Position numbers and translations under genes: made by a program. The notes below the pieces were generated by a model. It was given only the letters and a program-made list of their open reading frames with translations. It had not been told where the DNA came from and made no database searches. From the NCBI RefSeq assembly GCF_002844235.1, contig NZ_PGTS01000009.1, positions 62,001 to 126,000 on the forward strand: a stretch of DNA of 64,000 nt. Reading direction: 5' to 3'. Positions 1-64,000 of this stretch are shown in pieces (the first letter of the stretch is position 1; each line of letters opens with the position of its first letter). The stretch comes from Thalassospira povalilytica. Its GTDB lineage: Bacteria > Pseudomonadota > Alphaproteobacteria > Rhodospirillales > Thalassospiraceae.

Positions 1-834
1 ACGGCCGTCCTCGCGCTCGCCAACCAGGACCATTCCGAAGAAATCATGCGGGAAATCTATGGTGATCGCCTTGCATTCCTGCCCTATGTCATGCCGGGTT
101 ATGATCTTTCGATTGCCGGTGCGGATCTGTTTGACCAGTTCCCGAATTGCGAAGGTCTGTGGCTTAAGAACCATGGCCTGTTCACCTTTGGCGATACCGC
201 CAAACAATCCTATGACCGCATGATTGATTTCGTCACCGATGCCGAAAACTATCTGAGCGCCAAGGGCATTGCCCTGCCCGGTCCGGAAAGCTCGGACCGC
301 GACATTGATCCGGCGCTGGCGAAGAATATTGAAGCCGTTTTGCGCGCTGATAACTCCCCCTTTGCCAGCGGAATTACCCTTGATTTCCGCAGCACCCCCT
401 CGATCCGGCGTTATCTTGAAAACGATAACCTTGAAACCATTGCCGCACGTGGCACGGCAACGCCCGATCACGTGATCCGCATCAAGCCGTTCCCGCTGAT
501 TATTGGCGCCAATGCAGGCATTGATGACATCGCCGCTGCACTGGCTGATTTCAAAAGCCGATATGCGGCCTATTTCGAACGCAATGCCCCGAATGCCAGT
601 GAACCGAAAGTCATGCTTGATGCTTGGCCGCGCATGGTTCTGGTCAAGGGTGCCGGCCTGATCGGGCTTGGTGCCAATGACAAGGCCGCGCGCATTGCCG
701 GTGACCTTGGCGAACAGACCGCACGCATCATCAATGCCGCCGAAGAAGTCGGCACCTTCGCCCCGATCAACGAAGCCGATCTGTTCGACATGGAATACTG
801 GTCGCTTGAACAGGCGAAACTCCAGAAGAAATAA
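1..834 (+). CDS. Class II aldolase/adducin family protein (rhamnulose-1-phosphate aldolase type), 5' end outside the window
   Basis: The frame is open from base 1, so the N-terminal part and the true start lie upstream; 277 residues are visible. The sequence KNHGLFTFGD matches the His-containing core of class II (zinc-dependent) aldolases, and the C-terminal part resembles the aldolase half of bifunctional rhamnulose-1-phosphate aldolase/short-chain dehydrogenase proteins, which cleave a phosphorylated deoxyketose to DHAP and lactaldehyde. The protein stops right after the EYWSLEQAKL segment. From memory of the family, that is where the fused proteins continue into a dehydrogenase domain. No dehydrogenase follows here, so this is an aldolase-only form. 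A hairpin with a T-tract lies downstream. The substrate is inferred from family resemblance only. Confidence 0.72.
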   Translation, partial: TAVLALANQDHSEEIMREIYGDRLAFLPYVMPGYDLSIAGADLFDQFPNCEGLWLKNHGLFTFGDTAKQSYDRMIDFVTDAENYLSAKGIALPGPESSDRDIDPALAKNIEAVLRADNSPFASGITLDFRSTPSIRRYLENDNLETIAARGTATPDHVIRIKPFPLIIGANAGIDDIAAALADFKSRYAAYFERNAPNASEPKVMLDAWPRMVLVKGAGLIGLGANDKAARIAGDLGEQTARIINAAEEVGTFAPINEADLFDMEYWSLEQAKLQKK

Positions 835-840
835 CTCCCT

Positions 841-884
841 GTTGTTCCAGTGCTTTTCACTCCCCCACTTGGCATTGGAACAAC
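841..884. repeat. 9-bp inverted repeat after the aldolase gene
   Basis: The perfect arms gttgttcca (841-849) and tggaacaac (876-884) flank a 26-base loop just after the aldolase stop codon. It has no T-tract of its own and sits directly before a canonical terminator. It may form part of the mRNA 3' end structure. Confidence 0.5.
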
Positions 885-899
885 CGCAAGCTCAACTCG

Positions 900-927
900 C
901 CCCTGTCTTTGACAGGGGTTTCTTTTT
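900..927 (+). terminator. Rho-independent terminator after the aldolase gene
   Basis: The stem cccctgtc/gacagggg (900-907 and 911-918) has a TTT loop and is followed by tttcttttt. It ends transcription of the rightward aldolase gene ahead of the lysE-type gene. Confidence 0.85.
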
Positions 928-992
928 GCTTGCTCGACATTGGGTAGCTGGCGACTTACTGTTCTTTTGCCACCAGCAAAGGAACCTGCCCC

Positions 993-1664
993 ATGCCGTC
1001 ACTTGCCGAGATCGGGCTGTATTTGCCCGGAATATTGCTATCCTATGCCGCCCTTCTGGTCGGATTGATCAGCCCCGGCCCTGCTCTTTTGGGCCTGATG
1101 GGGGTATCGCTTGAACAGGGACGCTTCGCCGGACAGCGTTTTGCACTGGGCATTGGAACCGGGTCGTTTTCCATCGGGCTTTTGACCCTGACCGGGTTGT
1201 CGGCGGTTCTTGCCGCCTATGCCGATGCCATGACCGCCATTCGCATTTTTGGCGGCCTGTATTTGCTGTGGATGTCCTATCGGGCGTTTCGTACCGCCTT
1301 TCGCAAGGCGCCATCTGCCGATCCACAAGGGACAGACAACGCGACCGATGGCACGTCACCACGCCAGATTTCCGGACGCGGATATTATTTCCGCGGACTT
1401 GCGCTTCATCTGACCAACCCCAAAGCCATCCTGACCTGGATTGCGATCATTTCGATCGGCTTTCACCAGGGCGCCCCGTTATGGGTTGGCGCAGCCATCG
1501 TGATCGGATGCGGCATGATTTCGACCAGCATCCATTTGCTTTATGCCACCGCCTTTTCGACGGCCCCGGCCATATCGATCTATCGGCGGGCAGCCAACTG
1601 GATCAACGGGGTGCTGGGCGTATTTTTTGCCGTGGTTGGATTGCGGCTACTGGTCAATCGCTGA
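993..1664 (+). CDS. LysE/RhtB family amino-acid exporter
   Basis: This 223-residue integral membrane protein has about five to six hydrophobic segments and the family's N-terminal SPGPALLGLM motif, with a second conserved NPKAILTW stretch near residue 145. LysE/RhtB proteins export amino acids or their derivatives across the inner membrane; the substrate cannot be read from sequence. An AAGGA ribosome-binding site precedes the ATG. The stop codon overlaps by 11 bp the end of the convergent DUF6064 gene on the other strand. Confidence 0.88.
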   Translation: MPSLAEIGLYLPGILLSYAALLVGLISPGPALLGLMGVSLEQGRFAGQRFALGIGTGSFSIGLLTLTGLSAVLAAYADAMTAIRIFGGLYLLWMSYRAFRTAFRKAPSADPQGTDNATDGTSPRQISGRGYYFRGLALHLTNPKAILTWIAIISIGFHQGAPLWVGAAIVIGCGMISTSIHLLYATAFSTAPAISIYRRAANWINGVLGVFFAVVGLRLLVNR

Positions 1665-2379
1665 TTGGCGGGGGATCGGCCAGTTCGGCCTTGGTCAGCC
1701 GACGGGTCGTCACCCCGTTTTTAAGATCAAGCCAACCCGAAAAGATCGTCAGCCAAACAGCAATCAGCATGACATAGGCAATCTGCTGATCCATCACCCA
1801 AAGCGTGGCCGCGGCAAAAGCACACCAGATCAGCGGCACCGGCAACAGCAACCAGCGCCACGTGCCGCGCGCCATCAGAACAAACCCCAATGTGCCCAGT
1901 GCTGTCGGATCGGCTGCACTGCCAAACAGCTCCGCCTGTATCAGATCACGCCCTTCAAGCAGCCCGACAAAAGGATAGATCACGATTGCCACAACCATGA
2001 TCGCGGCCCCGACATAAGATGTCAGATCCCCGCGCCAGCCAAACCGCAACGGCAACGGACGGGCGGCAAAAACCAAAAGCAACAGAACCTCGATCACAAA
2101 GCCCGGCAGGATATAGGCCACCGCCCAGTTGATCGGTTGATAATATTGCCAGACAAAGCCATAGCTGGCCCAAGCCCAGATCAGCGACAGCAAAACAAGG
2201 ATCACCCGGTTGCCGCGATGGCCATGGCGCATCGCCATGCCAGCCGCCACCAGACCGGCAACAAAGGCCGCCAGTACCGCCATCCACCACACGCTGTTCA
2301 TGGTTTCAAACAAACGGTAATAAACACGCGGCGAAAACAGCAGAAAATCCGCCAGTCCGTAATCCCACCATTCGGTCAT
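1654..2379 (-). CDS. DUF6064-like multi-pass membrane protein
   Basis: The 241-residue protein has around seven predicted hydrophobic segments and starts MTEWWDYGLADFLLFSPRVY, an opening I associate with the DUF6064 family of uncharacterised membrane proteins. It has no recognisable catalytic motif. It starts 24 bp after the stop of the aldo/keto reductase gene on the same strand, with GGGAAAG upstream of its ATG, so the two are probably co-transcribed. Function unknown. Confidence 0.65.
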   Translation of the reverse strand: MTEWWDYGLADFLLFSPRVYYRLFETMNSVWWMAVLAAFVAGLVAAGMAMRHGHRGNRVILVLLSLIWAWASYGFVWQYYQPINWAVAYILPGFVIEVLLLLVFAARPLPLRFGWRGDLTSYVGAAIMVVAIVIYPFVGLLEGRDLIQAELFGSAADPTALGTLGFVLMARGTWRWLLLPVPLIWCAFAAATLWVMDQQIAYVMLIAVWLTIFSGWLDLKNGVTTRRLTKAELADPPPISD

Positions 2380-2403
2380 GCCAGCTTTCCCATATCCTGT
2401 TTC

Positions 2404-3345
2404 CTAGATCAGAACGCCAATGACCGCTGCGATCTGTTCGCGCATCTTGTCATCGGGCAAACGTCCGGTTGCTGCGCGCATGTTTTCCGCCGCATGGGCC
2501 GGGTTGGTCGTGGCCGGGATCGGACAGGTCACGGACGGATGGGCAATCAGATATTTCAAAATCAGCTGTGCCCAGCTTTCCACTTCAAGCTCGGCGGCAA
2601 ATTCCGGCAAAGGTTCACCTTCGAGCTGATCAAGAAGACTGCCACCGCGAAACGGGCGATTGACGATGACGGCAATGCCCCGGTCATAGGCCAGCGGCAG
2701 CAAATATTCCTCGACCTTGCGGTCGACCGGGTTGTATGTCACCTGAACGAAATCAAGCCGTTCGTTTTTCATCACCGCAATCAGGTCTTCGGTCCGCCGC
2801 CCGTGGGATGTCGTCACCCCGACATAGCGCAACTGCCCTTCATTCTTCAGACGGAAAAGAAGCGGCAGATTGTCATTGATGCCCAAAAGATTATGGACCT
2901 GCAAAAGGTCAAATTTTCGGGTGTTCCAGCGTTTGCGTGTTTCGGAAATCTGATCAAGCCCGTCCCCGGACGTCCAGACCTTGTCGGTTGAAAATACCCG
3001 GTCATGGGCACCCAGTTTATCAAGACAATAACCGATAACCTCCTGGGCCGATCCATACATAGGCGAACTGTCGATCATCCGCCCGCCGGCATTGAAAAAC
3101 GCCGATACCACATCCGCGCACTGATCACGCAGGGCCATGTCATTGCCGACATTGAACGTGATCCAACTGCCAAGTCCGACCGCCGGAATTGCTTCGCCGG
3201 TGGACGGCACCTGTTTGCGGATAATGTCGGGCACATCCTTGCGCAGGGCGCCATGCGCCACACCGGGCATCAAGGCCCCCAAAGATGCCGACAGGCCAAG
3301 CGCACCGGCCCCTTGCATAAATCTGCGACGGTCAATTTCAGACAT
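2404..3345 (-). CDS. Tat-exported aldo/keto reductase
   Basis: The 313-residue protein begins with a twin-arginine signal (DRRRFMQGAGALG, hydrophobic core, cleavage near VAHGA), so it is probably folded in the cytoplasm and exported to the periplasm. The rest is an aldo/keto reductase TIM barrel: GGRMIDSSPMYGSAQE carries the catalytic Asp and Tyr, FSTDKVW holds the Lys, and LLQVHN has a His-like position. I chose the ATG at 3345 because it opens exactly at the signal peptide and has AGGAAGG upstream; the frame extends further 5' but that part looks non-coding. Export of an NADPH-dependent family by Tat is seen in several alphaproteobacterial homologues. The substrate is unknown. Confidence 0.85.
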   Translation of the reverse strand: MSEIDRRRFMQGAGALGLSASLGALMPGVAHGALRKDVPDIIRKQVPSTGEAIPAVGLGSWITFNVGNDMALRDQCADVVSAFFNAGGRMIDSSPMYGSAQEVIGYCLDKLGAHDRVFSTDKVWTSGDGLDQISETRKRWNTRKFDLLQVHNLLGINDNLPLLFRLKNEGQLRYVGVTTSHGRRTEDLIAVMKNERLDFVQVTYNPVDRKVEEYLLPLAYDRGIAVIVNRPFRGGSLLDQLEGEPLPEFAAELEVESWAQLILKYLIAHPSVTCPIPATTNPAHAAENMRAATGRLPDDKMREQIAAVIGVLI

Positions 3346-3467
3346 GAAAGACGTTGCCTTCCTGTTGGGTCCAATCCGTTCCGAACCATGATCCAACATG
3401 AATTGGGCAGAAATCTGCCCATGCGCAACCTTTGGCATTTATTGCCCGACTGTTGCCCGCCCAAACA

Positions 3468-3500
3468 AAAAGGCCGCAAGCACATTGCTTGCGGCCTTTT
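3468..3500 (-). terminator. Strong bidirectional terminator between cysS and the aldo/keto reductase
   Basis: The 15-bp perfect stem aaaaggccgcaagca/tgcttgcggcctttt has a 3-base loop and T-tracts on both strands. It lies 23 bp beyond the cysS stop codon, and on the minus strand it separates cysS from the reductase gene. Confidence 0.88.
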
Positions 3501-3523
3501 GTGATTTAAAGCTCGGATATGCC

Positions 3524-4900
3524 TTATACGCGCTTCCAGCTTGTACCATCCTTGAAGTCTTCAAGGATGATGCCGCGCGCCAGAAGATCATCACGGATCT
3601 TGTCAGCAGTTGCGAAATCCTTGTTCTTCTTGGCGTCCGCACGCTGGGCAATCAGGCCTTCGATCTCGGCGGCCTCATCCGCATCGGCAGAACCGGTAAA
3701 CCAGGCTTCCGGATCACCTTCAAGAATACCAAGCAGCTTGGCCGCGGCCAGGATTTCGCCCTTGGCCTCGGCGCGTTCATACTTGGTTTCCGCCTTGTTG
3801 AAACGGGTCACAAGGTTATGGAACTCGGCAATCGCAAGCGGCGTATTAAGATCATCACACAGCGCCTCAAGAACCGCACGCGGCACCGGCACATTTTCCG
3901 GGGTCACGTCCGCACTTTGACGAAGGGCGGTATAGAAACGATCAAGTGCCTCTTTGGCCTGGCGCAGGTTATCTTCCGTCCAGTTGATCGGCTGATGATA
4001 ATGGGTGCCCATCATCGCCAGACGGATGGCTTCGCCCGGCCATTTTTCCAGAAGCTCATGCACGGTGACAAAGTTGCCAAGCGACTTGGACATCTTTTCA
4101 CCTTCGACCATCAGATGGCCGTTATGCATCCAGTATTTGGCATAGCTCGAACCCTTGTTCGCGCAGCAGCTTTGCGCCAGTTCGTTTTCATGGTGCGGAA
4201 ACACCAGATCAGAACCCCCGCCATGGATGTCAAAGTTTTCACCGAGATAACGGGTCGACATGGCCGAGCATTCAATATGCCAGCCCGGACGACCACGCCC
4301 CCACGGGCTGTCCCAGCCCGGAATGTCATCTTCGGACGGTTTCCACAGAACAAAGTCCGCCGGGTCCTGTTTATAGGGGGCGACTTCAACGCGGGCACCG
4401 GCAATCATTTCCTTGCGATCGCGACGTGACAATTTGCCATAGTCGTCAAACTTGCTGACAGAAAACAGAACGTGGCCTTCGGCGGCATAGGCAAAGCCCT
4501 GCTCGATCAGGCTTTCGCACATGGCGATCATTTCGGCGATATGTTCGGTCGCACGCGGTTCGATATCGGGCTTGGCGGCATTAAGCGCGCCCATATCATC
4601 AAGATAAGCCTGATGCGTGCGTTTGGTGATTTCGGAAATCGGCTCGCCGCTTTCCTTGGCACGGGCATTGATCTTGTCGTCAACGTCGGTGACGTTCCGG
4701 ACATAGGTTACCTTGGGATAGATATGGCGCAGAACGCGCACCAGCGTATCAAACACCACCACCGGGCGCGCATTGCCGACATGGGCATAGTCGTAAACGG
4801 TCGGGCCGCAGACATAAAGGCGCACGTGATCGGGATCGATCGGCTCGAACACCTGCTTTTCGCGGGTCAGCGTGTCATAGATACGAAGGGTCTTGGTCAT
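3524..4900 (-). CDS. cysS: Cysteine--tRNA ligase
   Basis: This 458-residue class I aminoacyl-tRNA synthetase charges tRNA-Cys. It has the variant HIGH motif in [14 protein letters not shown], the zinc-site residues of the family (Cys in YVCGPT, Cys in HIECSAMS, and HHENELAQS), and EKMSKSLGN as the KMSKS loop. Its length is normal. I placed the start at the ATG at 4900 ([10 protein letters not shown]), which matches where family members begin; an in-frame ATG at 4945 would add 15 residues, and neither start has a clear ribosome-binding site. It follows gltX by 67 bp on the same strand and ends at a strong terminator. Confidence 0.96.
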
Positions 4901-4967
4901 GTCAAAATTGTCCGTTTGGCTGTATTGGCGATTGAATGCGGGCATTTCCGGCGATCAAAGCAGATGC

Positions 4968-6320
4968 TCAGACCGCCTTCCCACACAACCGCGCACGCGC
5001 CTTTTCAGACCCGATCAGAACCAGCATCGCCGACATTTCCGGGCCATGTTCACGCGCGGTCAACGCCTTGCGAAGCGGCATGAAAAGCTGTTTGCCCTTA
5101 CGGCCCGTCGCCTCCTTGAGCGCCCCGGTCCAGGTTTTCCAGCTGGTTGCGTCAAGCTCACCTTCAGGCAGCATATCGGCCGCCTGTTTGACGAACTCGG
5201 CATCCTCGGCATCGATTTCCGGGATCACGGTCTGATGAATAACGTCCCACCATTCCAGGGCCTCGGCCACGCGCCAGCAATTGCCGCGCACCGCATTCCA
5301 GAACATCTCGTTGGCATCATTCATGCCCGCCGCAACCAGTTTCGGCTGCGCGGTTTCAAACGGCATGTCATGGATGACTTTTTCGTTCAGGCTGGCCAGT
5401 TCGGCCGGATCGAATTTCGGCGTCGAACGGCCGTAATGATCCAGATCGAATTTATCAAGAACCTGGGTCAGGCTGGCCGGTTCGATTTTATCAGACGCCC
5501 CAAGACCGGTCAGAAGACCGACAAGGGCTTCGACCTCGAACCCGTCATTGCGCAATTCACGCAGTGACAAACTGCCCAGACGTTTGGAAAGCTGCGAACC
5601 ACCCGGCCCCGCCAAAAGCGGCATATGGGCAAATTCAAGCGCACCCGGCTTACCGCCAAGGGCAAGATACAGCAAAATCTGCGACACGGTGTTGGTCACG
5701 TGATCTTCGCCGCGAATGATGTGGGTAACCCCCATTTCAAGGTCATCCACCACCGAGCCCAGCATATAAAGCAGCGATCCGTCTTCGCGGATCAAGACCG
5801 GATCCGACACATGTTCGGTGTCAAATGAGCAAATCCCGCGCGTCAGATCGTCCCATTCAACCATGCCGTCGGTCAGAAGGAAACGCCAGTGCGGCTTGCG
5901 GCCTTCGGCTTCGAGCGCCTTGATCTCGTCAGCCGACAGGGTCAGCGCCTTGCGGTCATAGATGAAAGGCTGGTGACGCTGGCGGGCGGCCTTGCGTTTC
6001 CAGTTCAGTTCACCTTCGGTTTCATAGCACGGATAAAGCAATTCACGCTTTTTCAGGTCGGCAATTGCCGCATCATATTTGTCCTGACGAAGCGACTGGC
6101 GTTCTTCGCGGTCCCAGTCAATGCCAAGCCATTCCAGATCTTCACGGATGGCATCAACATATTCATCCTTGGAACGCTCCGGATCGGTATCGTCAAAGCG
6201 CAGAATGAATTGGCCACCCGATTTACGGGCATAAAGCCAGTTCATCATGGCAACGCGGGCATTACCAACATGGAGAAGCCCGGTCGGGCTGGGGGCAAAT
6301 CGAAGGACAGGTTTTGTCAT
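4968..6320 (-). CDS. gltX: Glutamate--tRNA ligase, short variant with an altered KMSKS loop
   Basis: The 450-residue protein starts MTKPVLRFAPSPTGLLHVGN, the GltX signature containing the HIGH motif, and includes the RFDDTDPERS motif. The KMSKS loop is SQLSKRLGS rather than the usual KLSKR or KMSKR form. Many alphaproteobacteria carry two GltX enzymes, one charging tRNA-Glu and one involved in mis-charging tRNA-Gln for the GatCAB route. The altered loop suggests this may be the second type, but the other copy is not in the window. It starts 24 bp after nadE and runs on to cysS. Confidence 0.93.
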   Translation of the reverse strand: MTKPVLRFAPSPTGLLHVGNARVAMMNWLYARKSGGQFILRFDDTDPERSKDEYVDAIREDLEWLGIDWDREERQSLRQDKYDAAIADLKKRELLYPCYETEGELNWKRKAARQRHQPFIYDRKALTLSADEIKALEAEGRKPHWRFLLTDGMVEWDDLTRGICSFDTEHVSDPVLIREDGSLLYMLGSVVDDLEMGVTHIIRGEDHVTNTVSQILLYLALGGKPGALEFAHMPLLAGPGGSQLSKRLGSLSLRELRNDGFEVEALVGLLTGLGASDKIEPASLTQVLDKFDLDHYGRSTPKFDPAELASLNEKVIHDMPFETAQPKLVAAGMNDANEMFWNAVRGNCWRVAEALEWWDVIHQTVIPEIDAEDAEFVKQAADMLPEGELDATSWKTWTGALKEATGRKGKQLFMPLRKALTAREHGPEMSAMLVLIGSEKARARLCGKAV

Positions 6321-6344
6321 ATCTAACTTTTCAGTTCACTTGAA

Positions 6345-8021
6345 TCACGTAACAAGGTTCGTGAAGCCATTGGTGATCGGATAGCGACGGTCACGGCCAA
6401 AGGCGCGCGGGGTGATCTTGACCCCCGGCGGTGCCTGACGGCGCTTATACTCCGCCCGATCCAGCAACCGCCAGACCCGGCGTACTGTGGCCTCGTCGTG
6501 ACCACTATCCACGATATCGCGTACTGACCGCTCGCCTTCAATCATCTGATGAAGAATATCATCAAGAACATCATAAGGCGGCAGACTATCTTCGTCTTTC
6601 TGATCCGGGCGCAGTTCGGCGGATGGCGGTTTGGTAATGATCCGTTCGGGGATCACCATGCCATCCGGGCCAAGTGCCCCGGCCGGTTTGTGTTCGTTGC
6701 GCCAGTGGCACAGAGCAAACACCGTGGTTTTATAAAGGTCTTTCAGAACCGAATAGCCACCACACATGTCGCCATAAAGCGTGGCATAGCCGACCGACAT
6801 TTCCGACTTGTTGCCGGTGGTCAGCACCATGTGGCCAAACTTGTTTGAAATCCCCATCAGGATGATCCCGCGCGAACGGGCCTGAATGTTTTCTTCGGTG
6901 ATGTCGGCATCACGCCCGTCAAAGGCCGGGGCCAGCATCTGTTCGAACGCGGCCATGGCCGGACCGATATTGATGCTTTCAATCCCGGTTTTCAGCATCC
7001 CCGCACAAATTTCCGCGTCTTCCAGGCTTTCGCGCGACGTATAGGGCGATGGCATCATCACCAGCCGCACCCGATCCGCCCCCAGCGCATCAACCGCAAC
7101 CGCGGCCGAAAGCGCACTGTCAATGCCGCCCGACATGCCGATCACGACACCGGGGAACCGGTTTTTATTCACATAATCGCGCAAGCCCAGAACAAGGGTC
7201 TGATAGATCGCATCAAGGCCAACCGGATAATCGGCCTTGGGCGCATCATCGCCACAACGCCATTTGCCGTTATCGTCCTTCGACCATGTGGTCACGACAA
7301 CATCCTCGGCAAAGGCCGGCAGGGCAACCGCAAGCGACCCGTCGCCATTAAGCCCGAACGATCCGCCATCAAAGACCAGCTCGTCCTGACCGCCAACTTC
7401 GTTGCAATAGATCATCGGCGCGCCGGTTTCCGAAACGCGGTCCTCGATCAGTTTGCGGCGCAAATCGCCCTTGTCTGCCTCGAACGGTGATCCGTTGGGC
7501 ACCAGGAAAATCTCGGCCCCGGCTTTGGCAAGATGGCCGACCACATTGGGGGTCCAGACATCTTCACAAATCGGAACGCCAAGCTTCACCCCCCTGAACG
7601 AAACCGGTTCGGGCATCAGACCGGCTGCGAAAACGCGTTTCTCGTCAAACACGCCATAATTCGGCAGATCCTGCTTGGCCCGGACATCAACGATCTTGCC
7701 CTGATCAATCAGGAGAACCGCATTATGACGAATGCCGTCGATTTCCCATGGCGTGGTCAACAGCAATGCCGGACCATTTTCGCGTTTGGCTGTCTGTTCG
7801 CAAATGCTGGCGACGGCTTCATGCAGGTGACGCATGAAAGCAGGCTTCATCACCAGGTCTTCCGGCGGATAGCCCGACAACACCAATTCGGAATACAAAA
7901 CAATATCAGCGCCCCGATCGGCCGCAGATTCCCAGGCAGCCACAACCTTGTCCCGGTTACCGGCAACATCGCCGACAATCGGGTTAAGCTGGGCAATCGC
8001 AATGGCAAGCATATTTGTCAT
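6345..8021 (-). CDS. nadE: Glutamine-dependent NAD+ synthetase
   Basis: The 558-residue two-domain enzyme makes NAD from deamido-NAD, ATP and glutamine. The N-terminal nitrilase-type glutaminase shows the Glu-Lys-Cys triad in YSELVLSGYPPED, VRAKQDLPNY and VPICEDVW. The C-terminal ATP pyrophosphatase domain has the PP-loop GMSGGIDSA near residue 296 and the conserved TTGNKSEMSVGYATLYGD stretch. It is the first gene of the leftward nadE-gltX-cysS run. MTNMLAIA has two close ATGs, at 8021 and 8012, and the ribosome-binding site does not decide between them. Confidence 0.96.
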   Translation of the reverse strand: MTNMLAIAIAQLNPIVGDVAGNRDKVVAAWESAADRGADIVLYSELVLSGYPPEDLVMKPAFMRHLHEAVASICEQTAKRENGPALLLTTPWEIDGIRHNAVLLIDQGKIVDVRAKQDLPNYGVFDEKRVFAAGLMPEPVSFRGVKLGVPICEDVWTPNVVGHLAKAGAEIFLVPNGSPFEADKGDLRRKLIEDRVSETGAPMIYCNEVGGQDELVFDGGSFGLNGDGSLAVALPAFAEDVVVTTWSKDDNGKWRCGDDAPKADYPVGLDAIYQTLVLGLRDYVNKNRFPGVVIGMSGGIDSALSAAVAVDALGADRVRLVMMPSPYTSRESLEDAEICAGMLKTGIESINIGPAMAAFEQMLAPAFDGRDADITEENIQARSRGIILMGISNKFGHMVLTTGNKSEMSVGYATLYGDMCGGYSVLKDLYKTTVFALCHWRNEHKPAGALGPDGMVIPERIITKPPSAELRPDQKDEDSLPPYDVLDDILHQMIEGERSVRDIVDSGHDEATVRRVWRLLDRAEYKRRQAPPGVKITPRAFGRDRRYPITNGFTNLVT

Positions 8022-8281
8022 GATGTTGGAATAGGAGCCGCCTTACGCGGTGTCAATTGCGGAATACGCAATATCCCATGTTTCAAACGAGATTGCCATT
8101 CCTGCATGGCAGAATTGCAGCACCGCAAATCCCGCTAATTGACTGGGATCGCAGTCTGTTTCTGCATCTGTCATGATTTTTTCATGTTGATAATGACTTG
8201 CAATTCCGCAAGCAGCCCGGTCTATTTCACCCGACCGTGAACACACGGCAAAAAACATAACAATTGATACGAGCAAACAAA

Positions 8282-8626
8282 ATGGCCAACAGCCCCACCT
8301 CTGCCGCCGAAATGGCGGTGGTAACCATTTCCCATATCCCGGGTCGGGAGATCAGCGAAAATCTTGGTATCGTTTTTGGCAGCTCGGTACGCAGCCGCAG
8401 CTTCCTGTTTGATATTTTCGCGACTTTCAAAAACCTTTTCGGTGGCGAAGTCCGATCCTATACCCGCCTTCTTGAAGACGCCCAGCACGAAGCCACCAGC
8501 CGCCTGGTCGCCCAGGCACAAAAAATGGATGCCGATGCCGTCGTTGACGTCCATTTCGCCACATCCCAGGTCGCCTACAAGGCCGCCGAGATTTTTGCAT
8601 ACGGCACGGCCGTAAGACTGAAATAA
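8282..8626 (+). CDS. YbjQ/UPF0145 family small protein
   Basis: The 114-residue protein matches the YbjQ (UPF0145) fold: an opening strand VVTISHIPG, then GGEVRSYTRLLEDAQHEA, a helix with DADAVVDVHF, and a closing AYGTAVRL strand. Members form ring-like oligomers and are often labelled heavy-metal-binding, but no function is established. I preferred the ATG at 8282; an upstream in-frame start at 8264 adds six residues. The next gene, 18 bp downstream, encodes a membrane protease with a second YbjQ-like domain, so the two products probably work together. Confidence 0.82.
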   Translation: MANSPTSAAEMAVVTISHIPGREISENLGIVFGSSVRSRSFLFDIFATFKNLFGGEVRSYTRLLEDAQHEATSRLVAQAQKMDADAVVDVHFATSQVAYKAAEIFAYGTAVRLK

Positions 8627-8644
8627 GGAACAGGTGCATTTATC

Positions 8645-9976
8645 ATGGAAGACCTGTTTCTTCCGGGAATTGCACTGACCATCCTGATCGGAATCGCCTA
8701 TTTGACCGGCCGTCTGGCCGACAGGGCACATGAACGCGCGCTTGTGCGCGACGAAGCATTGTTGTCCCATCAATATCTTGATTCCGGGGATGCAGTTCCC
8801 GACACAGTTTCAATACAGCAATCCCGCATGGTGACCGGCAAGGTCGTCATTGCCGAAGACCGTTTTCGCAATCTGCTGGCGCGGTTGCGCGTTTTTGTTG
8901 GCGGACGTCTTGCCGCCCACGAGGCCGCCGTTATCCGCGCCAAACGCGAAGCCGTCCTGCGCCTGCGCATCAATGCCAAGGGGGCAAGCCACATCATCGG
9001 GCTTCGGTTCCAGTCGGCCGAAATCAGTCGCGGCATGATCGAAATGATCGCATCGGGCACCGCCCTTTATACCGATCATCGTCCAACGGGTGGCAAACCG
9101 GCCTCCCTGCCCGATGACGGGGTGAATATCAGTCACCACAATCTGTTGACCGAACTGGCATCGGCCAGCATGGCATTTCTTTTGATCTGCTGGGGGATTT
9201 ATACCGCAAGCGGCTTTGCCATCGAATGGGCGGCAAGCAGCATTTCGGTAAAGGACGAAGTCGCGATCTGGTCTGAACTTGAACCGGAAATCATTGACGG
9301 CCATCGCGTCGGTTCCCAACGCAATGTGTTTGAAAACTATCTGGTTGATCTGATCAATTCTGTCCCCAAAGAGGCCCTTGGTCCGGCACGCGATTATGAC
9401 TTTGATGTCATGATCATTCTTGATTCGTCGCCAAATGCCGCGGCCCTGCCCGGCGGCCTGATCCTGGTTAATAGCGGGATGCTTGATCTGGTCGAAAGCG
9501 AGAACGAGCTTCTGTCGATCCTTGGTCATGAAATCGGTCACTATAACGGCCGCGATCATCTTGAAGGACTGGGACGCGAAATTGTCGGTGTCGCCTTGTC
9601 CGCCATGATGTTCCAGACCGATGCGATTTTGACAACATGGGTCGCCGGATGGCCGAAATTGCTGGCTGATCGAGATCATTCGCGCAGTCAGGAACTCGAT
9701 GCCGATGACTGGAGCCTCAAGATCCTGATGGCAAAATACGGTCATGTTGGCGGCGTATCGCGGACCTTTGAAAAACTGGCTGCCATGCAGGGGGATCACA
9801 GCGTCATGGACTATCTGTCGACACATCCCCACCCGATGGACCGCGTAAACCGGCTTGATGACATGGCCCGTGAACGGGGACTTCCGATTGGCGAGACGAT
9901 CGACCTGCAAACCGGGTTTGATAACTTTCTTAAAAAGTTTGACGAAATTCCGGCCCAGTCTTTGGAATTCCAATAA
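8645..9976 (+). CDS. Membrane protein with YbjQ-like domain fused to an M48 metalloprotease
   Basis: The protein has 443 residues. An N-terminal membrane helix (about 4-20) is followed by a YbjQ-like region (about 62-144) that aligns by eye with the neighbouring small YbjQ protein: VFVGGRLAAHEAAVIRAKREA, then INAKGASHIIGLRFQSAEI, then MIASGTALYT. A second hydrophobic segment spans about 173-197. The C-terminal M48 zinc protease domain has HEIGH at 295-299 and a likely third ligand Glu350 in SRSQELDADD; the STHPHPMDRV stretch is typical of M48 proteins such as BepA and Oma1. It probably degrades or checks envelope proteins, though which face of the membrane the protease occupies is uncertain. 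It is the middle gene of a three-gene operon. Confidence 0.85.
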   Translation: MEDLFLPGIALTILIGIAYLTGRLADRAHERALVRDEALLSHQYLDSGDAVPDTVSIQQSRMVTGKVVIAEDRFRNLLARLRVFVGGRLAAHEAAVIRAKREAVLRLRINAKGASHIIGLRFQSAEISRGMIEMIASGTALYTDHRPTGGKPASLPDDGVNISHHNLLTELASASMAFLLICWGIYTASGFAIEWAASSISVKDEVAIWSELEPEIIDGHRVGSQRNVFENYLVDLINSVPKEALGPARDYDFDVMIILDSSPNAAALPGGLILVNSGMLDLVESENELLSILGHEIGHYNGRDHLEGLGREIVGVALSAMMFQTDAILTTWVAGWPKLLADRDHSRSQELDADDWSLKILMAKYGHVGGVSRTFEKLAAMQGDHSVMDYLSTHPHPMDRVNRLDDMARERGLPIGETIDLQTGFDNFLKKFDEIPAQSLEFQ

Positions 9977-10007
9977 ACAACAACTTTCCGACACAGGATA
10001 TTGAACA

Positions 10008-10583
10008 ATGCGTGGACTTTTCGCCCCGTTCCGCTTTCTGAGCGTCAGCGGCCAGCCCAATACCGAATTCTGGCTGACCCAGTGCATCATTCTGGCATCA
10101 ACCGTTCTGGGTGTGTATCTGGCAAGCTTTGCCGGCTTTGAGATTGCCGTCGATTTCGACCGCTATCAAAGCACATCGGATGTCTATAACCTTGAACGAT
10201 CGCTCGAAGCGGAATTTGTCGACAATATCGAAAAAGTCGAAACCTGGATTGCCGAATATCCGGAAGGCCCCATGACCTGGCACGCCCCGCAACTTGCGCC
10301 GCGCGAACGCCACAAACTTGATGATATGGTCTGGGAAACCATGCGCTATTCCCCGCGCACTTTCGAGGTCGATCCGCAGATCATTACCGGTGTGCGCCGG
10401 TTCTATTCCGACATTGACGCCCTGATGACCATCATGTTCATGCAGCAAAATGCCAATGGCATGGCACGCAATGCCCTTAAGAACATGGGGGAAATCGTCG
10501 CCACGGCACGTAACGGCGTCCTGCCGTTGCTCAGATCGGAAATCGAACGTCTGGACGGGGAACTGGCGGACATGACGGACTGA
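10008..10583 (+). CDS. Unknown membrane-anchored protein, third gene of the YbjQ-M48 operon
   Basis: I do not recognise this 191-residue protein. It has one clear hydrophobic segment near residues 24-45 (CIILASTVLGVYLASFAGF), followed by a soluble, helix-rich, acidic domain with no cysteines after the membrane segment, no catalytic motif and a closing coiled-coil-like helix. It starts 31 bp after the protease gene on the same strand and is followed by a terminator, so it belongs to that operon. It could be an adaptor or substrate of the protease. That is inference from position only. Confidence 0.75.
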   Translation: MRGLFAPFRFLSVSGQPNTEFWLTQCIILASTVLGVYLASFAGFEIAVDFDRYQSTSDVYNLERSLEAEFVDNIEKVETWIAEYPEGPMTWHAPQLAPRERHKLDDMVWETMRYSPRTFEVDPQIITGVRRFYSDIDALMTIMFMQQNANGMARNALKNMGEIVATARNGVLPLLRSEIERLDGELADMTD

Positions 10584-10610
10584 CCGTCATCTGCCATATC
10601 CGAACAACAC

Positions 10611-10642
10611 AAAGCCGGGGCAAAACTGTCCCGGCTTTTAAT
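10611..10642 (+). terminator. Terminator of the YbjQ-M48 operon
   Basis: The stem aaagccggg/cccggcttt (10611-10619 and 10630-10638) with a 10-base loop is followed by a short T/A tract. It lies 28 bp beyond the stop codon of the third gene. Confidence 0.75.
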
Positions 10643-10712
10643 TTCGATGGATCCGGGAAAGCGGGCCGAACGACGCCTGACGCCCAGATAAGCTGCACGC
10701 CAAAGTGACCGT

Positions 10713-11318
10713 TCAAAGGGCAAGTGCGGCGTCAATTTCATCCTGGCTCATGGTTTTGGCCGAACCGTGGATAATGCCACTGGCGACATCCATGAATTTT
10801 TGCAGCGATACGGTGATGGCATGCGCGGTTTCGCGCAACAATGCCTCGTTCCCGTCCGCAATGATGGCTTCAAGCTGGGTTATCGCGTGGGCTACAATGG
10901 TATTGAGGTGATTGATCGTTTCTTCAAACGGTTGACGGAATCGCGGCGGCACATGTTCATAGGCCTCGATCGCCAGTTCCTTGTCGGAAAAGGTGCTATC
11001 GCGGAAATGGTCCTGATAGCTTTTCGGTGCCCATTCCTTGCAATCCTCGATCATGTCAGGCATGTCCGGCACCATTTCGAGAAGCATCACGATCTCATTG
11101 AAATGATTGAGATAATCGGTCGCCAAAAGCGTGGTCGAGGAAATATTTGTTCCCTCTACTTTCTGTTGCCATTCGGTGAAATCCGCTTCATCCACCATCC
11201 GCGTTGCGACCTCTTGAATTTTGTTCTTGTGCAGGATTGCCCTGAATTTCTTTATACTTAAGGATATTTCTTGGCGTTTGGTAGAGGTTTTTTTTACAGC
11301 CAGGCCCCTTGATTGCAC
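10713..11318 (-). CDS. Unknown helical protein ending in a CheZ/FliM-like SQDEID tail
   Basis: This 201-residue soluble protein is almost entirely helical by composition and has no cysteine-rich or catalytic motif that I recognise. The frame starts at GTG (11318) with AGGAAC upstream; no in-frame ATG occurs before residue 41. Its last residues, MSQDEIDAALAL, resemble the CheY-P-binding peptides at the N-terminus of FliM (SQ-EIDALL type) and at the C-terminus of CheZ (SQDQVDDLL type). The central part contains LLATDYLNHFNEIVMLL. The body lacks the CheZ phosphatase signature, so the tail may only indicate a CheY-type partner. Function unknown. Confidence 0.75.
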   Translation of the reverse strand: MQSRGLAVKKTSTKRQEISLSIKKFRAILHKNKIQEVATRMVDEADFTEWQQKVEGTNISSTTLLATDYLNHFNEIVMLLEMVPDMPDMIEDCKEWAPKSYQDHFRDSTFSDKELAIEAYEHVPPRFRQPFEETINHLNTIVAHAITQLEAIIADGNEALLRETAHAITVSLQKFMDVASGIIHGSAKTMSQDEIDAALAL

Positions 11319-11524
11319 GACGAAACGTTCCTGTAACGCAATTTAACCCACAAAATACTGATATTCAGCCCCCAAACGGGATTCAATTTTGTGAAATTGC
11401 CTGTATCACCAACCATCATCACCCCGAACACACCAAAATCGCAAGAAATTCGTCCGCAGTAATGCGTCTGCGATGTTCGTTTCCTGTCGGGTACGGTCCT
11501 TATCGACCATCGGGGCCGCCTTAT

Positions 11525-11556
11525 AAAACAAGGCGCCCGGTTTCCCGGACGCCTTG
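11525..11556 (-). terminator. Terminator of the DAHP synthase gene
   Basis: The stem caaggcg-c-ccgg / ccgg-a-cgccttg (11529-11540 and 11545-11556) has one mismatch. It is followed on the minus strand by TTTTAT and lies about 37 bp beyond the DAHP synthase stop. Confidence 0.82.
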
Positions 11557-11592
11557 CTGATCGACACGCATGTCGAAATATTCGAAATCAGA

Positions 11593-12978
11593 TCAGGCAG
11601 AAGCTGCAAGCTGCTCTGCGCGGGTGCTGTCGCGTTCTTTTTTGATCATTTCGGCCATCAGGAAGGCAAGCTCAAGCGCCTGACCACCATTAAGGCGCGG
11701 ATCGCAATGGGTGTGGTAACGATCCGAAAGCGCGTCTTCGGTCACTTCGCGTGCGCCACCGATGCATTCGGTCACGTCCGTTCCGGTCATTTCGAAATGG
11801 ACGCCGCCGGCATGGGTGCCTTCGGCCTTGTGAACGTCAAAGAAGTTTTTGACTTCCGACAGGATCGAATCAAACGGACGGGTTTTGTAACCGTTCGCGG
11901 CCTTGATCGTGTTGCCATGCATCGGATCACACGACCAGACGACCTTGCGGCCTTCGGCCTTAACACGTTTGACCAGACGCGGCAGATGATCACCAACCTT
12001 GTCGGCACCCATACGCGCAATCAGGGTCAGACGACCGGCTTCGTTTTGCGGGTTCAGACGATCAATCAGTCGGATCAGATCATCTTCATCCATGGTCGGG
12101 CCACATTTCATGCCAATCGGGTTTTTGACCCCGCGCATGAATTCAACATGTGCCCCGTCAAGGTTACGGGTACGATCGCCAATCCACAGCATATGCGCCG
12201 AGCAGTCATAATATTCGCCGGTCAGGCTGTCCTGACGGGTCAGGGCCTGCTCATAGCCCAGAAGCAATGCTTCGTGCGAGGTATAGAAATCGGTCTCGCG
12301 CAACTGCGGGGCGCTGTCGGCGGTAATGCCGCAGGCCTGCATGAAGGCGACCGCCTCGTCAATCTGGGTGGTCAGCTTGCTGTAACGTTCGGCCGCCGGG
12401 CTGCCATCGACAAATGAAAGGTTCCAGCGATGGATTTTGGTCAGATCGGCAAAACCGCCCTGGGCAAACGCACGCAACAGGTTAAGCGTCGCCGCCGACT
12501 GGTTATAGGCGCGAATTTGACGCTGCGGATCAGGAATGCGGGCTTCTTCGGTGAACTCGATCCCGTTGACCACGTCACCGCGATAGCTTGGCAGTTCGAC
12601 GCCATTGATGGTTTCGGTATCCGCCGAACGCGGCTTGGCAAACTGGCCGGCCATACGGCCGACCTTGACCACCGGGCAGGACGCGCCAAAGGTCAGAACA
12701 ACCGCCATCTGCAACATGACCTTGAAGGTGTCGCGAATGTTGTTCGGATGGAATTCCTTAAAGCTTTCGGCGCAGTCGCCGCCCTGCAGCAGGAAGGCAT
12801 TGCCTTCTGCGACTTCACCAAGCTTTTCTTTAAGTGCGCGCGCTTCGCCAGCAAATACCAAAGGAGGATAGCTGCCGAGCTCTTGCTCTACGGCCTCGAG
12901 GGCCTGTGCATCTGGATAAGTCGGCACCTGCTTGATCGGCAGGTTGCGCCAGCTATCAATGCTCCAGCTCTTGCTCAT
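11593..12978 (-). CDS. Class II 3-deoxy-7-phosphoheptulonate (DAHP) synthase
   Basis: The 461-residue enzyme condenses phosphoenolpyruvate and erythrose 4-phosphate in the first step of the shikimate pathway. It is the class II (plant/mycobacterial-type) form: [14 protein letters not shown] at the start, [10 protein letters not shown] with the metal-binding Cys, [34 protein letters not shown] and HFEMTG. A GAGAGGAAG ribosome-binding site precedes the ATG, and a consensus -10 box lies just upstream. It is a single-gene unit with its own promoter and terminator. Feedback control by aromatic amino acids is known in the family but cannot be judged here. Confidence 0.95.
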
Positions 12979-13399
12979 TTGCTTCCTCTCAATCCGGCAT
13001 GTTCTTGATCATGCCGCCATTATAACACAAATCCGGTTTTTCGGCGGATTTCCGCCCTGTGGTCCGGTCATTGAACCGGGCCAAACTTGATACGGGTTTT
13101 GATCACGTATTTCCACCCCTTCTAGACTTAAGGACGATAAAAACCCGCAATTTTTTGCCAACACACCCAAAAACCACGCAAAATTCCACTCATTCCCGCC
13201 AGATTATCCGGATGGCGGCGGGCTTGACCAAACAGTCATAGCAATCAACTAGGTGCGAATCCGCCCATGCGCAATCGCCGGACGAGTTATCCCAACCAGT
13301 TACGCCACCCAATTCCGCTGACCCACAACGCTGATCAATTGCACAGTCTGGCAAATGCGGGCACACTGCGCACGCGTCACACCATTGTCCGGACCCTCC
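12979..13399. other. 421-bp divergent intergenic region between DAHP synthase and the TauE-type permease
   Basis: The left 50 bases hold the DAHP synthase promoter. The remainder has short inverted segments around 13031-13060 (ccggttttt / ggcggatttccgcc) but no open reading frame with a start and ribosome-binding site, no RNA gene and no repeat that I can support. A promoter for the rightward permease gene presumably lies here but has no clear consensus. Confidence 0.5.
12995..13024 (-). promoter_or_regulatory. Promoter and overlapping inverted repeat of the DAHP synthase gene
   Basis: On the minus strand a perfect TATAAT box (13019-13024) is followed by the inverted repeat cggcatg-N8-catgccg (12995-13001 and 13010-13016), which would cover the transcription start. 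The 5' leader would be only about 30 bases. The repeat could be an operator or a short leader hairpin. No good -35 element is visible. Confidence 0.5.
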
Positions 13400-14143
13400 A
13401 TGCCCATTGAAACCATTGCCATTATTGCCTGCGCCTATTTTGTTGCCGCCTTTGTAAAGGGCGCAACGGGTCTCGGGTTTTCGACATCGGCCCTGCCGAT
13501 CCTGGCCCTTGGACTGGGTCTTAAGGCCGGCATGCCGCTTGTCATCATCCCGTCCCTTGTCAGCAATTCAATCATCATGGTTCAGGCCGGACATTTTCGC
13601 GAAACCGTCAATCGGTTCTGGCCGATGTTTCTGGCGACCATCCCGGGACTTCTGATCGGGCTTGCCGTCCTTGAAATGGTCGACAGCATTGTGGCGGGTG
13701 CGGTTCTGGGGCTGGTCCTGATGAATTACGGTGCAATCACGCTGTTTCGCCATGGCAAGCCGATTTCGGACAAGATCGCACGCCGACTGGCACCGATTTC
13801 CGGTTTTTCCACCGGGCTGGTCAATGGCATTACCGGGTCACAGGTGATGCCGGTTCTGCCCTTTCTGCTTTCCATGCGCCTTGATCCCAAACGCTTTATC
13901 CAGGCGATCAATATCTCGTTCAGTCTTTCAAGCATCGTAATGGCCTTTGGCCTGAGCCGGATGGGCTTGATGACGCTTGAAACCATCTGGATATCACTTG
14001 CCGGACTGGTTCCGGTTTATATCGGAACGAAACTTGGCAGTGCTGTGCGCAACCGCATGGGTGCCGAAACATTCCGCAAGGTTGTTCTGATCATGCTGAT
14101 TATTTTTGGCGTGATCCTTGTTGCGAAATTCGTGACCAACTAA
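13400..14143 (+). CDS. TauE/SafE family permease (sulfite/organosulfonate exporter type)
   Basis: The 247-residue membrane protein has about eight hydrophobic segments in two similar halves, each carrying the family's G-x-GFSTS/TGLVNGITGS type motif (VKGATGLGFSTSALP near residue 18 and GFSTGLVNGITGSQ near residue 135). TauE/SafE proteins move sulfite, sulfoacetate or related anions, but the substrate here is unknown. The ATG at 13400 is where homologues start; the frame extends to an ATG at 13355. A 10-bp hairpin follows the stop codon. Confidence 0.87.
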   Translation: MPIETIAIIACAYFVAAFVKGATGLGFSTSALPILALGLGLKAGMPLVIIPSLVSNSIIMVQAGHFRETVNRFWPMFLATIPGLLIGLAVLEMVDSIVAGAVLGLVLMNYGAITLFRHGKPISDKIARRLAPISGFSTGLVNGITGSQVMPVLPFLLSMRLDPKRFIQAINISFSLSSIVMAFGLSRMGLMTLETIWISLAGLVPVYIGTKLGSAVRNRMGAETFRKVVLIMLIIFGVILVAKFVTN

Positions 14144-14151
14144 GGCAATCA

Positions 14152-14175
14152 CACATCCCCCGCACGGGGGATGTG
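14152..14175. repeat. Perfect 10-bp hairpin after the TauE-type gene
   Basis: cacatccccc (14152-14161) pairs with gggggatgtg (14166-14175) around a GCAC tetraloop. There is no T-tract, so it may protect the mRNA 3' end or act as a weak terminator. Confidence 0.6.
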
Positions 14176-14269
14176 GCAGAAAAGCGCGTGCAATCAATCG
14201 CATGGAATTTATAGTGGATCAGTAATCCCGAAGCACACCCGCAAAGCGCAAAGCCCGGACACTGATTTG

Positions 14270-14914
14270 ATGACACGCATTTTGACGATCGCCATTGCGG
14301 CTGCGACCCTTTGGCTTGCCACCGCAGCCCACCAAACCGCACAGGCCCAAAGTATCACGGCGATGGATGCGTTTTTGCGCGACTTGAAGCACATGCATGT
14401 ACAGGCCTTGCAGTTCTGCGACAGCAACCGCAACATCATGTCAGCCAGCGACCTTTCCAAGGCAACCAAAGAAAATGACGTATTCGAGCTGCTGTGCATG
14501 CGCGCGCTGAAAGGGCGCAGCATTGCCAATACCGGCTGGACGTTTTACCACGAAGGCGAACGGATTGAGGGCGGCACATCGGATTTTCTGGCAATGTTGA
14601 AGGGCTTTAATATCGAAGGAAAGCTGTTCTACACCGTCATTGGCCATCGCAAGATCAAACAACATATCAGCCAACCGAACGCGCGCGTATTCTATCAACC
14701 CCGCGCGACACTTTATCGCTATGTCGATGGCGAAATGCAGCACGTCTTTGAATTCATCGATCCGCAAACCATGAACTGGAACAGCCCGGCCCCCGAAAAG
14801 CCCGATTTCTCGGCGGCAAGCAAACAGCATTCCGTGGCAATCGATGACGTCTGGAACGCTGTCCTGCTCGAAGAATTCGGTCAGACTGTCAGCTTTATCT
14901 CCGCTACCCGATAG
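14270..14914 (+). CDS. Unknown secreted protein
   Basis: The 214-residue protein has a standard Sec signal peptide (MTRILTIAIAAATLWLATA, cleavage near AQA-QS, about residue 26). The mature part has two cysteines (LQFCD and ELLCMR), which could form a disulfide, and ends in a region rich in charged residues. I chose the ATG at 14270 because it opens the signal peptide; the frame upstream of it is open but looks non-coding. No family is recognised. It lies between a permease and yigZ on the same strand. Confidence 0.72.
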   Translation: MTRILTIAIAAATLWLATAAHQTAQAQSITAMDAFLRDLKHMHVQALQFCDSNRNIMSASDLSKATKENDVFELLCMRALKGRSIANTGWTFYHEGERIEGGTSDFLAMLKGFNIEGKLFYTVIGHRKIKQHISQPNARVFYQPRATLYRYVDGEMQHVFEFIDPQTMNWNSPAPEKPDFSAASKQHSVAIDDVWNAVLLEEFGQTVSFISATR

Positions 14915-14966
14915 CAACACCGATCCTGACTGGCGATCGCTGAGGGATTTTGATATCAACGCTTCA

Positions 14967-15539
14967 ATGAAAACCATCGCCCGCCCCGCTTTTGCCGAAA
15001 CCGAAGAAAAGAAATCACGCTTTCTGGCCGAACTCGTTTTTCATGACGATCTGGCCCGGCGGATTGACGCGTTGCGCGCCCTTCATCCCAAGGCCAACCA
15101 TCACGTAAATGCCTATCGCTATCTTAATGAGGAAGATCAGCTGATCGAGCATGGCAAGGATGATGGCGAACCGTCGGGGACATCAGGCATCCCGTGCCTC
15201 AAGGTTCTTCAGGGGCGTGATCTGATCAATGTTGCGGTGATCGTTACCCGCTATTTCGGGGGCACAAAACTGGGCACCGGCGGGCTGGTCCGCGCCTATA
15301 GCGGGGCGGCCAACGCGGTGTGTGACGTTGCGGAAATCATTGACTATATCCCGCAGGGCGAGGCTGATCTGTTTGCCGGATTTTCCGATGCCGGCACGCT
15401 TGAACAGGCCTGCGCACAGGATGGCATCACCATCCTTGATCGGCAGTTTGACACCCAAGGCACGCGCATCAAAATTGCCGGGCCGCGCGAGATGCTTGGC
15501 GAACTTGCCGAACGTTTCCCGCTACCCGATGCCGATTAG
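14967..15539 (+). CDS. yigZ: YigZ/IMPACT family protein
   Basis: The 190-residue protein matches the IMPACT N-terminal fold (UPF0029): EEKKSRFLAEL, HHVNAYRY, DDGEPSGTSG and VIVTRYFGGTKLGTGGLVRAYSGA are all present. Bacterial YigZ is poorly characterised; the eukaryotic relative IMPACT regulates Gcn2. I chose the ATG at 14967 because conserved sequence begins there; it lies 52 bp after the preceding gene. The stop is convergent with the LacI-type regulator. Confidence 0.92.
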   Translation: MKTIARPAFAETEEKKSRFLAELVFHDDLARRIDALRALHPKANHHVNAYRYLNEEDQLIEHGKDDGEPSGTSGIPCLKVLQGRDLINVAVIVTRYFGGTKLGTGGLVRAYSGAANAVCDVAEIIDYIPQGEADLFAGFSDAGTLEQACAQDGITILDRQFDTQGTRIKIAGPREMLGELAERFPLPDAD

Positions 15540-15562
15540 GCCCGTGACAAATCAGGCCGGCG

Positions 15563-16588
15563 TTACTTCTGGCGTGACGTGCTTTCGCGTTGCTGAAGCT
15601 CAAACCCGAGATCGAGGATCTTTTGTTCGGGTACTTCGCCGTCAAGTTCGGCCTTGATCATTTCGACCGCACGTTTGCCAATGGCATAGCGGTCGGTTCG
15701 GATCGAGGTCAGGGACGGGTGACTTGCCGCCATCATTTCAAGGTCGTTAAACCCGATGATGCCCATGTCATCAGGCACGGAAATACCGGCCTTCTGACAG
15801 CCAAACAATGCCCCAAGTGCCAGGTCATCATTGTTGCAAAATACCGCATCAAGATCGGACCGGCGTGCCCGCAATTGCCCGATCAGTTCCGCACCAAGCG
15901 ACACACTGGATGAAACCGTGGTGGTCATGATCAGATCCGGGTCATAGCGCCCGCCAATCCGCAGGGCATCCTTGAAGCCTTCAAGACGACGATGCGACCG
16001 GGGATCCATTCGTGCACCAAGGAAACCGATGCGCTTGTATCCCTTTTGCATAAGATGGGTACCGGCAGCCTTGCCACCTTCGAAATGCGAGAACCCGACC
16101 ATCATATCAATCGGGTCATCGCCGACTTCCATGATCTGAACCACCGGGCATTCGGCATTTTGCAAAAGTTCGCGGGTGGCATCGGTCTGATCGGTGCCGG
16201 CAATGATCATTGCCGACGGCCCCTGCCCCAGGAAGGTCCGCACAAGGCGTTCCTCGTCCTTGGCGACGTAACGCGAATTGCCCAGCTGGACCTGAAACGG
16301 CCCCTGATCCAGTTCGTCATAAATCGCACGCAGGGTATCGGCGAACACGTTGTTGGTGAGCGACGGCACGATCACCCCGACAATATTGGAACGAGTCGAG
16401 GCCAATGCGCTGGCATGGGAATGCGGCACGTAATTGAGCTTTCTCACCGCATTATTGATCTTCCTGCGCAGGTGATCAGACACCTTTGAGGGATCACGCA
16501 ATGCGCGTGAGACTGTGATTGTGCTGACGCCGGCCTTCTCGGCAACATCAGCAATTGTCGGCCGCCCGGCCCCTTTGCGTTTCCTCAT
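15563..16588 (-). CDS. gntR: LacI-family transcriptional regulator, GntR-type (gluconate)
   Basis: This 341-residue repressor has an N-terminal LacI-type helix-turn-helix (TIADVAEKAGVSTITVSRAL, residues about 11-30), the hinge region and a periplasmic-binding-protein-like effector domain (from about VGVIVPSLTN). It is divergent from gluconokinase, and between them lie two perfect ATGTTAGCGCTAACAT palindromes, very close to the known GntR operator. It therefore most likely represses the kinase-TRAP operon and itself, with gluconate or its phosphate as inducer. The start at 16588 lacks a well-spaced ribosome-binding site, but the sequence further upstream is operator DNA, so no earlier start is credible. 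Confidence 0.88.
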   Translation of the reverse strand: MRKRKGAGRPTIADVAEKAGVSTITVSRALRDPSKVSDHLRRKINNAVRKLNYVPHSHASALASTRSNIVGVIVPSLTNNVFADTLRAIYDELDQGPFQVQLGNSRYVAKDEERLVRTFLGQGPSAMIIAGTDQTDATRELLQNAECPVVQIMEVGDDPIDMMVGFSHFEGGKAAGTHLMQKGYKRIGFLGARMDPRSHRRLEGFKDALRIGGRYDPDLIMTTTVSSSVSLGAELIGQLRARRSDLDAVFCNNDDLALGALFGCQKAGISVPDDMGIIGFNDLEMMAASHPSLTSIRTDRYAIGKRAVEMIKAELDGEVPEQKILDLGFELQQRESTSRQK

Positions 16589-16654
16589 ACCCTTACATTT
16601 ATTACGTCTTTTGGCTGCCGACAAGCGCCTTGTGATTGGCACGAAATTCGGCAG

Positions 16655-16695
16655 TTGACTCGATGTTAGCGCTAACATTATGTTAGCGCTAACAT
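16655..16695 (+). promoter_or_regulatory. gntK promoter with two tandem GntR-type operators
   Basis: Two identical perfect 16-bp palindromes, ATGTTAGCGCTAACAT, lie at 16663-16678 and 16680-16695 (17 bp centre to centre). A candidate promoter is TTGACT (16655-16660), a 17-bp spacer, then TTATGT (16678-16683). One operator would fill the spacer and the other would cover the -10 box and the start site, a layout expected for tight repression. They sit between the divergent LacI-type regulator and gluconokinase. Confidence 0.88.
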
Positions 16696-16759
16696 CATAA
16701 CACGACAGGGCTGTCCAAGTATAAAACCCGCCCTGAAAACCAGTGAGACCATCAATTTC

Positions 16760-17323
16760 ATGAACCGGCAGACCAAATATGTCGTCGTCATGGGCGTGTG
16801 CGGATCGGGCAAAACCGAAGTCGCGCCACGCCTGGCCAGCATCACGGAAAATGCCTGGCTTGATGCCGACGATCATCATCCCAAAGAAAATGTCGCGCAT
16901 ATGAGTCGCGGCCTGCCGCTGAATGATGAAATGCGCTGGCCATGGCTGGATGCGGTCTGTGCCGCGGCACAGACTGTTGGCGAAACCACCGATCCGACCA
17001 CCCCGCTCGGCACGCCGTTTCCCGGCACGGTTTTCATTGCCTGTTCGGCCCTCAAGCGCCGGTATCGCGATTTCATTCGCAGCCGCCTGGGTCATGTCAG
17101 CTTTGTGTTTCTCAATGGTCCGCGCCAATTGATTTTCGACCGCATGAACAGCCGCGCTGATCACTTCATGCCGTCACAACTTCTTGACAGTCAGCTTCAC
17201 GATCTTGAACCACCGGGCCCCGATGAAGACCCGCTGGCTGTTTCTATCGAAGGCCCGCTTGATGCAATCGTCCAAACCGCTGTTTCGGGTTTGAAGCAGC
17301 GTTACGCCACCCCGGGAGCCTGA
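16760..17323 (+). CDS. gntK: Gluconokinase
   Basis: The 187-residue P-loop kinase phosphorylates gluconate to 6-phosphogluconate, feeding the Entner-Doudoroff or pentose phosphate route. It has Walker A GVCGSGKTE near residue 12, LDADDHHPKENVAHM, and IACSALKRRYRD, all typical of GntK; the length is normal. It opens the operon under two GntR-type operators and is followed 45 bp later by the TRAP binding-protein gene. Confidence 0.94.
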   Translation: MNRQTKYVVVMGVCGSGKTEVAPRLASITENAWLDADDHHPKENVAHMSRGLPLNDEMRWPWLDAVCAAAQTVGETTDPTTPLGTPFPGTVFIACSALKRRYRDFIRSRLGHVSFVFLNGPRQLIFDRMNSRADHFMPSQLLDSQLHDLEPPGPDEDPLAVSIEGPLDAIVQTAVSGLKQRYATPGA

Positions 17324-17368
17324 CGGCGACCGGAACCGCGTATAAAAATCAACCCAGGGAGAAAACAA

Positions 17369-18397
17369 ATGAACATGTCCTTGAAAACATTGGCCGGCGC
17401 AGCCGTTGCCATCACCATGAGCGTAAGCGCCCCGTTTGCCGCAAACGCCCAGGATTACAGCTTCAAATTCCAGTCCAGTGACCCGGCTGGCAACCCGAAC
17501 TTCATCATTCAGCAGGAATGGGCAGAACGCGTTGGCACCCTGACCGGTGGTCGCATTTCCATCGAAATGCTGCCGGTTGGATCGGTTGTTGAACATAACG
17601 AAACCCAGGACGCGATTGCGGCCGGCATTCTTGACGGTCACATCACCGATACCAGCTATTTCTCGGGCAAGGATCCGGCATTCGGCCTGATTGCCAACCC
17701 GGTTGGCGCATGGTCCGACCCGCAGGAAATGTTCCGCTTCATGGAATATGGCGGCGGCAAGGAACTGATGAATTCGCTGGTCGAACCTTATGGCCTGCAT
17801 TTCATCGGTGCGACCACCCCGGGCCTTGAAGCATTCGTTTCCGCCGTTCCGCTTGATGGCGTTGACGACCTAAAAGGCCTTAAAATGCGCGCGCCCGAAG
17901 GCATGGTAAACGAAGTCTTTGCTGCTGCCGGTGCCACCCCGGTCAATATTCCGGGTTCGGAAGTCTTTACCTCCCTTGATAAAAAAGTGATCGAGGCTGC
18001 CGATTACACCGTGTTCTCGACCAACCAGGCACAGGGTCTGCACGACATTGCCAAACATCCGGTCTATCCGGGCTTCCATTCCATGCCGCTGGTCGAAGTT
18101 TCGATGAACAAGGCGAAATGGGATGGCCTTCCGGCCGATCTTCAGGAAATCCTGACCGTTTCGGTCCGCGACCTTGCGCAGGATGAAGTTTCCCAGCTGG
18201 TGGCCAAGGACATGAAGGCAGTTGCCGAAGCCCGCGCCAAAGGTGACATCACCATTCACAACTGGTCGCAGGAAGAACGCAACAAGTTCCGCGCCATTGC
18301 CACCAAACAGTGGGCGAAAGTTGCCGAACGTTCCGAAAATGCCAAAAAGGTCTATGATACCCTGATGGAATATCTGACCTCGCAGGGCATGATCTAA
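17369..18397 (+). CDS. dctP: TRAP transporter substrate-binding protein (DctP family)
   Basis: The 342-residue periplasmic protein has a Sec signal (cleavage after FAANA, about residue 27). The conserved DctP segment KGLKMRAPEGMVNEVF carries the Arg that binds the substrate carboxylate. The gene context (gluconokinase, GntR-type operator, enolase-superfamily dehydratase) suggests a sugar acid such as gluconate or an aldonate, but the ligand is not determined by sequence. A strong GGGAGAA ribosome-binding site precedes the ATG. A long folded intercistronic region separates it from the small permease gene. Confidence 0.92.
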   Translation: MNMSLKTLAGAAVAITMSVSAPFAANAQDYSFKFQSSDPAGNPNFIIQQEWAERVGTLTGGRISIEMLPVGSVVEHNETQDAIAAGILDGHITDTSYFSGKDPAFGLIANPVGAWSDPQEMFRFMEYGGGKELMNSLVEPYGLHFIGATTPGLEAFVSAVPLDGVDDLKGLKMRAPEGMVNEVFAAAGATPVNIPGSEVFTSLDKKVIEAADYTVFSTNQAQGLHDIAKHPVYPGFHSMPLVEVSMNKAKWDGLPADLQEILTVSVRDLAQDEVSQLVAKDMKAVAEARAKGDITIHNWSQEERNKFRAIATKQWAKVAERSENAKKVYDTLMEYLTSQGMI

Positions 18398-18421
18398 GAC
18401 CTGTCGAACCTGATCGGGGTG

Positions 18422-18562
18422 GCAAGCACCATGCTTGCTGCCCCGGTTGCAACAGCCTGCGGTGTCAGACCACCCGGTCTGCCCGGTGCAATCTGACAAC
18501 CGGTACCGTTCGAGACGGCGGGACCGGTGCGGCCTCCCCCGCGTGTCAGATTGCAGGCTGTT
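18422..18562 (+). other. Structured intercistronic region between dctP and dctQ
   Basis: A small hairpin gcaagca-cca-tgcttgc (18422-18438) is followed by a larger structure. The right arm tgtcagattgcaggctgtt (18544-18562) pairs with two left segments, aacagcctgc (18451-18460) and gcaatctgaca (18488-18498). Between the left segments sits another hairpin, cagacc-accc-ggtctg (18466-18481). The whole could fold as a branched RNA. No T-tract follows, so it is more likely an mRNA-stabilising or processing element than a full terminator. Confidence 0.7.
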
Positions 18563-18591
18563 TCTATATCGTCCCGAAGGATTACCTGATA

Positions 18592-19185
18592 ATGACCCAT
18601 CCCGCGGAACAGAACGCGCCGACAACCCCGGCGGCCATCGCCGACGAGGACACCGTGACGGTCCCGGCGGAATCCGGGTTTTATGGCAAGATGGTCGACA
18701 AGGTCGGCACCGTTTTTGCCATCGGATTTCTGGCCTCGATGAGCGTGCTGATCATTGAAATCATCATGCGCCATGTTTTTGACAGCCCGACACTTTGGGC
18801 CCATGAAACAACGACATTCCTGTGCGGGATCGGATTTGTGTTTGGCGGCCTGTTCTGTGCGTCACGCAACAAGCACATCCGGGTGGTCATTCTTTATGAT
18901 ATTGCCGGACCGAAAATGCGCCGGGCACTTGATATCGCCATTTCGATGATCTGCGCGGTGGCATCCGGCTTCTTTGCCTGGGCGGCATGGTTGATGGTCG
19001 GACGTGCGGCCTTTGCCCCGGACGGATCGATCCGCCTTGAAACCAGCGGATCGGCCTGGAACCCGCCTTTTCCGTCGCTTCTTAAAATCTTTCTGCTGAT
19101 CGTGATGGTGGCTTTGACCATTCAGTTTGTCATTCTGGCCATCAATTACATGCGCGGCCTTGGCGGCAAGGATGCCAAAAGTTAG
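18592..19185 (+). CDS. dctQ: TRAP transporter small permease (DctQ family)
   Basis: The 197-residue protein has four hydrophobic segments, the usual number for DctQ, and the family stretch EIIMRHVF...WAHETTTFL near residues 59-82. The N-terminal 30 residues are hydrophilic and cytoplasmic. It pairs with the large permease downstream to form the membrane part of the sodium-driven TRAP importer. AAGGA lies 11 bases before the ATG. Confidence 0.92.
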   Translation: MTHPAEQNAPTTPAAIADEDTVTVPAESGFYGKMVDKVGTVFAIGFLASMSVLIIEIIMRHVFDSPTLWAHETTTFLCGIGFVFGGLFCASRNKHIRVVILYDIAGPKMRRALDIAISMICAVASGFFAWAAWLMVGRAAFAPDGSIRLETSGSAWNPPFPSLLKIFLLIVMVALTIQFVILAINYMRGLGGKDAKS

Positions 19186-19270
19186 GCCCGCCGCATGCCA
19201 AATGCCAACATCCCCCATCGCTTTCACATGACATTCGACGCGCCACGATGCGCAATCAGGAACCGGCTTG

Positions 19271-20578
19271 ATGTTTGATTTACAGTCCCTTGGCATTGAA
19301 TACGGCACACTTGCCATGTTCGTCATGCTGCTTGGTTTTCTTATCACCGGCATGCCGCTGGCCTTTGTTACGCTTTTGATTGCCCTGATCTTTACCCTGG
19401 GATGGTTCGGCCCGATGGCCGTTCCGCTGATCACCAGCCGGGTTTATTCATTCGTTTCATCCTTTGTCTTTGTCTCGGTCCCGATGTTCGTGCTGATGGC
19501 AGCAATCCTTGACCGATCGGGGATTGCGCGTGATCTGTTTGATGCCATGCGACTGTTTGGCGGGCGTTTGCGCGGCGGCGTTGCGGTTCAGACGATCTTT
19601 GTTGCGGTCATTCTGGCCGCCATGAGCGGCATCATCGGCGGCGAAATTGTACTGCTGGGCCTGATTGCCCTGCCCCAGATGCTGCGTCAGGGCTATGACA
19701 AGAACCTTGCGATCGGTGTGGTATGTGCGGGCGGGTCGCTTGGTACCATGGTTCCGCCTTCGATCGTTCTGATCATTTACGGCCTGACCGCCAATGTTTC
19801 GATCGGCGATCTGTTTACATCGGCCTTTGTGCCAGGCTTCATGCTGGCGGGCTTTTATGTCGCCTATGTCCTGTTCCGGTCCTATACCGGGGACAATGTC
19901 GCGCCGCCACCCCAGACCGAAAAAATCCCCCATGCGGAAAAAATGCGCCTGCTTAAGGGGCTTTTCCTGCCCATTCTGGTGGTTTTCTGTGTTCTTGGAT
20001 CAATCTATGGCGGGATCGCATCGGTCACCGAGGCATCGGCAGTTGGTGTTGCCGGGGTGATTGTATCGACCATCCTGCGTCGTGAATTCTCGCTTACGAT
20101 GCTTAAGGCCGCGGCCATTCAAACGCTTTCGACCTGTGGCATGATTGTCTGGATCGGGATCGGTGCATCGGCCCTTGTCGGGGTGTTCAACCTGATGGGC
20201 GGGATCAAGTTCGTATCGGGCCTGATTACCGGAATTTCCGATGATCCGACCATGATCATCCTGTTCATGATGCTGATCCTGTTTGTGCTTGGCATGTTCC
20301 TCGATTGGGTGGGCATCGCACTTCTGACCATGCCGATCTTTGTGCCGATCGTTAAACAGCTTGGCTTTGATCCGGTCTGGTTTGGCGTTCTGTTTGCCAT
20401 GAACATGCAGGTCAGCTTCCTGTCGCCACCCTTTGGCCCGGCCGCGTTCTATCTTAAATCCGTTGCCCCGCCCGACATATCACTGGGCGATATTTTCAAG
20501 GCCCTTCTGCCCTTTATCTGTCTTCAGATTTTGGCGGTTGCGCTTCTGATTATCTTCCCGGGCATTACCGGGCGATAA
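19271..20578 (+). CDS. dctM: TRAP transporter large permease (DctM family)
   Basis: The 435-residue protein has about twelve hydrophobic segments and the DctM hallmarks GEIVLLGLIALPQML, GGSLGTMVPPSIVLIIYG and FLSPPFGPAAFY. It is the transport channel of the TRAP system encoded here. I chose the ATG at 19271, with AGGA upstream, over the adjacent TTG. A terminator follows, so the dehydratase downstream is expressed by read-through or from its own promoter. Confidence 0.94.
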   Translation: MFDLQSLGIEYGTLAMFVMLLGFLITGMPLAFVTLLIALIFTLGWFGPMAVPLITSRVYSFVSSFVFVSVPMFVLMAAILDRSGIARDLFDAMRLFGGRLRGGVAVQTIFVAVILAAMSGIIGGEIVLLGLIALPQMLRQGYDKNLAIGVVCAGGSLGTMVPPSIVLIIYGLTANVSIGDLFTSAFVPGFMLAGFYVAYVLFRSYTGDNVAPPPQTEKIPHAEKMRLLKGLFLPILVVFCVLGSIYGGIASVTEASAVGVAGVIVSTILRREFSLTMLKAAAIQTLSTCGMIVWIGIGASALVGVFNLMGGIKFVSGLITGISDDPTMIILFMMLILFVLGMFLDWVGIALLTMPIFVPIVKQLGFDPVWFGVLFAMNMQVSFLSPPFGPAAFYLKSVAPPDISLGDIFKALLPFICLQILAVALLIIFPGITGR

Positions 20579-20595
20579 TCTGACTGATCCCTGTG

Positions 20596-20621
20596 GGCGG
20601 AGCCGCGCGGCTCCGCCTTTT
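20596..20621 (+). terminator. Terminator after dctM
   Basis: The stem ggcggagcc/ggctccgcc (20596-20604 and 20609-20617) has a GCGC loop and is followed by TTTT. It separates the TRAP operon from the dehydratase gene. Confidence 0.82.
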
Positions 20622-20653
20622 GCGTATGATTTGCGTATCAAAGGTCACCACCG

Positions 20654-21856
20654 ATGAAAATCACCGCCATCGAAACCGTCCGCATTGCTGAACGCCCCAA
20701 TCTGTTGTGGGTACAGGTCCATACCGACGAAGGCATTACCGGCCTTGGCGAGACATTCTTCATGTCTGAAACGGTCGAGGCCTATTTGCATGAATATGTC
20801 GCCCCGCGCGTGATCGGACGCGATCCGTTGCAAATCGATCTTTTATCGGCGGATCTTGTCGGTTATGTCGGGTTTCGGTCATCCGGTGCGGAAGTACGCG
20901 GTAATTCGGCTTTTGACATCGCGCTTTGGGATATTTTCGGCAAGGCCACCAACCTTCCGATCACCCAGCTTCTGGGCGGTTTTTCACGCCGTGAAATCCG
21001 CACTTACAATACCTGCGCCGGCACCGAATACATCAAAAAGGCCACTGGCCAGACCACGGCCAACTATGATCTGAATGCCAAATCGGCCAAGGATTATGAC
21101 GATCTGAACGGGTTCCTGTATCGGGCAGATGAGCTTGCAGAATCGCTTTTGGAAGACGGCATTACAGCGATGAAAATCTGGCCGTTTGATATCGCGGCCG
21201 AGAAAACCCGCGGGCAATATATTTCGCTGCCGGATCTGAAATCCTGTCTCGAACCGTTCGAGAAAATCCGCAAGGCCGTGGGCGACAAGATCGACATCAT
21301 GGTCGAATTCCATTCGATGTGGCAGCTCCTCCCTGCCCAGCAAATCGCCAAGGCACTTACCCCCTATCAGACGTTTTGGCACGAAGACCCGATCCGCATG
21401 GACAGTCTTTCAAGCCTGAAACGCTACGCCGAGGTTTCACCGGCCCCGATTTGCGCATCGGAAACACTCGGATCGCGCTGGGCATTTCGCGATTTGCTTG
21501 AAACCGATGCTGCCGGGGTTGTGATGCTTGATCTAAGCTGGTGCGGCGGTCTGTCCGAGGCGCGCAAGATTGCCGCCATGGCCGAAGCCTGGCACCTGCC
21601 GGTCGCGCCGCATGATTGCACCGGGCCGATTGTTCTGACCGCATCCACCCATCTGTCGCTTAATGCGCCCAATGCGTTGGTGCAGGAAAGTGTGCGTGCG
21701 TTCTACAACACCTGGTATCGCGACCTGGTAACCAACCTGCCCAAAGTCACAAATGGCATGATCACCATCCCCGACGGACCGGGACTGGGTACAGAACTGA
21801 ACCCGGACCTTGAAAAGGCATTTAAGGTTTCGCGACGGAAATCGGTTGCTGAATAA
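20654..21856 (+). CDS. Mandelate racemase/muconate lactonizing enzyme family sugar-acid dehydratase
   Basis: This 400-residue enolase-superfamily protein has an N-terminal capping domain and a TIM barrel. Visible active-site elements are AMKIWPFD (Lys on barrel strand 2), VEFHSMW, the metal ligands in HEDPI and CASETLGSRW, and VAPHDCTGPI with the likely catalytic His. The VEFH and APH-GPI pattern resembles galactonate dehydratase more than glucarate dehydratase. With the adjacent gluconokinase and TRAP transporter it probably dehydrates a sugar acid to a 2-keto-3-deoxy acid. The exact substrate is not determinable. A terminator stands just upstream. Confidence 0.86.
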   Translation: MKITAIETVRIAERPNLLWVQVHTDEGITGLGETFFMSETVEAYLHEYVAPRVIGRDPLQIDLLSADLVGYVGFRSSGAEVRGNSAFDIALWDIFGKATNLPITQLLGGFSRREIRTYNTCAGTEYIKKATGQTTANYDLNAKSAKDYDDLNGFLYRADELAESLLEDGITAMKIWPFDIAAEKTRGQYISLPDLKSCLEPFEKIRKAVGDKIDIMVEFHSMWQLLPAQQIAKALTPYQTFWHEDPIRMDSLSSLKRYAEVSPAPICASETLGSRWAFRDLLETDAAGVVMLDLSWCGGLSEARKIAAMAEAWHLPVAPHDCTGPIVLTASTHLSLNAPNALVQESVRAFYNTWYRDLVTNLPKVTNGMITIPDGPGLGTELNPDLEKAFKVSRRKSVAE

Positions 21857-21864
21857 CCAAATGC

Positions 21865-21896
21865 AAACAGGCGGTGCCATATAGCACCGCCTGTTT
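21865..21896. terminator. Bidirectional terminator between the dehydratase and gor
   Basis: The 13-bp perfect stem aaacaggcggtgc/gcaccgcctgttt has a 6-base loop. It sits between convergent genes and can serve both. Confidence 0.87.
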
Positions 21897-21920
21897 TGAT
21901 TTCAGCCCGTTCAATCGGGT

Positions 21921-23282
21921 TTATTCGGAAACCGGGAACCGCATTGTGACGAATTCCTCGGCCGCGGACGGATGAACTGCGACGGTTTGGTCGAACTGGG
22001 CCTTGGTCGCACCCATACGAACCGCAATGCCGATGCCCTGAATGATCTCGGCTGCATCCGGACCGACCATATGGGCACCAAGAACCACATCGGTCGTTTT
22101 ATCGACAATCAGCTTCATCAGCGTTTTTTCATCACGGCCCGAAAGCGTGTGGCGCATCGGTTTGAAGGTTGATTTGTAAATCACGACCTCGCCACCCTTG
22201 GCACGTGCTTCTTCCTCGGACAGGCCGACGGTGCCGACCGGCGGCTGACTGAATACGGCGGTCGGGATCGCCTGATAGGTCATGTGCCATGGCTTGCCGC
22301 CATAAACAGTATCGGCAAAGGCCATGCCTTCCTTGATCGCAACCGGGGTCAGTTGCACCCGGTCGGTCACATCGCCAACCGCATAGATGTTTTCGGTCGT
22401 GGTCTGAAGGCCCTGATTGATTTTGACCGCACCGCGTTTATCGGTTTCAACACCGGCTTTTTCCAAACCAAGGCCCGCCGTATTGGGGGCGCGCCCGGTG
22501 GCAAACATCACCTGATCGGCAATCATGGTCGACCCGTCAGTCAGGGTCAGTGACAGGCTTCCATCAGCCTGTTTTTCAATCGCGGTGACATTGGTATTCA
22601 CGCGCAGATCGATGCCCTTTTTAACGATTTCCTCGGCCAAATGGTTGCGGATGTCGTTATCAAAGCCGCGCAGGATCTGTTCGCTGCGATAAAGCTGGGT
22701 CACGCGGGATCCAAGACCGGCAAAAATCCCGGCAAATTCAACCGCGATATAGCCACCGCCAACCACGACAACGCGCTTGGGCAGCTCGTCAAGATAGAAT
22801 GCCTCGTTCGAGGTGATGGCATGCTCCGCCCCCGGAATGTCGGGCTTGGTCGGATGGCCACCAACGGCAATCAGGATGCGCTCGGCCGTGACTTCGCGGT
22901 CGCCAACGATGACGGTGTGGGCATCCTTGAAGGTAGCGCGATGTTCAAACAGTTCGACATTCGAGCCTGCCAGAAGCTTTTTATATATGCCGTTCAGACG
23001 GTCAATTTCGGCATCCTTGTTGGCGATCAGTGTTTTCCAGCTGAAGGTCGGCTCCCCCGGAAGGGTCCAGCCATAGGCAGATGCGTCTTCGAAATCCTCG
23101 GCGAAATGTGCCCCGTAGACCAGAAGCTTTTTGGGCACACAACCCCGGATGACACAAGTACCGCCGACCTGGCTTTCCTCGGCGATGGCGACCTTTGCAC
23201 CATATCCCGATGCCACGCGGGCTGCGCGCACGCCACCCGATCCGGCACCGATTACAAACAGATCAAAATCATAGTCCGACAT
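21921..23282 (-). CDS. gor: Glutathione-disulfide reductase
   Basis: The 453-residue flavoenzyme regenerates reduced glutathione with NADPH. It has the FAD motif FVIGAGSGGVRAAR near residue 10, the redox disulfide in GGTCVIRGCVPKK, the NADPH-binding GGGYIAVEFAGIFAGLG, and the C-terminal AVHPSAAEEFVT with the catalytic His. I placed the start at 23282 (MSDYDFD), where family homology begins, with AGGGA upstream; the frame is open for another 41 codons but those look non-coding. gshA for glutathione synthesis also lies in this window (54.6 kb). Confidence 0.95.
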   Translation of the reverse strand: MSDYDFDLFVIGAGSGGVRAARVASGYGAKVAIAEESQVGGTCVIRGCVPKKLLVYGAHFAEDFEDASAYGWTLPGEPTFSWKTLIANKDAEIDRLNGIYKKLLAGSNVELFEHRATFKDAHTVIVGDREVTAERILIAVGGHPTKPDIPGAEHAITSNEAFYLDELPKRVVVVGGGYIAVEFAGIFAGLGSRVTQLYRSEQILRGFDNDIRNHLAEEIVKKGIDLRVNTNVTAIEKQADGSLSLTLTDGSTMIADQVMFATGRAPNTAGLGLEKAGVETDKRGAVKINQGLQTTTENIYAVGDVTDRVQLTPVAIKEGMAFADTVYGGKPWHMTYQAIPTAVFSQPPVGTVGLSEEEARAKGGEVVIYKSTFKPMRHTLSGRDEKTLMKLIVDKTTDVVLGAHMVGPDAAEIIQGIGIAVRMGATKAQFDQTVAVHPSAAEEFVTMRFPVSE

Positions 23283-23508
23283 GCGGAAATCCCTATTTTC
23301 GGTCAATTGACAACATGGCGCCAAATGTAGGGCGATAATTCCCAAAGTCGAGGCAAAACCAAGCAAAGTGGCCGTAAATTTCGTGTGAAGGGCCGTGAAG
23401 ATCAAAAAGGATGATCAGATTAACCAACCCGAGATAGCATTTTTAAACTTTCGCGCTATATGATGGGCAAGACGCGATGGGGATTGCGATGAATAAAGGA
23501 AAAACTCG

Positions 23509-23928
23509 ATGAACGACCATATTCACGGTCAGGACGCGTCTTTTGACAATGCACCGCATTATGCGGACGAGCGTGGCGGCAATACCGCCCTTGTCTGTTA
23601 CGGGCTTATGATCGCAACCCTGTTTACGGCCTTTGCCACCGGGCTGATTGCGCTGATCGTTTCCTATATCGCGCGCGAAGATGACAATCACTGGACCAAC
23701 AGCCATTACACATTCGTGATCCGCACATTCTGGATCAGCATCCTTTATGCCATCATTCTGGGCTTCTTTACCTTTGTGATTGGCTGGGTTCCGCTTCTGG
23801 GCTGGGCGATTGTCGGCTTGATGGGCCTTTATACCACTGCCTGGTTCATCGGGCGCAATGTGATCGGGCTTTTGCGTGCCCTTAACGGGCGTCCGATCGA
23901 CAACCCGCAAAGCTGGTTCTTCGGCTAA
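23509..23928 (+). CDS. Small DUF4870-type membrane protein
   Basis: The 139-residue protein has three hydrophobic segments (about 28-51, 72-90 and 91-112) and the conserved SHYTFVIRTFWI stretch between them. This is typical of a family of small membrane proteins of unknown function with a helix-loop motif (TMEM/DUF4870-like). AAGGA lies upstream of the ATG. It stands alone between gor and the dNTPase gene. Confidence 0.75.
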   Translation: MNDHIHGQDASFDNAPHYADERGGNTALVCYGLMIATLFTAFATGLIALIVSYIAREDDNHWTNSHYTFVIRTFWISILYAIILGFFTFVIGWVPLLGWAIVGLMGLYTTAWFIGRNVIGLLRALNGRPIDNPQSWFFG

Positions 23929-23956
23929 GTCGGCATTCCAATGATGCTTTAAATAT

Positions 23957-23994
23957 GGTGCAATCGGCGCGAAATCACTTTGCCCGATTGCACC
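23957..23994. repeat. 11-bp inverted repeat upstream of the dNTPase gene
   Basis: ggtgcaatcgg (23957-23967) pairs perfectly with ccgattgcacc (23984-23994) around a 16-base loop. It lies between a small membrane protein gene and the dNTPase gene. It lacks a T-tract and could be an operator or a weak terminator. Confidence 0.55.
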
Positions 23995-24061
23995 GGACTC
24001 CCTCGCCCGTTAAAGTCAGTCGGAACACAAGACATACGACACGGACAGGGGTAGCACCGCC

Positions 24062-25516
24062 ATGACATTGGCGTCGTCTGCGCAAGGGTCTGGCGATAAA
24101 ATGCGCTGGGAAAACCTTCTTTCATCTCATCGGCTTGAATTTCGGGATGGCAAAATCCGCCTGCCCGAAGGTGCGCCCTATCCCACGCCAGATGGCAGAA
24201 GCCCGTTTCAGATCGATGTGGATCGGGTGATTTTTTCCTCCTCGTTCCGTCGTCTTCAGAACAAGACACAGGTTCATCCACTTTCCGATAACGACCATGT
24301 CCATACCCGTCTGACCCATACGATTGAAGTCGGATCGGTCGGGCAGTCACTTGGCCTGATGGCCGGGGCGCATATCGTCAAAAACCTGCCCGAAGGATCG
24401 GAAACCACGGTCGCCGATATCGGCTATATGGTTCAGGCGGCCTGTCTTGCCCATGATATCGGCAATCCGCCCTTTGGCCATTCCGGTGAAGATGCCATCA
24501 ATGAATGGTTCACCACATCGCGCCTTGCCAAGGACGAGCTGACATCGCGTCTTTCCGGGCCGGAGCTTGAAGACCTTCGTCATTTCGAAGGCAATGCGCA
24601 AGGCTTGCGCATCATCAGCCAGCTTGAAATGAAGCGCTTTGACGGCGGACTTAACCTGACATACGGAACGCTTGGCAGTTTCATCAAATATCCGCGCAGC
24701 ACGTCGGTCCCCGATAGCCGCCGCAAGGAATATACCGGCCTTAAAAAGCCCGGCTATTATCAGGCGGAACGCGATATCGCCTTTGCCATTGCGCGCGTTT
24801 GCGGCCTTAGCCCGCTTGACGGGTTTGACGGGGCATGGCGGCGCCATCCGCTGGTTTACCTTGTCGAGGCGGCGGACGATATTTGCTATTCGGTGGTTGA
24901 TCTTGAAGATGGCTGGGAATTGGGCTGTGTCAGTTTCGAGGAAGTCGAACGTGCCCTTGCCCCGATTGCGCGCCACCCGGAAAAATATCAGGGTGATGCC
25001 GAACAACGCTGGAAAGACCTTCGCGCCGAGGGCTGGTATGCCGAGAAATCGGAAAGTGACCGGATCGGGTTCCTGCGTGGCAAGGCCATCGGCAATCTGG
25101 TCAAGGCCGCGGTTGATGCCTTTATCGAACATGAAGACGCGCTTCTGGCCGGCACACTTGAAGGCGATCTGTTGGCCAACACCCCGCTTGGTCCACATGC
25201 CAAGGCGTGCAAGAAGCTTGCGGTCGAAAAGATTTACAATGCGCCCCATGTCCTGCCGATCGAGATGGCCGGGTTCGAGGTCATAAACGGTCTGCTCGAC
25301 AGTTTTGTCCGTGCTGCCATCGACATTGACGAACATAAAAATCATGGCAAGCGCTTGCCGCCCCAGGCAGACCGGATCGACAAGCTTCTGTCGGGCAAAC
25401 TGTCCGAGGCGCCCGATCTTTACAGCCGCCTGATGCGGGTGATGGATTACATATCAGGCATGACCGACCGCTATGCCGTCACCCTGTTTCGCAAGCTTCA
25501 GGGCATTACGATCTGA
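24062..25516 (+). CDS. dgt: dGTPase-like deoxynucleotide triphosphohydrolase (HD domain)
   Basis: The 484-residue HD-domain hydrolase cleaves dNTPs to deoxynucleoside and triphosphate. The metal-binding residues are in HTRLTHTIEVG and CLAHDIGNPPFGHSGE, and the domain starts with SSSFRRLQNKTQV. The N-terminal MRWENLLSSHRL and the length of nearly 490 residues fit the longer dGTPase group, some members of which have been described as anti-phage dNTP-depleting enzymes, better than the roughly 400-residue housekeeping form common in alphaproteobacteria. This subgroup call is from memory and needs a model search. An AGGGG motif precedes the ATG. Confidence 0.9.
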   Translation: MTLASSAQGSGDKMRWENLLSSHRLEFRDGKIRLPEGAPYPTPDGRSPFQIDVDRVIFSSSFRRLQNKTQVHPLSDNDHVHTRLTHTIEVGSVGQSLGLMAGAHIVKNLPEGSETTVADIGYMVQAACLAHDIGNPPFGHSGEDAINEWFTTSRLAKDELTSRLSGPELEDLRHFEGNAQGLRIISQLEMKRFDGGLNLTYGTLGSFIKYPRSTSVPDSRRKEYTGLKKPGYYQAERDIAFAIARVCGLSPLDGFDGAWRRHPLVYLVEAADDICYSVVDLEDGWELGCVSFEEVERALAPIARHPEKYQGDAEQRWKDLRAEGWYAEKSESDRIGFLRGKAIGNLVKAAVDAFIEHEDALLAGTLEGDLLANTPLGPHAKACKKLAVEKIYNAPHVLPIEMAGFEVINGLLDSFVRAAIDIDEHKNHGKRLPPQADRIDKLLSGKLSEAPDLYSRLMRVMDYISGMTDRYAVTLFRKLQGITI

Positions 25517-25522
25517 ATGAAA

Positions 25523-25548
25523 AAAACCCGGCCAAATGGCCGGGTTTT
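25523..25548. terminator. Bidirectional terminator between dgt and cysH
   Basis: The stem aaaacccggcc/ggccgggtttt has an AAAT loop and T/A tracts on both sides. It serves the convergent dgt and cysH genes. Confidence 0.9.
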
Positions 25549-25568
25549 CGTTTCAAGCAACAATGTGC

Positions 25569-26312
25569 CTAGATGATGTAGTGGATACCGCATTCGGTCT
25601 TGTCCTGACCGGCCCAGCGACCGGCACGCACATCGGTTGAATTGGGATCAACGCGGTCCGTGCAGGGCATGCAGCCAATCGACAGGAAACCTTCGGCCTG
25701 AAGCGGATGACGCGGCAGTGCGCGATGTTCAAAGATATCTTCTATATCTTCGCGCTTGTAGCCCGCCAGCGGGTTGATCTTGATCCGCGTGCCGGCCGGT
25801 TCGATCACCGGAAGGGCATCGCGTTCCCCGCCATGGAACCGTTTGCGACCGGTCAGCCAGGCATCATAGCCTTCAAGCGCACGTTGCAGCGGTTCAACCT
25901 TGCGCAGGTAGCAGCATTTCGCCGTGTCCGAAGCAAACAGCATCCCGTTAGGGTCTTCGGCCTTAAGCTTTTCCTCGTCCGGGCGCATGATCCGGATATT
26001 GGTCAGGCCCAGCTGATCAACCAGTTGTTCCCGGTATTTGTGGGTTTCACCAAACAGCTTGCGGGTATCGAGGAAAATCACCGGCAGATCACGATCCACC
26101 TCGGCAACCAGTGCGAGCAAAGCCGCTGCCTCGGTCCCGAAGGACGAGGTCATGGTCACGCGCCCCTGGAATTCTTCATGCACCATCGGTTCGATCAGCG
26201 AAACGCCCTGCAAATGACCATATTTGTCGAGCAGACGCGCGGCACGATCGGTTGCTTCTTCGACGGACATGGAGCCGCCAGAAACAATATCTTCTTCACG
26301 CATGACATTCAT
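25569..26312 (-). CDS. cysH: Phosphoadenylyl/adenylyl-sulfate reductase, [4Fe-4S] type
   Basis: The 247-residue enzyme reduces activated sulfate to sulfite. Two cysteine pairs, Cys133-Cys134 in AKCCYLRK and Cys214/Cys217 in GCMPCT, mark the iron-sulfur form that uses APS. The catalytic Cys241 is in ECGIH near the C-terminus, and SSFGTEAAALL is the PP-loop region. The start at 26312 is set by an ATGA overlap with the stop of the upstream dehydrogenase gene, indicating translational coupling. Confidence 0.93.
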   Translation of the reverse strand: MNVMREEDIVSGGSMSVEEATDRAARLLDKYGHLQGVSLIEPMVHEEFQGRVTMTSSFGTEAAALLALVAEVDRDLPVIFLDTRKLFGETHKYREQLVDQLGLTNIRIMRPDEEKLKAEDPNGMLFASDTAKCCYLRKVEPLQRALEGYDAWLTGRKRFHGGERDALPVIEPAGTRIKINPLAGYKREDIEDIFEHRALPRHPLQAEGFLSIGCMPCTDRVDPNSTDVRAGRWAGQDKTECGIHYII

Positions 26313-26869
26313 GGCAACCATCTCCGCCGATCGATATATTCGTCGGTCTTTTGCAGCAGTGTCTGCATATCGGCACCGCTGGCTTTCCATTTCTCTCTCT
26401 GGTCGGACAATTCGCGCAGGCGCTTGTCCCATGTTGGCACCAGCCAGGTTTCAATCGCACGACGGATACGGCCAGCAAGTCGCGGGCTGTGACCGTTCGT
26501 CGATACCGTAATCATCAGGTCACCGCGCTGTACCCGCGCTGGCGAAAAAAAATCACAGTATTCTTTGACGTCTTCGACATTGGCAATGGTGCCGACGGCC
26601 TTGGCAATGGCGGCAAGTTCGGCTGCCTTTTCTTCGCCAAGGTCGACAATGAACATGATCGATGCCGCATTGACATCGGCCGAATTCGGCAAATAGCGAT
26701 GCAGACGATCACCGGCCTGATCGACCAGTTCGGGTATTGGGTTTTCTGAATAAACGGTGACGTATTTTGCCCCATCACCGTCAAACTGGCGCAAACGGTT
26801 CAGGGTTGCCTGACCGTTCCCAACCAAAGCGACCGAAAGTCGCGTAAGGTCCAGATTGATGGGAAACAT
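26309..26869 (-). CDS. Siroheme-type precorrin-2 dehydrogenase (CysG N-terminal-like)
   Basis: The 186-residue protein resembles the NAD-binding N-terminal half of siroheme synthase CysG/Met8, which makes siroheme for sulfite reductase. The visible marks are MFPINLDLTRLSVALVGNG at the start, IANVEDVKEYCDFFSPA (the Asn-Asp-Cys segment of the family) and ISTNG-like TVSTNGHSPRLAGRIRR. The glycine-rich loop reads VGNGQATLNR instead of the usual GGGxVAxRK. It lacks the methyltransferase half. It is coupled to cysH by an ATGA overlap, which fits a role in assimilatory sulfate reduction. Confidence 0.85.
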   Translation of the reverse strand: MFPINLDLTRLSVALVGNGQATLNRLRQFDGDGAKYVTVYSENPIPELVDQAGDRLHRYLPNSADVNAASIMFIVDLGEEKAAELAAIAKAVGTIANVEDVKEYCDFFSPARVQRGDLMITVSTNGHSPRLAGRIRRAIETWLVPTWDKRLRELSDQREKWKASGADMQTLLQKTDEYIDRRRWLP

Positions 26870-27124
26870 CGTCGATCCTCTAAACGTAGTTTCTGGTTGT
26901 TGTCCATGACTATGGGTGTGGAAATGGAAATATTCAATACATTTTTTATGTGTTTTATATTTATACAACAGTTTATTTTGTGTTTATTAAGCATGGTAAT
27001 TTTTGATCCGAACGGCCACCTGCGCCCGTAAAGCTTTTCCTGCAATTTTTCGAAAAAGCCCCTATATTGGGCCAAATTCAGGCACATCTGTGCCCTTGAG
27101 AATAACGACCAAGAGAGCGTCCCG
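26870..27124. promoter_or_regulatory. AT-rich divergent promoter region between the sulfate genes and ctaA
   Basis: The stretch 26930-27010 is strongly AT-rich compared with its neighbours (runs such as attttttatg and tatatttatac). It separates the leftward siroheme/cysH operon from the rightward heme A synthase gene, so promoters for both must lie here. Several TATA-like hexamers are possible and I cannot choose one. Confidence 0.5.
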
Positions 27125-28180
27125 ATGCCAAGCAGTGCCGCCCCTGCCCTGTCCGATCACCCGACCACCGCCCCTGTTGCCCACAAGAATGTTGCCATCT
27201 GGCTTTTCGGGTGCGCGGCGATGGTCTTTATCATGGTGGTGATCGGTGGCCTGACCCGCCTGACAGAGTCGGGACTTTCAATCGTTGAATGGCGTCCGTT
27301 CACCGGCATTATCCCGCCGCTGAACGAAGCAGACTGGACCGCCCTTTATCAGCAATACAGCCAGTATCCCGAATTCCAGAAAATCAATGCCTGGATGTCG
27401 GTCGAAGATTTCAAATCGATCTTCTGGCTGGAATTCATCCATCGCCTTTGGGGTCGATTGATCGGGGTTGTGTTCTTTATTCCGTTCGTCTGGTTCCTGG
27501 CCAAAAAGTCGATTGATGGCACCACCAAGTGGAAACTGTGGGGCCTGTTCATTCTTGGTGGTCTTCAGGGACTGATGGGTTGGTACATGGTGATGAGCGG
27601 TCTGGTCGACCGCCCCGATGTCAGCCAGTACCGCCTGACCGCACATTTCGGGCTGGCACTTGTGATTTTCATCGCCCTTCTGTGGGTCGGACTGCAACAG
27701 TTTGCACCGCGTGCGATTGCCACAAATGCATCAAGGCGCAGTTGGCAGCTTTTGGGGCTTATTGTCTTTACCGCCCTTTCCGGCGGCTTTGTTGCCGGGC
27801 TTGATGCCGGATATGCCTTTAATACCTTCCCGCTGATGGACGGGCAACTGATCCCCGACGGGCTTTATGTGTTTGATCCGGTCTGGCTGGCCCCGTTCGA
27901 GGACCATATGACTGTGCAATGGGATCATCGCTGGTTGGCGAAACTGACCTTTGTCATGGTTCTGGTCTTCTGGTGGCGTGCGGGCAAATGGAACCTGACA
28001 TCTGATCAGCGCTTTGCCACACATCTGGTTCTGGCTGCGGCCTGCCTTCAGGTTGCGCTTGGCATTTCGACCCTGCTCAGTGTCATCTGGCTTCCGCTTG
28101 GCGTTGCACATCAGGCCGGGGCGGTGGTTCTGGTCGGCACGGCAACCTATGCCGCATACCGGTTACGTTCCGAGAACTGA
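27125..28180 (+). CDS. ctaA: Heme A synthase (COX15/CtaA)
   Basis: The 351-residue, eight-helix membrane protein converts heme O to heme A for aa3-type cytochrome oxidase. It has VVIGGLTRLTESGLSIVEW after the first helix, the His residues in FIHRLWGR, LTAHFGLAL, WDHRWLAK and VAHQAGA that ligate heme in this family, and MGWYMVMSGLV. Length and order are as expected for the alphaproteobacterial type. Confidence 0.95.
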   Translation: MPSSAAPALSDHPTTAPVAHKNVAIWLFGCAAMVFIMVVIGGLTRLTESGLSIVEWRPFTGIIPPLNEADWTALYQQYSQYPEFQKINAWMSVEDFKSIFWLEFIHRLWGRLIGVVFFIPFVWFLAKKSIDGTTKWKLWGLFILGGLQGLMGWYMVMSGLVDRPDVSQYRLTAHFGLALVIFIALLWVGLQQFAPRAIATNASRRSWQLLGLIVFTALSGGFVAGLDAGYAFNTFPLMDGQLIPDGLYVFDPVWLAPFEDHMTVQWDHRWLAKLTFVMVLVFWWRAGKWNLTSDQRFATHLVLAAACLQVALGISTLLSVIWLPLGVAHQAGAVVLVGTATYAAYRLRSEN

Positions 28181-28408
28181 TCAATATTGAACAAACAGTG
28201 CCGCGGGCTTTCATAATCGTGCTTTGCGGTCTATATAAAACGCTACGGCAATGGTTCTTTGCCATTGACCGAAAAGTACCTTTGACGGCACCGGCCGGCA
28301 CGGATGGATACCCGGACATCTTTCGGGGGCATCTGGCGTCACGGCCAATTGCCACAAAGGGAAAGTCAAATTGCCCAGGCTGAAATTTTCAGCCCCCAAG
28401 GAGGTTCC

Positions 28409-29842
28409 ATGACCGATCTTCGCACCACTGATAATCTGTTTTTCGCCAAGGGCGATCTTGATCGTGACCGGCTTGAATCACAGGTCAATGACGCGCTGGG
28501 TACCGCCGAAGACGGGGAACTGTTCCTGGAATATCGCCAGTCCGAAAGCCTCGTCTGGGACGACGGACGACTGCGCAGTGCGAATTTCGATACCGCCCAG
28601 GGTTTTGGCCTGCGTGCGGTTGCCGACGAAGCCACGGCCTTTTCCCATTCCAACGAATTGTCCAATGATGCGGTTGCGCGTGCCGCCGAAACCGTCAAGG
28701 CGGTCGGATCAGGTCGTTCGGGCAAGGTCGATTTGGGATCAATCGGCACCAATGTGTCGCTTTATTCCGATGTGAACCCGCTTGGCGAAGCAACGTTCGA
28801 GGCCAAGGTTGACCTTCTGGCCCAGATTGATGCCTATGCCCGGTCGCGTGATCCGCGCGTTGTTCAGGTTTCCGCATCGATTTCCGGCAACTGGCAGGCC
28901 GTGCAGATCTGGCGTTCGGGTGGGCAGCGCATTGGCGATATCCGCCCGCTGGTACGTTTCAATGTCTCGGTCGTTGTCAAACAGGGCGACCGCATGGAAA
29001 CCGGATCGCATGGCGAAGGCGGCCGGATCGGCTATGACGGTTTCTTTGATGAGAAAACCTGGAAAAAGGCCGTTGATGAATCGCTTCGTCAGGCTGTCGT
29101 GAACCTTGATTCCGTTGCCGCCCCTGCGGGTGAAATGACCGTGGTGCTTGGCCCGGGCTGGCCGGGCATTCTGCTGCACGAAGCCATCGGTCACGGGCTT
29201 GAGGGTGATTTTAACCGCAAGGGCACATCGGCCTTTGCCGGGCTGCTTGGTCAGCGCATTGCATCGCCGGGTGTCACGGTAGTTGATGACGGTACCATAA
29301 ATGATCGCCGCGGGTCGCTTTCCATTGATGATGAAGGCACACCGACCCAGCGCACCGTTTTGATCGAGGACGGTATCCTCAAAGGCTTTATGCAGGATCG
29401 CCTCAATGCGCGTCTGACCGGGGTGAAATCAACGGGTAACGGCCGTCGCCAATCCTATGCCCATGCGCCGATGCCGCGCATGACCAACACCTATATGCTG
29501 GGCGGTGACAAGGAACCCGAAGAAGTATTGGCGTCCGTCAAAAAAGGCATCTATGCCGTGAATTTCGGCGGTGGCCAGGTCGACATCACGTCGGGCAAAT
29601 TCGTATTTTCCGCATCGGAAGCCTACCTGATCGAAGACGGAAAGCTTGGCGCACCGGTCAAGGGCGCGACCCTGATCGGCAATGGCCCCGACAGCCTGAC
29701 CAAGGTTTCCATGATCGGCAATGACATGGCGCTTGATAACGGGATCGGCACCTGTGGCAAGGATGGACAGGGTGTGCCGGTTGGCGTTGGCCAGCCGACC
29801 TTGCGCATTGATGGCCTGACAGTGGGTGGGACCGCTGTCTGA
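28409..29842 (+). CDS. tldD: TldD metalloprotease
   Basis: The 477-residue protein is the TldD half of the TldD/TldE zinc protease, known for degrading unfolded peptides, processing microcin-type peptides and CcdA turnover. The catalytic HEAIGHGLE lies at about 257-262, and the glycine-rich C-terminal half contains NTYMLGG. A near-perfect AAGGAGGT ribosome-binding site fixes the ATG at 28409 over an upstream in-frame ATG at 28304. Its partner TldE/PmbA is not in the window. Confidence 0.95.
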   Translation: MTDLRTTDNLFFAKGDLDRDRLESQVNDALGTAEDGELFLEYRQSESLVWDDGRLRSANFDTAQGFGLRAVADEATAFSHSNELSNDAVARAAETVKAVGSGRSGKVDLGSIGTNVSLYSDVNPLGEATFEAKVDLLAQIDAYARSRDPRVVQVSASISGNWQAVQIWRSGGQRIGDIRPLVRFNVSVVVKQGDRMETGSHGEGGRIGYDGFFDEKTWKKAVDESLRQAVVNLDSVAAPAGEMTVVLGPGWPGILLHEAIGHGLEGDFNRKGTSAFAGLLGQRIASPGVTVVDDGTINDRRGSLSIDDEGTPTQRTVLIEDGILKGFMQDRLNARLTGVKSTGNGRRQSYAHAPMPRMTNTYMLGGDKEPEEVLASVKKGIYAVNFGGGQVDITSGKFVFSASEAYLIEDGKLGAPVKGATLIGNGPDSLTKVSMIGNDMALDNGIGTCGKDGQGVPVGVGQPTLRIDGLTVGGTAV

Positions 29843-30093
29843 TAATCCGGCCTGACTCATCCGGATGCAGGGGTTTTCGCCAATTTCTGCATCCGCAAGT
29901 ATAAGAAAACTATACAGACAAATCCAATCTCACCGGTCACCTGAATGGCTTCCATCGGCCCGTCATAGTTCATAATCTGTCTAAAGAAGATCAATAAGGT
30001 TTTGACGCGTCAGGGTTGAAGTTTGCCACCCGGCTTGATTGTCATGATCAAGTCGAGGCGGCCGTCACGATCCGAGAACATTTGGGGGAAAGC

Positions 30094-31563
30094 TTGAAGA
30101 CAAGCCGATGGCGGCACGGTTCTGCAATTGCAACCGTACTTGGCACGCTGGTAATGGGGGTTTCCGGTGCCAATGCCCAGCAAAGCGTTGATGTGCGCAC
30201 AGATGAAGCACGTCAGCTTTCGGACGATTTTGACCGCCTGCGAGACGCCACGGAACGTGCCAACCTGCTTTTGCGCACCGACGATGGCGGCGACATTACC
30301 TATGCCGATATTCTTGCCAATCCTGACGACATTGTTCTGAATTTCCGCTGGGCCAAGGCGCAATTGGCGCGCGGTGAAGTCCGTGGTGCTTCGGCAACCC
30401 TTGAACGCATTCTGGTTCTTGACCCGGATCTGGCGCCGGTGCGGCTTTACTACGCCATCGTGCTGTATCGTCTTGATAGTCTTGATGAGGCACGCGCACA
30501 GTTTGACCGTCTGCGCCAAATGGACATCTCGCCCGAGGTTGCCACCAACATCGACAGCTATGTTGATGCCATCGAAAGACGGCGCCAACGGCTTCGTCAG
30601 GCACTGACTGTCACGCTGGGTTCGCAAGTCGATAGCAACAGAAACTCGGCCCCGAATGATAAACAGCAGTTGGTGACCGGCACCCTGACAAACATCACAG
30701 CAAGTGGTGACAAACCGCAAAACGACATCGCCTATATCGGGGCGCTGCGTTACGATATCAGCTATGATCTTGGCTATCAGGAAGGGCACGAAGTCTTTGC
30801 CAGCGTAACCGGTTATGGCAGCGACCAGGTCAGGCTTGATTCCCTTGATCTTGGTTCGTTTTCTGTTGATGTCGGAACCCGTCTGCGCGGCGGTTACTGG
30901 ATGCTGACACCAAGTGTGAACCAGACCGTCCAATCGCTGAGCAAGGAAAAATACCTGACATCCCGTTCAGGACGGCTGCGCCTTGACTGGAACCCGCGCC
31001 CGTTTTTCAACCTCAATGGCGAAGTCAGTTATGCTGATGAGCGTTTTCAGAACACGAGTGAATCCAGTGCATTGCGCCTTCATTCCGGTCAACGCTATGG
31101 CAGCAGGCTGGGCACGAATTACAGCTGGCCCCCCAACAACCGCACCTCGTTTAACCTTTCTGCAGGTAAAAAGGAGGCTGCGCGCAACTATTACAGCTAT
31201 GACAGCTTGAGTGGCGAGTTGATCCATGCTTATCTGTTTGGTGGGGGAAGTTACATAAGTGGAAGTTTCCGCTATGGGATCGACCGGTATCGCGATCCGG
31301 ATTATCTGGTGACGGGCAATTCACCCCGCCACCGCATGGATCGCAGCGCACGGACAAGATTGACCTATGGCGCGCCTCTTTCACAAATACTGCCATCGGA
31401 TTTGTTTGGGGATAGTAATACGGCAAATCAGATTTATGACCTGCTTGCGCCAATCAACTGGTCGATCACAGGTGAATATCTGAACACTAAATCGAACATT
31501 CCCAACTATGAATACCACAATGCCAGGGCGCAGATTTATCTGACCCGGCGATGGGAGTTCTAG
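30094..31563 (+). CDS. Slam-like outer-membrane protein: TPR domain plus beta-barrel (surface lipoprotein assembly modifier family)
   Basis: The protein has 489 residues. A signal peptide (MKTSRWRHGSAIATVLG, cleavage near SGANA-QQ) is followed by TPR-like helices (LNFRWAKAQLARGEVRGASA, LERILVLDPDLAPVRLYYAI, LDSLDEARAQFDRL) to about residue 175. The rest is rich in alternating aromatic/polar strands and ends in ...YLTRRWEF, an outer-membrane beta-signal. This TPR-plus-barrel layout and length match Slam (DUF560) proteins, which pass lipoproteins or soluble hemophores across the outer membrane. The start is a TTG at 30094 with GGGGGAA upstream, chosen because it opens the signal peptide; a TTG at 30016 also exists. 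It is the first of three tightly linked genes. Confidence 0.8.
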   Translation: MKTSRWRHGSAIATVLGTLVMGVSGANAQQSVDVRTDEARQLSDDFDRLRDATERANLLLRTDDGGDITYADILANPDDIVLNFRWAKAQLARGEVRGASATLERILVLDPDLAPVRLYYAIVLYRLDSLDEARAQFDRLRQMDISPEVATNIDSYVDAIERRRQRLRQALTVTLGSQVDSNRNSAPNDKQQLVTGTLTNITASGDKPQNDIAYIGALRYDISYDLGYQEGHEVFASVTGYGSDQVRLDSLDLGSFSVDVGTRLRGGYWMLTPSVNQTVQSLSKEKYLTSRSGRLRLDWNPRPFFNLNGEVSYADERFQNTSESSALRLHSGQRYGSRLGTNYSWPPNNRTSFNLSAGKKEAARNYYSYDSLSGELIHAYLFGGGSYISGSFRYGIDRYRDPDYLVTGNSPRHRMDRSARTRLTYGAPLSQILPSDLFGDSNTANQIYDLLAPINWSITGEYLNTKSNIPNYEYHNARAQIYLTRRWEF

Positions 31564-31565
31564 TG

Positions 31566-33026
31566 ATGCTGAACAATGCGACCACCACCCTTCACCACCG
31601 GTTCAAACACCTCGTGCGCGGTGCTGCGCTTTGTGCCGTTTGTGCCCTGCCCCTGATGCAAGCAGCACCGGCCCGGGCCGAAGTCACCGTTGAAATGGCA
31701 GGCGTATCCGCCGCTGTTACCGGCGATGTGACACTTAACAAGGTAACAGGCGAAATCGGCATCCTTGTCGAAAGCGGCATGCCTGTCTATCTGGGCGACC
31801 GGATCATCACATCCCCCAATTCGGGAATGCAGATCCTGCTGCTTGACGAAACCGTTTTCACCATTGGTCCGGACAGCGACGTTGCCATTGACGAGTTTGT
31901 CTATGACCCTGCCACGGGCGATGGACGGATTGTTGCCGATATGGCGCGCGGGGTCATGCGGTTTGTCACCGGAAAAATTCCGCTAAATAACCCGTCGAGC
32001 ATGGATATCAACCTTCCGGTCGGCTCAATCGGCATCCGGGGAACCATCGGCCTGATCCGGTCGGTTTCGGTCGAACAGGCCAATGCAATTCTGCCGGGTT
32101 CTTTTGATACATCCGATCCCGACACCGCCAATCAGCAGATCTTTATGGCGGTCAATCAGGGCCCCGGCCTTGCACGTAACGACACAACATCGCGCCCGGG
32201 CGCCTTCGCTGTGACCGATCAGAATGGCAACAGTGAAAATATCACCGGGGAAAATTTCGGGGTGTTTGTTGGCAGCAACGTGGTGACAGAACCATCACGC
32301 TTCCCGCTTGGTGCGGCGAATTTTGACTTCTCGACCAATCTTGTTCGCACGGCATCGCGCAGCGATGATGACAGTGACGGCACCAGCAGTGGCACATCAA
32401 CATCAACCACCCAAAATGCTGCAGCGTCCTCGCAACAAACCGGCCTGACCGCTGGCCAGGCCCAACAGGCAAATGCACAAACCGGCTCGAACATGGTCGG
32501 CAGCATCGAAGTGGCTATGGCGCAACTTAGTGCAACATCCGCGTCAGGAGCCCAAAATGAAATCACCTCCATTTTGGGCAACATCGATACCGCGAGCAGC
32601 AGCAACAATAATAACAACAATAGCAACGATCCATTCACCTACGATGCATTGCGCCAGATCACCAGTGGTTCCGTGTCGACCGGCACGATCAATGTTGACG
32701 GAGCAGACGTGGATTACAGCTTCAGCTCGACAGTCGATTTCGCCAACCGGACAATTGCCGTCCTGTTTTCAAACATCACCCAGACTGGATCGGGCCTGAC
32801 CGGCAAGGCTGGTATTCTGGATGGCAGCTTCAATCCTTCGACCCTTGATTACACCAGCAGCTCGGGCAATGTTGAGTTTGCAAGCGGGGACTTCTCGTAC
32901 GACCCGAACTGTAGCGCTCTTGGCTGCAGCGCGACTGCCACATTCAAGGACGCCTACAATGTCGAATTCAATTTGTCGACCACGACCTACACTTCGGGGA
33001 CGGACGGCAGCGCGACACTGAACTAG
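31566..33026 (+). CDS. Secreted FecR-domain protein with low-complexity linker and beta-rich C-terminal region
   Basis: The protein has 486 residues. A Sec signal (cleavage near ARA-EV, about residue 38) lacks a lipobox. A FecR domain follows (about 45-190): GDRIITSPNSGMQILLLDETVFTIGP-type pattern, then VGSIGIRGTIG. A Ser/Thr/Gln/Asn-rich linker (about 255-355) contains SSSNNNNNNSND. The C-terminal 120 residues alternate polar and hydrophobic residues and carry a Cys pair (DPNCSALGCSA). They look like a small beta-barrel or sandwich, reminiscent of the barrel domains on Slam substrates. GGGAG precedes the ATG, which is 2 bp after the Slam-like gene. No FecI-type sigma gene is nearby, so this is not the iron-citrate system. 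Confidence 0.82.
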   Translation: MLNNATTTLHHRFKHLVRGAALCAVCALPLMQAAPARAEVTVEMAGVSAAVTGDVTLNKVTGEIGILVESGMPVYLGDRIITSPNSGMQILLLDETVFTIGPDSDVAIDEFVYDPATGDGRIVADMARGVMRFVTGKIPLNNPSSMDINLPVGSIGIRGTIGLIRSVSVEQANAILPGSFDTSDPDTANQQIFMAVNQGPGLARNDTTSRPGAFAVTDQNGNSENITGENFGVFVGSNVVTEPSRFPLGAANFDFSTNLVRTASRSDDDSDGTSSGTSTSTTQNAAASSQQTGLTAGQAQQANAQTGSNMVGSIEVAMAQLSATSASGAQNEITSILGNIDTASSSNNNNNNSNDPFTYDALRQITSGSVSTGTINVDGADVDYSFSSTVDFANRTIAVLFSNITQTGSGLTGKAGILDGSFNPSTLDYTSSSGNVEFASGDFSYDPNCSALGCSATATFKDAYNVEFNLSTTTYTSGTDGSATLN

Positions 33027-33062
33027 GCTGACGCAGGCTGTAATACGAAAACAGGACCAGAC

Positions 33063-35345
33063 ATGCGCCTGAGCAAAAACAGCCTGCTTCGCGTTCTTCA
33101 TTATCTGATTCCGTTGGGCATCCTGCTGACTTGCATCTTTTTGCGATGGCAGGATGTTCCATTCGTCGATCAGATGCGGATGAGTGTTTTTGACACCTAT
33201 CAGCGTATTGCACCGCGTCCTTTTGAAGATGTCGGGGTGCGTATCATCGATATCGACGAAAAAAGTCTTGAGGAACTGGGCCAATGGCCCTGGCCGCGCA
33301 CCCGGCTTGCCGGGCTGGTGTATCGGTTGCGTTCGGCAGGTGCACGAGTTGTCGGGTTTGATGTGGTCTTTGCCGAACCCGATCGGACGTCACCTGCGCG
33401 CGTGGTCAAGGACTGGCCCAAGGGTCGTGAGATCGGCGAAATCACGGCACTGGCCGAAAGCCTTCCTGATCATGACAGCCTGTTTGCCAAATTCATCCGC
33501 GGTACGGGACAGGTCGTCACAGCTATTCAACTTAGTACCAAAAAGCTTGAAACCCCGCCGCGCCAGATTGGCAATTTCAGTGTTTCCGGCGAAGCCGGGC
33601 GTCAGTTATCCGATTTCATCGCCGTATTGCCTGGGGCTGCGAAGAACCTTGATGTCATAGAAGAAGCCGCAAGCGGCAACGCACTGGTCAATGTTTCACC
33701 CGGTCAGGATGGGGTGGTCCGGCGGGTCCCGTTGCTGGCCGCACTTGACTATGACCTGCCCGCAATTGGCATGCCGATCTATCCGACCCTGTCGATGGAG
33801 ATGCTGCGCGTGCTGCAAGATGCACCGCGAACCATGAATGTCCGTCTTTCGGGCGCAAGCGGCAGTGCCCGCTGGACCCAGTCCGAAGGGGTCGAAGCCA
33901 TCCGCGTTGGCGCGGTCACCATCCCGACCGACTATGCCGGATATATGTGGGTGCATTTTACCGGTCATAAGCCCGAACGTTACATTTCAGCCGTTGATGT
34001 CATGACCGACAAGCTGCCAGCCGACAGCCTGCGTAACACATATGTTCTGATCGGCACCAGCGCAGCCGGGCTGCTTGATTTGCGCTCGACCCCGCTTGAC
34101 CGGGTTCTTCCCGGGGTCGAGGTCCATGCAGAAATGCTTGAACAGATGCTGCTTGGGCATTTTTTGACCCGCCCCTATTGGGCAGCGGAAAGCGAAAGCC
34201 TTGCCCTGCTTTTGATCGGTCTGTTTTTTGTGTTTGCGGTTCCGCGACTTGGTGCGGTCTGGCCAGCCGTGATTGGCGGCACCCTTGCATTTGGTGCGGC
34301 CGGTATTTCCTGGTGGGCATATGATGCCAAACTGCTGCTGATTGATCCGGTCTATCCGCTGGTCAGTTTGCTGGCAGTGTATCTTGCCACCAGTTCAATC
34401 GGCTTCATGCGGACCGAAGGCGAACGCCGCCAGGTGCGCACGGCATTTGGCAACTATTTGTCCCCGGCACTGGTCAATGAATTGTCGCGCCATCCCGAAC
34501 GCCTGAAACTGGGCGGTGAAACCCGCGACATGACATTGATGTTTTGTGATGTTCGCGGATTTACATCCATTTCCGAAGGTTTCAAATCAAATCCGCAAGG
34601 ATTGACACGCCTGATCAACCGGCTACTGACACCTTTGACCAAATGCATTCTCGATCGCGAAGGCACCATCGACAAATATATGGGCGACTGCATCATGGCA
34701 TTCTGGAATGCGCCGCTTGATGTTGAAAACCACGCCCATCATGCATGTGACAGTGCCCTTGCCATGCGACAAGCACTTGATGTTCTCAATACCGAACGCC
34801 TTGCCGAAGCCAAACGCGACAATGAACCTTTCCTGCCGCTGAATATCGGGATCGGGATCAATTGCGGGGATTGCCTGGTCGGCAATATGGGATCCGATCA
34901 GCGGTTTGATTATTCTGTGCTGGGCGATGCGGTCAATCTGGCGTCGCGCCTTGAAGGTCAGTCAAAGAATTACGGTGTTGATATCGTTCTGGGCGAAGAA
35001 GTCGCCAAACGGGTGGAAAACGATTTCGCCACCCTTGAACTTGACCTGATTGCGGTCAAAGGCAAAAGCGAAGCTGTCCACATCTTTGCACTGCTTGGTG
35101 ATGGCAAGCTGTGCCATACTGATGCATTCCGAAACTGTGCGGCTCTTCATAAATCCATGCTTGCGGCCTATCGCCAGCAACATTGGCAAGAGGCCGAAAA
35201 CCTGATTGCGCAATGTCGTCAGGCATCACGCGGTATTGGCGCGCTTGCAGGTCTGTATGACATGTATGCCGAGCGCATTGCCACATTCCGCACAAGCCCG
35301 CCGCCCGCCGACTGGAACGGGGTGTTTGTGGCAACCAGCAAATAG
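33063..35345 (+). CDS. CHASE2-domain adenylate/guanylate cyclase
   Basis: This 760-residue membrane protein has one N-terminal helix (about 10-27), a periplasmic CHASE2 sensor (about 35-350, with VRIIDIDEKSLEELGQWPWPR), three membrane helices (about 374-450) and a cytoplasmic class III cyclase domain. Metal-binding Asp496 is in MFCDVRGFT and Asp542 in DKYMGD. Lys538 in DKYMG and the VLGDAVNLASRLEG stretch indicate an active cyclase, more likely adenylyl. A short helical tail follows the catalytic domain. It starts 36 bp after the FecR-domain gene and is presumably the inner-membrane output of that operon. Confidence 0.9.
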   Translation: MRLSKNSLLRVLHYLIPLGILLTCIFLRWQDVPFVDQMRMSVFDTYQRIAPRPFEDVGVRIIDIDEKSLEELGQWPWPRTRLAGLVYRLRSAGARVVGFDVVFAEPDRTSPARVVKDWPKGREIGEITALAESLPDHDSLFAKFIRGTGQVVTAIQLSTKKLETPPRQIGNFSVSGEAGRQLSDFIAVLPGAAKNLDVIEEAASGNALVNVSPGQDGVVRRVPLLAALDYDLPAIGMPIYPTLSMEMLRVLQDAPRTMNVRLSGASGSARWTQSEGVEAIRVGAVTIPTDYAGYMWVHFTGHKPERYISAVDVMTDKLPADSLRNTYVLIGTSAAGLLDLRSTPLDRVLPGVEVHAEMLEQMLLGHFLTRPYWAAESESLALLLIGLFFVFAVPRLGAVWPAVIGGTLAFGAAGISWWAYDAKLLLIDPVYPLVSLLAVYLATSSIGFMRTEGERRQVRTAFGNYLSPALVNELSRHPERLKLGGETRDMTLMFCDVRGFTSISEGFKSNPQGLTRLINRLLTPLTKCILDREGTIDKYMGDCIMAFWNAPLDVENHAHHACDSALAMRQALDVLNTERLAEAKRDNEPFLPLNIGIGINCGDCLVGNMGSDQRFDYSVLGDAVNLASRLEGQSKNYGVDIVLGEEVAKRVENDFATLELDLIAVKGKSEAVHIFALLGDGKLCHTDAFRNCAALHKSMLAAYRQQHWQEAENLIAQCRQASRGIGALAGLYDMYAERIATFRTSPPPADWNGVFVATSK

Positions 35346-35477
35346 CTGACTTGCCAAAAGGCCGGTTTCGCAACACTGTGAATGAAAACAGGCAGTCTTG
35401 ATGGTGGCTGGAACATACAGGCCACTATCGGATTGCTTGCCACCTGCCTTGCGCCCCACCAATGTAACGAGGCCCTG

Positions 35478-36497
35478 ATGAATTTCTCGTCTGATAATGT
35501 GTCGCCAATCTGTCCGGAAATATTGAACGCGATCGCCGCCGAAAGCGAAAGTGCCGCCCTTCCATACGGGGCAGATGACCAAAGCCGGCAACTTGATGCC
35601 GCCTTTTCCAGATTGTTTGGCACAGATGTATCGGTGGTGCCGGTGGCGACCGGGACGGCGGCCAATCTTATCGGATTATCCGGGCTTGTTTCCCCGTTTG
35701 GCGGGATTGTTTGCCACCATCACGCCCATATCAATATGACGGAATCAACCGGTGTGGCCTTTTATGGCAATGGCGCCAAACTTCTGGGCATTGACGGTCC
35801 GTCCGCCAAGATCGAGGCCGAAACCCTTGACCGGTATCTGAGCACCCATATTTCCAATGGCATGCATTCGGTTGATCCGGAATGTGTTGCGATCACCCAA
35901 AGTACGGAATTCGGAACGGTTTATGACGTTTCGGAAATTCAGGCGATCGGCAAGGTCTGCCAGAAACACCAGACCCGTCTTTTCATGGACGGGGCACGTT
36001 TTGCCAACGCGGTCGCAGCCCTTGACTGTCATCCGGCCGACATCACCTGGAAGGCTGGTGTTGATGTTCTGAGCTTCGGGGCCACAAAGAATGGCGCATT
36101 GGCGGTTGATGCGATTGTGCTGTTTGACCCGGCCTTGCGCCGCCACACCGAAAAAAACCGCAAACGTGGCGGACACCTGTTTTCAAAGCACCGCTATCTT
36201 GCCGCACAATTGCTGGCATATCTGGAAGATGATCTTTGGCTGCGCAACGCCCGCCACGCCAATGAAGCGGCCAAAGAACTGCAAAAAAGCCTTGAACAGA
36301 TTGGTGCGACTGCGGCCTTTCCGCCGCAAGGCAACGAGCTGTTTATGCATATGAATGACGATCTTGCCAAACGTCTGGGCGACAATGGCCTGGCATTCCG
36401 CCCGTGGGGATCCATTGGCCCGGATGCCTATCGGTTTGTCTGTGCCTGGAACAGCCCGATTGAGGCCATCCGCGATCTGCCTCACACACTTGCCTGA
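35478..36497 (+). CDS. Threonine aldolase family protein, divergent first copy of a tandem pair
   Basis: This 339-residue PLP enzyme of the low-specificity L-threonine aldolase family has SFGATKNGA as the Schiff-base Lys site and FMDGARFANAV with the PLP-binding Asp. It lies 115 bp upstream of a second, more canonical copy of identical length. The active-site stretch reads CHHHAHINMTEST, while the second copy has CHHEAHINEDEST, the form closest to typical threonine aldolases. This copy may therefore act on a different beta-hydroxy amino acid. The ATG at 35478 is aligned with the second copy's start. Confidence 0.88.
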   Translation: MNFSSDNVSPICPEILNAIAAESESAALPYGADDQSRQLDAAFSRLFGTDVSVVPVATGTAANLIGLSGLVSPFGGIVCHHHAHINMTESTGVAFYGNGAKLLGIDGPSAKIEAETLDRYLSTHISNGMHSVDPECVAITQSTEFGTVYDVSEIQAIGKVCQKHQTRLFMDGARFANAVAALDCHPADITWKAGVDVLSFGATKNGALAVDAIVLFDPALRRHTEKNRKRGGHLFSKHRYLAAQLLAYLEDDLWLRNARHANEAAKELQKSLEQIGATAAFPPQGNELFMHMNDDLAKRLGDNGLAFRPWGSIGPDAYRFVCAWNSPIEAIRDLPHTLA

Positions 36498-36612
36498 TCC
36501 GCGCTGTTTGCCAAAATAACGCCCGCCATGTGATAAGCATTCAAAGCCCGCCTGCCCGGTTGCACCCGATCAGGGTTCACCGGACTGCCACCAGATAACT
36601 GCGAGATAGAAG

Positions 36613-37632
36613 ATGAATTTTGCCTCTGACAATGTGTCGCCCTTTTGCCCGGAAATCCTTGAAGCCCTGAGCGCAGAAGCCAAAAGCAACGCCCCGGCCT
36701 ATGGCGGTGATGACATCAGTCAGCAACTTGACCATGCCTTTTCCGAACTGTTTGACAAGGAAGTGGCCGTCATCCCGGTTGCGACCGGCACCGCCGCCAA
36801 TTGCATCAACCTGTCGGCACTTGTGTCCCCCTATGGCGGCATCATTTGCCATCACGAGGCCCACATCAACGAAGATGAAAGCACCGGGGTTGCCTTTTTC
36901 ACCGGCGGGGCAAAACTGATTGCGATGGACGGCCCGACCGCCAAGCTTGAAGCAGATGCCCTTGACCGCTTTGTTGCCGGTCAGGTCAATCGCGGGGTGC
37001 ATTCAGTTGCGCCGGAATGCGTTGCCATCACCCAGGCCACCGAACTTGGCACGGTCTATCGCCCGGACGAGGTTGCGGCCATTGGCGATGTGTGCCGCAA
37101 ACACGGTCTGCGCCTGTTCATGGATGGCGCACGTTTTGCCAATGCGGTTGCCCATCTTGATTGTTCCCCGGCAGACATCACCTGGAAAGCCGGCGTGGAC
37201 GCCATCAGTTTCGGCGCCACCAAAAATGGTGCAATGGCGGTTGATGCCATTGTGCTGTTTGACACAAGCCTGAAACATCGGGTCGAGCAGGCCCGCAAAC
37301 GCAGTGGTCATTTGCATTCCAAACATCGCTATCTGGCGACCCAGCTTCTGGCCTATGTCAAAAATGACGTGTGGCTCAAGAATGCCGCGCATGCCAACAA
37401 GGCCGCCGCGACCCTTGGCGACATCCTGATCGGGCGTGGTGCAAGCCTGGCCCATCCGGCCGATGGCAACGAACTGTTTGTCAACCTGTCGTCTGAACTG
37501 GCTTCGCGATTGCGGGACGCCGGGGTAATGTTCCATCCGTGGCCGTCACTCGGGGCGGACATCTATCGCTTTGTTGCGGCCTGGAACACGGATATCGGGC
37601 AAATCACCGAATTGAATACTACCCTGGGGTAG
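36613..37632 (+). CDS. ltaE: Low-specificity L-threonine aldolase, canonical second copy
   Basis: The 339-residue PLP enzyme cleaves threonine or allo-threonine to glycine and acetaldehyde. It has MNFASDNVSPFCPEIL at the start, CHHEAHINEDESTG with the catalytic His region, GGAKL, FMDGARFANA, and the PLP lysine in SFGATKNGAM. It is a tandem duplicate of the upstream gene: equal length, collinear, and by eye more than half of residues identical. The two probably arose by local duplication. Confidence 0.9.
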   Translation: MNFASDNVSPFCPEILEALSAEAKSNAPAYGGDDISQQLDHAFSELFDKEVAVIPVATGTAANCINLSALVSPYGGIICHHEAHINEDESTGVAFFTGGAKLIAMDGPTAKLEADALDRFVAGQVNRGVHSVAPECVAITQATELGTVYRPDEVAAIGDVCRKHGLRLFMDGARFANAVAHLDCSPADITWKAGVDAISFGATKNGAMAVDAIVLFDTSLKHRVEQARKRSGHLHSKHRYLATQLLAYVKNDVWLKNAAHANKAAATLGDILIGRGASLAHPADGNELFVNLSSELASRLRDAGVMFHPWPSLGADIYRFVAAWNTDIGQITELNTTLG

Positions 37633-38040
37633 TAAATAGGCTTTCGGACCGGCTTGCGAATCAAACGAATCATTAAAATTCAACGGATTATGAATCGTTT
37701 AAAAGCACATCTGAATGACGTGATATTCATCCTTGCCGGTCCGAGCCCCGAAAAAAATGCACATCTCCCATACGTAAATGTTGGGGTGATTTTCATAAAA
37801 ATAACAAACACTTGACATAAATTCATCATTCAGATGTCATGTCCAAACTACGTAGAACCACGCAGCAAGCGTTGACGATACGTAGAAACCCTGATTATTT
37901 TCCCTCGTCGATTGCCAACATAAATTTCTGTTGGATCGGGTAAACCCCGTCCGTTCCAATATGGCGAAGTCAAACATGACCTGAACAAGATCATGCAGGC
38001 CGCCTTGATTTGCACGGACCAGCCTTGAGGGAGGCATTTA
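37633..38040 (+). promoter_or_regulatory. 408-bp leader and control region of the dipeptide-type ABC operon
   Basis: This non-coding, AT-rich region holds an 11-bp inverted repeat, acatctgaatg (37707-37717) and cattcagatgt (37827-37837), about 110 bp apart. It also has three TACGTA palindromes, two inside tacgtagaa-c repeats (near 37849 and 37879) and one in catacgtaaatg (near 37772). A TTGACA -35-like box lies at 37813-37818, but no good -10 box follows at the right distance. GGGAGG before the ATG at 38041 is the ribosome-binding site. No gene is seen here. Confidence 0.6.
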
Positions 38041-39648
38041 ATGAAAGCGAATTTCGTCAAAGTGGCGATTGGTGCAGGCCTGCTTGCGGCCACTGCACTT
38101 GCTGCTCCGACCGCCGCTTCGGCAAAAACCCTGGTATATTGCTCGGAAGGTAGCCCGGAAGGCTTCAACCCGTCGCTTTACACCGCAGGTACCACGTTTG
38201 ATGCTTCTTCGCGTCAGATCTACAACCGTTTGGTACAGTTCAAACGCGGCACCACCACCATCGTTCCGGGTCTTGCGACCAGCTGGGACGTTTCGGCTGA
38301 TGGTCAGGAATATACCTTTAACCTGCGTAAAGGTGTGAAGTTCCACACGACTGACCTGTTCACCCCGACCCGTGATTTCAATGCTGATGACGTGATCTTC
38401 ACCTTCATGCGTCAGTTTGACAAAAATCATCCGTATCATGGTGTTTCCGGCGGCTCGTACGAGTACTTCAACGCAATGTCCATGCCGGACCTGATCAAGG
38501 ACATCGTCAAAGTTGACGATTACACCGTTAAATTTGTTCTGAACCGTCCGGAAGCACCGTTCATCGCCAACATGGCAATGGATTTCGCATCTGTTCTGTC
38601 GGCTGAATATGCAGACAAGATGATGGAAGCCGGCACGCCGGAGCAGGTTGACCTTGAGCCGGTCGGCACCGGTCCGTTCCAGCGCATTCAGTATCAAAAA
38701 GATGCGGTCATCCGTTACAAGGCATTCCCGGAATATTGGGAAGGCAAAGCCGCAATCGACAACCTGATCTTTGCCATTACCCCGGACAGCACCGTTCGCT
38801 ACCAGAAGCTTAAAGCTGGCGAATGCCATGTCATGCCGTACCCGAACCCGGCTGACCTGACCGAGATGGATGCAGACGCGTCGATCAACCTGATGAGCCA
38901 GGAAGGTCTGAACGTCGGCTATCTGGGCTACAACACCCAGAAAGAGCCGTTCACCAATCCGAAAGTCCGTAAAGCACTGAACATGGCGATCAACAAAGAC
39001 GCCATCATCGAAGGTGTTTATCAGGGTGCCGGTGCTGCTGCCAAAAACCCGATCCCGCCGACCATCTGGTCTTATAACAACGACACCGTTGATGACCCGT
39101 ATGATCCGGAAGCTGCAAAAGCAATGCTTGCAGAAGCAGGTTTCCCGGAAGGCTTCAAAACCGACATCTGGGCCATGCCGGTTCAGCGTCCTTACAACCC
39201 GAACGCACGCCGTATGGCCGAGCTGATTCAGGCTGACTGGGCGAAAATCGGTGTTGATGCCGAAATCGTGTCTTACGAGTGGGGCGAATACCTTGAGCGC
39301 ACCAAAAAGGGTGAACAGGGTACCTTCATGCTCGGTTGGACCGGTGATAACGGCGACCCCGACAACTTCCTTGCTGTTCTGCTTGGCTGCGATGCAGTTG
39401 GCGGCTCGAACCGTGCACAGTGGTGCAACGAAGAGTTCGACAAGCTGATCCAGCAGGCAAAAACCACCTCGGACGTTCTTGAGCGTACCCGTCTGTACGA
39501 AGAAGCTCAGCTGGTCTTCAAACGTGAAGCACCGTGGGCAACCATCGCACACTCGATCGTTTTCGAACCGATCCGTAACGAAGTCGTTGACTACAAGATT
39601 GATCCGTTTGGCGGTCACATCTTCTATGGCGTCGACATCAAAGAATAA
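38041..39648 (+). CDS. dppA: Peptide-type ABC transporter substrate-binding protein
   Basis: The 535-residue periplasmic SBP_bac_5 protein has a Sec signal (cleavage after AASA, about residue 26). It matches the DppA group with ETPEGFNP-like GSPEGFNPSL, YTFNLRKGVKFH and FWHxD-like stretches. Clean codon usage and a strong ribosome-binding site suggest high expression. It is the first gene of a complete importer operon, and a hairpin follows the stop codon. The ligand may be dipeptides, but related proteins also bind heme or delta-aminolevulinate. Confidence 0.93.
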   Translation: MKANFVKVAIGAGLLAATALAAPTAASAKTLVYCSEGSPEGFNPSLYTAGTTFDASSRQIYNRLVQFKRGTTTIVPGLATSWDVSADGQEYTFNLRKGVKFHTTDLFTPTRDFNADDVIFTFMRQFDKNHPYHGVSGGSYEYFNAMSMPDLIKDIVKVDDYTVKFVLNRPEAPFIANMAMDFASVLSAEYADKMMEAGTPEQVDLEPVGTGPFQRIQYQKDAVIRYKAFPEYWEGKAAIDNLIFAITPDSTVRYQKLKAGECHVMPYPNPADLTEMDADASINLMSQEGLNVGYLGYNTQKEPFTNPKVRKALNMAINKDAIIEGVYQGAGAAAKNPIPPTIWSYNNDTVDDPYDPEAAKAMLAEAGFPEGFKTDIWAMPVQRPYNPNARRMAELIQADWAKIGVDAEIVSYEWGEYLERTKKGEQGTFMLGWTGDNGDPDNFLAVLLGCDAVGGSNRAQWCNEEFDKLIQQAKTTSDVLERTRLYEEAQLVFKREAPWATIAHSIVFEPIRNEVVDYKIDPFGGHIFYGVDIKE

Positions 39649-39669
39649 GACGACCTAAAACCTTGTCGA

Positions 39670-39695
39670 AGAGGCCCGGTCTTCCGGGCCTCTTT
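39670..39695 (+). terminator. Partial terminator between dppA and dppB
   Basis: The 10-bp perfect stem agaggcccgg/ccgggcctct (39670-39679 and 39684-39693) has a TCTT loop and only a short T-tract (ttt). It probably stops or stabilises part of the message so that the binding protein is made in excess of the permease. Confidence 0.75.
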
Positions 39696-39767
39696 GCAAT
39701 TCCGCAATAGAGAGAGACGTCCGCCCGTGCCGAGAACACGCGTGGATGCACAAAAAGGCCCGATGGC

Positions 39768-40778
39768 ATGCTAGGATTCCTGTTTCGCCGTTTGGGGGAC
39801 ATCATCCCGACCTTCTTCGGTGTCACCCTTCTGGTATTCTTCCTGATACGCCTCATTCCCGGCGACCCGATTCTGATGATGGCCGGTGAACGTGGTGTTG
39901 ATGCAGCACGATACGCAGAACTTCAGGCACAATACGGCTTCGACCAACCGATTATCGTTCAGTATTTCGATTACCTGATGGGCGTATTCCAGGGTGATCT
40001 GGGCAAATCGTTTGTCACCAAGAAGCCGGTCATTGAAGAATTCCTGACTTTGTTCCCGGCAACGGTTGAACTCAGCATCATGGGGATCCTGTTTGCCGTC
40101 ATCCTGGGTGTGCCGCTCGGTGTGCTGGCTGCCATCCATCGTGGAAAATGGATCGACCATCTGACCATGTCAGTTTCCCTGACCGGGTATTCGATGCCGA
40201 TTTTCTGGTGGGCGCTTCTTCTGATCATGTTCTTTTCGACAACACTCGGCTGGACCCCCGTTTCCGGGCGTCTGTCGGTGCTGTACTACATTCAGCCAAC
40301 CACGGGCTTCATGCTGATCGATACCCTGATCAGTGATGAAAAAGGTGCCTTTATCAGCGCGCTGCGCCATATGATCCTGCCAACGGTGGCGCTTGGCACC
40401 ATCCCGATGGCGGTGATCGCGCGTATGACACGTTCTTCGATGCTTGAAGTTCTCGGCGAAGAATATATCCGCGTTGCCCGTGCCAAAGGTCTGGCACCGA
40501 TCCGTGTCATCATGGTCCACGCCCTGCGCAATGCCCTGATCCCGGTTATCACCGTCATCGGCCTTCAGGTCGGTGTGTTGCTGGCCGGTGCGATCCTGAC
40601 CGAGACGATCTTCTCTTGGCCGGGCATTGGCAAATGGATCATCGAAGCCATGAACCGTCGCGATTATCCGACCATTCAGGGCGGCATTCTGATGATTGCC
40701 TTCCTGGTTATGGGCGTGAACCTGATCGTCGATCTTCTGTACGGGATTGTTAACCCCCGTATTCGTCATAAACGCTAA
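39768..40778 (+). CDS. dppB: Peptide-type ABC transporter permease
   Basis: The 336-residue DppB-type permease has six hydrophobic segments and the N-terminal MLGFLFRRLGDIIPTFFGVT anchor. The cytoplasmic EAA loop (EEYIRVARAKGL...HALRNALIPVIT) contacts the ATPases. It is the first membrane subunit of the operon and lies 15 bp before dppC. Confidence 0.95.
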   Translation: MLGFLFRRLGDIIPTFFGVTLLVFFLIRLIPGDPILMMAGERGVDAARYAELQAQYGFDQPIIVQYFDYLMGVFQGDLGKSFVTKKPVIEEFLTLFPATVELSIMGILFAVILGVPLGVLAAIHRGKWIDHLTMSVSLTGYSMPIFWWALLLIMFFSTTLGWTPVSGRLSVLYYIQPTTGFMLIDTLISDEKGAFISALRHMILPTVALGTIPMAVIARMTRSSMLEVLGEEYIRVARAKGLAPIRVIMVHALRNALIPVITVIGLQVGVLLAGAILTETIFSWPGIGKWIIEAMNRRDYPTIQGGILMIAFLVMGVNLIVDLLYGIVNPRIRHKR

Positions 40779-40792
40779 GGGGACTGCGAAAG

Positions 40793-41716
40793 ATGAGCGA
40801 GAATACCACCCCGTCCGCAGCCCCGGCAGCCAATGTCGCAGAGCCGATTGGTGCTCCGCCCAGCCCGCTGCGCGAAACCTGGGACTATTTCCGTAAGAAC
40901 CGTGGTGCTTATGTCGGATTGATGGTCATTGCCTTCATCCTGTTCCTGGCACTGACCGCCCAATGGATTGCACCGTTTGATCCGATTGCACAGGACCGCA
41001 CCGCGTTCCTGAAACCGCCGGTCTGGATGGAAGGCGGTGACCCGCGTTACCTGCTTGGAACCGATGCGGTTGGCCGCGATATCCTGTCGCGTCTGATCCA
41101 TGGTGCACAGCTGTCGGTGTCGATCGGCGTGTTCGTTGTGATCCTGTCGATGATTTCGGGCATTTGCCTGGGCATGGTTGCGGGTTATTTCCGCGGCTGG
41201 GTCGAAGTTTGCATCATGCGCCTGATGGACATCATGCTGGCCCTGCCCAGCCTGATCATGGCGCTTGCCATTGTCGCGATCCTTGGCCCGGGTCTTGAAA
41301 ACGCCATGCTGGCCATCGCGATTGTCCAGTTGCCGCATTATGTGCGTCTGACCCGTGCATCGGTGGTATCCGAACTGAACAAGGAATATGTCATCGCATC
41401 GCAGATTGCCGGTGCCGGACATATGCGCCAGATGTTTGTGAACATTCTTCCGAACTGTATGGCACCCCTGATTGTTCAGGGCACTCTTGGTATTTCGAGT
41501 GCGATCCTTGACGCTGCTGCCCTTGGCTTCCTTGGCCTTGGTGCACAGCCGCCGCTGCCGGAATGGGGCACCATGCTGTCCGAAGCCCGTGAATTCGTGG
41601 GTTCGGCCTGGTGGGTGATCACCTTCCCCGGCCTTTGCATCCTTGTCACCGTGCTTGCCTTCAACCTGATGGGTGATGGTCTGCGCGATGCCCTTGATCC
41701 CAAGATGAAACGGTAA
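40793..41716 (+). CDS. dppC: Peptide-type ABC transporter permease
   Basis: The 307-residue DppC-type permease has a cytoplasmic N-terminal tail of about 40 residues, an oppC-type N-terminal domain (PLRETWDYFRKNRGA) and the EAA loop (LNKEYVIASQIAGAG...NILPNCMAPLIVQ). It pairs with DppB. AAGGGG lies upstream of the ATG, and the next gene starts 4 bp after its stop. Confidence 0.95.
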   Translation: MSENTTPSAAPAANVAEPIGAPPSPLRETWDYFRKNRGAYVGLMVIAFILFLALTAQWIAPFDPIAQDRTAFLKPPVWMEGGDPRYLLGTDAVGRDILSRLIHGAQLSVSIGVFVVILSMISGICLGMVAGYFRGWVEVCIMRLMDIMLALPSLIMALAIVAILGPGLENAMLAIAIVQLPHYVRLTRASVVSELNKEYVIASQIAGAGHMRQMFVNILPNCMAPLIVQGTLGISSAILDAAALGFLGLGAQPPLPEWGTMLSEAREFVGSAWWVITFPGLCILVTVLAFNLMGDGLRDALDPKMKR

Positions 41717-41719
41717 GTC

Positions 41720-42733
41720 ATGGCTCTTCTCGAAGTAAAAAACCTGACAGTCGAGTTCGGCTCCGAAGACAAGCCGTTTCGTGCTGTTGACTCAGTAAGC
41801 TATTCCGTCGATCGCGGCGAAGTCCTTGGCATTGTCGGTGAATCGGGTTCCGGTAAATCGGTATCGTCCCTGGCCGTTATGGGCCTGATCGACTTCCCCG
41901 GGCGTGTCACCGCAGATGCCCTGACCTTTGATGGTCAGGATCTTCTGGGCATGCCCGCCAAACGTCGTCGTGAAATCACCGGCAAAGACATCGCCATGAT
42001 CTTTCAGGATCCGATGTCGGCGCTTAACCCGTGCTTCACGGTCGAAGCCCAGATCATGGAGGCCCTCAAGGTCCATGAAGGCGGCACCAAGAAGCAGCGT
42101 CGCGAACGCACACTCGAACTTCTTAATCAGGTCGGCATTCCCGATCCGAAGTCGCGTATGACCGCCTATCCGCATCAGCTGTCGGGTGGCATGAGCCAGC
42201 GTATCGTCATTGCCATGGCGATTGCCTGCAAGCCGCGCCTTCTGATTGCCGATGAACCGACCACGGCGCTTGATGTCACCATTCAGGCCCAGATCATTGA
42301 TCTTCTGCTCAAGCTTCAGGAAGACAGTGACATGGGGCTGATCCTGATCACCCATGATCTGGCACTAGTGTCGGAAGCTGCCAACCGCATTCAGGTCATG
42401 TATGCCGGTCAGCTGTTTGAAAGCGGCCCGGCCGACAGCATCTTTGCCGCCCCGCGTCATCCCTATACGCAGGCGCTGCTCGAAGCATTGCCGGAACGTT
42501 CAGAAGGCCATGACCGCCTGCGCACCATCCCCGGCGTGGTACCGGGTCAGTATGACCGCCCGACGGGCTGTCTTCTGGCACCGCGTTGCCGCTACGCCAA
42601 TGAAAGCTGCATCACTGCCCGTCCGGAAGTCCGTGACTTCAACGGACGCGATGTCCGCTGCTTCTATCCGCTAAACGATCAGGGCCAGCCCACCGGCCTG
42701 ACTGCCGATATGGCCACCGGGGAGAATGTATAA
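41720..42733 (+). CDS. dppD: Peptide-type ABC transporter ATP-binding protein
   Basis: The 337-residue ABC ATPase has Walker A GESGSGKS near residue 38, signature LSGGMSQR and Walker [13 protein letters not shown]. The C-terminal oligopeptide-transporter extension carries cysteines ([14 protein letters not shown]). It overlaps the next gene by one base (TAATG). Confidence 0.95.
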
Positions 42734-43728
42734 TGAGCTTTCTGGAAACCAAACCCGGTGTTCCGCTTCTGGAATCCGATAATCTTGTCCGCCATTACGA
42801 CGTCAATCGCGGCTTTGGCAAACCCAATGCCACGGTCAAGGCGCTTGATGGTGTATCCTTCACGCTCGAAGCCCAGAAGACCCTTGCGGTTGTTGGTGAA
42901 TCGGGTTGCGGCAAATCGACCCTTGGCCGTCAGTTGACCCTGATTGAACAGCCAAGTGCCGGCGAACTGAAAATCAACGGCAACACGGTCGGCAACCTGT
43001 CGGACAAGGAAGCCAAGCTGTTCCGTCGCACGGTTCAGATGATTTTCCAGAACCCTTACGGGTCGCTGAACCCGCGCAAAAAGGTCGGTCAGATCCTGGC
43101 CGAGCCGGTTTTGCTGAACATGGATCAGCTGGGCCGCAAGGAACGCGAAGAACGTGTGCGCGAAACCATGGCCAAGGTTGGCCTGCGCCCCGAATTCTAT
43201 CAGCGTTATCCGCACATGTTCTCGGGCGGGCAGCGTCAGCGTATCGCGATTGCCCGTGCGCTTATACTTGAACCGAAAGTCATCGTTGCCGATGAACCGG
43301 TTTCGGCCCTTGATGTGTCGGTCCAGGCACAGGTTCTCAACCTGATGATGGACCTTCAGGAAGAGATGAATGTCGCCTATGTTTTCATCTCTCATGATCT
43401 TTCTGTCGTCAGACATATTGCAGATGACGTCATGGTGATGTATCTCGGGCGCGTCGCTGAAAAAGGACCGACCGAAGAAATCTTTGCCAAGCCGCTGCAC
43501 CCCTATACACGGGCGCTTCTGGCATCGGCACCGAAGATCGACCCGGCACATCGTGTAAAGGCAGAACCGCTTACCGGTGAATTGCCTTCGCCGATCAATC
43601 CGCCTTCGGGCTGTGCGTTCCATAAACGCTGCCCGTTTGCGACCGAGGAATGCGCAAAAGTTCGACCCGAACTGCGCACATTCGAAGGCCGCGAGGTGGC
43701 ATGCCATCGGGTCGAAGAAATCGCCTGA
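42733..43728 (+). CDS. dppF: Peptide-type ABC transporter ATP-binding protein
   Basis: The 331-residue ABC ATPase has Walker A GESGCGKS, signature FSGGQRQR, Walker B VIVADEPVSALD and the C-terminal CAFHKRCPFATEEC segment, which in this family can bind an iron-sulfur cluster. It forms a heterodimer with DppD and is the last gene of the operon. Its start overlaps the dppD stop (TAATG). Confidence 0.95.
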   Translation: MSFLETKPGVPLLESDNLVRHYDVNRGFGKPNATVKALDGVSFTLEAQKTLAVVGESGCGKSTLGRQLTLIEQPSAGELKINGNTVGNLSDKEAKLFRRTVQMIFQNPYGSLNPRKKVGQILAEPVLLNMDQLGRKEREERVRETMAKVGLRPEFYQRYPHMFSGGQRQRIAIARALILEPKVIVADEPVSALDVSVQAQVLNLMMDLQEEMNVAYVFISHDLSVVRHIADDVMVMYLGRVAEKGPTEEIFAKPLHPYTRALLASAPKIDPAHRVKAEPLTGELPSPINPPSGCAFHKRCPFATEECAKVRPELRTFEGREVACHRVEEIA

Positions 43729-43864
43729 GAACAGGCGATCACCCGGATGTCCGGGTAGACAAGGGAGCAAGGGGGCGCGCTTTAACGAGCTGCGCCCCTG
43801 CGCATTTCTGAATGAAGAACGGATTGAATGCGGTGCGCCCTTTTGCGGGCAGTCCGCCCTTTGC

Positions 43865-44512
43865 CTAGGCGGTTGAGCGCGTCCGGTCGGTAAAGGCCAG
43901 AAGCACACCCGCCCCCACCAGAAGCGTTCCCGACACCCGATTGAGCATCCGCATGTGGGTTGCCGACCGAATCAGACCTTTGACCTGTCCGCCAATCAGG
44001 CCATAGGCCAGCAAGACAGTCGTTTCCATCGCAATAAAGGTCGTACCCATCACGGCAAATTGCGGCCCGTAAGCCACAGCCGGATCAAGAAATTGCGGGA
44101 AGAAGGCCGTAAAGATCAGGATGGCCTTGGGATTGCCGATTGCCGTGATGAATTCCGTGCGCGCCAGATTAAGCGCCCCGGGATTGGTCATAAGCGCCAT
44201 CTGGCCATCGGTTTCATCGGTATCATTGACCTTGGCAAGCCAGCTTTTGACACCAAGCCATACCAGATAAACCGCCCCGACCCATTTGATCACAAAGAAT
44301 GCGGTTTCACTGGCCGCAAGAATGACACCAAGTCCGGTCGCGGTAATGGCGATCATCAGTGCAAAGGCGACAATACGCCCGATTCCCCCGATTGCAGCGG
44401 ACGAGACACCAAAACGCGCACCATTAAACATCGCCAGAAGATTGTTTGGTCCCGGGGCCATCGCCAAGGCGATCGCAGCCCCGGCAAATAAAAGCCAGGT
44501 ATCGAACTGCAT
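43865..44512 (-). CDS. LysE/RhtB family exporter
   Basis: The 215-residue protein has about six hydrophobic segments and the MAPGPNNLLAMFNGARFG motif near residue 18, then GNPKAILIFTAFFPQF. It is related to, but clearly different from, the LysE-family gene at 993. It is convergent with the dpp operon. The substrate is unknown. Confidence 0.9.
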   Translation of the reverse strand: MQFDTWLLFAGAAIALAMAPGPNNLLAMFNGARFGVSSAAIGGIGRIVAFALMIAITATGLGVILAASETAFFVIKWVGAVYLVWLGVKSWLAKVNDTDETDGQMALMTNPGALNLARTEFITAIGNPKAILIFTAFFPQFLDPAVAYGPQFAVMGTTFIAMETTVLLAYGLIGGQVKGLIRSATHMRMLNRVSGTLLVGAGVLLAFTDRTRSTA

Positions 44513-44589
44513 GGGGCAAAATCCTGTAAGGCGGGATCATATTGCGTAAATACGTCCCGTTTGGGTGACCGTGTGATTTCGCCCGAAAA

Positions 44590-45093
44590 TCAGTCGCGCG
44601 TCAATGCCGCAATCATGTCCGCCGCCGCAGGCCATTTGGCGGTCAGCGCGGCGCGTTTGCCCATGGAGAAATCGGCAAAATCAAATCCCGGCGCGACCGT
44701 GCATCCCAACAAGGCATATTTTCCGCCCGGTTTCAGGCGTGCCCCCTGCCAGACATTCTTGGGCACGACCACTTGCGGCTTTTGCCCGGCCAACAGGTCC
44801 TTGCCGATTTCAACCTGCTTGTGGGTGCCGTCATCAAACAGCTGAAGCTGTTCAACCGCATCGCCCAGATAATGGTGGAAGATCTCGTTGCTGGTCAGAA
44901 TATGCATCCCCGAAAAGGTATCGGGTGTCAGCAAATAGTAAATCGCGGTACCGGTGCTGCGTACGCCGAGATAACGGTTCCCCGGATTGCATGTTTCAAA
45001 GGCGCGAAACGTTTCGGTGTAATATCCGCCTTCGGGATGGGGTTGCAGGCCGAGTTTGGTAATCAGATCGTCGATGGTGATGTTTTCTGACAT
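44590..45093 (-). CDS. Cupin family protein (DUF985)
   Basis: The 167-residue protein matches the DUF985 cupins: LGLQPHPEGGYYTETFR, STGTAIYYLL, EIFHHYLGDAVEQL, VPKNVWQGARL and TVAPGFDFADF. It folds as a single beta-barrel with a probable metal or ligand site (HPEGG, His-His). Its biochemical role is unknown. A terminator-like hairpin separates it from the copper genes upstream on the same strand. Confidence 0.88.
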   Translation of the reverse strand: MSENITIDDLITKLGLQPHPEGGYYTETFRAFETCNPGNRYLGVRSTGTAIYYLLTPDTFSGMHILTSNEIFHHYLGDAVEQLQLFDDGTHKQVEIGKDLLAGQKPQVVVPKNVWQGARLKPGGKYALLGCTVAPGFDFADFSMGKRAALTAKWPAAADMIAALTRD

Positions 45094-45138
45094 GACGGGC
45101 TCCCTCTGACCGGCGCGATTGTTTTTCCCATCATGACG

Positions 45139-45169
45139 AAAAACGGGAGAAGGCGCAAACCTTCCCCCG
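45139..45169 (-). terminator. Terminator downstream of the copper chaperone gene
   Basis: On the minus strand the stem cgggggaagg/ccttctcccg (45160-45169 and 45144-45153, one mismatch) is followed by TTTTT at 45139-45143. It ends the PCuAC transcript before the cupin gene. Confidence 0.72.
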
Positions 45170-45205
45170 CAAAATAGTAGTACCGACCCGAGGATACGAA
45201 CCCGA

Positions 45206-45748
45206 TCAGTTGGCGTTGTGGTTCATGCCGCCATGGTCCTTTTGACCATGTTCCATCTGGTTGTGATCCATTTGGCCATGATCCATTTGGCCATGATCCA
45301 TGCCTGCCGGGCCCTTGGCCATGGCATCCATCACATGGATCGTCACCGGAATGTCACCGGCCTTTTCAAATTCCAGCGTCACCTGAACCATCTCGCCCTG
45401 TTCAAGCGGCTTTTTCAGACCCATCATCATCACGTGATAGCTGCCCGGTTTGAAAAGAACTTCGCCATGCATCGGCACGTCAATGCCGCCTTCAACCTGG
45501 CGCATCTTCATGACATTGTTGGCCATGATATGGGTGTGCAGTTCGGTTTTATCGGCAAGGTCACTGCGTACACCAATGATGCGGTCCGCACCACCATGGT
45601 TCACAACCGTCAAAAAGGCCGCACCATTGCGCACCTGTCCAAGGGATGCCTTTGCCCAGGCATCCTTGATTTCGATATCAGCCGCAAAGGCGTTGGTCAC
45701 AACAAACAGCGACGCCAAGGTCGCCAGAACAGCAAACAGCTTTTTCAT
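45206..45748 (-). CDS. PCuAC-family periplasmic copper chaperone with Met/His-rich tail
   Basis: The 180-residue protein has a Sec signal (MKKLFAVLATLASLF, cleavage near AFA). Its PCuAC (DUF461) domain shows the Cu(I)-binding H-x10-M region (LHTHIMANNVMKMRQVEGG) and MHGEVLFKPGSYHVMMMG. The last 31 residues (45209-45301) are a tandem MDHGQ-type repeat ending in MNHNAN, which adds extra copper ligands. It probably delivers copper to cytochrome oxidase. A DUF2946-like gene lies directly upstream on the same strand. Confidence 0.93.
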   Translation of the reverse strand: MKKLFAVLATLASLFVVTNAFAADIEIKDAWAKASLGQVRNGAAFLTVVNHGGADRIIGVRSDLADKTELHTHIMANNVMKMRQVEGGIDVPMHGEVLFKPGSYHVMMMGLKKPLEQGEMVQVTLEFEKAGDIPVTIHVMDAMAKGPAGMDHGQMDHGQMDHNQMEHGQKDHGGMNHNAN

Positions 45749-45815
45749 GAAAATTCATCCGTCTTTTGCCCGCCACATGCGGGTCCGATTTCATCAATTG
45801 AGTGGGAATTGAAAA

Positions 45816-46286
45816 TCAGACGACGGCTGGCGGCGCGCGCGAATGACGGATGCGTGGCCATTCATGCCCGGTGGCCACGCCATTTGCCGCGGCAAAGCGA
45901 ACATCATGAACAACAGCAACCGGCGCAATATCCGGCAGTTCAACCGCAACCACCGCCCCGTGATGGGTCGCGCAAAGCGAACAAAACGCATGTCCTGCGG
46001 GTGACGGTATCCCGTCGGGGGCCGACGCGTGTCCGACATCCCCGTCGGCCACAGTCACCGACTTGATGCCGTTTGGCGTACAGATCAGAAGAACATCACC
46101 ACCCGGAAACACATCAGCCGTGCTGGCCCGGGCAATTCCGCTTGCCTGCCCGCCAAGCAAGGCCGGGATCAAACCGGACTGGGTAACCCCGGCAAGCAGG
46201 ATCACGAACGCCATCAGCCACGTTTGCAAAACGCGGGTGATTGATGGTCCCCGATCATGACGGGTATGGCGCCGGATTGAGATCAT
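45816..46286 (-). CDS. DUF2946-like membrane-anchored protein next to the copper chaperone
   Basis: The 156-residue protein has an N-terminal membrane segment or signal (WLMAFVILLAGVTQSGLIP). Its central HAFCSLCATHHG matches the CPLC-type motif of DUF2946 proteins, which occur with copper-handling genes. The Cys pair and the flanking His residues could bind metal. The start is uncertain: ATGs at 46286 and 46334 both lack a ribosome-binding site, and I list the one that places the membrane segment near the N-terminus. It is 67 bp upstream of the PCuAC gene. Confidence 0.62.
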   Translation of the reverse strand: MISIRRHTRHDRGPSITRVLQTWLMAFVILLAGVTQSGLIPALLGGQASGIARASTADVFPGGDVLLICTPNGIKSVTVADGDVGHASAPDGIPSPAGHAFCSLCATHHGAVVAVELPDIAPVAVVHDVRFAAANGVATGHEWPRIRHSRAPPAVV

Positions 46287-46393
46287 CTGGTTGATATGCC
46301 CGAATTCATCATCACCTGCAATGACATTGATCATTGCCAAGATCACATCTTGCGATGATGATGCGATCCTGTCGCCCCACCGGGAGTCCCGCG

Positions 46394-46894
46394 ATGCACC
46401 ACCCCGCCAGCACCAATGCAAGTGCCCGCCCCGTCAAACTGCCCCACCGCGCCCTTAAAGATGCAGACTGGGGGGATTCATTTGTCATTACGGTCGACAA
46501 GCCCGGGCTTGGCGCCCGTGAAGCCGCCCGTCACGTCATCAATTCCGCACCGCGCTGGTATTATCATCTGCTGGCACTGCGAAACGCCATTGTCAGGCCG
46601 CTTGGACTGAAGACCGATCTTGATACCACCGCCATGACCAAGGTCGATACGATCGGCGTGTTTCCGGTGATCTCGGGAACAGATGACTGCGTCATCCTTG
46701 GTCTGGATGACCATCATCTGAATTTCCGCATTGTGTTCGAGACCGAAGCACTGGAACGCAATCGCACCCTTGTCCGCAGCATCACACTTGTCCGGCGCAA
46801 CAACACCCTTGGGCGGATCTATCTTGCCGCAGTCCTGCCGTTTCACAACCTGATTGTGCCGGCAATGCTGAATGCTGCCTATGGCAGCAGATAA
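46394..46894 (+). CDS. DUF2867 family protein
   Basis: The 166-residue protein matches DUF2867 in FRIVFETEALERNRTLVRSITLVRRNNTLGRIYLAAVLPFHNLIVPAML and the RNAIVRPLGLKT stretch. This is a family related to START/SRPBCC-like folds with unknown function. GGGAG lies before the chosen ATG at 46394; an in-frame ATG at 46334 is possible. It is divergent from the DUF2946-like gene. Confidence 0.8.
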   Translation: MHHPASTNASARPVKLPHRALKDADWGDSFVITVDKPGLGAREAARHVINSAPRWYYHLLALRNAIVRPLGLKTDLDTTAMTKVDTIGVFPVISGTDDCVILGLDDHHLNFRIVFETEALERNRTLVRSITLVRRNNTLGRIYLAAVLPFHNLIVPAMLNAAYGSR

Positions 46895-46912
46895 CTTGTT
46901 CAGACACGCAAA

Positions 46913-46939
46913 AAGGCCGGACAAACAGTGCCCGGCCTT
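46913..46939. terminator. Terminator between the DUF2867 gene and fumC
   Basis: The stem aaggccgg/ccggcctt (46913-46920 and 46932-46939) has an 11-base loop, and an A-run on its left gives TTTTT on the minus strand. It mainly serves fumC. Confidence 0.75.
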
Positions 46940-46969
46940 GGAAAATCTGAATGGATCGGATCAGCGTGA

Positions 46970-48361
46970 TCAGATCATGTCGCGGGCCTGAACCAGTTCA
47001 TCGAACTTTTCCCCGTCAAGGAAACCAAGCGCCATGCAGGCTTCCTTAAGACTGCTGCGATCCTTGTGAGCCTTTTTGGCAACCGCGGCCGCATTATCAT
47101 ATCCGATATGCGGGGCCAGTGCGGTTACCAGCATCAGGCTTTGTTCGACGTAATGGTCGATCTTTTCCTGATCGGCTTCAAGCCCGACCACACAATTATC
47201 AGCAAAACTGACCGATGCATCGGCAATCAGGCGCACCGATTGCAGCAGGTTATAAATGATCACCGGCTTGAACACATTAAGATCAAGATGCCCGTTCGAC
47301 CCGCCAACTGTCACGGCGACGTGGTTGCCCATCACCTGTGCGCAGACCATGGTCAATGCTTCGGCCTGGGTCGGGTTCACCTTGCCCGGCATGATCGATG
47401 ATCCGGGCTCGTTGGCCGGCAGGATCAATTCGCCAAGACCACAGCGCGGCCCCGACCCCAACAAACGAATATCGTTGCCGATCTTCATCAGGGATGCGGC
47501 CAGCACATTCATGACACCCGACATTTCAACACAGGCATCATGTGCGGCCAGGGCTTCGAACTTGTTTTCAGCGGTTGAAAAATCAAGTCCGGTAATCTCG
47601 GAAACCTGTTTGGCAAATTCAACGTCAAAGCCCTTGGGCGCGTTCAACCCGGTGCCAAGAGCAGTCCCGCCCTGGGCCAGTTTGCGCAGCCGTTTCAGCG
47701 CATCTTCAACCCGCTCCAACCCCAGTTCGATTTGCGCCGCATAACCGGAAAATTCCTGTCCCAATGTCAGCGGGACAGCGTCCTGCATATGAGTTCGACC
47801 GATTTTGACAATATCGGCAAAGGCCGCGACCTTGTCATCAAGTGCCTGTTTCAGATGTTTCAGAGCCGGTTTCAACGCCCGTTCAATTTCCACCACCGCG
47901 GCGATATGCATCGCAGCCGGGAAACTGTCATTGGAGGATTGCCCGCGATTGACGTGATCATTGGGATGAACCGGATCGCGCATGCCCATCGGTTTGCCAA
48001 GGATTTCACACGCACGGTTGGCGATCACTTCGTTGGTGTTCATGTTGGTCTGGGTACCCGACCCGGTCTGCCAGACAACCAGCGGAAAATGATCAAGCAA
48101 TTTGCCATCGGCAACTTCGAGTGCCGCGGCCTCGATCGCCTTGGCCAGTTCCGCATCAAGATTGCCAAGGGCAGCATTGGCACGCGCTGCTGCCAGCTTC
48201 TGAATGCCGAATGCCTTGATCAGGGCATCGGGCATCCGTTCGCCACCAATGCGGAAATTCTGTTTTGAACGCTGGGTTTGCGCCCCCCAATACCGGTCTG
48301 CGGGCACCTCGATTTCGCCCATGGTGTCCTGTTCAGTACGGGTGGTCACTGTTGTAGTCAC
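46970..48361 (-). CDS. fumC: Fumarate hydratase class II
   Basis: The 463-residue enzyme interconverts fumarate and malate in the TCA cycle. It has the superfamily signature [13 protein letters not shown] near residue 318, with the catalytic Ser in its loop, plus [27 protein letters not shown] and [16 protein letters not shown]. The start is a GTG at 48361 with GGAGGAT upstream. No iron-sulfur cysteines are present, as expected for class II. It is transcribed from its own leader, 160 bp downstream of the DeoR-type gene's stop. Confidence 0.96.
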
Positions 48362-48480
48362 GATAGATATCCTCCGTGTCAGACGTCAAACTGACCGGGG
48401 CGGGAAACCCGGTGCAACAATCCCGTGCGCTTCAACGCGGGACGTCGCCCAGAAATATGGTTCGGAACATGCCCAAAGGC

Positions 48481-48507
48481 AAATGCAAATAAGATTTGTT
48501 TGCATTT
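48481..48507. repeat. AT-rich 9-bp hairpin between the DeoR-type gene and fumC
   Basis: aaatgcaaa (48481-48489) pairs with tttgcattt (48499-48507). It lies just after the DeoR-type regulator's stop and may help end its transcript or form part of the fumC control region. Confidence 0.45.
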
Positions 48508-48521
48508 ATTGCTCAATCGGC

Positions 48522-49325
48522 CTAGCCCGCCTTTTCCATCTGTTCCTGCCAGGCCAGCAATCTGATGCCGGCCCGTTCAAGCTGGGATGCGATTTCCGGG
48601 GCCGGGGCACGGTCGGTTATGATCCCGGTCAGATCTTCGAGTGGTGCGACATTTTCAAGATAGCGCTGATCGAACTTGGTGTGATCCACCATCAGCCAGG
48701 TTTCGTCTGACCGTTCCATCATGGCGCGTTTGACCGCAACTGCGCGACGGTTGACGTCGCTAAATCCCTGGCGCGATACGCCCGATGCCCCGATAAAGGC
48801 GATATTGGCATGAAAACGGCGCAGATATTCGACCGTATCCGTTCCGTAAACCGCATTTTCACGCCGGTCATACTGACCCGGGCACATCAGGACGTCATCA
48901 TAATCGCAAAGATCAGCCATGCCCTGCACGACCGCATAGCAATTGGTCAAAAAGGTCCGGGGCAAGGGGCTGCGACGTGCTGCAAGAAACGGGGCGATCT
49001 GTGCCACGGTTGATCCGGCATCGATCATCGCAACATCGCCTGAACGCACCATATCGGCGGCCAGCATGCCAATCCGTTCAAACCCGGCAACGGCCGATAA
49101 CTGGCGTTCGGCCAGATCGGGTTGATGGCCCATCGGCCGGGCCGATGCCCCGCCAAACTCGCGCTTGATCAGGCCTTCGTTGCTGAGCGCATCAAGATCG
49201 CGGCGAATTGTTTCGGTCGCCACGTCGAATCGCTCGGCCAATGTGGCAACTCTCACATGCGGGTGAACCTGAAGTTCATGGAGAATGCGTTGTTGGCGTT
49301 CTTTTTTTCCCAAACGCAAAGCCAT
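48522..49325 (-). CDS. DeoR/GlpR family transcriptional regulator
   Basis: The 267-residue repressor has the DeoR-type winged helix (RVATLAERFDVATETIRRDL, residues about 25-44, then GLIKREFGGA) and the sugar-phosphate-sensing domain (MIDAGSTVAQIA, DHTKFDQ). It is divergent from a phosphonate-type importer operon that ends in glpD. GlpR, the best-known relative, senses glycerol-3-phosphate, so control of that operon is the most likely role. AAAGGGGAT precedes the ATG. Confidence 0.9.
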   Translation of the reverse strand: MALRLGKKERQQRILHELQVHPHVRVATLAERFDVATETIRRDLDALSNEGLIKREFGGASARPMGHQPDLAERQLSAVAGFERIGMLAADMVRSGDVAMIDAGSTVAQIAPFLAARRSPLPRTFLTNCYAVVQGMADLCDYDDVLMCPGQYDRRENAVYGTDTVEYLRRFHANIAFIGASGVSRQGFSDVNRRAVAVKRAMMERSDETWLMVDHTKFDQRYLENVAPLEDLTGIITDRAPAPEIASQLERAGIRLLAWQEQMEKAG

Positions 49326-49406
49326 ATCCCCTTTGAATATTGGCGGCTTTCATGATGATACAGGCATTCTAGCAACCTCTGCTGAAATCTTTTGTTACAG
49401 TTTTAT

Positions 49407-49453
49407 GTTGATTTCTCAACTTTTCCGAACCCATAATGTTGTTAAAAGCAACA
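49407..49453. promoter_or_regulatory. Candidate operators between the DeoR-type regulator and phnD
   Basis: Two short inverted repeats lie in the AT-rich 198-bp divergent region: gttga-tttc-tcaac (49407-49420) and tgttg-N7-caaca (49437-49453). The spacing and GTT/AAC character suit a DeoR-type operator, but I cannot confirm binding. No single promoter stands out. Confidence 0.45.
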
Positions 49454-49523
49454 ATAAAACCAACAAAACCACATCACAAATGGCTGAAATCCAGCGTTCA
49501 CAGGGAAGAAAGGTTCGGTAGCC

Positions 49524-50522
49524 GTGTTTTCACATCCGAAAAAAACTGACGTTTTGAAACTCACCACACTGCTTGCTGCGGTTGGTATGTTTGGCTTCGC
49601 CGCCAGCCCGGCAGCTGCGGCTGACGACTGCATCGCGCGTGGCGATCTTGATCCGATTTATTGCGACATGGATGGCGATCTGGTTGCCGATGCACCGCCC
49701 GCTGATCAGCTTGTTGATCCCGACACCCTTGTCTTTGCATATACCCCGGTCGAAGACCCGGCCGTTTATGCCGACATCTGGGAGCCGTTCCTTGAGCATC
49801 TTGAAAAAGTAACCGGCAAGGACGTTCACTTCTTTGCGGTTCAGTCGAACTCGGCCGAAGTCGAAGCCATGCGTTCCGGCCGTCTGCATGTTGCCGGCTT
49901 CTCGACCGGTCCGACCCCGTTTGCCGTCAACCTTGCCGGTGCGGTTCCGTTCGCCCTGATGGGTGGCGATGATGGTCGTTTCGGTTACACGCTTCAGCTT
50001 TACACCCGCGTTGACAGCGGCATCAACACCCCGGCCGACCTGAAAGGCAAGCGTGTTGCCCACACTTCGCCGACCTCGAACTCGGGCAACCTGGCACCGC
50101 GCGCCCTTCTTCCGGGTCAGGGCATTGTTCCGGAACAGGATTACGAAGTCGTCTATTCCGGCTCCCACGATCAGTCGATCCTTGGTGTTGTCGCCGGTGA
50201 CTATGACGCAGCCCCGGTTGCCTCCGAAGTTGTCGAACGTATGGCCCAGCGCGATCTTTACGATCCGAAAGAAGTCAAGATCATCTACGAAAGCAAGCCG
50301 TTCCCGACCACTTCGTTCAACTATGCCTATAACCTGAAGCCGGAACTGATCGAAAAGATCAAGGAAGCCTTCTTTACCTTCGACATGAAGGGCACCGCCC
50401 TTGGTGAAGAATTCAAGGGTGTGTCGAAGTTCCTGCCGGTCACCTATCAGGAAGACTGGGCCGTCATTCGTGAAATCCAGGCTGCCAACGGTGTCAAATA
50501 CACCCCGGACAACCTGAAGTAA
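49524..50522 (+). CDS. phnD: Phosphonate-type ABC transporter substrate-binding protein
   Basis: The 332-residue periplasmic PhnD-family protein has a signal peptide cleaved near AAAA-DDC (about residue 33). A short insert, DMDGDLVAD, has the DxDGDxxxD pattern of a calcium-binding loop. The ligand region reads SGRLHVAGFSTGPTPFA and VAHTSPTSNSGNLAPRALL. The start is a GTG. PhnD proteins bind phosphonates, phosphite or phosphate esters. The downstream glpD and divergent GlpR-like regulator point to a glycerol-phosphate-type ligand rather than a classic phosphonate. Confidence 0.9.
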   Translation: MFSHPKKTDVLKLTTLLAAVGMFGFAASPAAAADDCIARGDLDPIYCDMDGDLVADAPPADQLVDPDTLVFAYTPVEDPAVYADIWEPFLEHLEKVTGKDVHFFAVQSNSAEVEAMRSGRLHVAGFSTGPTPFAVNLAGAVPFALMGGDDGRFGYTLQLYTRVDSGINTPADLKGKRVAHTSPTSNSGNLAPRALLPGQGIVPEQDYEVVYSGSHDQSILGVVAGDYDAAPVASEVVERMAQRDLYDPKEVKIIYESKPFPTTSFNYAYNLKPELIEKIKEAFFTFDMKGTALGEEFKGVSKFLPVTYQEDWAVIREIQAANGVKYTPDNLK

Positions 50523-50549
50523 TTCACATCAATCAATTGACGAAAACAT

Positions 50550-50578
50550 CACAGGGCCCGGCTTGCCGTGGCCCTGTG
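50550..50578 (+). terminator. Intercistronic hairpin between phnD and phnC
   Basis: The stem cacagggcc/ggccctgtg (50550-50558 and 50570-50578) is extended inward by cgg/ccg and has no T-tract. It lies just after the binding-protein gene, where it may attenuate transcription or protect the phnD message. Confidence 0.65.
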
Positions 50579-50607
50579 TCGTCTCCCATTCAAACCGGGG
50601 TAACGCA

Positions 50608-51405
50608 ATGCTGCGTATCAAAGAACTTGTAAAACGCTATGGCGACGAAAAGGCAGTGTTGAAGAACCTGAACCTTGAAGTACCTGGCGAAAGCGTGGTT
50701 TCGATCATTGGCGCATCCGGGGCGGGTAAAAGTACCCTTCTGCGCTGTATCAACCGCCTTGTTGAGCCATCATCTGGCTCCATCGAACTCAATGGCACCG
50801 AACTGACCAAGCTTGAAGGCAAGGCGCTGCGTCTGGCGCGCCGCCGTATCGGCATGGTGTTCCAGGGCTTTAACCTTATTGACCGCCTGACGGTCATGGA
50901 AAATGTTCAATCCGGGCGCCTTGGCTATCTTCCGGCCTGGCGTGCCGTGACCCGCAAATATCCGCAAGAAGACATCGACCGTGCATTTCATCTGATGGAA
51001 CGCGTCGGGATCGCCCATTATGCCGACAAACGCGCCGACGAACTTTCCGGCGGCGAACGTCAGCGTGTTGGCGTTGTCCGCGCCCTGATGCAGGAACCAG
51101 AAATCCTGCTGGCCGACGAACCGACCGCGTCGCTTGACCCGAAAACGTCGCGCCAGATCATGGAACTGCTGCGCGCCCTGGCGTCCGAGCTGCACCTGCC
51201 GGTTCTGATCAACATCCATAACGTCAACGAAGCCAAGGAATATACCCAGCGCATCGTCGGCATGCGGTTTGGCCGCATCATTTTTGACGGCGAACCGACC
51301 GATCTGAACAATGATGCGATGGATGAAATCTATGCCGGTGTTCCGGCCGAAGAACGCGGTGGTGCCGAAAGCAACACCCACCTGCGCGAGGTAGCAGCAC
51401 GATGA
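50608..51405 (+). CDS. phnC: Phosphonate-type ABC transporter ATP-binding protein
   Basis: The 265-residue ABC ATPase has Walker A GASGAGKST near residue 33, Q-loop MVFQGFNLIDRLTVMENV, signature ELSGGERQRVGV and Walker B ILLADEPTASLD. The GRLGYLPAWR insert is characteristic of PhnC. I chose the ATG at 50608, with GGGG upstream. It overlaps phnE by 4 bp. Confidence 0.95.
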   Translation: MLRIKELVKRYGDEKAVLKNLNLEVPGESVVSIIGASGAGKSTLLRCINRLVEPSSGSIELNGTELTKLEGKALRLARRRIGMVFQGFNLIDRLTVMENVQSGRLGYLPAWRAVTRKYPQEDIDRAFHLMERVGIAHYADKRADELSGGERQRVGVVRALMQEPEILLADEPTASLDPKTSRQIMELLRALASELHLPVLINIHNVNEAKEYTQRIVGMRFGRIIFDGEPTDLNNDAMDEIYAGVPAEERGGAESNTHLREVAAR

Positions 51406-52208
51406 GCAGCACCGTTCAATCAACGGGCCGCACATGGAAGAAGCCACCCTTTATTGCCAACCCTGTGTTGCGCTGGGGTCTTCTGATCGCGACTGTGGCC
51501 TATGTCTGGTGGGCTATGACCAGCCTGCCCTTTGACTGGGACCGTATCCAGGATGGTGTTCCGCGCGCCATTCGCATTTTCAAGGGTGCCTTCCCGCCAA
51601 GCTTCATCCGTGGCGAGCTGCTGTTTGACGGCTTTATGGAAAGCATCAAGATCGCCATTGTCTCGACCCTTCTGGGTCTGGCACTGAGCGTTCCGATTGC
51701 CTTTGCATCGGCATCGAACATCGCACCGAAATGGCTTTATACCATCGGGCGTGGCGTGATCATCGTTGCCCGTTCCTTCCACCCGGTCATTGTCGCCATC
51801 CTGTTTGTCAAAGCAGTCGGTTTCGGCCCGCTTGCCGGTATCCTGACCCTGACGGTCTATTCCATCGGTTTCGTTGCCAAAATGCTGGCCGAACGGATCG
51901 AGGAAATCGACTGGGGACAGGTCGAAGCCATCCGTGCTGCGGGCGGGGCGACCTTTGTCACCCTGCTTTATGCCGTCATTCCGCAAATCATGCCCCGTCA
52001 GATCGGTCTTTCGATCTATCAACTTGATAGCAACCTGCGTGCTTCGGCGATTGTCGGCATTGTCGGTGCGGGCGGCATCGGATCGACGCTTCTGAATGCG
52101 TTTGGCCGATATGACTATGACTTTGCGCTGGCCATCACCCTTTGCATCATCGGTGTGATCCTTGTCAGCGAGGCCATCAGCGGCCGGATCAGGAGGAACC
52201 TATGGTAG
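51402..52208 (+). CDS. phnE: Phosphonate-type ABC transporter permease, first copy
   Basis: The 268-residue permease has about six hydrophobic segments and the conserved EAA-type loop (IDWGQVEAIRAAGGATFVTLLYAVIPQIMP), followed by SIYQLDSNLRASAIVGIVGAGGIG, typical of PhnE. ATGA overlap with phnC, and 7-bp overlap with the second permease gene. Confidence 0.94.
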   Translation: MSSTVQSTGRTWKKPPFIANPVLRWGLLIATVAYVWWAMTSLPFDWDRIQDGVPRAIRIFKGAFPPSFIRGELLFDGFMESIKIAIVSTLLGLALSVPIAFASASNIAPKWLYTIGRGVIIVARSFHPVIVAILFVKAVGFGPLAGILTLTVYSIGFVAKMLAERIEEIDWGQVEAIRAAGGATFVTLLYAVIPQIMPRQIGLSIYQLDSNLRASAIVGIVGAGGIGSTLLNAFGRYDYDFALAITLCIIGVILVSEAISGRIRRNLW

Positions 52209-53026
52209 CCACCACTCAACCTACCGGACCGGACGCAATCGCCCATCGCGAATGGTCACGTTACACCACCAAGGAACGCTGGCGCCGCTATGGTGTCATG
52301 GCACTGGTTGCACTGGCTGTTGTCTGGTCACTTTCGACCATCAACATCATCTGGCCGTGGCTTTGGGATGCGCCCGAACAGATGGGCGATCTGTTTGCAC
52401 GTATGTTCCCGCCATCACTGGATGGCTGGAAAGACATTGCATGGACGTTGCTTGAAACCGTCAATATCGCAACGATTGCGACATTCTTTGCAGTGTTCCT
52501 GTCCTTGCCGATTGCCCTGATCGCCGCCCAGAACACGACGCCGAACCGCTTCACGCTGTGGCTTGGCCGGTTCATTCTGGTGTCATCGCGTTCGGTTAAC
52601 ACCATCATCTGGGCATTGCTGTTTGTGGCGGTGTTCGGCCCCGGTGTGCTTGCCGGTATTCTGGCAATCATTTTCCGGTCGCTTGGTTTCCTTGGCAAAT
52701 TGCTGGGCGAAGCGATCGAGGAAATCGACCGCGCACCGATCGAAGCCCTGGAATCTGTTGGCGCGTCGCGCTTCAAGATTCTGATCTATGGCATCATTCC
52801 GCAAGTCATGCCGACCTTCTTTGCCGTGTCCATTCTGCGCTGGGACATCAACCTGCGTGAAAGTACGGTTCTGGGTCTGGTCGGTGCAGGCGGCATCGGA
52901 ATCATCCTTCAGGGGGCGATTGACACCTTTGCCTGGCAGACGGTTGCCACCATTCTTCTGGCGATCATCGGTCTGGTGATTATTGGCGAGGCCATTTCAG
53001 CTTACCTGCGTAAAAAGGTGATCTGA
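52202..53026 (+). CDS. phnE: Phosphonate-type ABC transporter permease, second copy
   Basis: The 274-residue permease is homologous to the preceding one (IDRAPIEALESVGASRFKILIYGIIPQVMPTF, then DINLRESTVLGLVGAGGIG). The pair presumably forms a heterodimer. A strong AGGAGGAA ribosome-binding site lies inside the end of the first permease gene. It ends one base before the glpD start. Confidence 0.94.
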   Translation: MVATTQPTGPDAIAHREWSRYTTKERWRRYGVMALVALAVVWSLSTINIIWPWLWDAPEQMGDLFARMFPPSLDGWKDIAWTLLETVNIATIATFFAVFLSLPIALIAAQNTTPNRFTLWLGRFILVSSRSVNTIIWALLFVAVFGPGVLAGILAIIFRSLGFLGKLLGEAIEEIDRAPIEALESVGASRFKILIYGIIPQVMPTFFAVSILRWDINLRESTVLGLVGAGGIGIILQGAIDTFAWQTVATILLAIIGLVIIGEAISAYLRKKVI

Positions 53027-53027
53027 C

Positions 53028-54548
53028 GTGGATAAAACATACGACCTTCTGGTCGTAGGCGGCGGCATCAATGGTGCAGGTATTGCACGTGATGCCGCCG
53101 GTCGCGGACTTTCTGTTCTTCTGGTCGAACAGCGCGACCTTGCCTCGGCCACCTCTTCTTCTTCGACCAAACTCATTCATGGCGGCCTGCGATATCTGGA
53201 ACATTACGAGTTCCGACTGGTGCGTGAAGCTCTTCAGGAACGCGAAGTTCTTTTGGCTGCTGCCCCGCATATCATCTGGCCTTTGACATTCGTTCTGCCC
53301 CATCACAAGGGTTTGCGCCCGCAATGGATGCTGCGTGCCGGTCTGTTTCTGTATGACCATCTGGCGAAACGCAAACGACTGCCGGGCTCAAAGGCCCTGT
53401 CACTGACCGGAACCCCGGAAGGCAGCCCGTTAAAGCCGCAATACACCCGTGCCTTTTCCTATTCGGATTGCTGGGTTGATGATGCCCGCCTCGTGGTTCT
53501 CAATGCGCAGGATGCCATGGCGCGCGGTGCCGAAATCTGCACGCGCACCAAATGCACAAGCCTGTCGCGCCAGATTGACCACTGGACGGCCGAACTGACG
53601 CAGGCCGACGGATCGCAACGCACCGTCAAGGCGCGCGCGATTGTCAATGCGGCGGGACCATGGGTAACGCAGATGGTGGAAAATGCCGGTCTTGGCGACA
53701 AGGCCGCCGGTCTTCGACTGGTCAAGGGCAGCCATATCATCGTGCCGCGCACCCATGACCATGATCATTGCTATATCTTCCAGAATGACGATGGCCGCAT
53801 TGCCTTTGCCATCCCCTATCAGCGCGATTACAGCCTGATCGGCACGACCGATGTGCCCTATGACGGGGATCCGGCACAGGTAAAGATCAGCGATCAGGAA
53901 GTCGATTACCTGCTTGATCTGGTCAATGGCTATCTGGCAACGCCGCTGACACGCGATGATGTTGTCTGGGATTATTCCGGGGTCCGGCCGCTTTATGACG
54001 ACAAGAATGCCAATGCATCTGCCGTGACCCGCGATTATGTGTTTGATCTCGATACCGGCACTGGTGGCACCGCGCCGGCCATCCTGTCAATTTACGGCGG
54101 AAAGATCACGACATATCGCAGGCTTGCCGAACATGCGATGCAAAAACTGGCCCCGGTCCTTGGCAACAAGGCCCCCGACTGGACCGCATCGGCAACCCTG
54201 CCCGGCGGGGATATGGCAGATGGCGACTATGACCGCTTCCTCGGTGATCTTCGCACAGAGTTTGACTGGTTGCCCCAACCGCTGCTTGAACGCCTTGCAC
54301 GCTGTTACGGCACCGCAATCAGAACCGTTCTGGGTACTGCCACGTCAGTGGCGCAATTGGGTCAACAGGTTGCCCCAAATCTGTATGAAGCTGAACTGCA
54401 CTACCTGATTGCCAATGAATGGGCCTGTGACGCAGACGACGTCCTGTGGCGCAGAACCAAGCTTGGTCTCGGGATGCAGCCTGATCAGATCGATGCTGTC
54501 CATCATTGGTTTGCCACCCAAGCCCGACTTGGTCAGGCTGCACAGTAA
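53028..54548 (+). CDS. glpD: Aerobic glycerol-3-phosphate dehydrogenase
   Basis: This 506-residue FAD enzyme oxidises glycerol-3-phosphate to DHAP at the membrane. It has the N-terminal FAD motif LLVVGGGINGAGIARDAAGRG, STKLIHGGLRYLE, GLRLVKGSHIIVPR, GTTDVPYDGDPA, YSGVRPL and YGGKITTYR. The GTG start lies one base after the second permease gene's stop, so it is co-transcribed with the ABC importer. This makes glycerol-3-phosphate, or a compound yielding it, the most likely imported nutrient. A strong terminator follows. Confidence 0.95.
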   Translation: MDKTYDLLVVGGGINGAGIARDAAGRGLSVLLVEQRDLASATSSSSTKLIHGGLRYLEHYEFRLVREALQEREVLLAAAPHIIWPLTFVLPHHKGLRPQWMLRAGLFLYDHLAKRKRLPGSKALSLTGTPEGSPLKPQYTRAFSYSDCWVDDARLVVLNAQDAMARGAEICTRTKCTSLSRQIDHWTAELTQADGSQRTVKARAIVNAAGPWVTQMVENAGLGDKAAGLRLVKGSHIIVPRTHDHDHCYIFQNDDGRIAFAIPYQRDYSLIGTTDVPYDGDPAQVKISDQEVDYLLDLVNGYLATPLTRDDVVWDYSGVRPLYDDKNANASAVTRDYVFDLDTGTGGTAPAILSIYGGKITTYRRLAEHAMQKLAPVLGNKAPDWTASATLPGGDMADGDYDRFLGDLRTEFDWLPQPLLERLARCYGTAIRTVLGTATSVAQLGQQVAPNLYEAELHYLIANEWACDADDVLWRRTKLGLGMQPDQIDAVHHWFATQARLGQAAQ

Positions 54549-54574
54549 GCCGTCGTATCGACAATCGACACATG

Positions 54575-54606
54575 AAAAAAGGGCAGTGAAATCACTGCCC
54601 TTTTTT
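54575..54606. terminator. Strong bidirectional terminator between glpD and gshA
   Basis: The perfect 15-bp stem aaaaaagggcagtga/tcactgccctttttt (54575-54589 and 54592-54606) has T-tracts on both strands. It serves the convergent glpD and gshA genes. Confidence 0.92.
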
Positions 54607-54629
54607 GCCGATACGGGATCACGATCCCC

Positions 54630-56000
54630 TTAATAGGCGTATTCCTTAAAGAGCGGATCGACCGACCCGTTCCATTCGGTTTCGTATTTATCGAGAAATT
54701 CCTCGGCCAGAGTCCGGCCGCTTTGGGCGACGTCGTCAAGACTGTCAAGGAAGTGGCTTTCATCATCGCCATAGCCATCCATGCGGCCACGCGCCTGAAG
54801 CCCCTGTCTGGCAACCGCCAGAACATCCTTCGACAGATCCTGCACCGTGCCATTCTTGAACCTGGTGGCAAGGGCCGTGCGCGGCACATCATTGCGAAGG
54901 GCTTCGCGTTCCTCAACCGACAGGTCCTTGACCAGTTCCCAGGCCGCATCAAGGGCCGCATCATCATAAAGAAGCCCGACCCAAAGGGCCGGCAAGGCAC
55001 AAATGCGTTTCCACGGACCACCATCGGCCCCGCGCATTTCCAGAAACTTCTTAAGGCGCACTTCCGGGAAAGCGGTGGTCATGTGATCGGACCAGTCATT
55101 CATGGTCGGACGTTCGCCCGGAACAACATCAAGTTTGCCATTCATGAAGTCACGGAACGACTTGCCCGCCGCATTGATATATTTGCCGTCGCGATAGACA
55201 AAATACATCGGCACATCAAGCATATAGTCGACATAACGTTCAAAGCCGAAACCGTCTTCGAACACGAATGGCAACATGCCGCAACGATCCGGGTCGGTAT
55301 CGGTCCAGACATTGGATCGCGACGACAGGAAACCGCTTGGTTTGCCATCGACGAACGGGGATGCGGCAAACAGCGCGGTCGCAACCGGCTGAAGCGCCAA
55401 TGACGTTCTGAACTTCTTGACCATGTCGGCTTCCGAACTGAAATCCAGATTGACCTGAATGGTCGAGGTCCGAAGCATCATATCAAGGCCAAGCTTGCCG
55501 ACCTTTGGCATATAGTCGCGCATGATCCCGTAACGCCCTTTGGGCATCCAGGGGGTATCTTCGCGCGACCATTTCGGCTGATGACCGACACCAAGCATGT
55601 CGATGCCAAGATCACCGCAAATTTCACGCAATTCATGAAGATGGGTATGAACTTCACCACAGGTCTGGTGAATATTCTTAAGCGGGGCACCCGACAATTC
55701 GATCTGACCGCCCGGTTCAAGCGACACAGAACATTTGTCCTTGGTCAGGGCGATGACATTGCCGTTCTCGATGATCGGTTCCCAGTCATAGCGTTCGGCA
55801 AGGGCATTAAGCAGGGTTTTGACACCGCGCTCCCCCTCATAGGGGATCGGGCGAAGATCATCGCGGGTGAAGGCGAATTTTTCGTGTTCGGTGCCGATGG
55901 CCCAGTCACTTTTCGGTTTACAACCGGACTCAAACCATTCGACAAGCTGGCGCCGGCTTTCAATAACCGGGCTGTCGCCAGTGGAGGCGCTGACAGTCAT
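54630..56000 (-). CDS. gshA: Glutamate--cysteine ligase (alphaproteobacterial/plant type)
   Basis: The 456-residue enzyme makes gamma-glutamylcysteine, the first step to glutathione. It belongs to the plant/alphaproteobacterial GshA group: [52 protein letters not shown] and [15 protein letters not shown] placed the start at 56000 ([11 protein letters not shown]), with GGGAAG upstream. It begins 11 bp after the rsmE stop, so the two are an operon. Confidence 0.93.
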
Positions 56001-56011
56001 AAGGGCTTCCC

Positions 56012-56812
56012 CTAATCTCTCGTAACTGGCCGGTGCGACCAATCGCCGATGCGATCCTGAAATACCGCCAATGCAGCAATTGCCGCTGTTTCGGCACGCA
56101 GGATGCGCGGGCCGAGACTGACAGGCGTTGCAAAAGGCTGTTTGCGGATACGTTCAAGTTCGTCGGCGCTAAAGCCGCCTTCAGGTCCAATCACGAGTGC
56201 ATGGTTAACAACATTGGTATTGTCGATAACCGAGCCAGCGCCCTTTGCCAATAGCTGACTTAACACTTCACCAATTGGTGACCCGGTTCCTGTTTCGTCA
56301 CAGAACAGAACATGGTGATTTTCAGCACCGTTTGCGACCCAGTCAAGCAACCGTACCGGGGCGGCAATTTCGGGCACAGTCAGGCGTTCGCATTGTTCGG
56401 CGGCCTCGATCACCTGTGCCTGCAACCGGTCAAGGCGCACCTTGTCGGTGATGCCATGTTGGGTGATGATGGGTTGAAGTTTTCCGACACCCAGCTCAAC
56501 CGATTTTTCAATCAGGAAATCAAGCCGCTGCTTTTTGATCGGTGCAAAGACAAGAGTCGGTCCGGTTTCGGTCCCCTGTTCACGCAATCGGGTCTCTGCG
56601 GTGATGCGCCCCTTCTTTTTGCGAAGTTCGCTGATCGTGCCTAGCCACTCGCCATCCAGACCGTTAAAAATCTTAACAGGCGTTCCGGGCTTGAGACGCA
56701 TCACATGTTCAAGGTAATGAGACTGTTCAGGAGCAAGTTCGATCTCGCAACCGGCCGTGATAGGATCGTGAACGAAAAGGCGTTGACGGGCGCGGGTGGC
56801 GTCTGCGGTCAT
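56012..56812 (-). CDS. rsmE: 16S rRNA (uracil1498-N3)-methyltransferase
   Basis: The 266-residue SPOUT-fold methyltransferase modifies U1498 of 16S rRNA. It has an N-terminal PUA-like domain ([19 protein letters not shown]) and the C-terminal knot with [29 protein letters not shown] chose the ATG at 56812; an in-frame TTG at 56824 is less likely. It heads the rsmE-gshA operon and is divergent from ubiA. Confidence 0.94.
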
Positions 56813-56885
56813 GGATGTCCCCAAAGATGCCCGGGCAATGGTCGCGCCCGGATTTTATAAGATTAAATCGTTAGATAGGCCAATT

Positions 56886-57839
56886 ATGACACAGGTCAAC
56901 CAACCAATACAGAATACCAAAAACGACATGCCGGCAGATGGTTGGATTGACCGCTATATGCCCGTGCCCATACGGCCGTATCTCAAGCTGCTGCGTCTGG
57001 ATCGCCCGATCGGCACCTGGCTTCTGTTATTGCCGTGCTGGTGGTCAACCGCCATGGCAGGCGGCATCACACCGGGCGTCGATGCCAAACAGATCGTGAT
57101 CATGATGGCCCTGTTCGGGCTTGGCGCGGTGATTATGCGTGGTGCGGGCTGTGTCATCAATGATCTGGCCGATCGCAATTTTGACGGCAAGGTCGAACGT
57201 ACCATCACCCGTCCGCTTCCCAGCGGTCAGGTCAAGGTCTGGCAGGCCTTGCTGTTTCTTGGTTTCATGATGTTGCTGGGCCTGGCCATTCTGGTGCAAT
57301 TCCGGATTGAAGCGATCATTGTCGGGCTGTGTTCGATCCCGATCATCATCGTTTATCCGTTCATGAAACGATACACCTACTGGCCGCAATCGGTTCTGGG
57401 ACTTGCGTTTAACTGGGGCGCGCTGGTTGGCTGGGCGGCGGTTACCGGCACGGTCGAACCGGCTGCGATTGCCATGTATGCGGCGGGCTTTTTCTGGACG
57501 CTTGGCTATGACACCATCTATGCCCATCAGGACAAGGATGATGATGCCAAGATCGGGCTCAAATCCCTTGCCCTGCGTCTGGGGGATGACACCCCGAAAT
57601 GGGCCAAGGGTTTCTATACCCTGACCACGCTTTTGCTGGGCATTTCCGGAATGCTGGCCGATCTGCACTGGTCCTATTTCATCTTGCTGGGTTTGGCGGG
57701 CATTCATCTTGGCTGGCAGGTTGCAACCGTCAAACTCGATGATGCGGCCAATTGCCTGCGGCGTTTCAAATCAAATCGCGACTATGGACTTCTGGTTCTT
57801 GTGGCCATCGTTCTTTCGCATCTGATTGCTGCTGCGTGA
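56886..57839 (+). CDS. ubiA: 4-hydroxybenzoate polyprenyltransferase
   Basis: The 317-residue protein has about eight or nine hydrophobic segments and attaches the isoprenoid tail to 4-hydroxybenzoate in ubiquinone synthesis. The two Asp-rich motifs are NDLADRNFDGKVERT and DTIYAHQDKDDDAKIG. The start at 56886 fits the family; the frame is open upstream. It is divergent from rsmE, with a shared 73-bp promoter region. Confidence 0.94.
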   Translation: MTQVNQPIQNTKNDMPADGWIDRYMPVPIRPYLKLLRLDRPIGTWLLLLPCWWSTAMAGGITPGVDAKQIVIMMALFGLGAVIMRGAGCVINDLADRNFDGKVERTITRPLPSGQVKVWQALLFLGFMMLLGLAILVQFRIEAIIVGLCSIPIIIVYPFMKRYTYWPQSVLGLAFNWGALVGWAAVTGTVEPAAIAMYAAGFFWTLGYDTIYAHQDKDDDAKIGLKSLALRLGDDTPKWAKGFYTLTTLLLGISGMLADLHWSYFILLGLAGIHLGWQVATVKLDDAANCLRRFKSNRDYGLLVLVAIVLSHLIAAA

Positions 57840-58053
57840 TAGCGTCACAGGTTTGTAAGGATTGCACACGGCCAAAAGATGCTAAGAAAACTGTGGGCGT
57901 TTGCCTGCGGGATGATCGGGCGCGACCGGGTCGAAAGTTTTTGTGCAATTTCAGCCAATTGAATTGAACGCGCCCTATAGGTTTTTGGAAACCAGACACC
58001 ATCTGTCTGAAACCTTTTTTCGATTAACTGATACCAACAACAGAGGCGCATAG

Positions 58054-59853
58054 ATGGCCGCACCGATTGCCTTGATGATTGCAAGCTTGATCCTGGCTGG
58101 CGTTGGCGCACAGTGGTTTGCCTGGCGCGCAGGTGTGCCGGCCATTGTGTTGCTGTCTGCACTTGGGCTTATTCTTGGACCGGGGACCGGGCTTCTTGAT
58201 CCGGTTGCCGATTTCGGTCCGCTATTGCAGCCCCTTGTTGCGGTTGCCGTTGCCGTGATCCTGTTTGAAGGCGGTCTGGCGCTTGATTTCCGTGAATTGC
58301 GCCACAGTGTCAGCGGCATATTGCGCCTGACGACGATTGCGCCGCTTCTGGCATGGTTGCTTGGTGCTTTTGCCGCCCATTATCTGGCCGGGCTGAGCTG
58401 GCCGGTTGCGGCCCTGTTTGGCGGCATCATGATTGTGACCGGGCCGACCGTAATTGCCCCGCTGTTGCGTCATGCCCGTCTGGCAAAACATCCCAGCACA
58501 CTTCTGAAATGGGAAGGCATCGTCAATGACCCGATCGGGGCGCTGTTTGCCGTTTTGGTCTATGAAATCATTGTCGCCACCGAACATGGCAACGGACTAA
58601 GTGGTGTGATCGGCCATCTGGCCTTTAACATCCTTGTCGCCATTGCCATCGGCCTGATTGCCGGCATTTGCACAGCCCAGGTGTTTCGCCGTGGCTGGAT
58701 ACCGGAATTTCTCAAGGCGCCGCTGGTTCTGGGCGTGTTGCTGACCTGTTTTGCCGGGGCCAATATCGTTCAGGAAGAAACCGGTCTTTTGGCCGTGACT
58801 GTTCTTGGTCTTGTCATCGGCAACGCCCATCTGATGGCGATTGATGAAATCCGCCGGTTCAAGGAAACCCTGACGGTCATTCTTGTTTCAAGCGTCTTTA
58901 TCATTCTGACCGCCACCCTGAAATGGTCGATGGTCGAAGAACTGACCCTGGGCCATGGCCTGTTTGTGGCGGCAATGTTGTTGATTGTGCGCCCGGTTTC
59001 GATCATTGGCGCGCTCAGTTTTTCCAAGATTGAATGGCGTGAACGGTTGCTGGTCGGCTGGATCGCACCGCGCGGGATTGTCGCGGTTGCCGTTTCCGGT
59101 CTTTTTGGCGCCGAGCTTGTCCATCTTGGGTATGCCGATGGGGCGCTTCTGATCCCGCTTGCCTTTGCCATGGTGTTTTCAACCGTGGTTCTGCACGGAT
59201 TTTCGATCCGGCCGATGGCCCGTTACCTTGATCTTGCGGTCAATGGTCCGCCCGGCGTTCTGATTGTCGGTGCGCATCAATGGACAATTGATCTGGCCAC
59301 CCGCCTTGATGAACTTGATATTCCGGTCGTGGTGACCGATTCACGCTGGCACGCCTTGCGCCCGGCACGAGAAGCGGGCCTGACGACATTTTACGGTGAA
59401 GTCCTGTCAGAGGTGTTTGAACATCACCTTGATACCAGCGCATTGGGCAAACTGATCGCGGCCACCGACAATGATGCCTATAACACGCTGGTTTGCACCG
59501 ACTTCGCCCCGGAATTCGGGCGACGCTCGGTCTTCCAGACCGGCATTCATCGCGGGTCGGATGATCGCAGCCGTCATAGCGCCAGCCAGACACTTGGCGG
59601 ATTGCCGCTATGTGCCAAACCGCTGACCACCGATGACATCCGCTATGATTATCGCAGCGGCGTTTCTGTCCGTCAGACACGGTTCACCGACAGCTTTGGC
59701 TGGGATGATTTTATTGCCCTGCATGACGAAGCGCCGACCGTTCTTGCCATGGTGCGCGGCAACCAGCTGTTTCTGGGAACCGAAATTCCCAAAGCCAAAC
59801 CGCGTGACGTGATCCTGTATCTCGGGATGGCTGAAACCGAAACCGCATCATGA
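58054..59853 (+). CDS. CPA-type cation:proton antiporter with Rossmann-like C-terminal domain
   Basis: The protein has 599 residues. The N-terminal 390 form about 11-12 membrane segments with the CPA1 hallmarks FEGGLALDFRELR, WEGIVNDPIGAL (the ND transport motif) and GWIAPRGIVAVAVSG. The C-terminal cytoplasmic part begins PPGVLIVGAHQWTIDLATRL, resembling a Rossmann/TrkA-N nucleotide-binding domain, and ends with a small beta-rich region. This suggests a nucleotide-regulated Na+ or K+/H+ antiporter. It is probably transcribed alone, from the 214-bp gap after ubiA. Confidence 0.88.
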   Translation: MAAPIALMIASLILAGVGAQWFAWRAGVPAIVLLSALGLILGPGTGLLDPVADFGPLLQPLVAVAVAVILFEGGLALDFRELRHSVSGILRLTTIAPLLAWLLGAFAAHYLAGLSWPVAALFGGIMIVTGPTVIAPLLRHARLAKHPSTLLKWEGIVNDPIGALFAVLVYEIIVATEHGNGLSGVIGHLAFNILVAIAIGLIAGICTAQVFRRGWIPEFLKAPLVLGVLLTCFAGANIVQEETGLLAVTVLGLVIGNAHLMAIDEIRRFKETLTVILVSSVFIILTATLKWSMVEELTLGHGLFVAAMLLIVRPVSIIGALSFSKIEWRERLLVGWIAPRGIVAVAVSGLFGAELVHLGYADGALLIPLAFAMVFSTVVLHGFSIRPMARYLDLAVNGPPGVLIVGAHQWTIDLATRLDELDIPVVVTDSRWHALRPAREAGLTTFYGEVLSEVFEHHLDTSALGKLIAATDNDAYNTLVCTDFAPEFGRRSVFQTGIHRGSDDRSRHSASQTLGGLPLCAKPLTTDDIRYDYRSGVSVRQTRFTDSFGWDDFIALHDEAPTVLAMVRGNQLFLGTEIPKAKPRDVILYLGMAETETAS

Positions 59854-59922
59854 AGAACTGCTTGCCCAAGATCGGCAAAGCCGTTACTCCGGCGCAAATG
59901 TTCATAGTCAAAGCAGCCCAGC

Positions 59923-60630
59923 ATGACCGATAACGTCTTTGCCGATGCCCTGGTGCCAAATGTCGATGATCCGCAATTTGCCGATCTGATCGAAACTTTC
60001 ACCGTGCCCGCGCGCGTGCCGCTGGCGCCGGAAATCGAAATGTATCTGGCGACCCATATCACGCCACTGTGGCAGGCGACCGAGGATATTCTGGGCATCC
60101 TTGATATCCCGCCCCCCTATTGGGCCTTTGCCTGGCCCGGCGGGCAGGCAATCACGCGCTATATTCTGGACCATCCAGAACTGGTGCGTGGCAAGCGGGT
60201 GCTTGATTTTGCTTGTGGCGGCGGCATGCAGGCTATTGCCTGTGTGATGGCGGATGCGGCGGACATTACGGCAAATGACATTGATCCGGTGGCCATCACC
60301 GCCACGCGCCTCAATGCCAAACGCAATGGTGTCGAATTTGCCACCACGACGGACAATTTTGTCGGCACCAGCGCCCCGCAGAAACGTTGGGATGTGATTT
60401 TTGCCGGCGATGTCTGCTATCAGCAGGATATGGCAAATGCGGTTCTGCAATGGCTGATGGCCGAAGCCCGTCTTGGCACCCGGGTCATTCTGGCCGATCC
60501 GGGCCGGACCTATGCGCCGACCCACAATATTGACGAGCTAGAAACATATGATGTGCCCGTCGATGTCGCGGTCGAAGATGCCGACACCAAATTCACCCGC
60601 ATCTGGCAACTGTTGCCCGATCGCGGCTAG
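59923..60630 (+). CDS. Class I SAM methyltransferase, EtfB lysine methyltransferase type
   Basis: The 235-residue protein has the SAM-binding motif VLDFACGGGMQAIAC near residue 90. PPPYWAFAWPGGQA, FAGDVCYQ and LADPGRTYAP are diagnostic of the METTL20/EtfB-lysine methyltransferase group, which methylates the beta subunit of electron transfer flavoprotein and has bacterial members in alphaproteobacteria. The target is inferred from the family. The ATG at 59923 lies 69 bp after the antiporter gene. Confidence 0.88.
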   Translation: MTDNVFADALVPNVDDPQFADLIETFTVPARVPLAPEIEMYLATHITPLWQATEDILGILDIPPPYWAFAWPGGQAITRYILDHPELVRGKRVLDFACGGGMQAIACVMADAADITANDIDPVAITATRLNAKRNGVEFATTTDNFVGTSAPQKRWDVIFAGDVCYQQDMANAVLQWLMAEARLGTRVILADPGRTYAPTHNIDELETYDVPVDVAVEDADTKFTRIWQLLPDRG

Positions 60631-60763
60631 GGCAATTTCTGTTTCGTTAGATTGAAGCGTTTCGGTCGTGTTTGGCGAATTGTTTGGCAGGCACAACGCG
60701 CAAGGGCAATGCGCGGCGCCGTTCAAGCGGTGTAACGCCGCAAAACATCGCCAAACTGAAGCC

Positions 60764-60799
60764 TGCGGACCTTGCGGACCTTGCGGACCCTGCGGGCCG
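60764..60799. repeat. Four tandem 9-bp repeats
   Basis: Units of TGCGGACCT occur at 60764-60772 and 60773-60781, then TGCGGACCC (60782-60790) and TGCGGGCCG (60791-60799), in the intergenic space after the methyltransferase gene. Both strands read as short repetitive peptides, but no credible gene contains them. Confidence 0.8.
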
Positions 60800-60847
60800 G
60801 GCATTCTAAACGGAAACGGCTCTGTGACCCATTGCAGATCGCCTGAA

Positions 60848-60882
60848 AAAAGCCCGACCGTCTTTGGGACCGTCGGGCTTTT
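60848..60882. terminator. Terminator between the methyltransferase and chemoreceptor genes
   Basis: The stem aaaagcccgac/gtcgggctttt (60848-60858 and 60872-60882) has a 13-base loop and flanking A/T tracts. It serves the leftward chemoreceptor gene and possibly the rightward one. Confidence 0.8.
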
Positions 60883-60908
60883 GCGTGATCAGGGATGTTT
60901 GTTGTGCG

Positions 60909-62606
60909 TCAGCTTGCGATGCTTTTCACACAATCATTCAGTTCGGAAATCCCGTTAAAGACAAACTGGATATTCTTGGAAATATCCTGGGTGACGCTGG
61001 TTTGTTCCTCGACGGCTGATGCGATGGAATCGACATAGCTGCTGACCGATTCCGCCGATGTCGAAATCCCGGCGGTCGACGCAACCACCCGCTTGGTAAT
61101 ATTCATCATCGCTTCGATCTGGGTTTCGATTTCATCGGTAGCCTTGGCGGTCTGGTTGGCAAGGTTTTTGACCTCGCCTGCGACCACGGCAAAGCCCTTG
61201 CCTGCTTCACCGGCGCGCGCGGCTTCGATCGTCGCGTTAAGCGCAAGCAGGTTCACCTGTTCAGCCAGATCACGGATAATCTGAACCACACCCGCCATCG
61301 ATTCCGACGTGGTTTCCAGATCGGCACGTACTTCGTTGGCTTCTTCGGTCTTGGACACGATATCGTTCATCGCGATCTGTGACCGGTGCATGCTTTCGCT
61401 GATTTCCTGAATGGCTGCCAGCATTTCCTCGGATGCGCTGGCCACGGCTTCGGCACTGGTGCTTGATCCTTCGGCCAAATCCTTGGCCTTGCGGCGGGCA
61501 TAGATCTGCTTGGTGATGTCGGTCGCATATTTCACCACCTTGATCGGACGCCCGTTCATATCCATCACCGGGTTATAGCTGGCCTGAATCCAGACTTCCT
61601 TGCCGCCTTTGCCAAAGCGCCGGAATTCAGCAACCTTGTGCTCTCCGCGCCGCAAGGCATCCCAGAATTCCTTGTATTCGGTGCTTTGGGCTTCGGCCGG
61701 ATCCATGAAGATGCTGTGATGCTTGCCGATCACCTCGTCATAGCTATATCCCATCGCATTAAGGAAATTGGCATTGGCATTGCGGATGGTGCCATCCATT
61801 TCAAACGAAATGACGGCTTGTGATTTGTGGATTGCTTCGATCTGTCCGGCAAAGTTAGCTGCCTGAAGCTTTTGTTCGGTAATGTCGGTAGCGTATTTCA
61901 CCACCTTGAACGGCCGCCCGGCCATATCAAAGATCGGGTTATAGCTGGCCTGGATCCAGACTTCCTTACCGCCTTTGCCAAACCGCTGATATTCGGCCAT
62001 CAGATGTTTGCCCGCGGCAAGCTGTTTCCAGAAATCCTTGTATTCGTCGCTTTTGGCATAGGCCGGATCAACAAAGATCTGGTGATGCTTTCCTTTGATT
62101 TCCGACAGCTTGTAGCCCATCGTCACAAGGAAATTCTCGTTGGCATTAAGGATATTGCCCTTAAGATCAAATTCGATCACGGCTTGCGACTTGCTGATGG
62201 CGTCAATTTGCCCGGCATAGTCGGCGGCCTGCAATTTCTGTGCAGTGACATCACTTGCAACCTTGAACACCTTATAGGGTTTGCCATTGCTGCCTTTGAC
62301 CGAATTATAGGTCGCCTGGATCCAGATTTCCTTGCCACCCTTGCCGAACCTCTGAAATTCGGCGGTGAAGGATTCCCCGCCCTTCAGGCGGTCCCAGAAA
62401 TTCTTGTATTCCGCACTTCTGGCGAACTCCGGATCAACAAACATGCTGTGGTGATTGCCTCGCACCTCTGACAGATCATACCCGACCAGATCCAGAAAAT
62501 TCTTGTTTGCATCAAGGATTTTACCATCGAGCGTAAATTCGATCGTACCTTGTGACTGCTTGATAGCCTGAACGATATGACGGTCATCAGAACCAGAGCC
62601 AAACAT
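60909..62606 (-). CDS. Cytoplasmic methyl-accepting chemotaxis protein with three PAS domains
   Basis: This 565-residue protein has no membrane segment or HAMP domain. Three PAS domains start at about residues 13, 135 and 257 with a 122-residue period; each carries a GKGGKE-WIQA-YN segment and a [16 protein letters not shown] end. A linker leads to the methyl-accepting signalling hairpin, whose tip is [26 protein letters not shown]. It is a soluble chemoreceptor, presumably sensing redox, oxygen or a small ligand through PAS. GGGAG precedes the ATG at 62606. Confidence 0.94.
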
Positions 62607-62925
62607 TTAGTTCTCCCTTAATCACGAAGCGTGAAACACGCACGCGAACACATAACGCACGCAAACCGCGTCGTCGGCATTCTCCCAGATTGATTCACCC
62701 AAATTTCGGTACCCTTGCTGCACAATTGGTACCTTTGAAATTACAATTCAACCGTTCATTCCGAAATCAGCCGGTTGAATACACCGTTCTTTGGACGGCT
62801 TACTGGATCTGATATAAGTATTTAACTTTCAATTACTTACATAAAATCCTGACACAATTTCAAGTATCAAAACACATTTCTGGAATATATATAGGGTCAC
62901 ACCAATGGCAATTACAGGGTCGGCG
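62607..62925. promoter_or_regulatory. 319-bp AT-rich region upstream of the chemoreceptor gene
   Basis: This non-coding region is AT-rich from about 62800 to 62900. It contains two GGTACC sites in an imperfect inverted repeat, aatttcggtacc (62704-62715) and ggtacctttgaaatt (62728-62742). The chemoreceptor promoter should lie at its left end. No gene or RNA is evident. Confidence 0.5.
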
Positions 62926-63675
62926 CTATTTTGTGTGATCCAGATCGCCAAACGACTTTCTGAAGGCCGGATCGTCAATAAGCCGGATCACCAGATCAGG
63001 TCGAAAAACCTGCCCTGCAAGGCGCGCGACATGTGCGACCATCTGCCACTGTTCTAGGGACGGATATCTGCGTCCGGTTGCCTCAACCGCGTTCAGGGCA
63101 AAGATATGGCCAGATGCGCATTCAAACCCGGCGACCGACTGATAAAGACCGACATGGTCAGTCGCAATACCGCAATCAAGGTCAAGATCACGGCCATGCA
63201 ATTGCTGATAACGGTAATGTGTCGGAACGCTTTCGGTTACATGCATATGACCAAGCTGCGCCGCCGTAAGCCAGGTCACCGCAACCCGGACCCGTGTCCC
63301 CGGTGACGGAGCAAGGGTTGCCGGAAAGGCGCCATACCCGGTGACATGTGCCGAATAGACAATATCATGATGACCCATCCATCCCAGTGTCACCGGAACA
63401 TCATCGGGCAGGTTTTGATGGGTGAATTTGCGCGTCAACTGAACCGGCGCACGGTTTGACCCGACGGCCAGGACCGGGACCCGCCCGGCGATGGCGTCGC
63501 CGACTTCCGATGTATCAAGCGGCGTTACCGATCCACCACAAAACAGGAAATCCCGGTCCGGGGCGGCATAGGGATACAAAAACGCGCGCAGGAGATCCTG
63601 CGCGCGTGGATGATGTTCGATCTGTTCACGGAGTACGGGGTCACTGATCGCCCGCACATCGGATATAGAAAACAT
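62926..63675 (-). CDS. Conserved protein of unknown function
   Basis: The 249-residue soluble protein contains LAVGSNRAPVQLTRKF near residue 68, which resembles the GSN loop of gamma-glutamylcyclotransferase-like folds, followed by HHDIVYSAHVTGYGAFPATLAPSPG. The catalytic Glu of that fold cannot be placed with confidence. I have seen similar unannotated alphaproteobacterial proteins but know no function. Its ATG is 17 bp after the stop of the DUF4170-repeat gene on the same strand, so they are probably co-transcribed. Confidence 0.72.
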   Translation of the reverse strand: MFSISDVRAISDPVLREQIEHHPRAQDLLRAFLYPYAAPDRDFLFCGGSVTPLDTSEVGDAIAGRVPVLAVGSNRAPVQLTRKFTHQNLPDDVPVTLGWMGHHDIVYSAHVTGYGAFPATLAPSPGTRVRVAVTWLTAAQLGHMHVTESVPTHYRYQQLHGRDLDLDCGIATDHVGLYQSVAGFECASGHIFALNAVEATGRRYPSLEQWQMVAHVARLAGQVFRPDLVIRLIDDPAFRKSFGDLDHTK

Positions 63676-63692
63676 TGTCTGGTCGATCCGGC

Positions 63693-64000
63693 TTAGCCTT
63701 CAACGACACGGTAACGGAAGTTGCAGTCATCAACATGCTGCCAGGCCAGTTTCGACCATGCTTTTTCAGCGTCGCTGAATGTGGCGAACGGACCATGGCG
63801 TTCTTCGGAACCGCCAACCGGCTTTTCGAAGTCGGTGCTTTCATATTCACCGCCAACGACCCAGTATTCTTCAAGGCGTTCGATGCGATAGCGCGAATTC
63901 GCGTCATCGACCGACTGCCAGGCCATTTTCGACCATTCCTGTTCCGCGTCTTCGAAGCTGCCAAACGGACCGACTTTGGTTTCTTCGCCGATCGGCTTGT
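63693..64000 (-). CDS. DUF4170-type protein with two tandem units, start outside the window
   Basis: The minus-strand frame stays open to the window edge, so the N-terminus is missing; 102 residues are visible. Two similar units follow each other: the first has VGPFGSFEDAEQEWSKMAWQ, then DDANSRYRIE, and the second has HGPFATFSDAEKAWSKLAWQ, then DDCNFRYRVVEG at the C-terminus. The second unit also shows YWVVGGEY, the opening of DUF4170. DUF4170 is a small domain of unknown function common in alphaproteobacteria. Confidence 0.8.
   Translation of the reverse strand, partial: KPIGEETKVGPFGSFEDAEQEWSKMAWQSVDDANSRYRIERLEEYWVVGGEYESTDFEKPVGGSEERHGPFATFSDAEKAWSKLAWQHVDDCNFRYRVVEG

Follow-up and report, generated by a model that had tools for sequence, protein, structure and literature searches.

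What does a CHASE2 sensor respond to, and how could the state of the cell surface reach the cyclase joined to it? This question is raised by three adjacent genes, here called A, B and C, in a 64,000-nucleotide stretch of DNA (the window) from Thalassospira povalilytica, a member of a marine, harmless genus. The triggers of CHASE2 sensors are mostly unknown, the factors they recognise being described as not known in the available sections of a 2016 report (PMC5192318), and the operon is a candidate system for this question. In the source genome, full-length A, the B-type FecR protein and the CHASE2 cyclase each occur once, a closed set that makes the question directly testable. The features are listed below in window coordinates, with the basis of each in parentheses:

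29843..30093, + strand: upstream intergenic region of A, probable promoter region
30094..31563, + strand: gene A, TPR and predicted 14-strand outer-membrane barrel, probable divergent relative of T11SS/Slam (DUF560) pores (Pfam, barrel-only HMM, AlphaFold2)
30319..30519, + strand: TPR region of A, residues 76-142 (Pfam, AlphaFold2)
30592..31560, + strand: barrel of A, residues 167-489 (AlphaFold2; barrel-only homology)
31566..33026, + strand: gene B, FecR-domain protein predicted to be exported, probably both cargo and reporter (reading frame, Pfam, alignment)
31566..31679, + strand: Sec-type signal peptide of B, roughly residues 1-38, with APARA preceding E (by eye; hydropathy; compared N-termini)
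31692..32270, + strand: FecR domain of B, of the subfamily adjoining CHASE2 cyclases (Pfam PF04773; alignment; NCBIfam NF033682)
32280..32627, + strand: low-complexity Ser/Ala/Thr/Asn linker of B, 116 aa (sequence composition)
32628..33023, + strand: C-terminal domain of B, candidate secretion domain (genus alignment)
33063..35345, + strand: gene C, CHASE2 class III adenylate/guanylate cyclase, 760 aa (Pfam)
33123..34226, + strand: CHASE2 sensor domain of C, residues 21-388 (Pfam PF05226, 201.7 bits)
34524..35075, + strand: class III cyclase domain of C, residues 488-671 (Pfam PF00211, Guanylate_cyc, 75.6 bits)

The reading frames agree with the first-pass annotation in placing all three genes on the + strand with gaps of 2 bp (A-B) and 36 bp (B-C). 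Neither gap held a + strand terminator-like site in the terminator scan (14 terminator-like sites observed vs 7.6 expected), and a consensus promoter scan (5 sites observed vs 4.3 expected) listed no sigma-70-like site in 29843..30093. B-like genes were present in 25 of 29 same-genus genomes, source genome included. Among the 24 others with a B-like gene, a subset of 18 was examined, and the A-B-C run was unbroken in 17 of these, the 18th being interrupted by contig ends; triplets were also found outside the genus, some in divergent arrangements. The neighbourhood survey that had been proposed for the triplet thus found it conserved, and because the run is kept across same-genus genomes it represents more than chance adjacency.

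Both domains of C scored above their Pfam cut-offs, and a hydropathy scan found three membrane stretches. Asp496, Lys538, Asp542, Ser618, Asn625 and Arg629 are all present, including the three (Asp496, Asp542 and Lys538) that had been reported as intact; we take these six to be the catalytic metal, base-selecting and transition-state residues. Lys538 and the other catalytic residues suggest cAMP, not cGMP, as the probable product. Using public Pfam models alone, CHASE2 was found in 126 of 137 genomes with FecR vs 12 of 152 others, a strong association across genomes which bears out the tie between the two domains first suspected from this window. CHASE2 accompanied the B-type FecR subfamily in 107 of the 111 genomes where that subfamily occurred, and 45 cyclase loci flanked by 5 kb or more in each direction included 18 that showed neither A nor B, the profiles for A, B and C having been built partly from loci later counted.

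Partner type clusters on the cyclase tree, which had 99 rows drawn from 116 loci with any cyclase match; the tree omits 11 near-identical genus loci together with L020 (CyaK), L134, L143, L149, L163 and L216, where coverage was weak or short. One 50-row group (SH-aLRT 97) held 29 of the 32 pore-linked rows, as labelled with an A profile that had taken in Slam proteins. All 12 rows labelled as linked to T1SS adhesins fell within a 34-row group (SH-aLRT 99) that was without pore-linked rows.

Gene A begins with TTG and encodes 489 aa ending in RRWEF. It passed Pfam TPR_19 (26.5 bits, cut-off 25), and its AlphaFold2 model (pLDDT 79.4) predicted a TPR region followed by 14 long strands, in keeping with its initial description as a TPR plus outer-membrane barrel protein ending in WEF. 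This is the topology named for T11SS in the available part of PMC8406197, so that A is predicted to have the N-terminal periplasmic TPR and 14-strand barrel by which T11SS are recognised. The first-pass annotation had gone further and called A Slam-like. Window A had no match to SlipAM (PF04575) in Pfam at E up to 1, the SlipAM model found 0 matches in the source genome, and the score against TPR_Slam (PF24575) was sub-threshold (23.3 bits, cut-off 35.2). A barrel-only HMM, built from 15 cyclase-linked A proteins and excluding the TPR and any Slam seeds, was searched against 1546 picked ORFs together with a reversed copy of each. With E values up to 10 accepted, every match was an A-type or SlipAM-locus protein, and none was a reversed sequence. 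In the class sample the SlipAM protein with the top score was among them (E 6e-13), as were others (E 1e-15, 9e-11 and 5e-8). At E up to 0.001, with stop-to-stop frames, the HMM matched 20 of 37 SlipAM loci, 12 of which do not adjoin FecR or a cyclase; the other 17 were not reached. Window A also aligned over nearly its full length with the L192 protein (34% identity, E 1e-90), and the A homologues L192, L193 and L190 pass the SlipAM cut-off. Judged by sequence comparison, then, the barrel of A is homologous to Slam/DUF560 barrels: the Slam-like assignment stands for the barrel, and fails for the Pfam SlipAM model. An earlier A profile took in Slam proteins during iteration and serves only for labelling loci, not for homology. 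The 37 SlipAM places lie in 31 of 289 class genomes; eight adjoin a FecR gene of the B type and/or a CHASE2 cyclase, and seven of these eight pass the SlipAM cut-off.

Gene B encodes 486 aa. By eye, its signal peptide is ordinary and lacks a lipobox, and the hydropathy scan found this peptide as the sole membrane stretch. Its FecR domain passed PF04773 (27.1 bits, cut-off 24); with the Ser/Asn linker, these features match the protein as first described, and its C-terminal domain proved to be conserved. The model NF007296, matched by all eight other FecR proteins tested from the source genome (10 present), did not match B at E up to 1. The cut-out FecR domain of window B matched the LapA retention module NF033682 (E 0.002, 18.3 bits, cut-off 50), and the whole protein went unmatched at E up to 1. 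With a limit of E 0.01 this model matched 29 of 33 FecR domains of the B type vs none of eight classical FecR proteins tested, with bit scores, where shown, of ∼16-40, all under the cut-off of 50. One of five long T1SS-type proteins had no match, nor did the FecR domain of NsrA of Sinorhizobium meliloti, which we take to be the unannotated 1219-aa frame at L020 (NsrA is a single chain of ∼1200 aa). The B-type FecR domain thus bears a weak sequence resemblance to the retention module, and on this likeness may remain periplasmic as the reporting end of the protein. T1SS-type adhesins of another cyclase group carry the same type of domain, close to the terminus that, in adhesins of the LapA type, is kept inside, as described in the available text of PMC6890996 and PMC13090378. 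Separately, an NCBIfam toxin-subunit match in a Bradyrhizobium adhesin repeat (16.6 bits vs a cut-off of 201) was dismissed as chance.

A Cys pair in the C-terminal domain of B is kept without change in all 17 genus sequences compared. The domain is as variable as the linker; across 13 same-genus loci its mean pairwise identity was 52%, vs 84-85% for A and the FecR domain. A comparison of this region with TbpB barrels had been proposed; such eight-strand barrels are the C-terminal type expected of a neighbouring T11SS cargo, and a likeness to them was found in sister operons rather than in window B. The window-type domain had no Pfam match and no significant PDB match, and its profile-profile comparison with the TbpB-like type was non-significant (E about 0.02 across 10-18 columns); thus we do not claim it as a TbpB-like barrel. 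An AlphaFold model of B (pLDDT 34 from 6 sequences) was uninformative and was discarded. The C-terminal profile of seven A-linked FecR proteins matched GNA2132/NHBA (E 7e-8), fHbp (0.0014) and TbpB (0.019) in the PDB, the first unrelated entry following at E 0.089. TbpB_B_D and FHBP_C were each found in six of the seven at E up to 0.1, with bit scores, where shown, all under the Pfam cut-offs. When extended, the C-terminal profile matched non-FecR ORFs solely in SlipAM loci (11 distinct, E up to 1e-4), and all four of these that were checked in Pfam pass the TbpB_B_D cut-off. These matches suggest that the B C-terminus in many sister operons resembles a TbpB/fHbp/NHBA-like secretion barrel. 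After de-duplication (L057/L084 and L072/L085 are the same genomes), 48 FecR proteins had an A gene no more than 1 kb away. Of these, 37 carried one of two conserved C-terminal types, the first of them Slam-cargo-like, and 11 carried neither; outside the genus, 19 of 29 carried one. Among FecR proteins lacking such a neighbour, 12 of 36 also carried one.

On these grounds we propose that A forms an outer-membrane pore like those of type 11 secretion (Slam-like), with B as its cargo, A placing or loading B as the first-pass annotation had supposed. A would recognise the C-terminal domain of B and direct it to or into the pore, surface-ward, and the FecR domain would fold in the periplasm as a retention domain. 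We infer that B would then persist as a transport intermediate, its flexible linker threaded through the pore or lying at it, and its FecR domain in contact with the CHASE2 sensor of C. The signal would run from B to C, the presumed cAMP output following whether B is loaded, pulled, bound to a putative ligand or absent. We judge this reading, taken whole, to have an even chance of being right. It is supported by the NsrA-CyaK precedent, the single A/B-type FecR/CHASE2 set of the source genome, the homology of the A barrel to Slam, the cargo-type C-termini of sister operons and the SlipAM places adjoining FecR or CHASE2. The FecR-CHASE2 association, the distribution of retention-module matches, the clustering on the cyclase tree and the low identity of the B C-terminus relative to A and the FecR domain also favour it. 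Several results weaken it: window A has no SlipAM match and the barrel-only HMM misses 17 SlipAM loci; the window B C-terminus has no detectable TbpB likeness and 11 A-adjacent FecR proteins have neither C-terminal type; retention scores are sub-threshold and NsrA, the sole experimentally supported case, is unmatched; cyclase loci occur without A and B, and C-terminal types occur without A. Furthermore, Slam cargo crosses its pore, so the FecR domain would end outside unless the protein stalled.

A different division of labour would make A a ligand-binding barrel receptor that exports nothing, as for NsrA, and B a periplasmic relay from A to CHASE2. NsrA is an outer-membrane barrel receptor needed for signalling via CHASE2 cyclases, according to the sections available of PMC7529298 and PMC13001267, its reading frame has FecR and TPR, and both its unmatched FecR domain and the 11 A-adjacent proteins without a cargo-type C-terminus fit a relay. 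However, NsrA is unmatched by the A-barrel profile, whereas the barrel of A is Slam-related, and most A-adjacent FecR proteins carry a conserved C-terminal domain whose first type is Slam-cargo-like; we consider a pure receptor rather unlikely. Alternatively, A may export all of B, FecR domain included, so that unexported periplasmic B alone binds CHASE2 and cAMP reports the backlog. The ordinary signal peptide of B is in keeping with this, as is the passage of known Slam cargo through its pore in an unfolded state (PMC9090332, in the part available), but the resemblance of the FecR domain to a periplasmic retention module and its position in T1SS-linked relatives argue the other way, and make such a gauge improbable in our estimation.

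The structural comparison raises another possibility, that A exports polysaccharide, as barrels like BcsC, PelB and PgaA do, and that the operon regulates envelope polysaccharide. BcsC took ranks 1-2 of the Foldseek list for the A model, with CymA, EstA, PelB and OmpG within the first 20. No Slam structure was among the best 50 PDB matches listed, so matches to TPR barrels were to be expected; as generic barrels and TPR barrels, the matches are undecisive, and assigning A to a family from them was rejected. With 14 rather than 16 long strands predicted, barrel homology pointing to Slam and no glycosyltransferase recognised by eye in the reading frames beside A, we give this reading very little credence. 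The three genes might also be merely co-transcribed without a common signalling function; the triplets outside the genus, divergent arrangements included, the cross-genome association and the way partner types group on the cyclase tree make this highly improbable. The held-cargo reading can be stated more generally: FecR/retention-type domains may hold surface proteins as intermediates in different outer-membrane exporters, T11SS-like pores in one CHASE2-cyclase group and type I secretion in another, and CHASE2 enzymes would read the domain so held, turning a secretion pore and its trapped cargo into a surface sensor. We advance this principle tentatively, and think it has a smaller chance of holding than of failing. 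If the held-cargo reading is right, T11SS-like pores would gain a signalling role, a FecR-fused class of cargo would be identified, and a protein-secretion pore would be tied directly to internal cAMP signalling.

Relay from the outer membrane by a FecR domain is familiar from FecIR-FecA. The window differs from that system in that no sigma-factor gene was recognised by eye among the reading frames neighbouring the operon, B is predicted to be exported without an inner-membrane anchor, and its FecR domain belongs to another subfamily. Like T11SS (Slam, DUF560, SlipAM), the window combines TPR, a predicted 14-strand homologous barrel and a neighbouring protein predicted to be exported; unlike them, A is missed by the curated SlipAM model, a FecR domain is part of the putative cargo and a cyclase gene follows. 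The main text, as available, of the T11SS surveys PMC12282271 and PMC8406197 does not mention FecR, cyclase or CHASE2. Within the open-licence literature searched, we found no paper on surface lipoprotein assembly modifiers together with FecR or on FecR domains of type I secretion adhesins, nor the link of FecR/CHASE2 to a secretion pore or to retention.

Two elements are already known from the portions available of published work: the clustering of the three gene types in Campylobacterota, and outer-membrane-to-cyclase signalling by NsrA-CyaK, an experimental precedent for the route first proposed for this operon. In S. meliloti, surface-to-cAMP signalling through CHASE2 cyclases (CyaK, CyaD1/CyaD2) was shown experimentally; as in A-B-C, an outer-membrane barrel, FecR and TPR are involved, and the next gene downstream of nsrA encodes a CHASE2 class III cyclase. 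NsrA joins FecR, TPR and barrel in one chain, whereas the window splits them over A and B and adds the C-terminal domain of B; equating the two barrels was rejected, NsrA having no match to the A-barrel profile. The Campylobacterota cluster has the same three domain types, inferred by its authors to form one pathway, but includes a phosphodiesterase, and its TPR protein is not linked to secretion, with no secretion barrel mentioned in the part available (PMC9239204). In the BiofilmReg operon of Burkholderia contaminans, where insertion in the first gene (a response regulator) abolishes biofilm, a periplasmic FecR protein is likewise encoded beside a CHASE2 sensor; there a histidine kinase carries CHASE2, FecR is fused with LysM, and the operon as described in the available sections is without a barrel (PMC5192318). 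In LapADG, a second-messenger-linked system, an N-terminal periplasmic domain keeps a surface adhesin in its outer-membrane channel and c-di-GMP governs the adhesin (PMC6890996 and PMC13090378, as available). Our proposal would reverse Lap control, the anchored protein governing the messenger, and if true would join NsrA-CyaK, the Campylobacterota cluster, BiofilmReg and LapA retention into one idea.

The operon is real and conserved. Its three genes run on the same strand with gaps of 2 and 36 bp, exactly as the first-pass annotation had it:

30094-31563, same strand as B and C: gene A, TPR and barrel protein
31566-33026, same strand as A and C, 2 bp after A: gene B, FecR-domain protein
33063-35345, same strand as A and B, 36 bp after B: gene C, CHASE2 class III cyclase

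The flanking genes, read by eye, look unrelated to the operon: a TldD-like gene upstream of A (28304-29842) and a tandem pair of threonine-aldolase-like genes downstream of C (35479-37632). Of 29 genomes of the genus, this one included, 25 had B-like genes. Among 20 regions fetched from 19 genomes (18 from the genus and one from the order), A-B-C stood uninterrupted in 17 of the 18 genus genomes and was interrupted by contig ends in the remaining one (G011); in G057, a genome of the same order, the gene order was B-A with C on the opposite strand. The C cyclase was 89% identical to that of Thalassospira profundimaris, the nearest named relative. Across 13 genus loci, mean pairwise identity was 84.6% for the TPR part and 84.0% for the barrel of A, 75.8% for CHASE2 and 78.3% for the cyclase of C, and, within B, 84.6% for FecR, 52.9% for the linker and 52.2% for the C-terminus. 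Within B, the C-terminus thus varies as much as the linker does, as would be expected of an exposed or ligand-facing part.

The reading of A as a TPR plus barrel protein was borne out by a TPR match above the Pfam cut-off and by an AlphaFold2 model (12 sequences, pLDDT 79.4) with N-terminal helices and 14 long strands. Likewise, B can be described as a putatively secreted FecR-domain protein: its FecR domain scored 27.1 bits (Pfam cut-off 24), and a putative signal peptide (read by eye), a 116-residue Ser/Ala/Thr/Asn linker and a 132-residue C-terminal domain with a Cys pair invariant in 17/17 genus sequences complete the protein. C combines CHASE2 (201.7 bits) with a class III cyclase domain (Pfam), and the previously noted Asp496, Asp542 and Lys538 were all present, together with Asn625, Arg629 and Ser618. 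This genome encodes one full-length A (three more weak matches were restricted to the TPR part), 11 Pfam-FecR proteins with only one FecR of this operon's type, nine class III cyclase domains, 12 cyclic-nucleotide-binding domains and two CHASE2 proteins, one without a cyclase match. At L010:1405-3300 and L002:411-2130, this CHASE2 protein without a cyclase domain is followed by a phosphoribosyltransferase-like frame and then, starting ∼1.1 kb downstream, by a gene pair of sigma-factor-like and classical FecR type. Elsewhere in this genome (contig C3, 569375-571169), a class III cyclase domain and a cyclic-nucleotide-binding domain share a strand and are separated by ∼1.1 kb.

The proposal that A is Slam-like held for the barrel but not for the Pfam assignment of the window protein, which had no SlipAM (PF04575) match in a Pfam scan and a TPR_Slam (PF24575) match below cut-off. 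Among 12 A proteins at E up to 0.01, SlipAM was matched by four and TPR_Slam by five, and the best Foldseek matches of A were BcsC, CymA, EstA, PelB and other barrels. By plain BLASTP, window A matched the protein of locus L192 (34%, E 1e-90) and also those of L193 and L190, all three above the SlipAM cut-off. Because TPR-driven similarity had to be excluded, a barrel-only profile was built from the barrel parts of 15 A proteins selected solely by BLAST to window A. In a search of 1546 picked ORFs (a set in which some loci appear twice) and their reversed copies, with E-values up to 10 admitted, it matched exclusively A-type and SlipAM-locus proteins, classical ones included (E to 1e-15). On stop-to-stop frames (E up to 0.001) it reached 20 of 37 SlipAM loci, eight beside FecR or a cyclase and 12 not, and left 17 unreached. 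Pfam alone being negative and barrel homology positive, we therefore call A a divergent relative of T11SS pores rather than a certified member.

Whether B is a cargo was approached through its C-terminus, for which a comparison with TbpB/hemophilin barrels had been suggested. Resemblance to TbpB/fHbp-type barrels was found in sister operons (Rhizobiaceae, Paracoccus and others), but the Thalassospira-type C-terminus differs, with only a DF-x-R motif common to both. A seven-member C-terminal profile matched GNA2132/NHBA, a Slam-dependent protein, at E 7e-8, followed by fHbp (0.0014), TbpB (0.019) and an unrelated PDB entry (0.089). TbpB and fHbp are reported to be Slam-dependent. With E-values up to 0.1 accepted, six of the seven members matched TbpB_B_D and six FHBP_C, the scores staying below Pfam cut-offs where bits were shown. 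Outside FecR proteins, an extended profile (built from 20 sequences; E-value limit 1e-4) matched only ORFs of SlipAM loci (11 distinct loci); the four scanned with Pfam were all over the TbpB_B_D cut-off. After de-duplication, either C-terminal type was carried by 37/48 FecR proteins at most 1 kb from an A gene (19/29 outside the genus) and by 12/36 without an A gene within 1 kb (11/35 outside the genus), both profiles having been trained on part of the proteins counted. One cyclase locus (L149:4008-6818) holds two adjacent FecR proteins with the window-type C-terminus, which suggests a duplication, ∼2.4 kb from an A gene.

The FecR domain itself may be the part that stays in the periplasm. 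With an E-value limit of 0.01, the NCBI LapA retention-module model matched 29/33 FecR domains of this type (the best at 6e-11, that of window B at 0.002); with a limit of 0.05, it matched 0/8 classical FecR proteins encoded in this genome. The former were given cut out and the latter whole; scores shown were ∼16-40 bits, all under the cut-off of 50. The model also matched 10/10 N-terminal parts (E up to 0.1) and 4/5 whole T1SS-type proteins (see below), and matched neither whole window B nor the N-terminal part of NsrA, discussed below. Models of two other FecR-like proteins, Lsa33 and LipL45, also match many FecR domains of this type, and Lsa33 some classical FecR proteins as well. In LapA-type adhesins, as described in PMC6890996 and PMC13090378, the retention domain is periplasmic while the adhesin spans an outer-membrane channel. 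The comparison supports, but does not prove, a reading in which B would be a held transport intermediate with its inner end toward CHASE2.

A second export system may be involved at other cyclase loci. At 12 cyclase loci (L109, L113, L115, L121, L097, L111, L118, L132, L102, L130, L136 and L126), a FecR/retention-like domain lies near the N-terminus of long proteins that we labelled T1SS-adhesin-like by length and C-termini, some being truncated where the locus stops; L126 and L136 are the least clear cases. HlyD and ABC transporter genes were nearby in 3/3 loci tested (L118, L130, L097), and VCBS or tandem-95 repeats (NCBIfam) matched in 5/5 proteins tested, one only below cut-off. By eye, no clear Sec signal could be made out in nine of the N-termini, in contrast to A-linked FecR proteins. 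On a midpoint-rooted cyclase tree of 99 rows, built by a quick method, the T1SS-adhesin-linked rows fell 12/12 into one 34-row group free of pore-linked rows (cyclase loci with an A-type gene), and 29/32 pore-linked rows fell into another, 50-row group, L181, L190 and L155 lying outside. By this two-group split, partner type tends to be inherited along with the cyclase. Open frames of ∼10,000 codons on contigs G032:C35 and G044:C1 (same order), also matched by the window B FecR protein, are probably giant adhesins.

The proposed association, upheld within the genus, was also seen for FecR and CHASE2 across 289 genomes drawn from the class: in raw counts ignoring kinship and genome size, Pfam FecR occurred in 137 and CHASE2 in 138, 126 genomes had the two together, and 12 of 152 FecR-less genomes had CHASE2. 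The FecR subfamily of this operon occurred in 111 genomes, 107 with CHASE2, by raw counts from a model biased because 30 of its 33 domains came from cyclase loci (three stood beside SlipAM genes only). Among the best 150 FecR places listed, 42 lay within 10 kb of a CHASE2 place among the best 150 listed. SlipAM had 37 places in 31 genomes, eight adjoining FecR of this type and/or a cyclase. Of 80 named cyclase loci, 45 had 5 kb or more of sequence on either flank, and these carried A and B in 10 (two Thalassospira), A only in one, B only in 16 and neither in 18. Twenty further regions chosen for strong FecR matches, some stopping at contig ends, had A in 10 and C in six.

Possible outputs adjoin some of these loci. 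In Shinella (L022:9104-16091), NHLP-type exporter genes and a gene for a cyclic-nucleotide-binding protein come after the triplet; in Ensifer (L019:1-5860), genes of the same kind adjoin a reduced version in which TPR and FecR genes, both small, run divergently from that of the cyclase. Export at these loci might be a cAMP-controlled output. On Paracoccus aminophilus pAMI5 (L021:1224-3050), the triplet has as its neighbour, on the opposite strand, the gene of a patatin-like phospholipase with cyclic-nucleotide binding, which may be a cAMP effector.

The operon is most likely part of outer membrane-to-CHASE2-cyclase signalling, as a variant in which a secretion-type pore and FecR-tagged cargo would form the outer-membrane part, the mechanism being inferred throughout. 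Among the closest known systems is that of NsrA, a Sinorhizobium meliloti outer-membrane barrel described as needed if the CHASE2 cyclases CyaK and CyaD1/D2 are to signal through cAMP (PMC7529298, PMC13001267). We take NsrA to be the unannotated 1219-aa frame that immediately precedes the cyclase gene in pSymB; it has FecR and TPR by Pfam, and its barrel is taken from those papers. Clustered CHASE2 cyclase, FecR and TPR genes are described in Campylobacterota (PMC9239204), and a CHASE2 kinase paired with a FecR-LysM protein in Burkholderia (PMC5192318). The main text of two T11SS surveys (PMC12282271, PMC8406197) mentions neither FecR, cyclase nor CHASE2. Within the open-licence literature searched, the connection with secretion pores and cargo barrels appears to be new relative to these systems, as do the retention-module resemblance and the two-group partner pattern.
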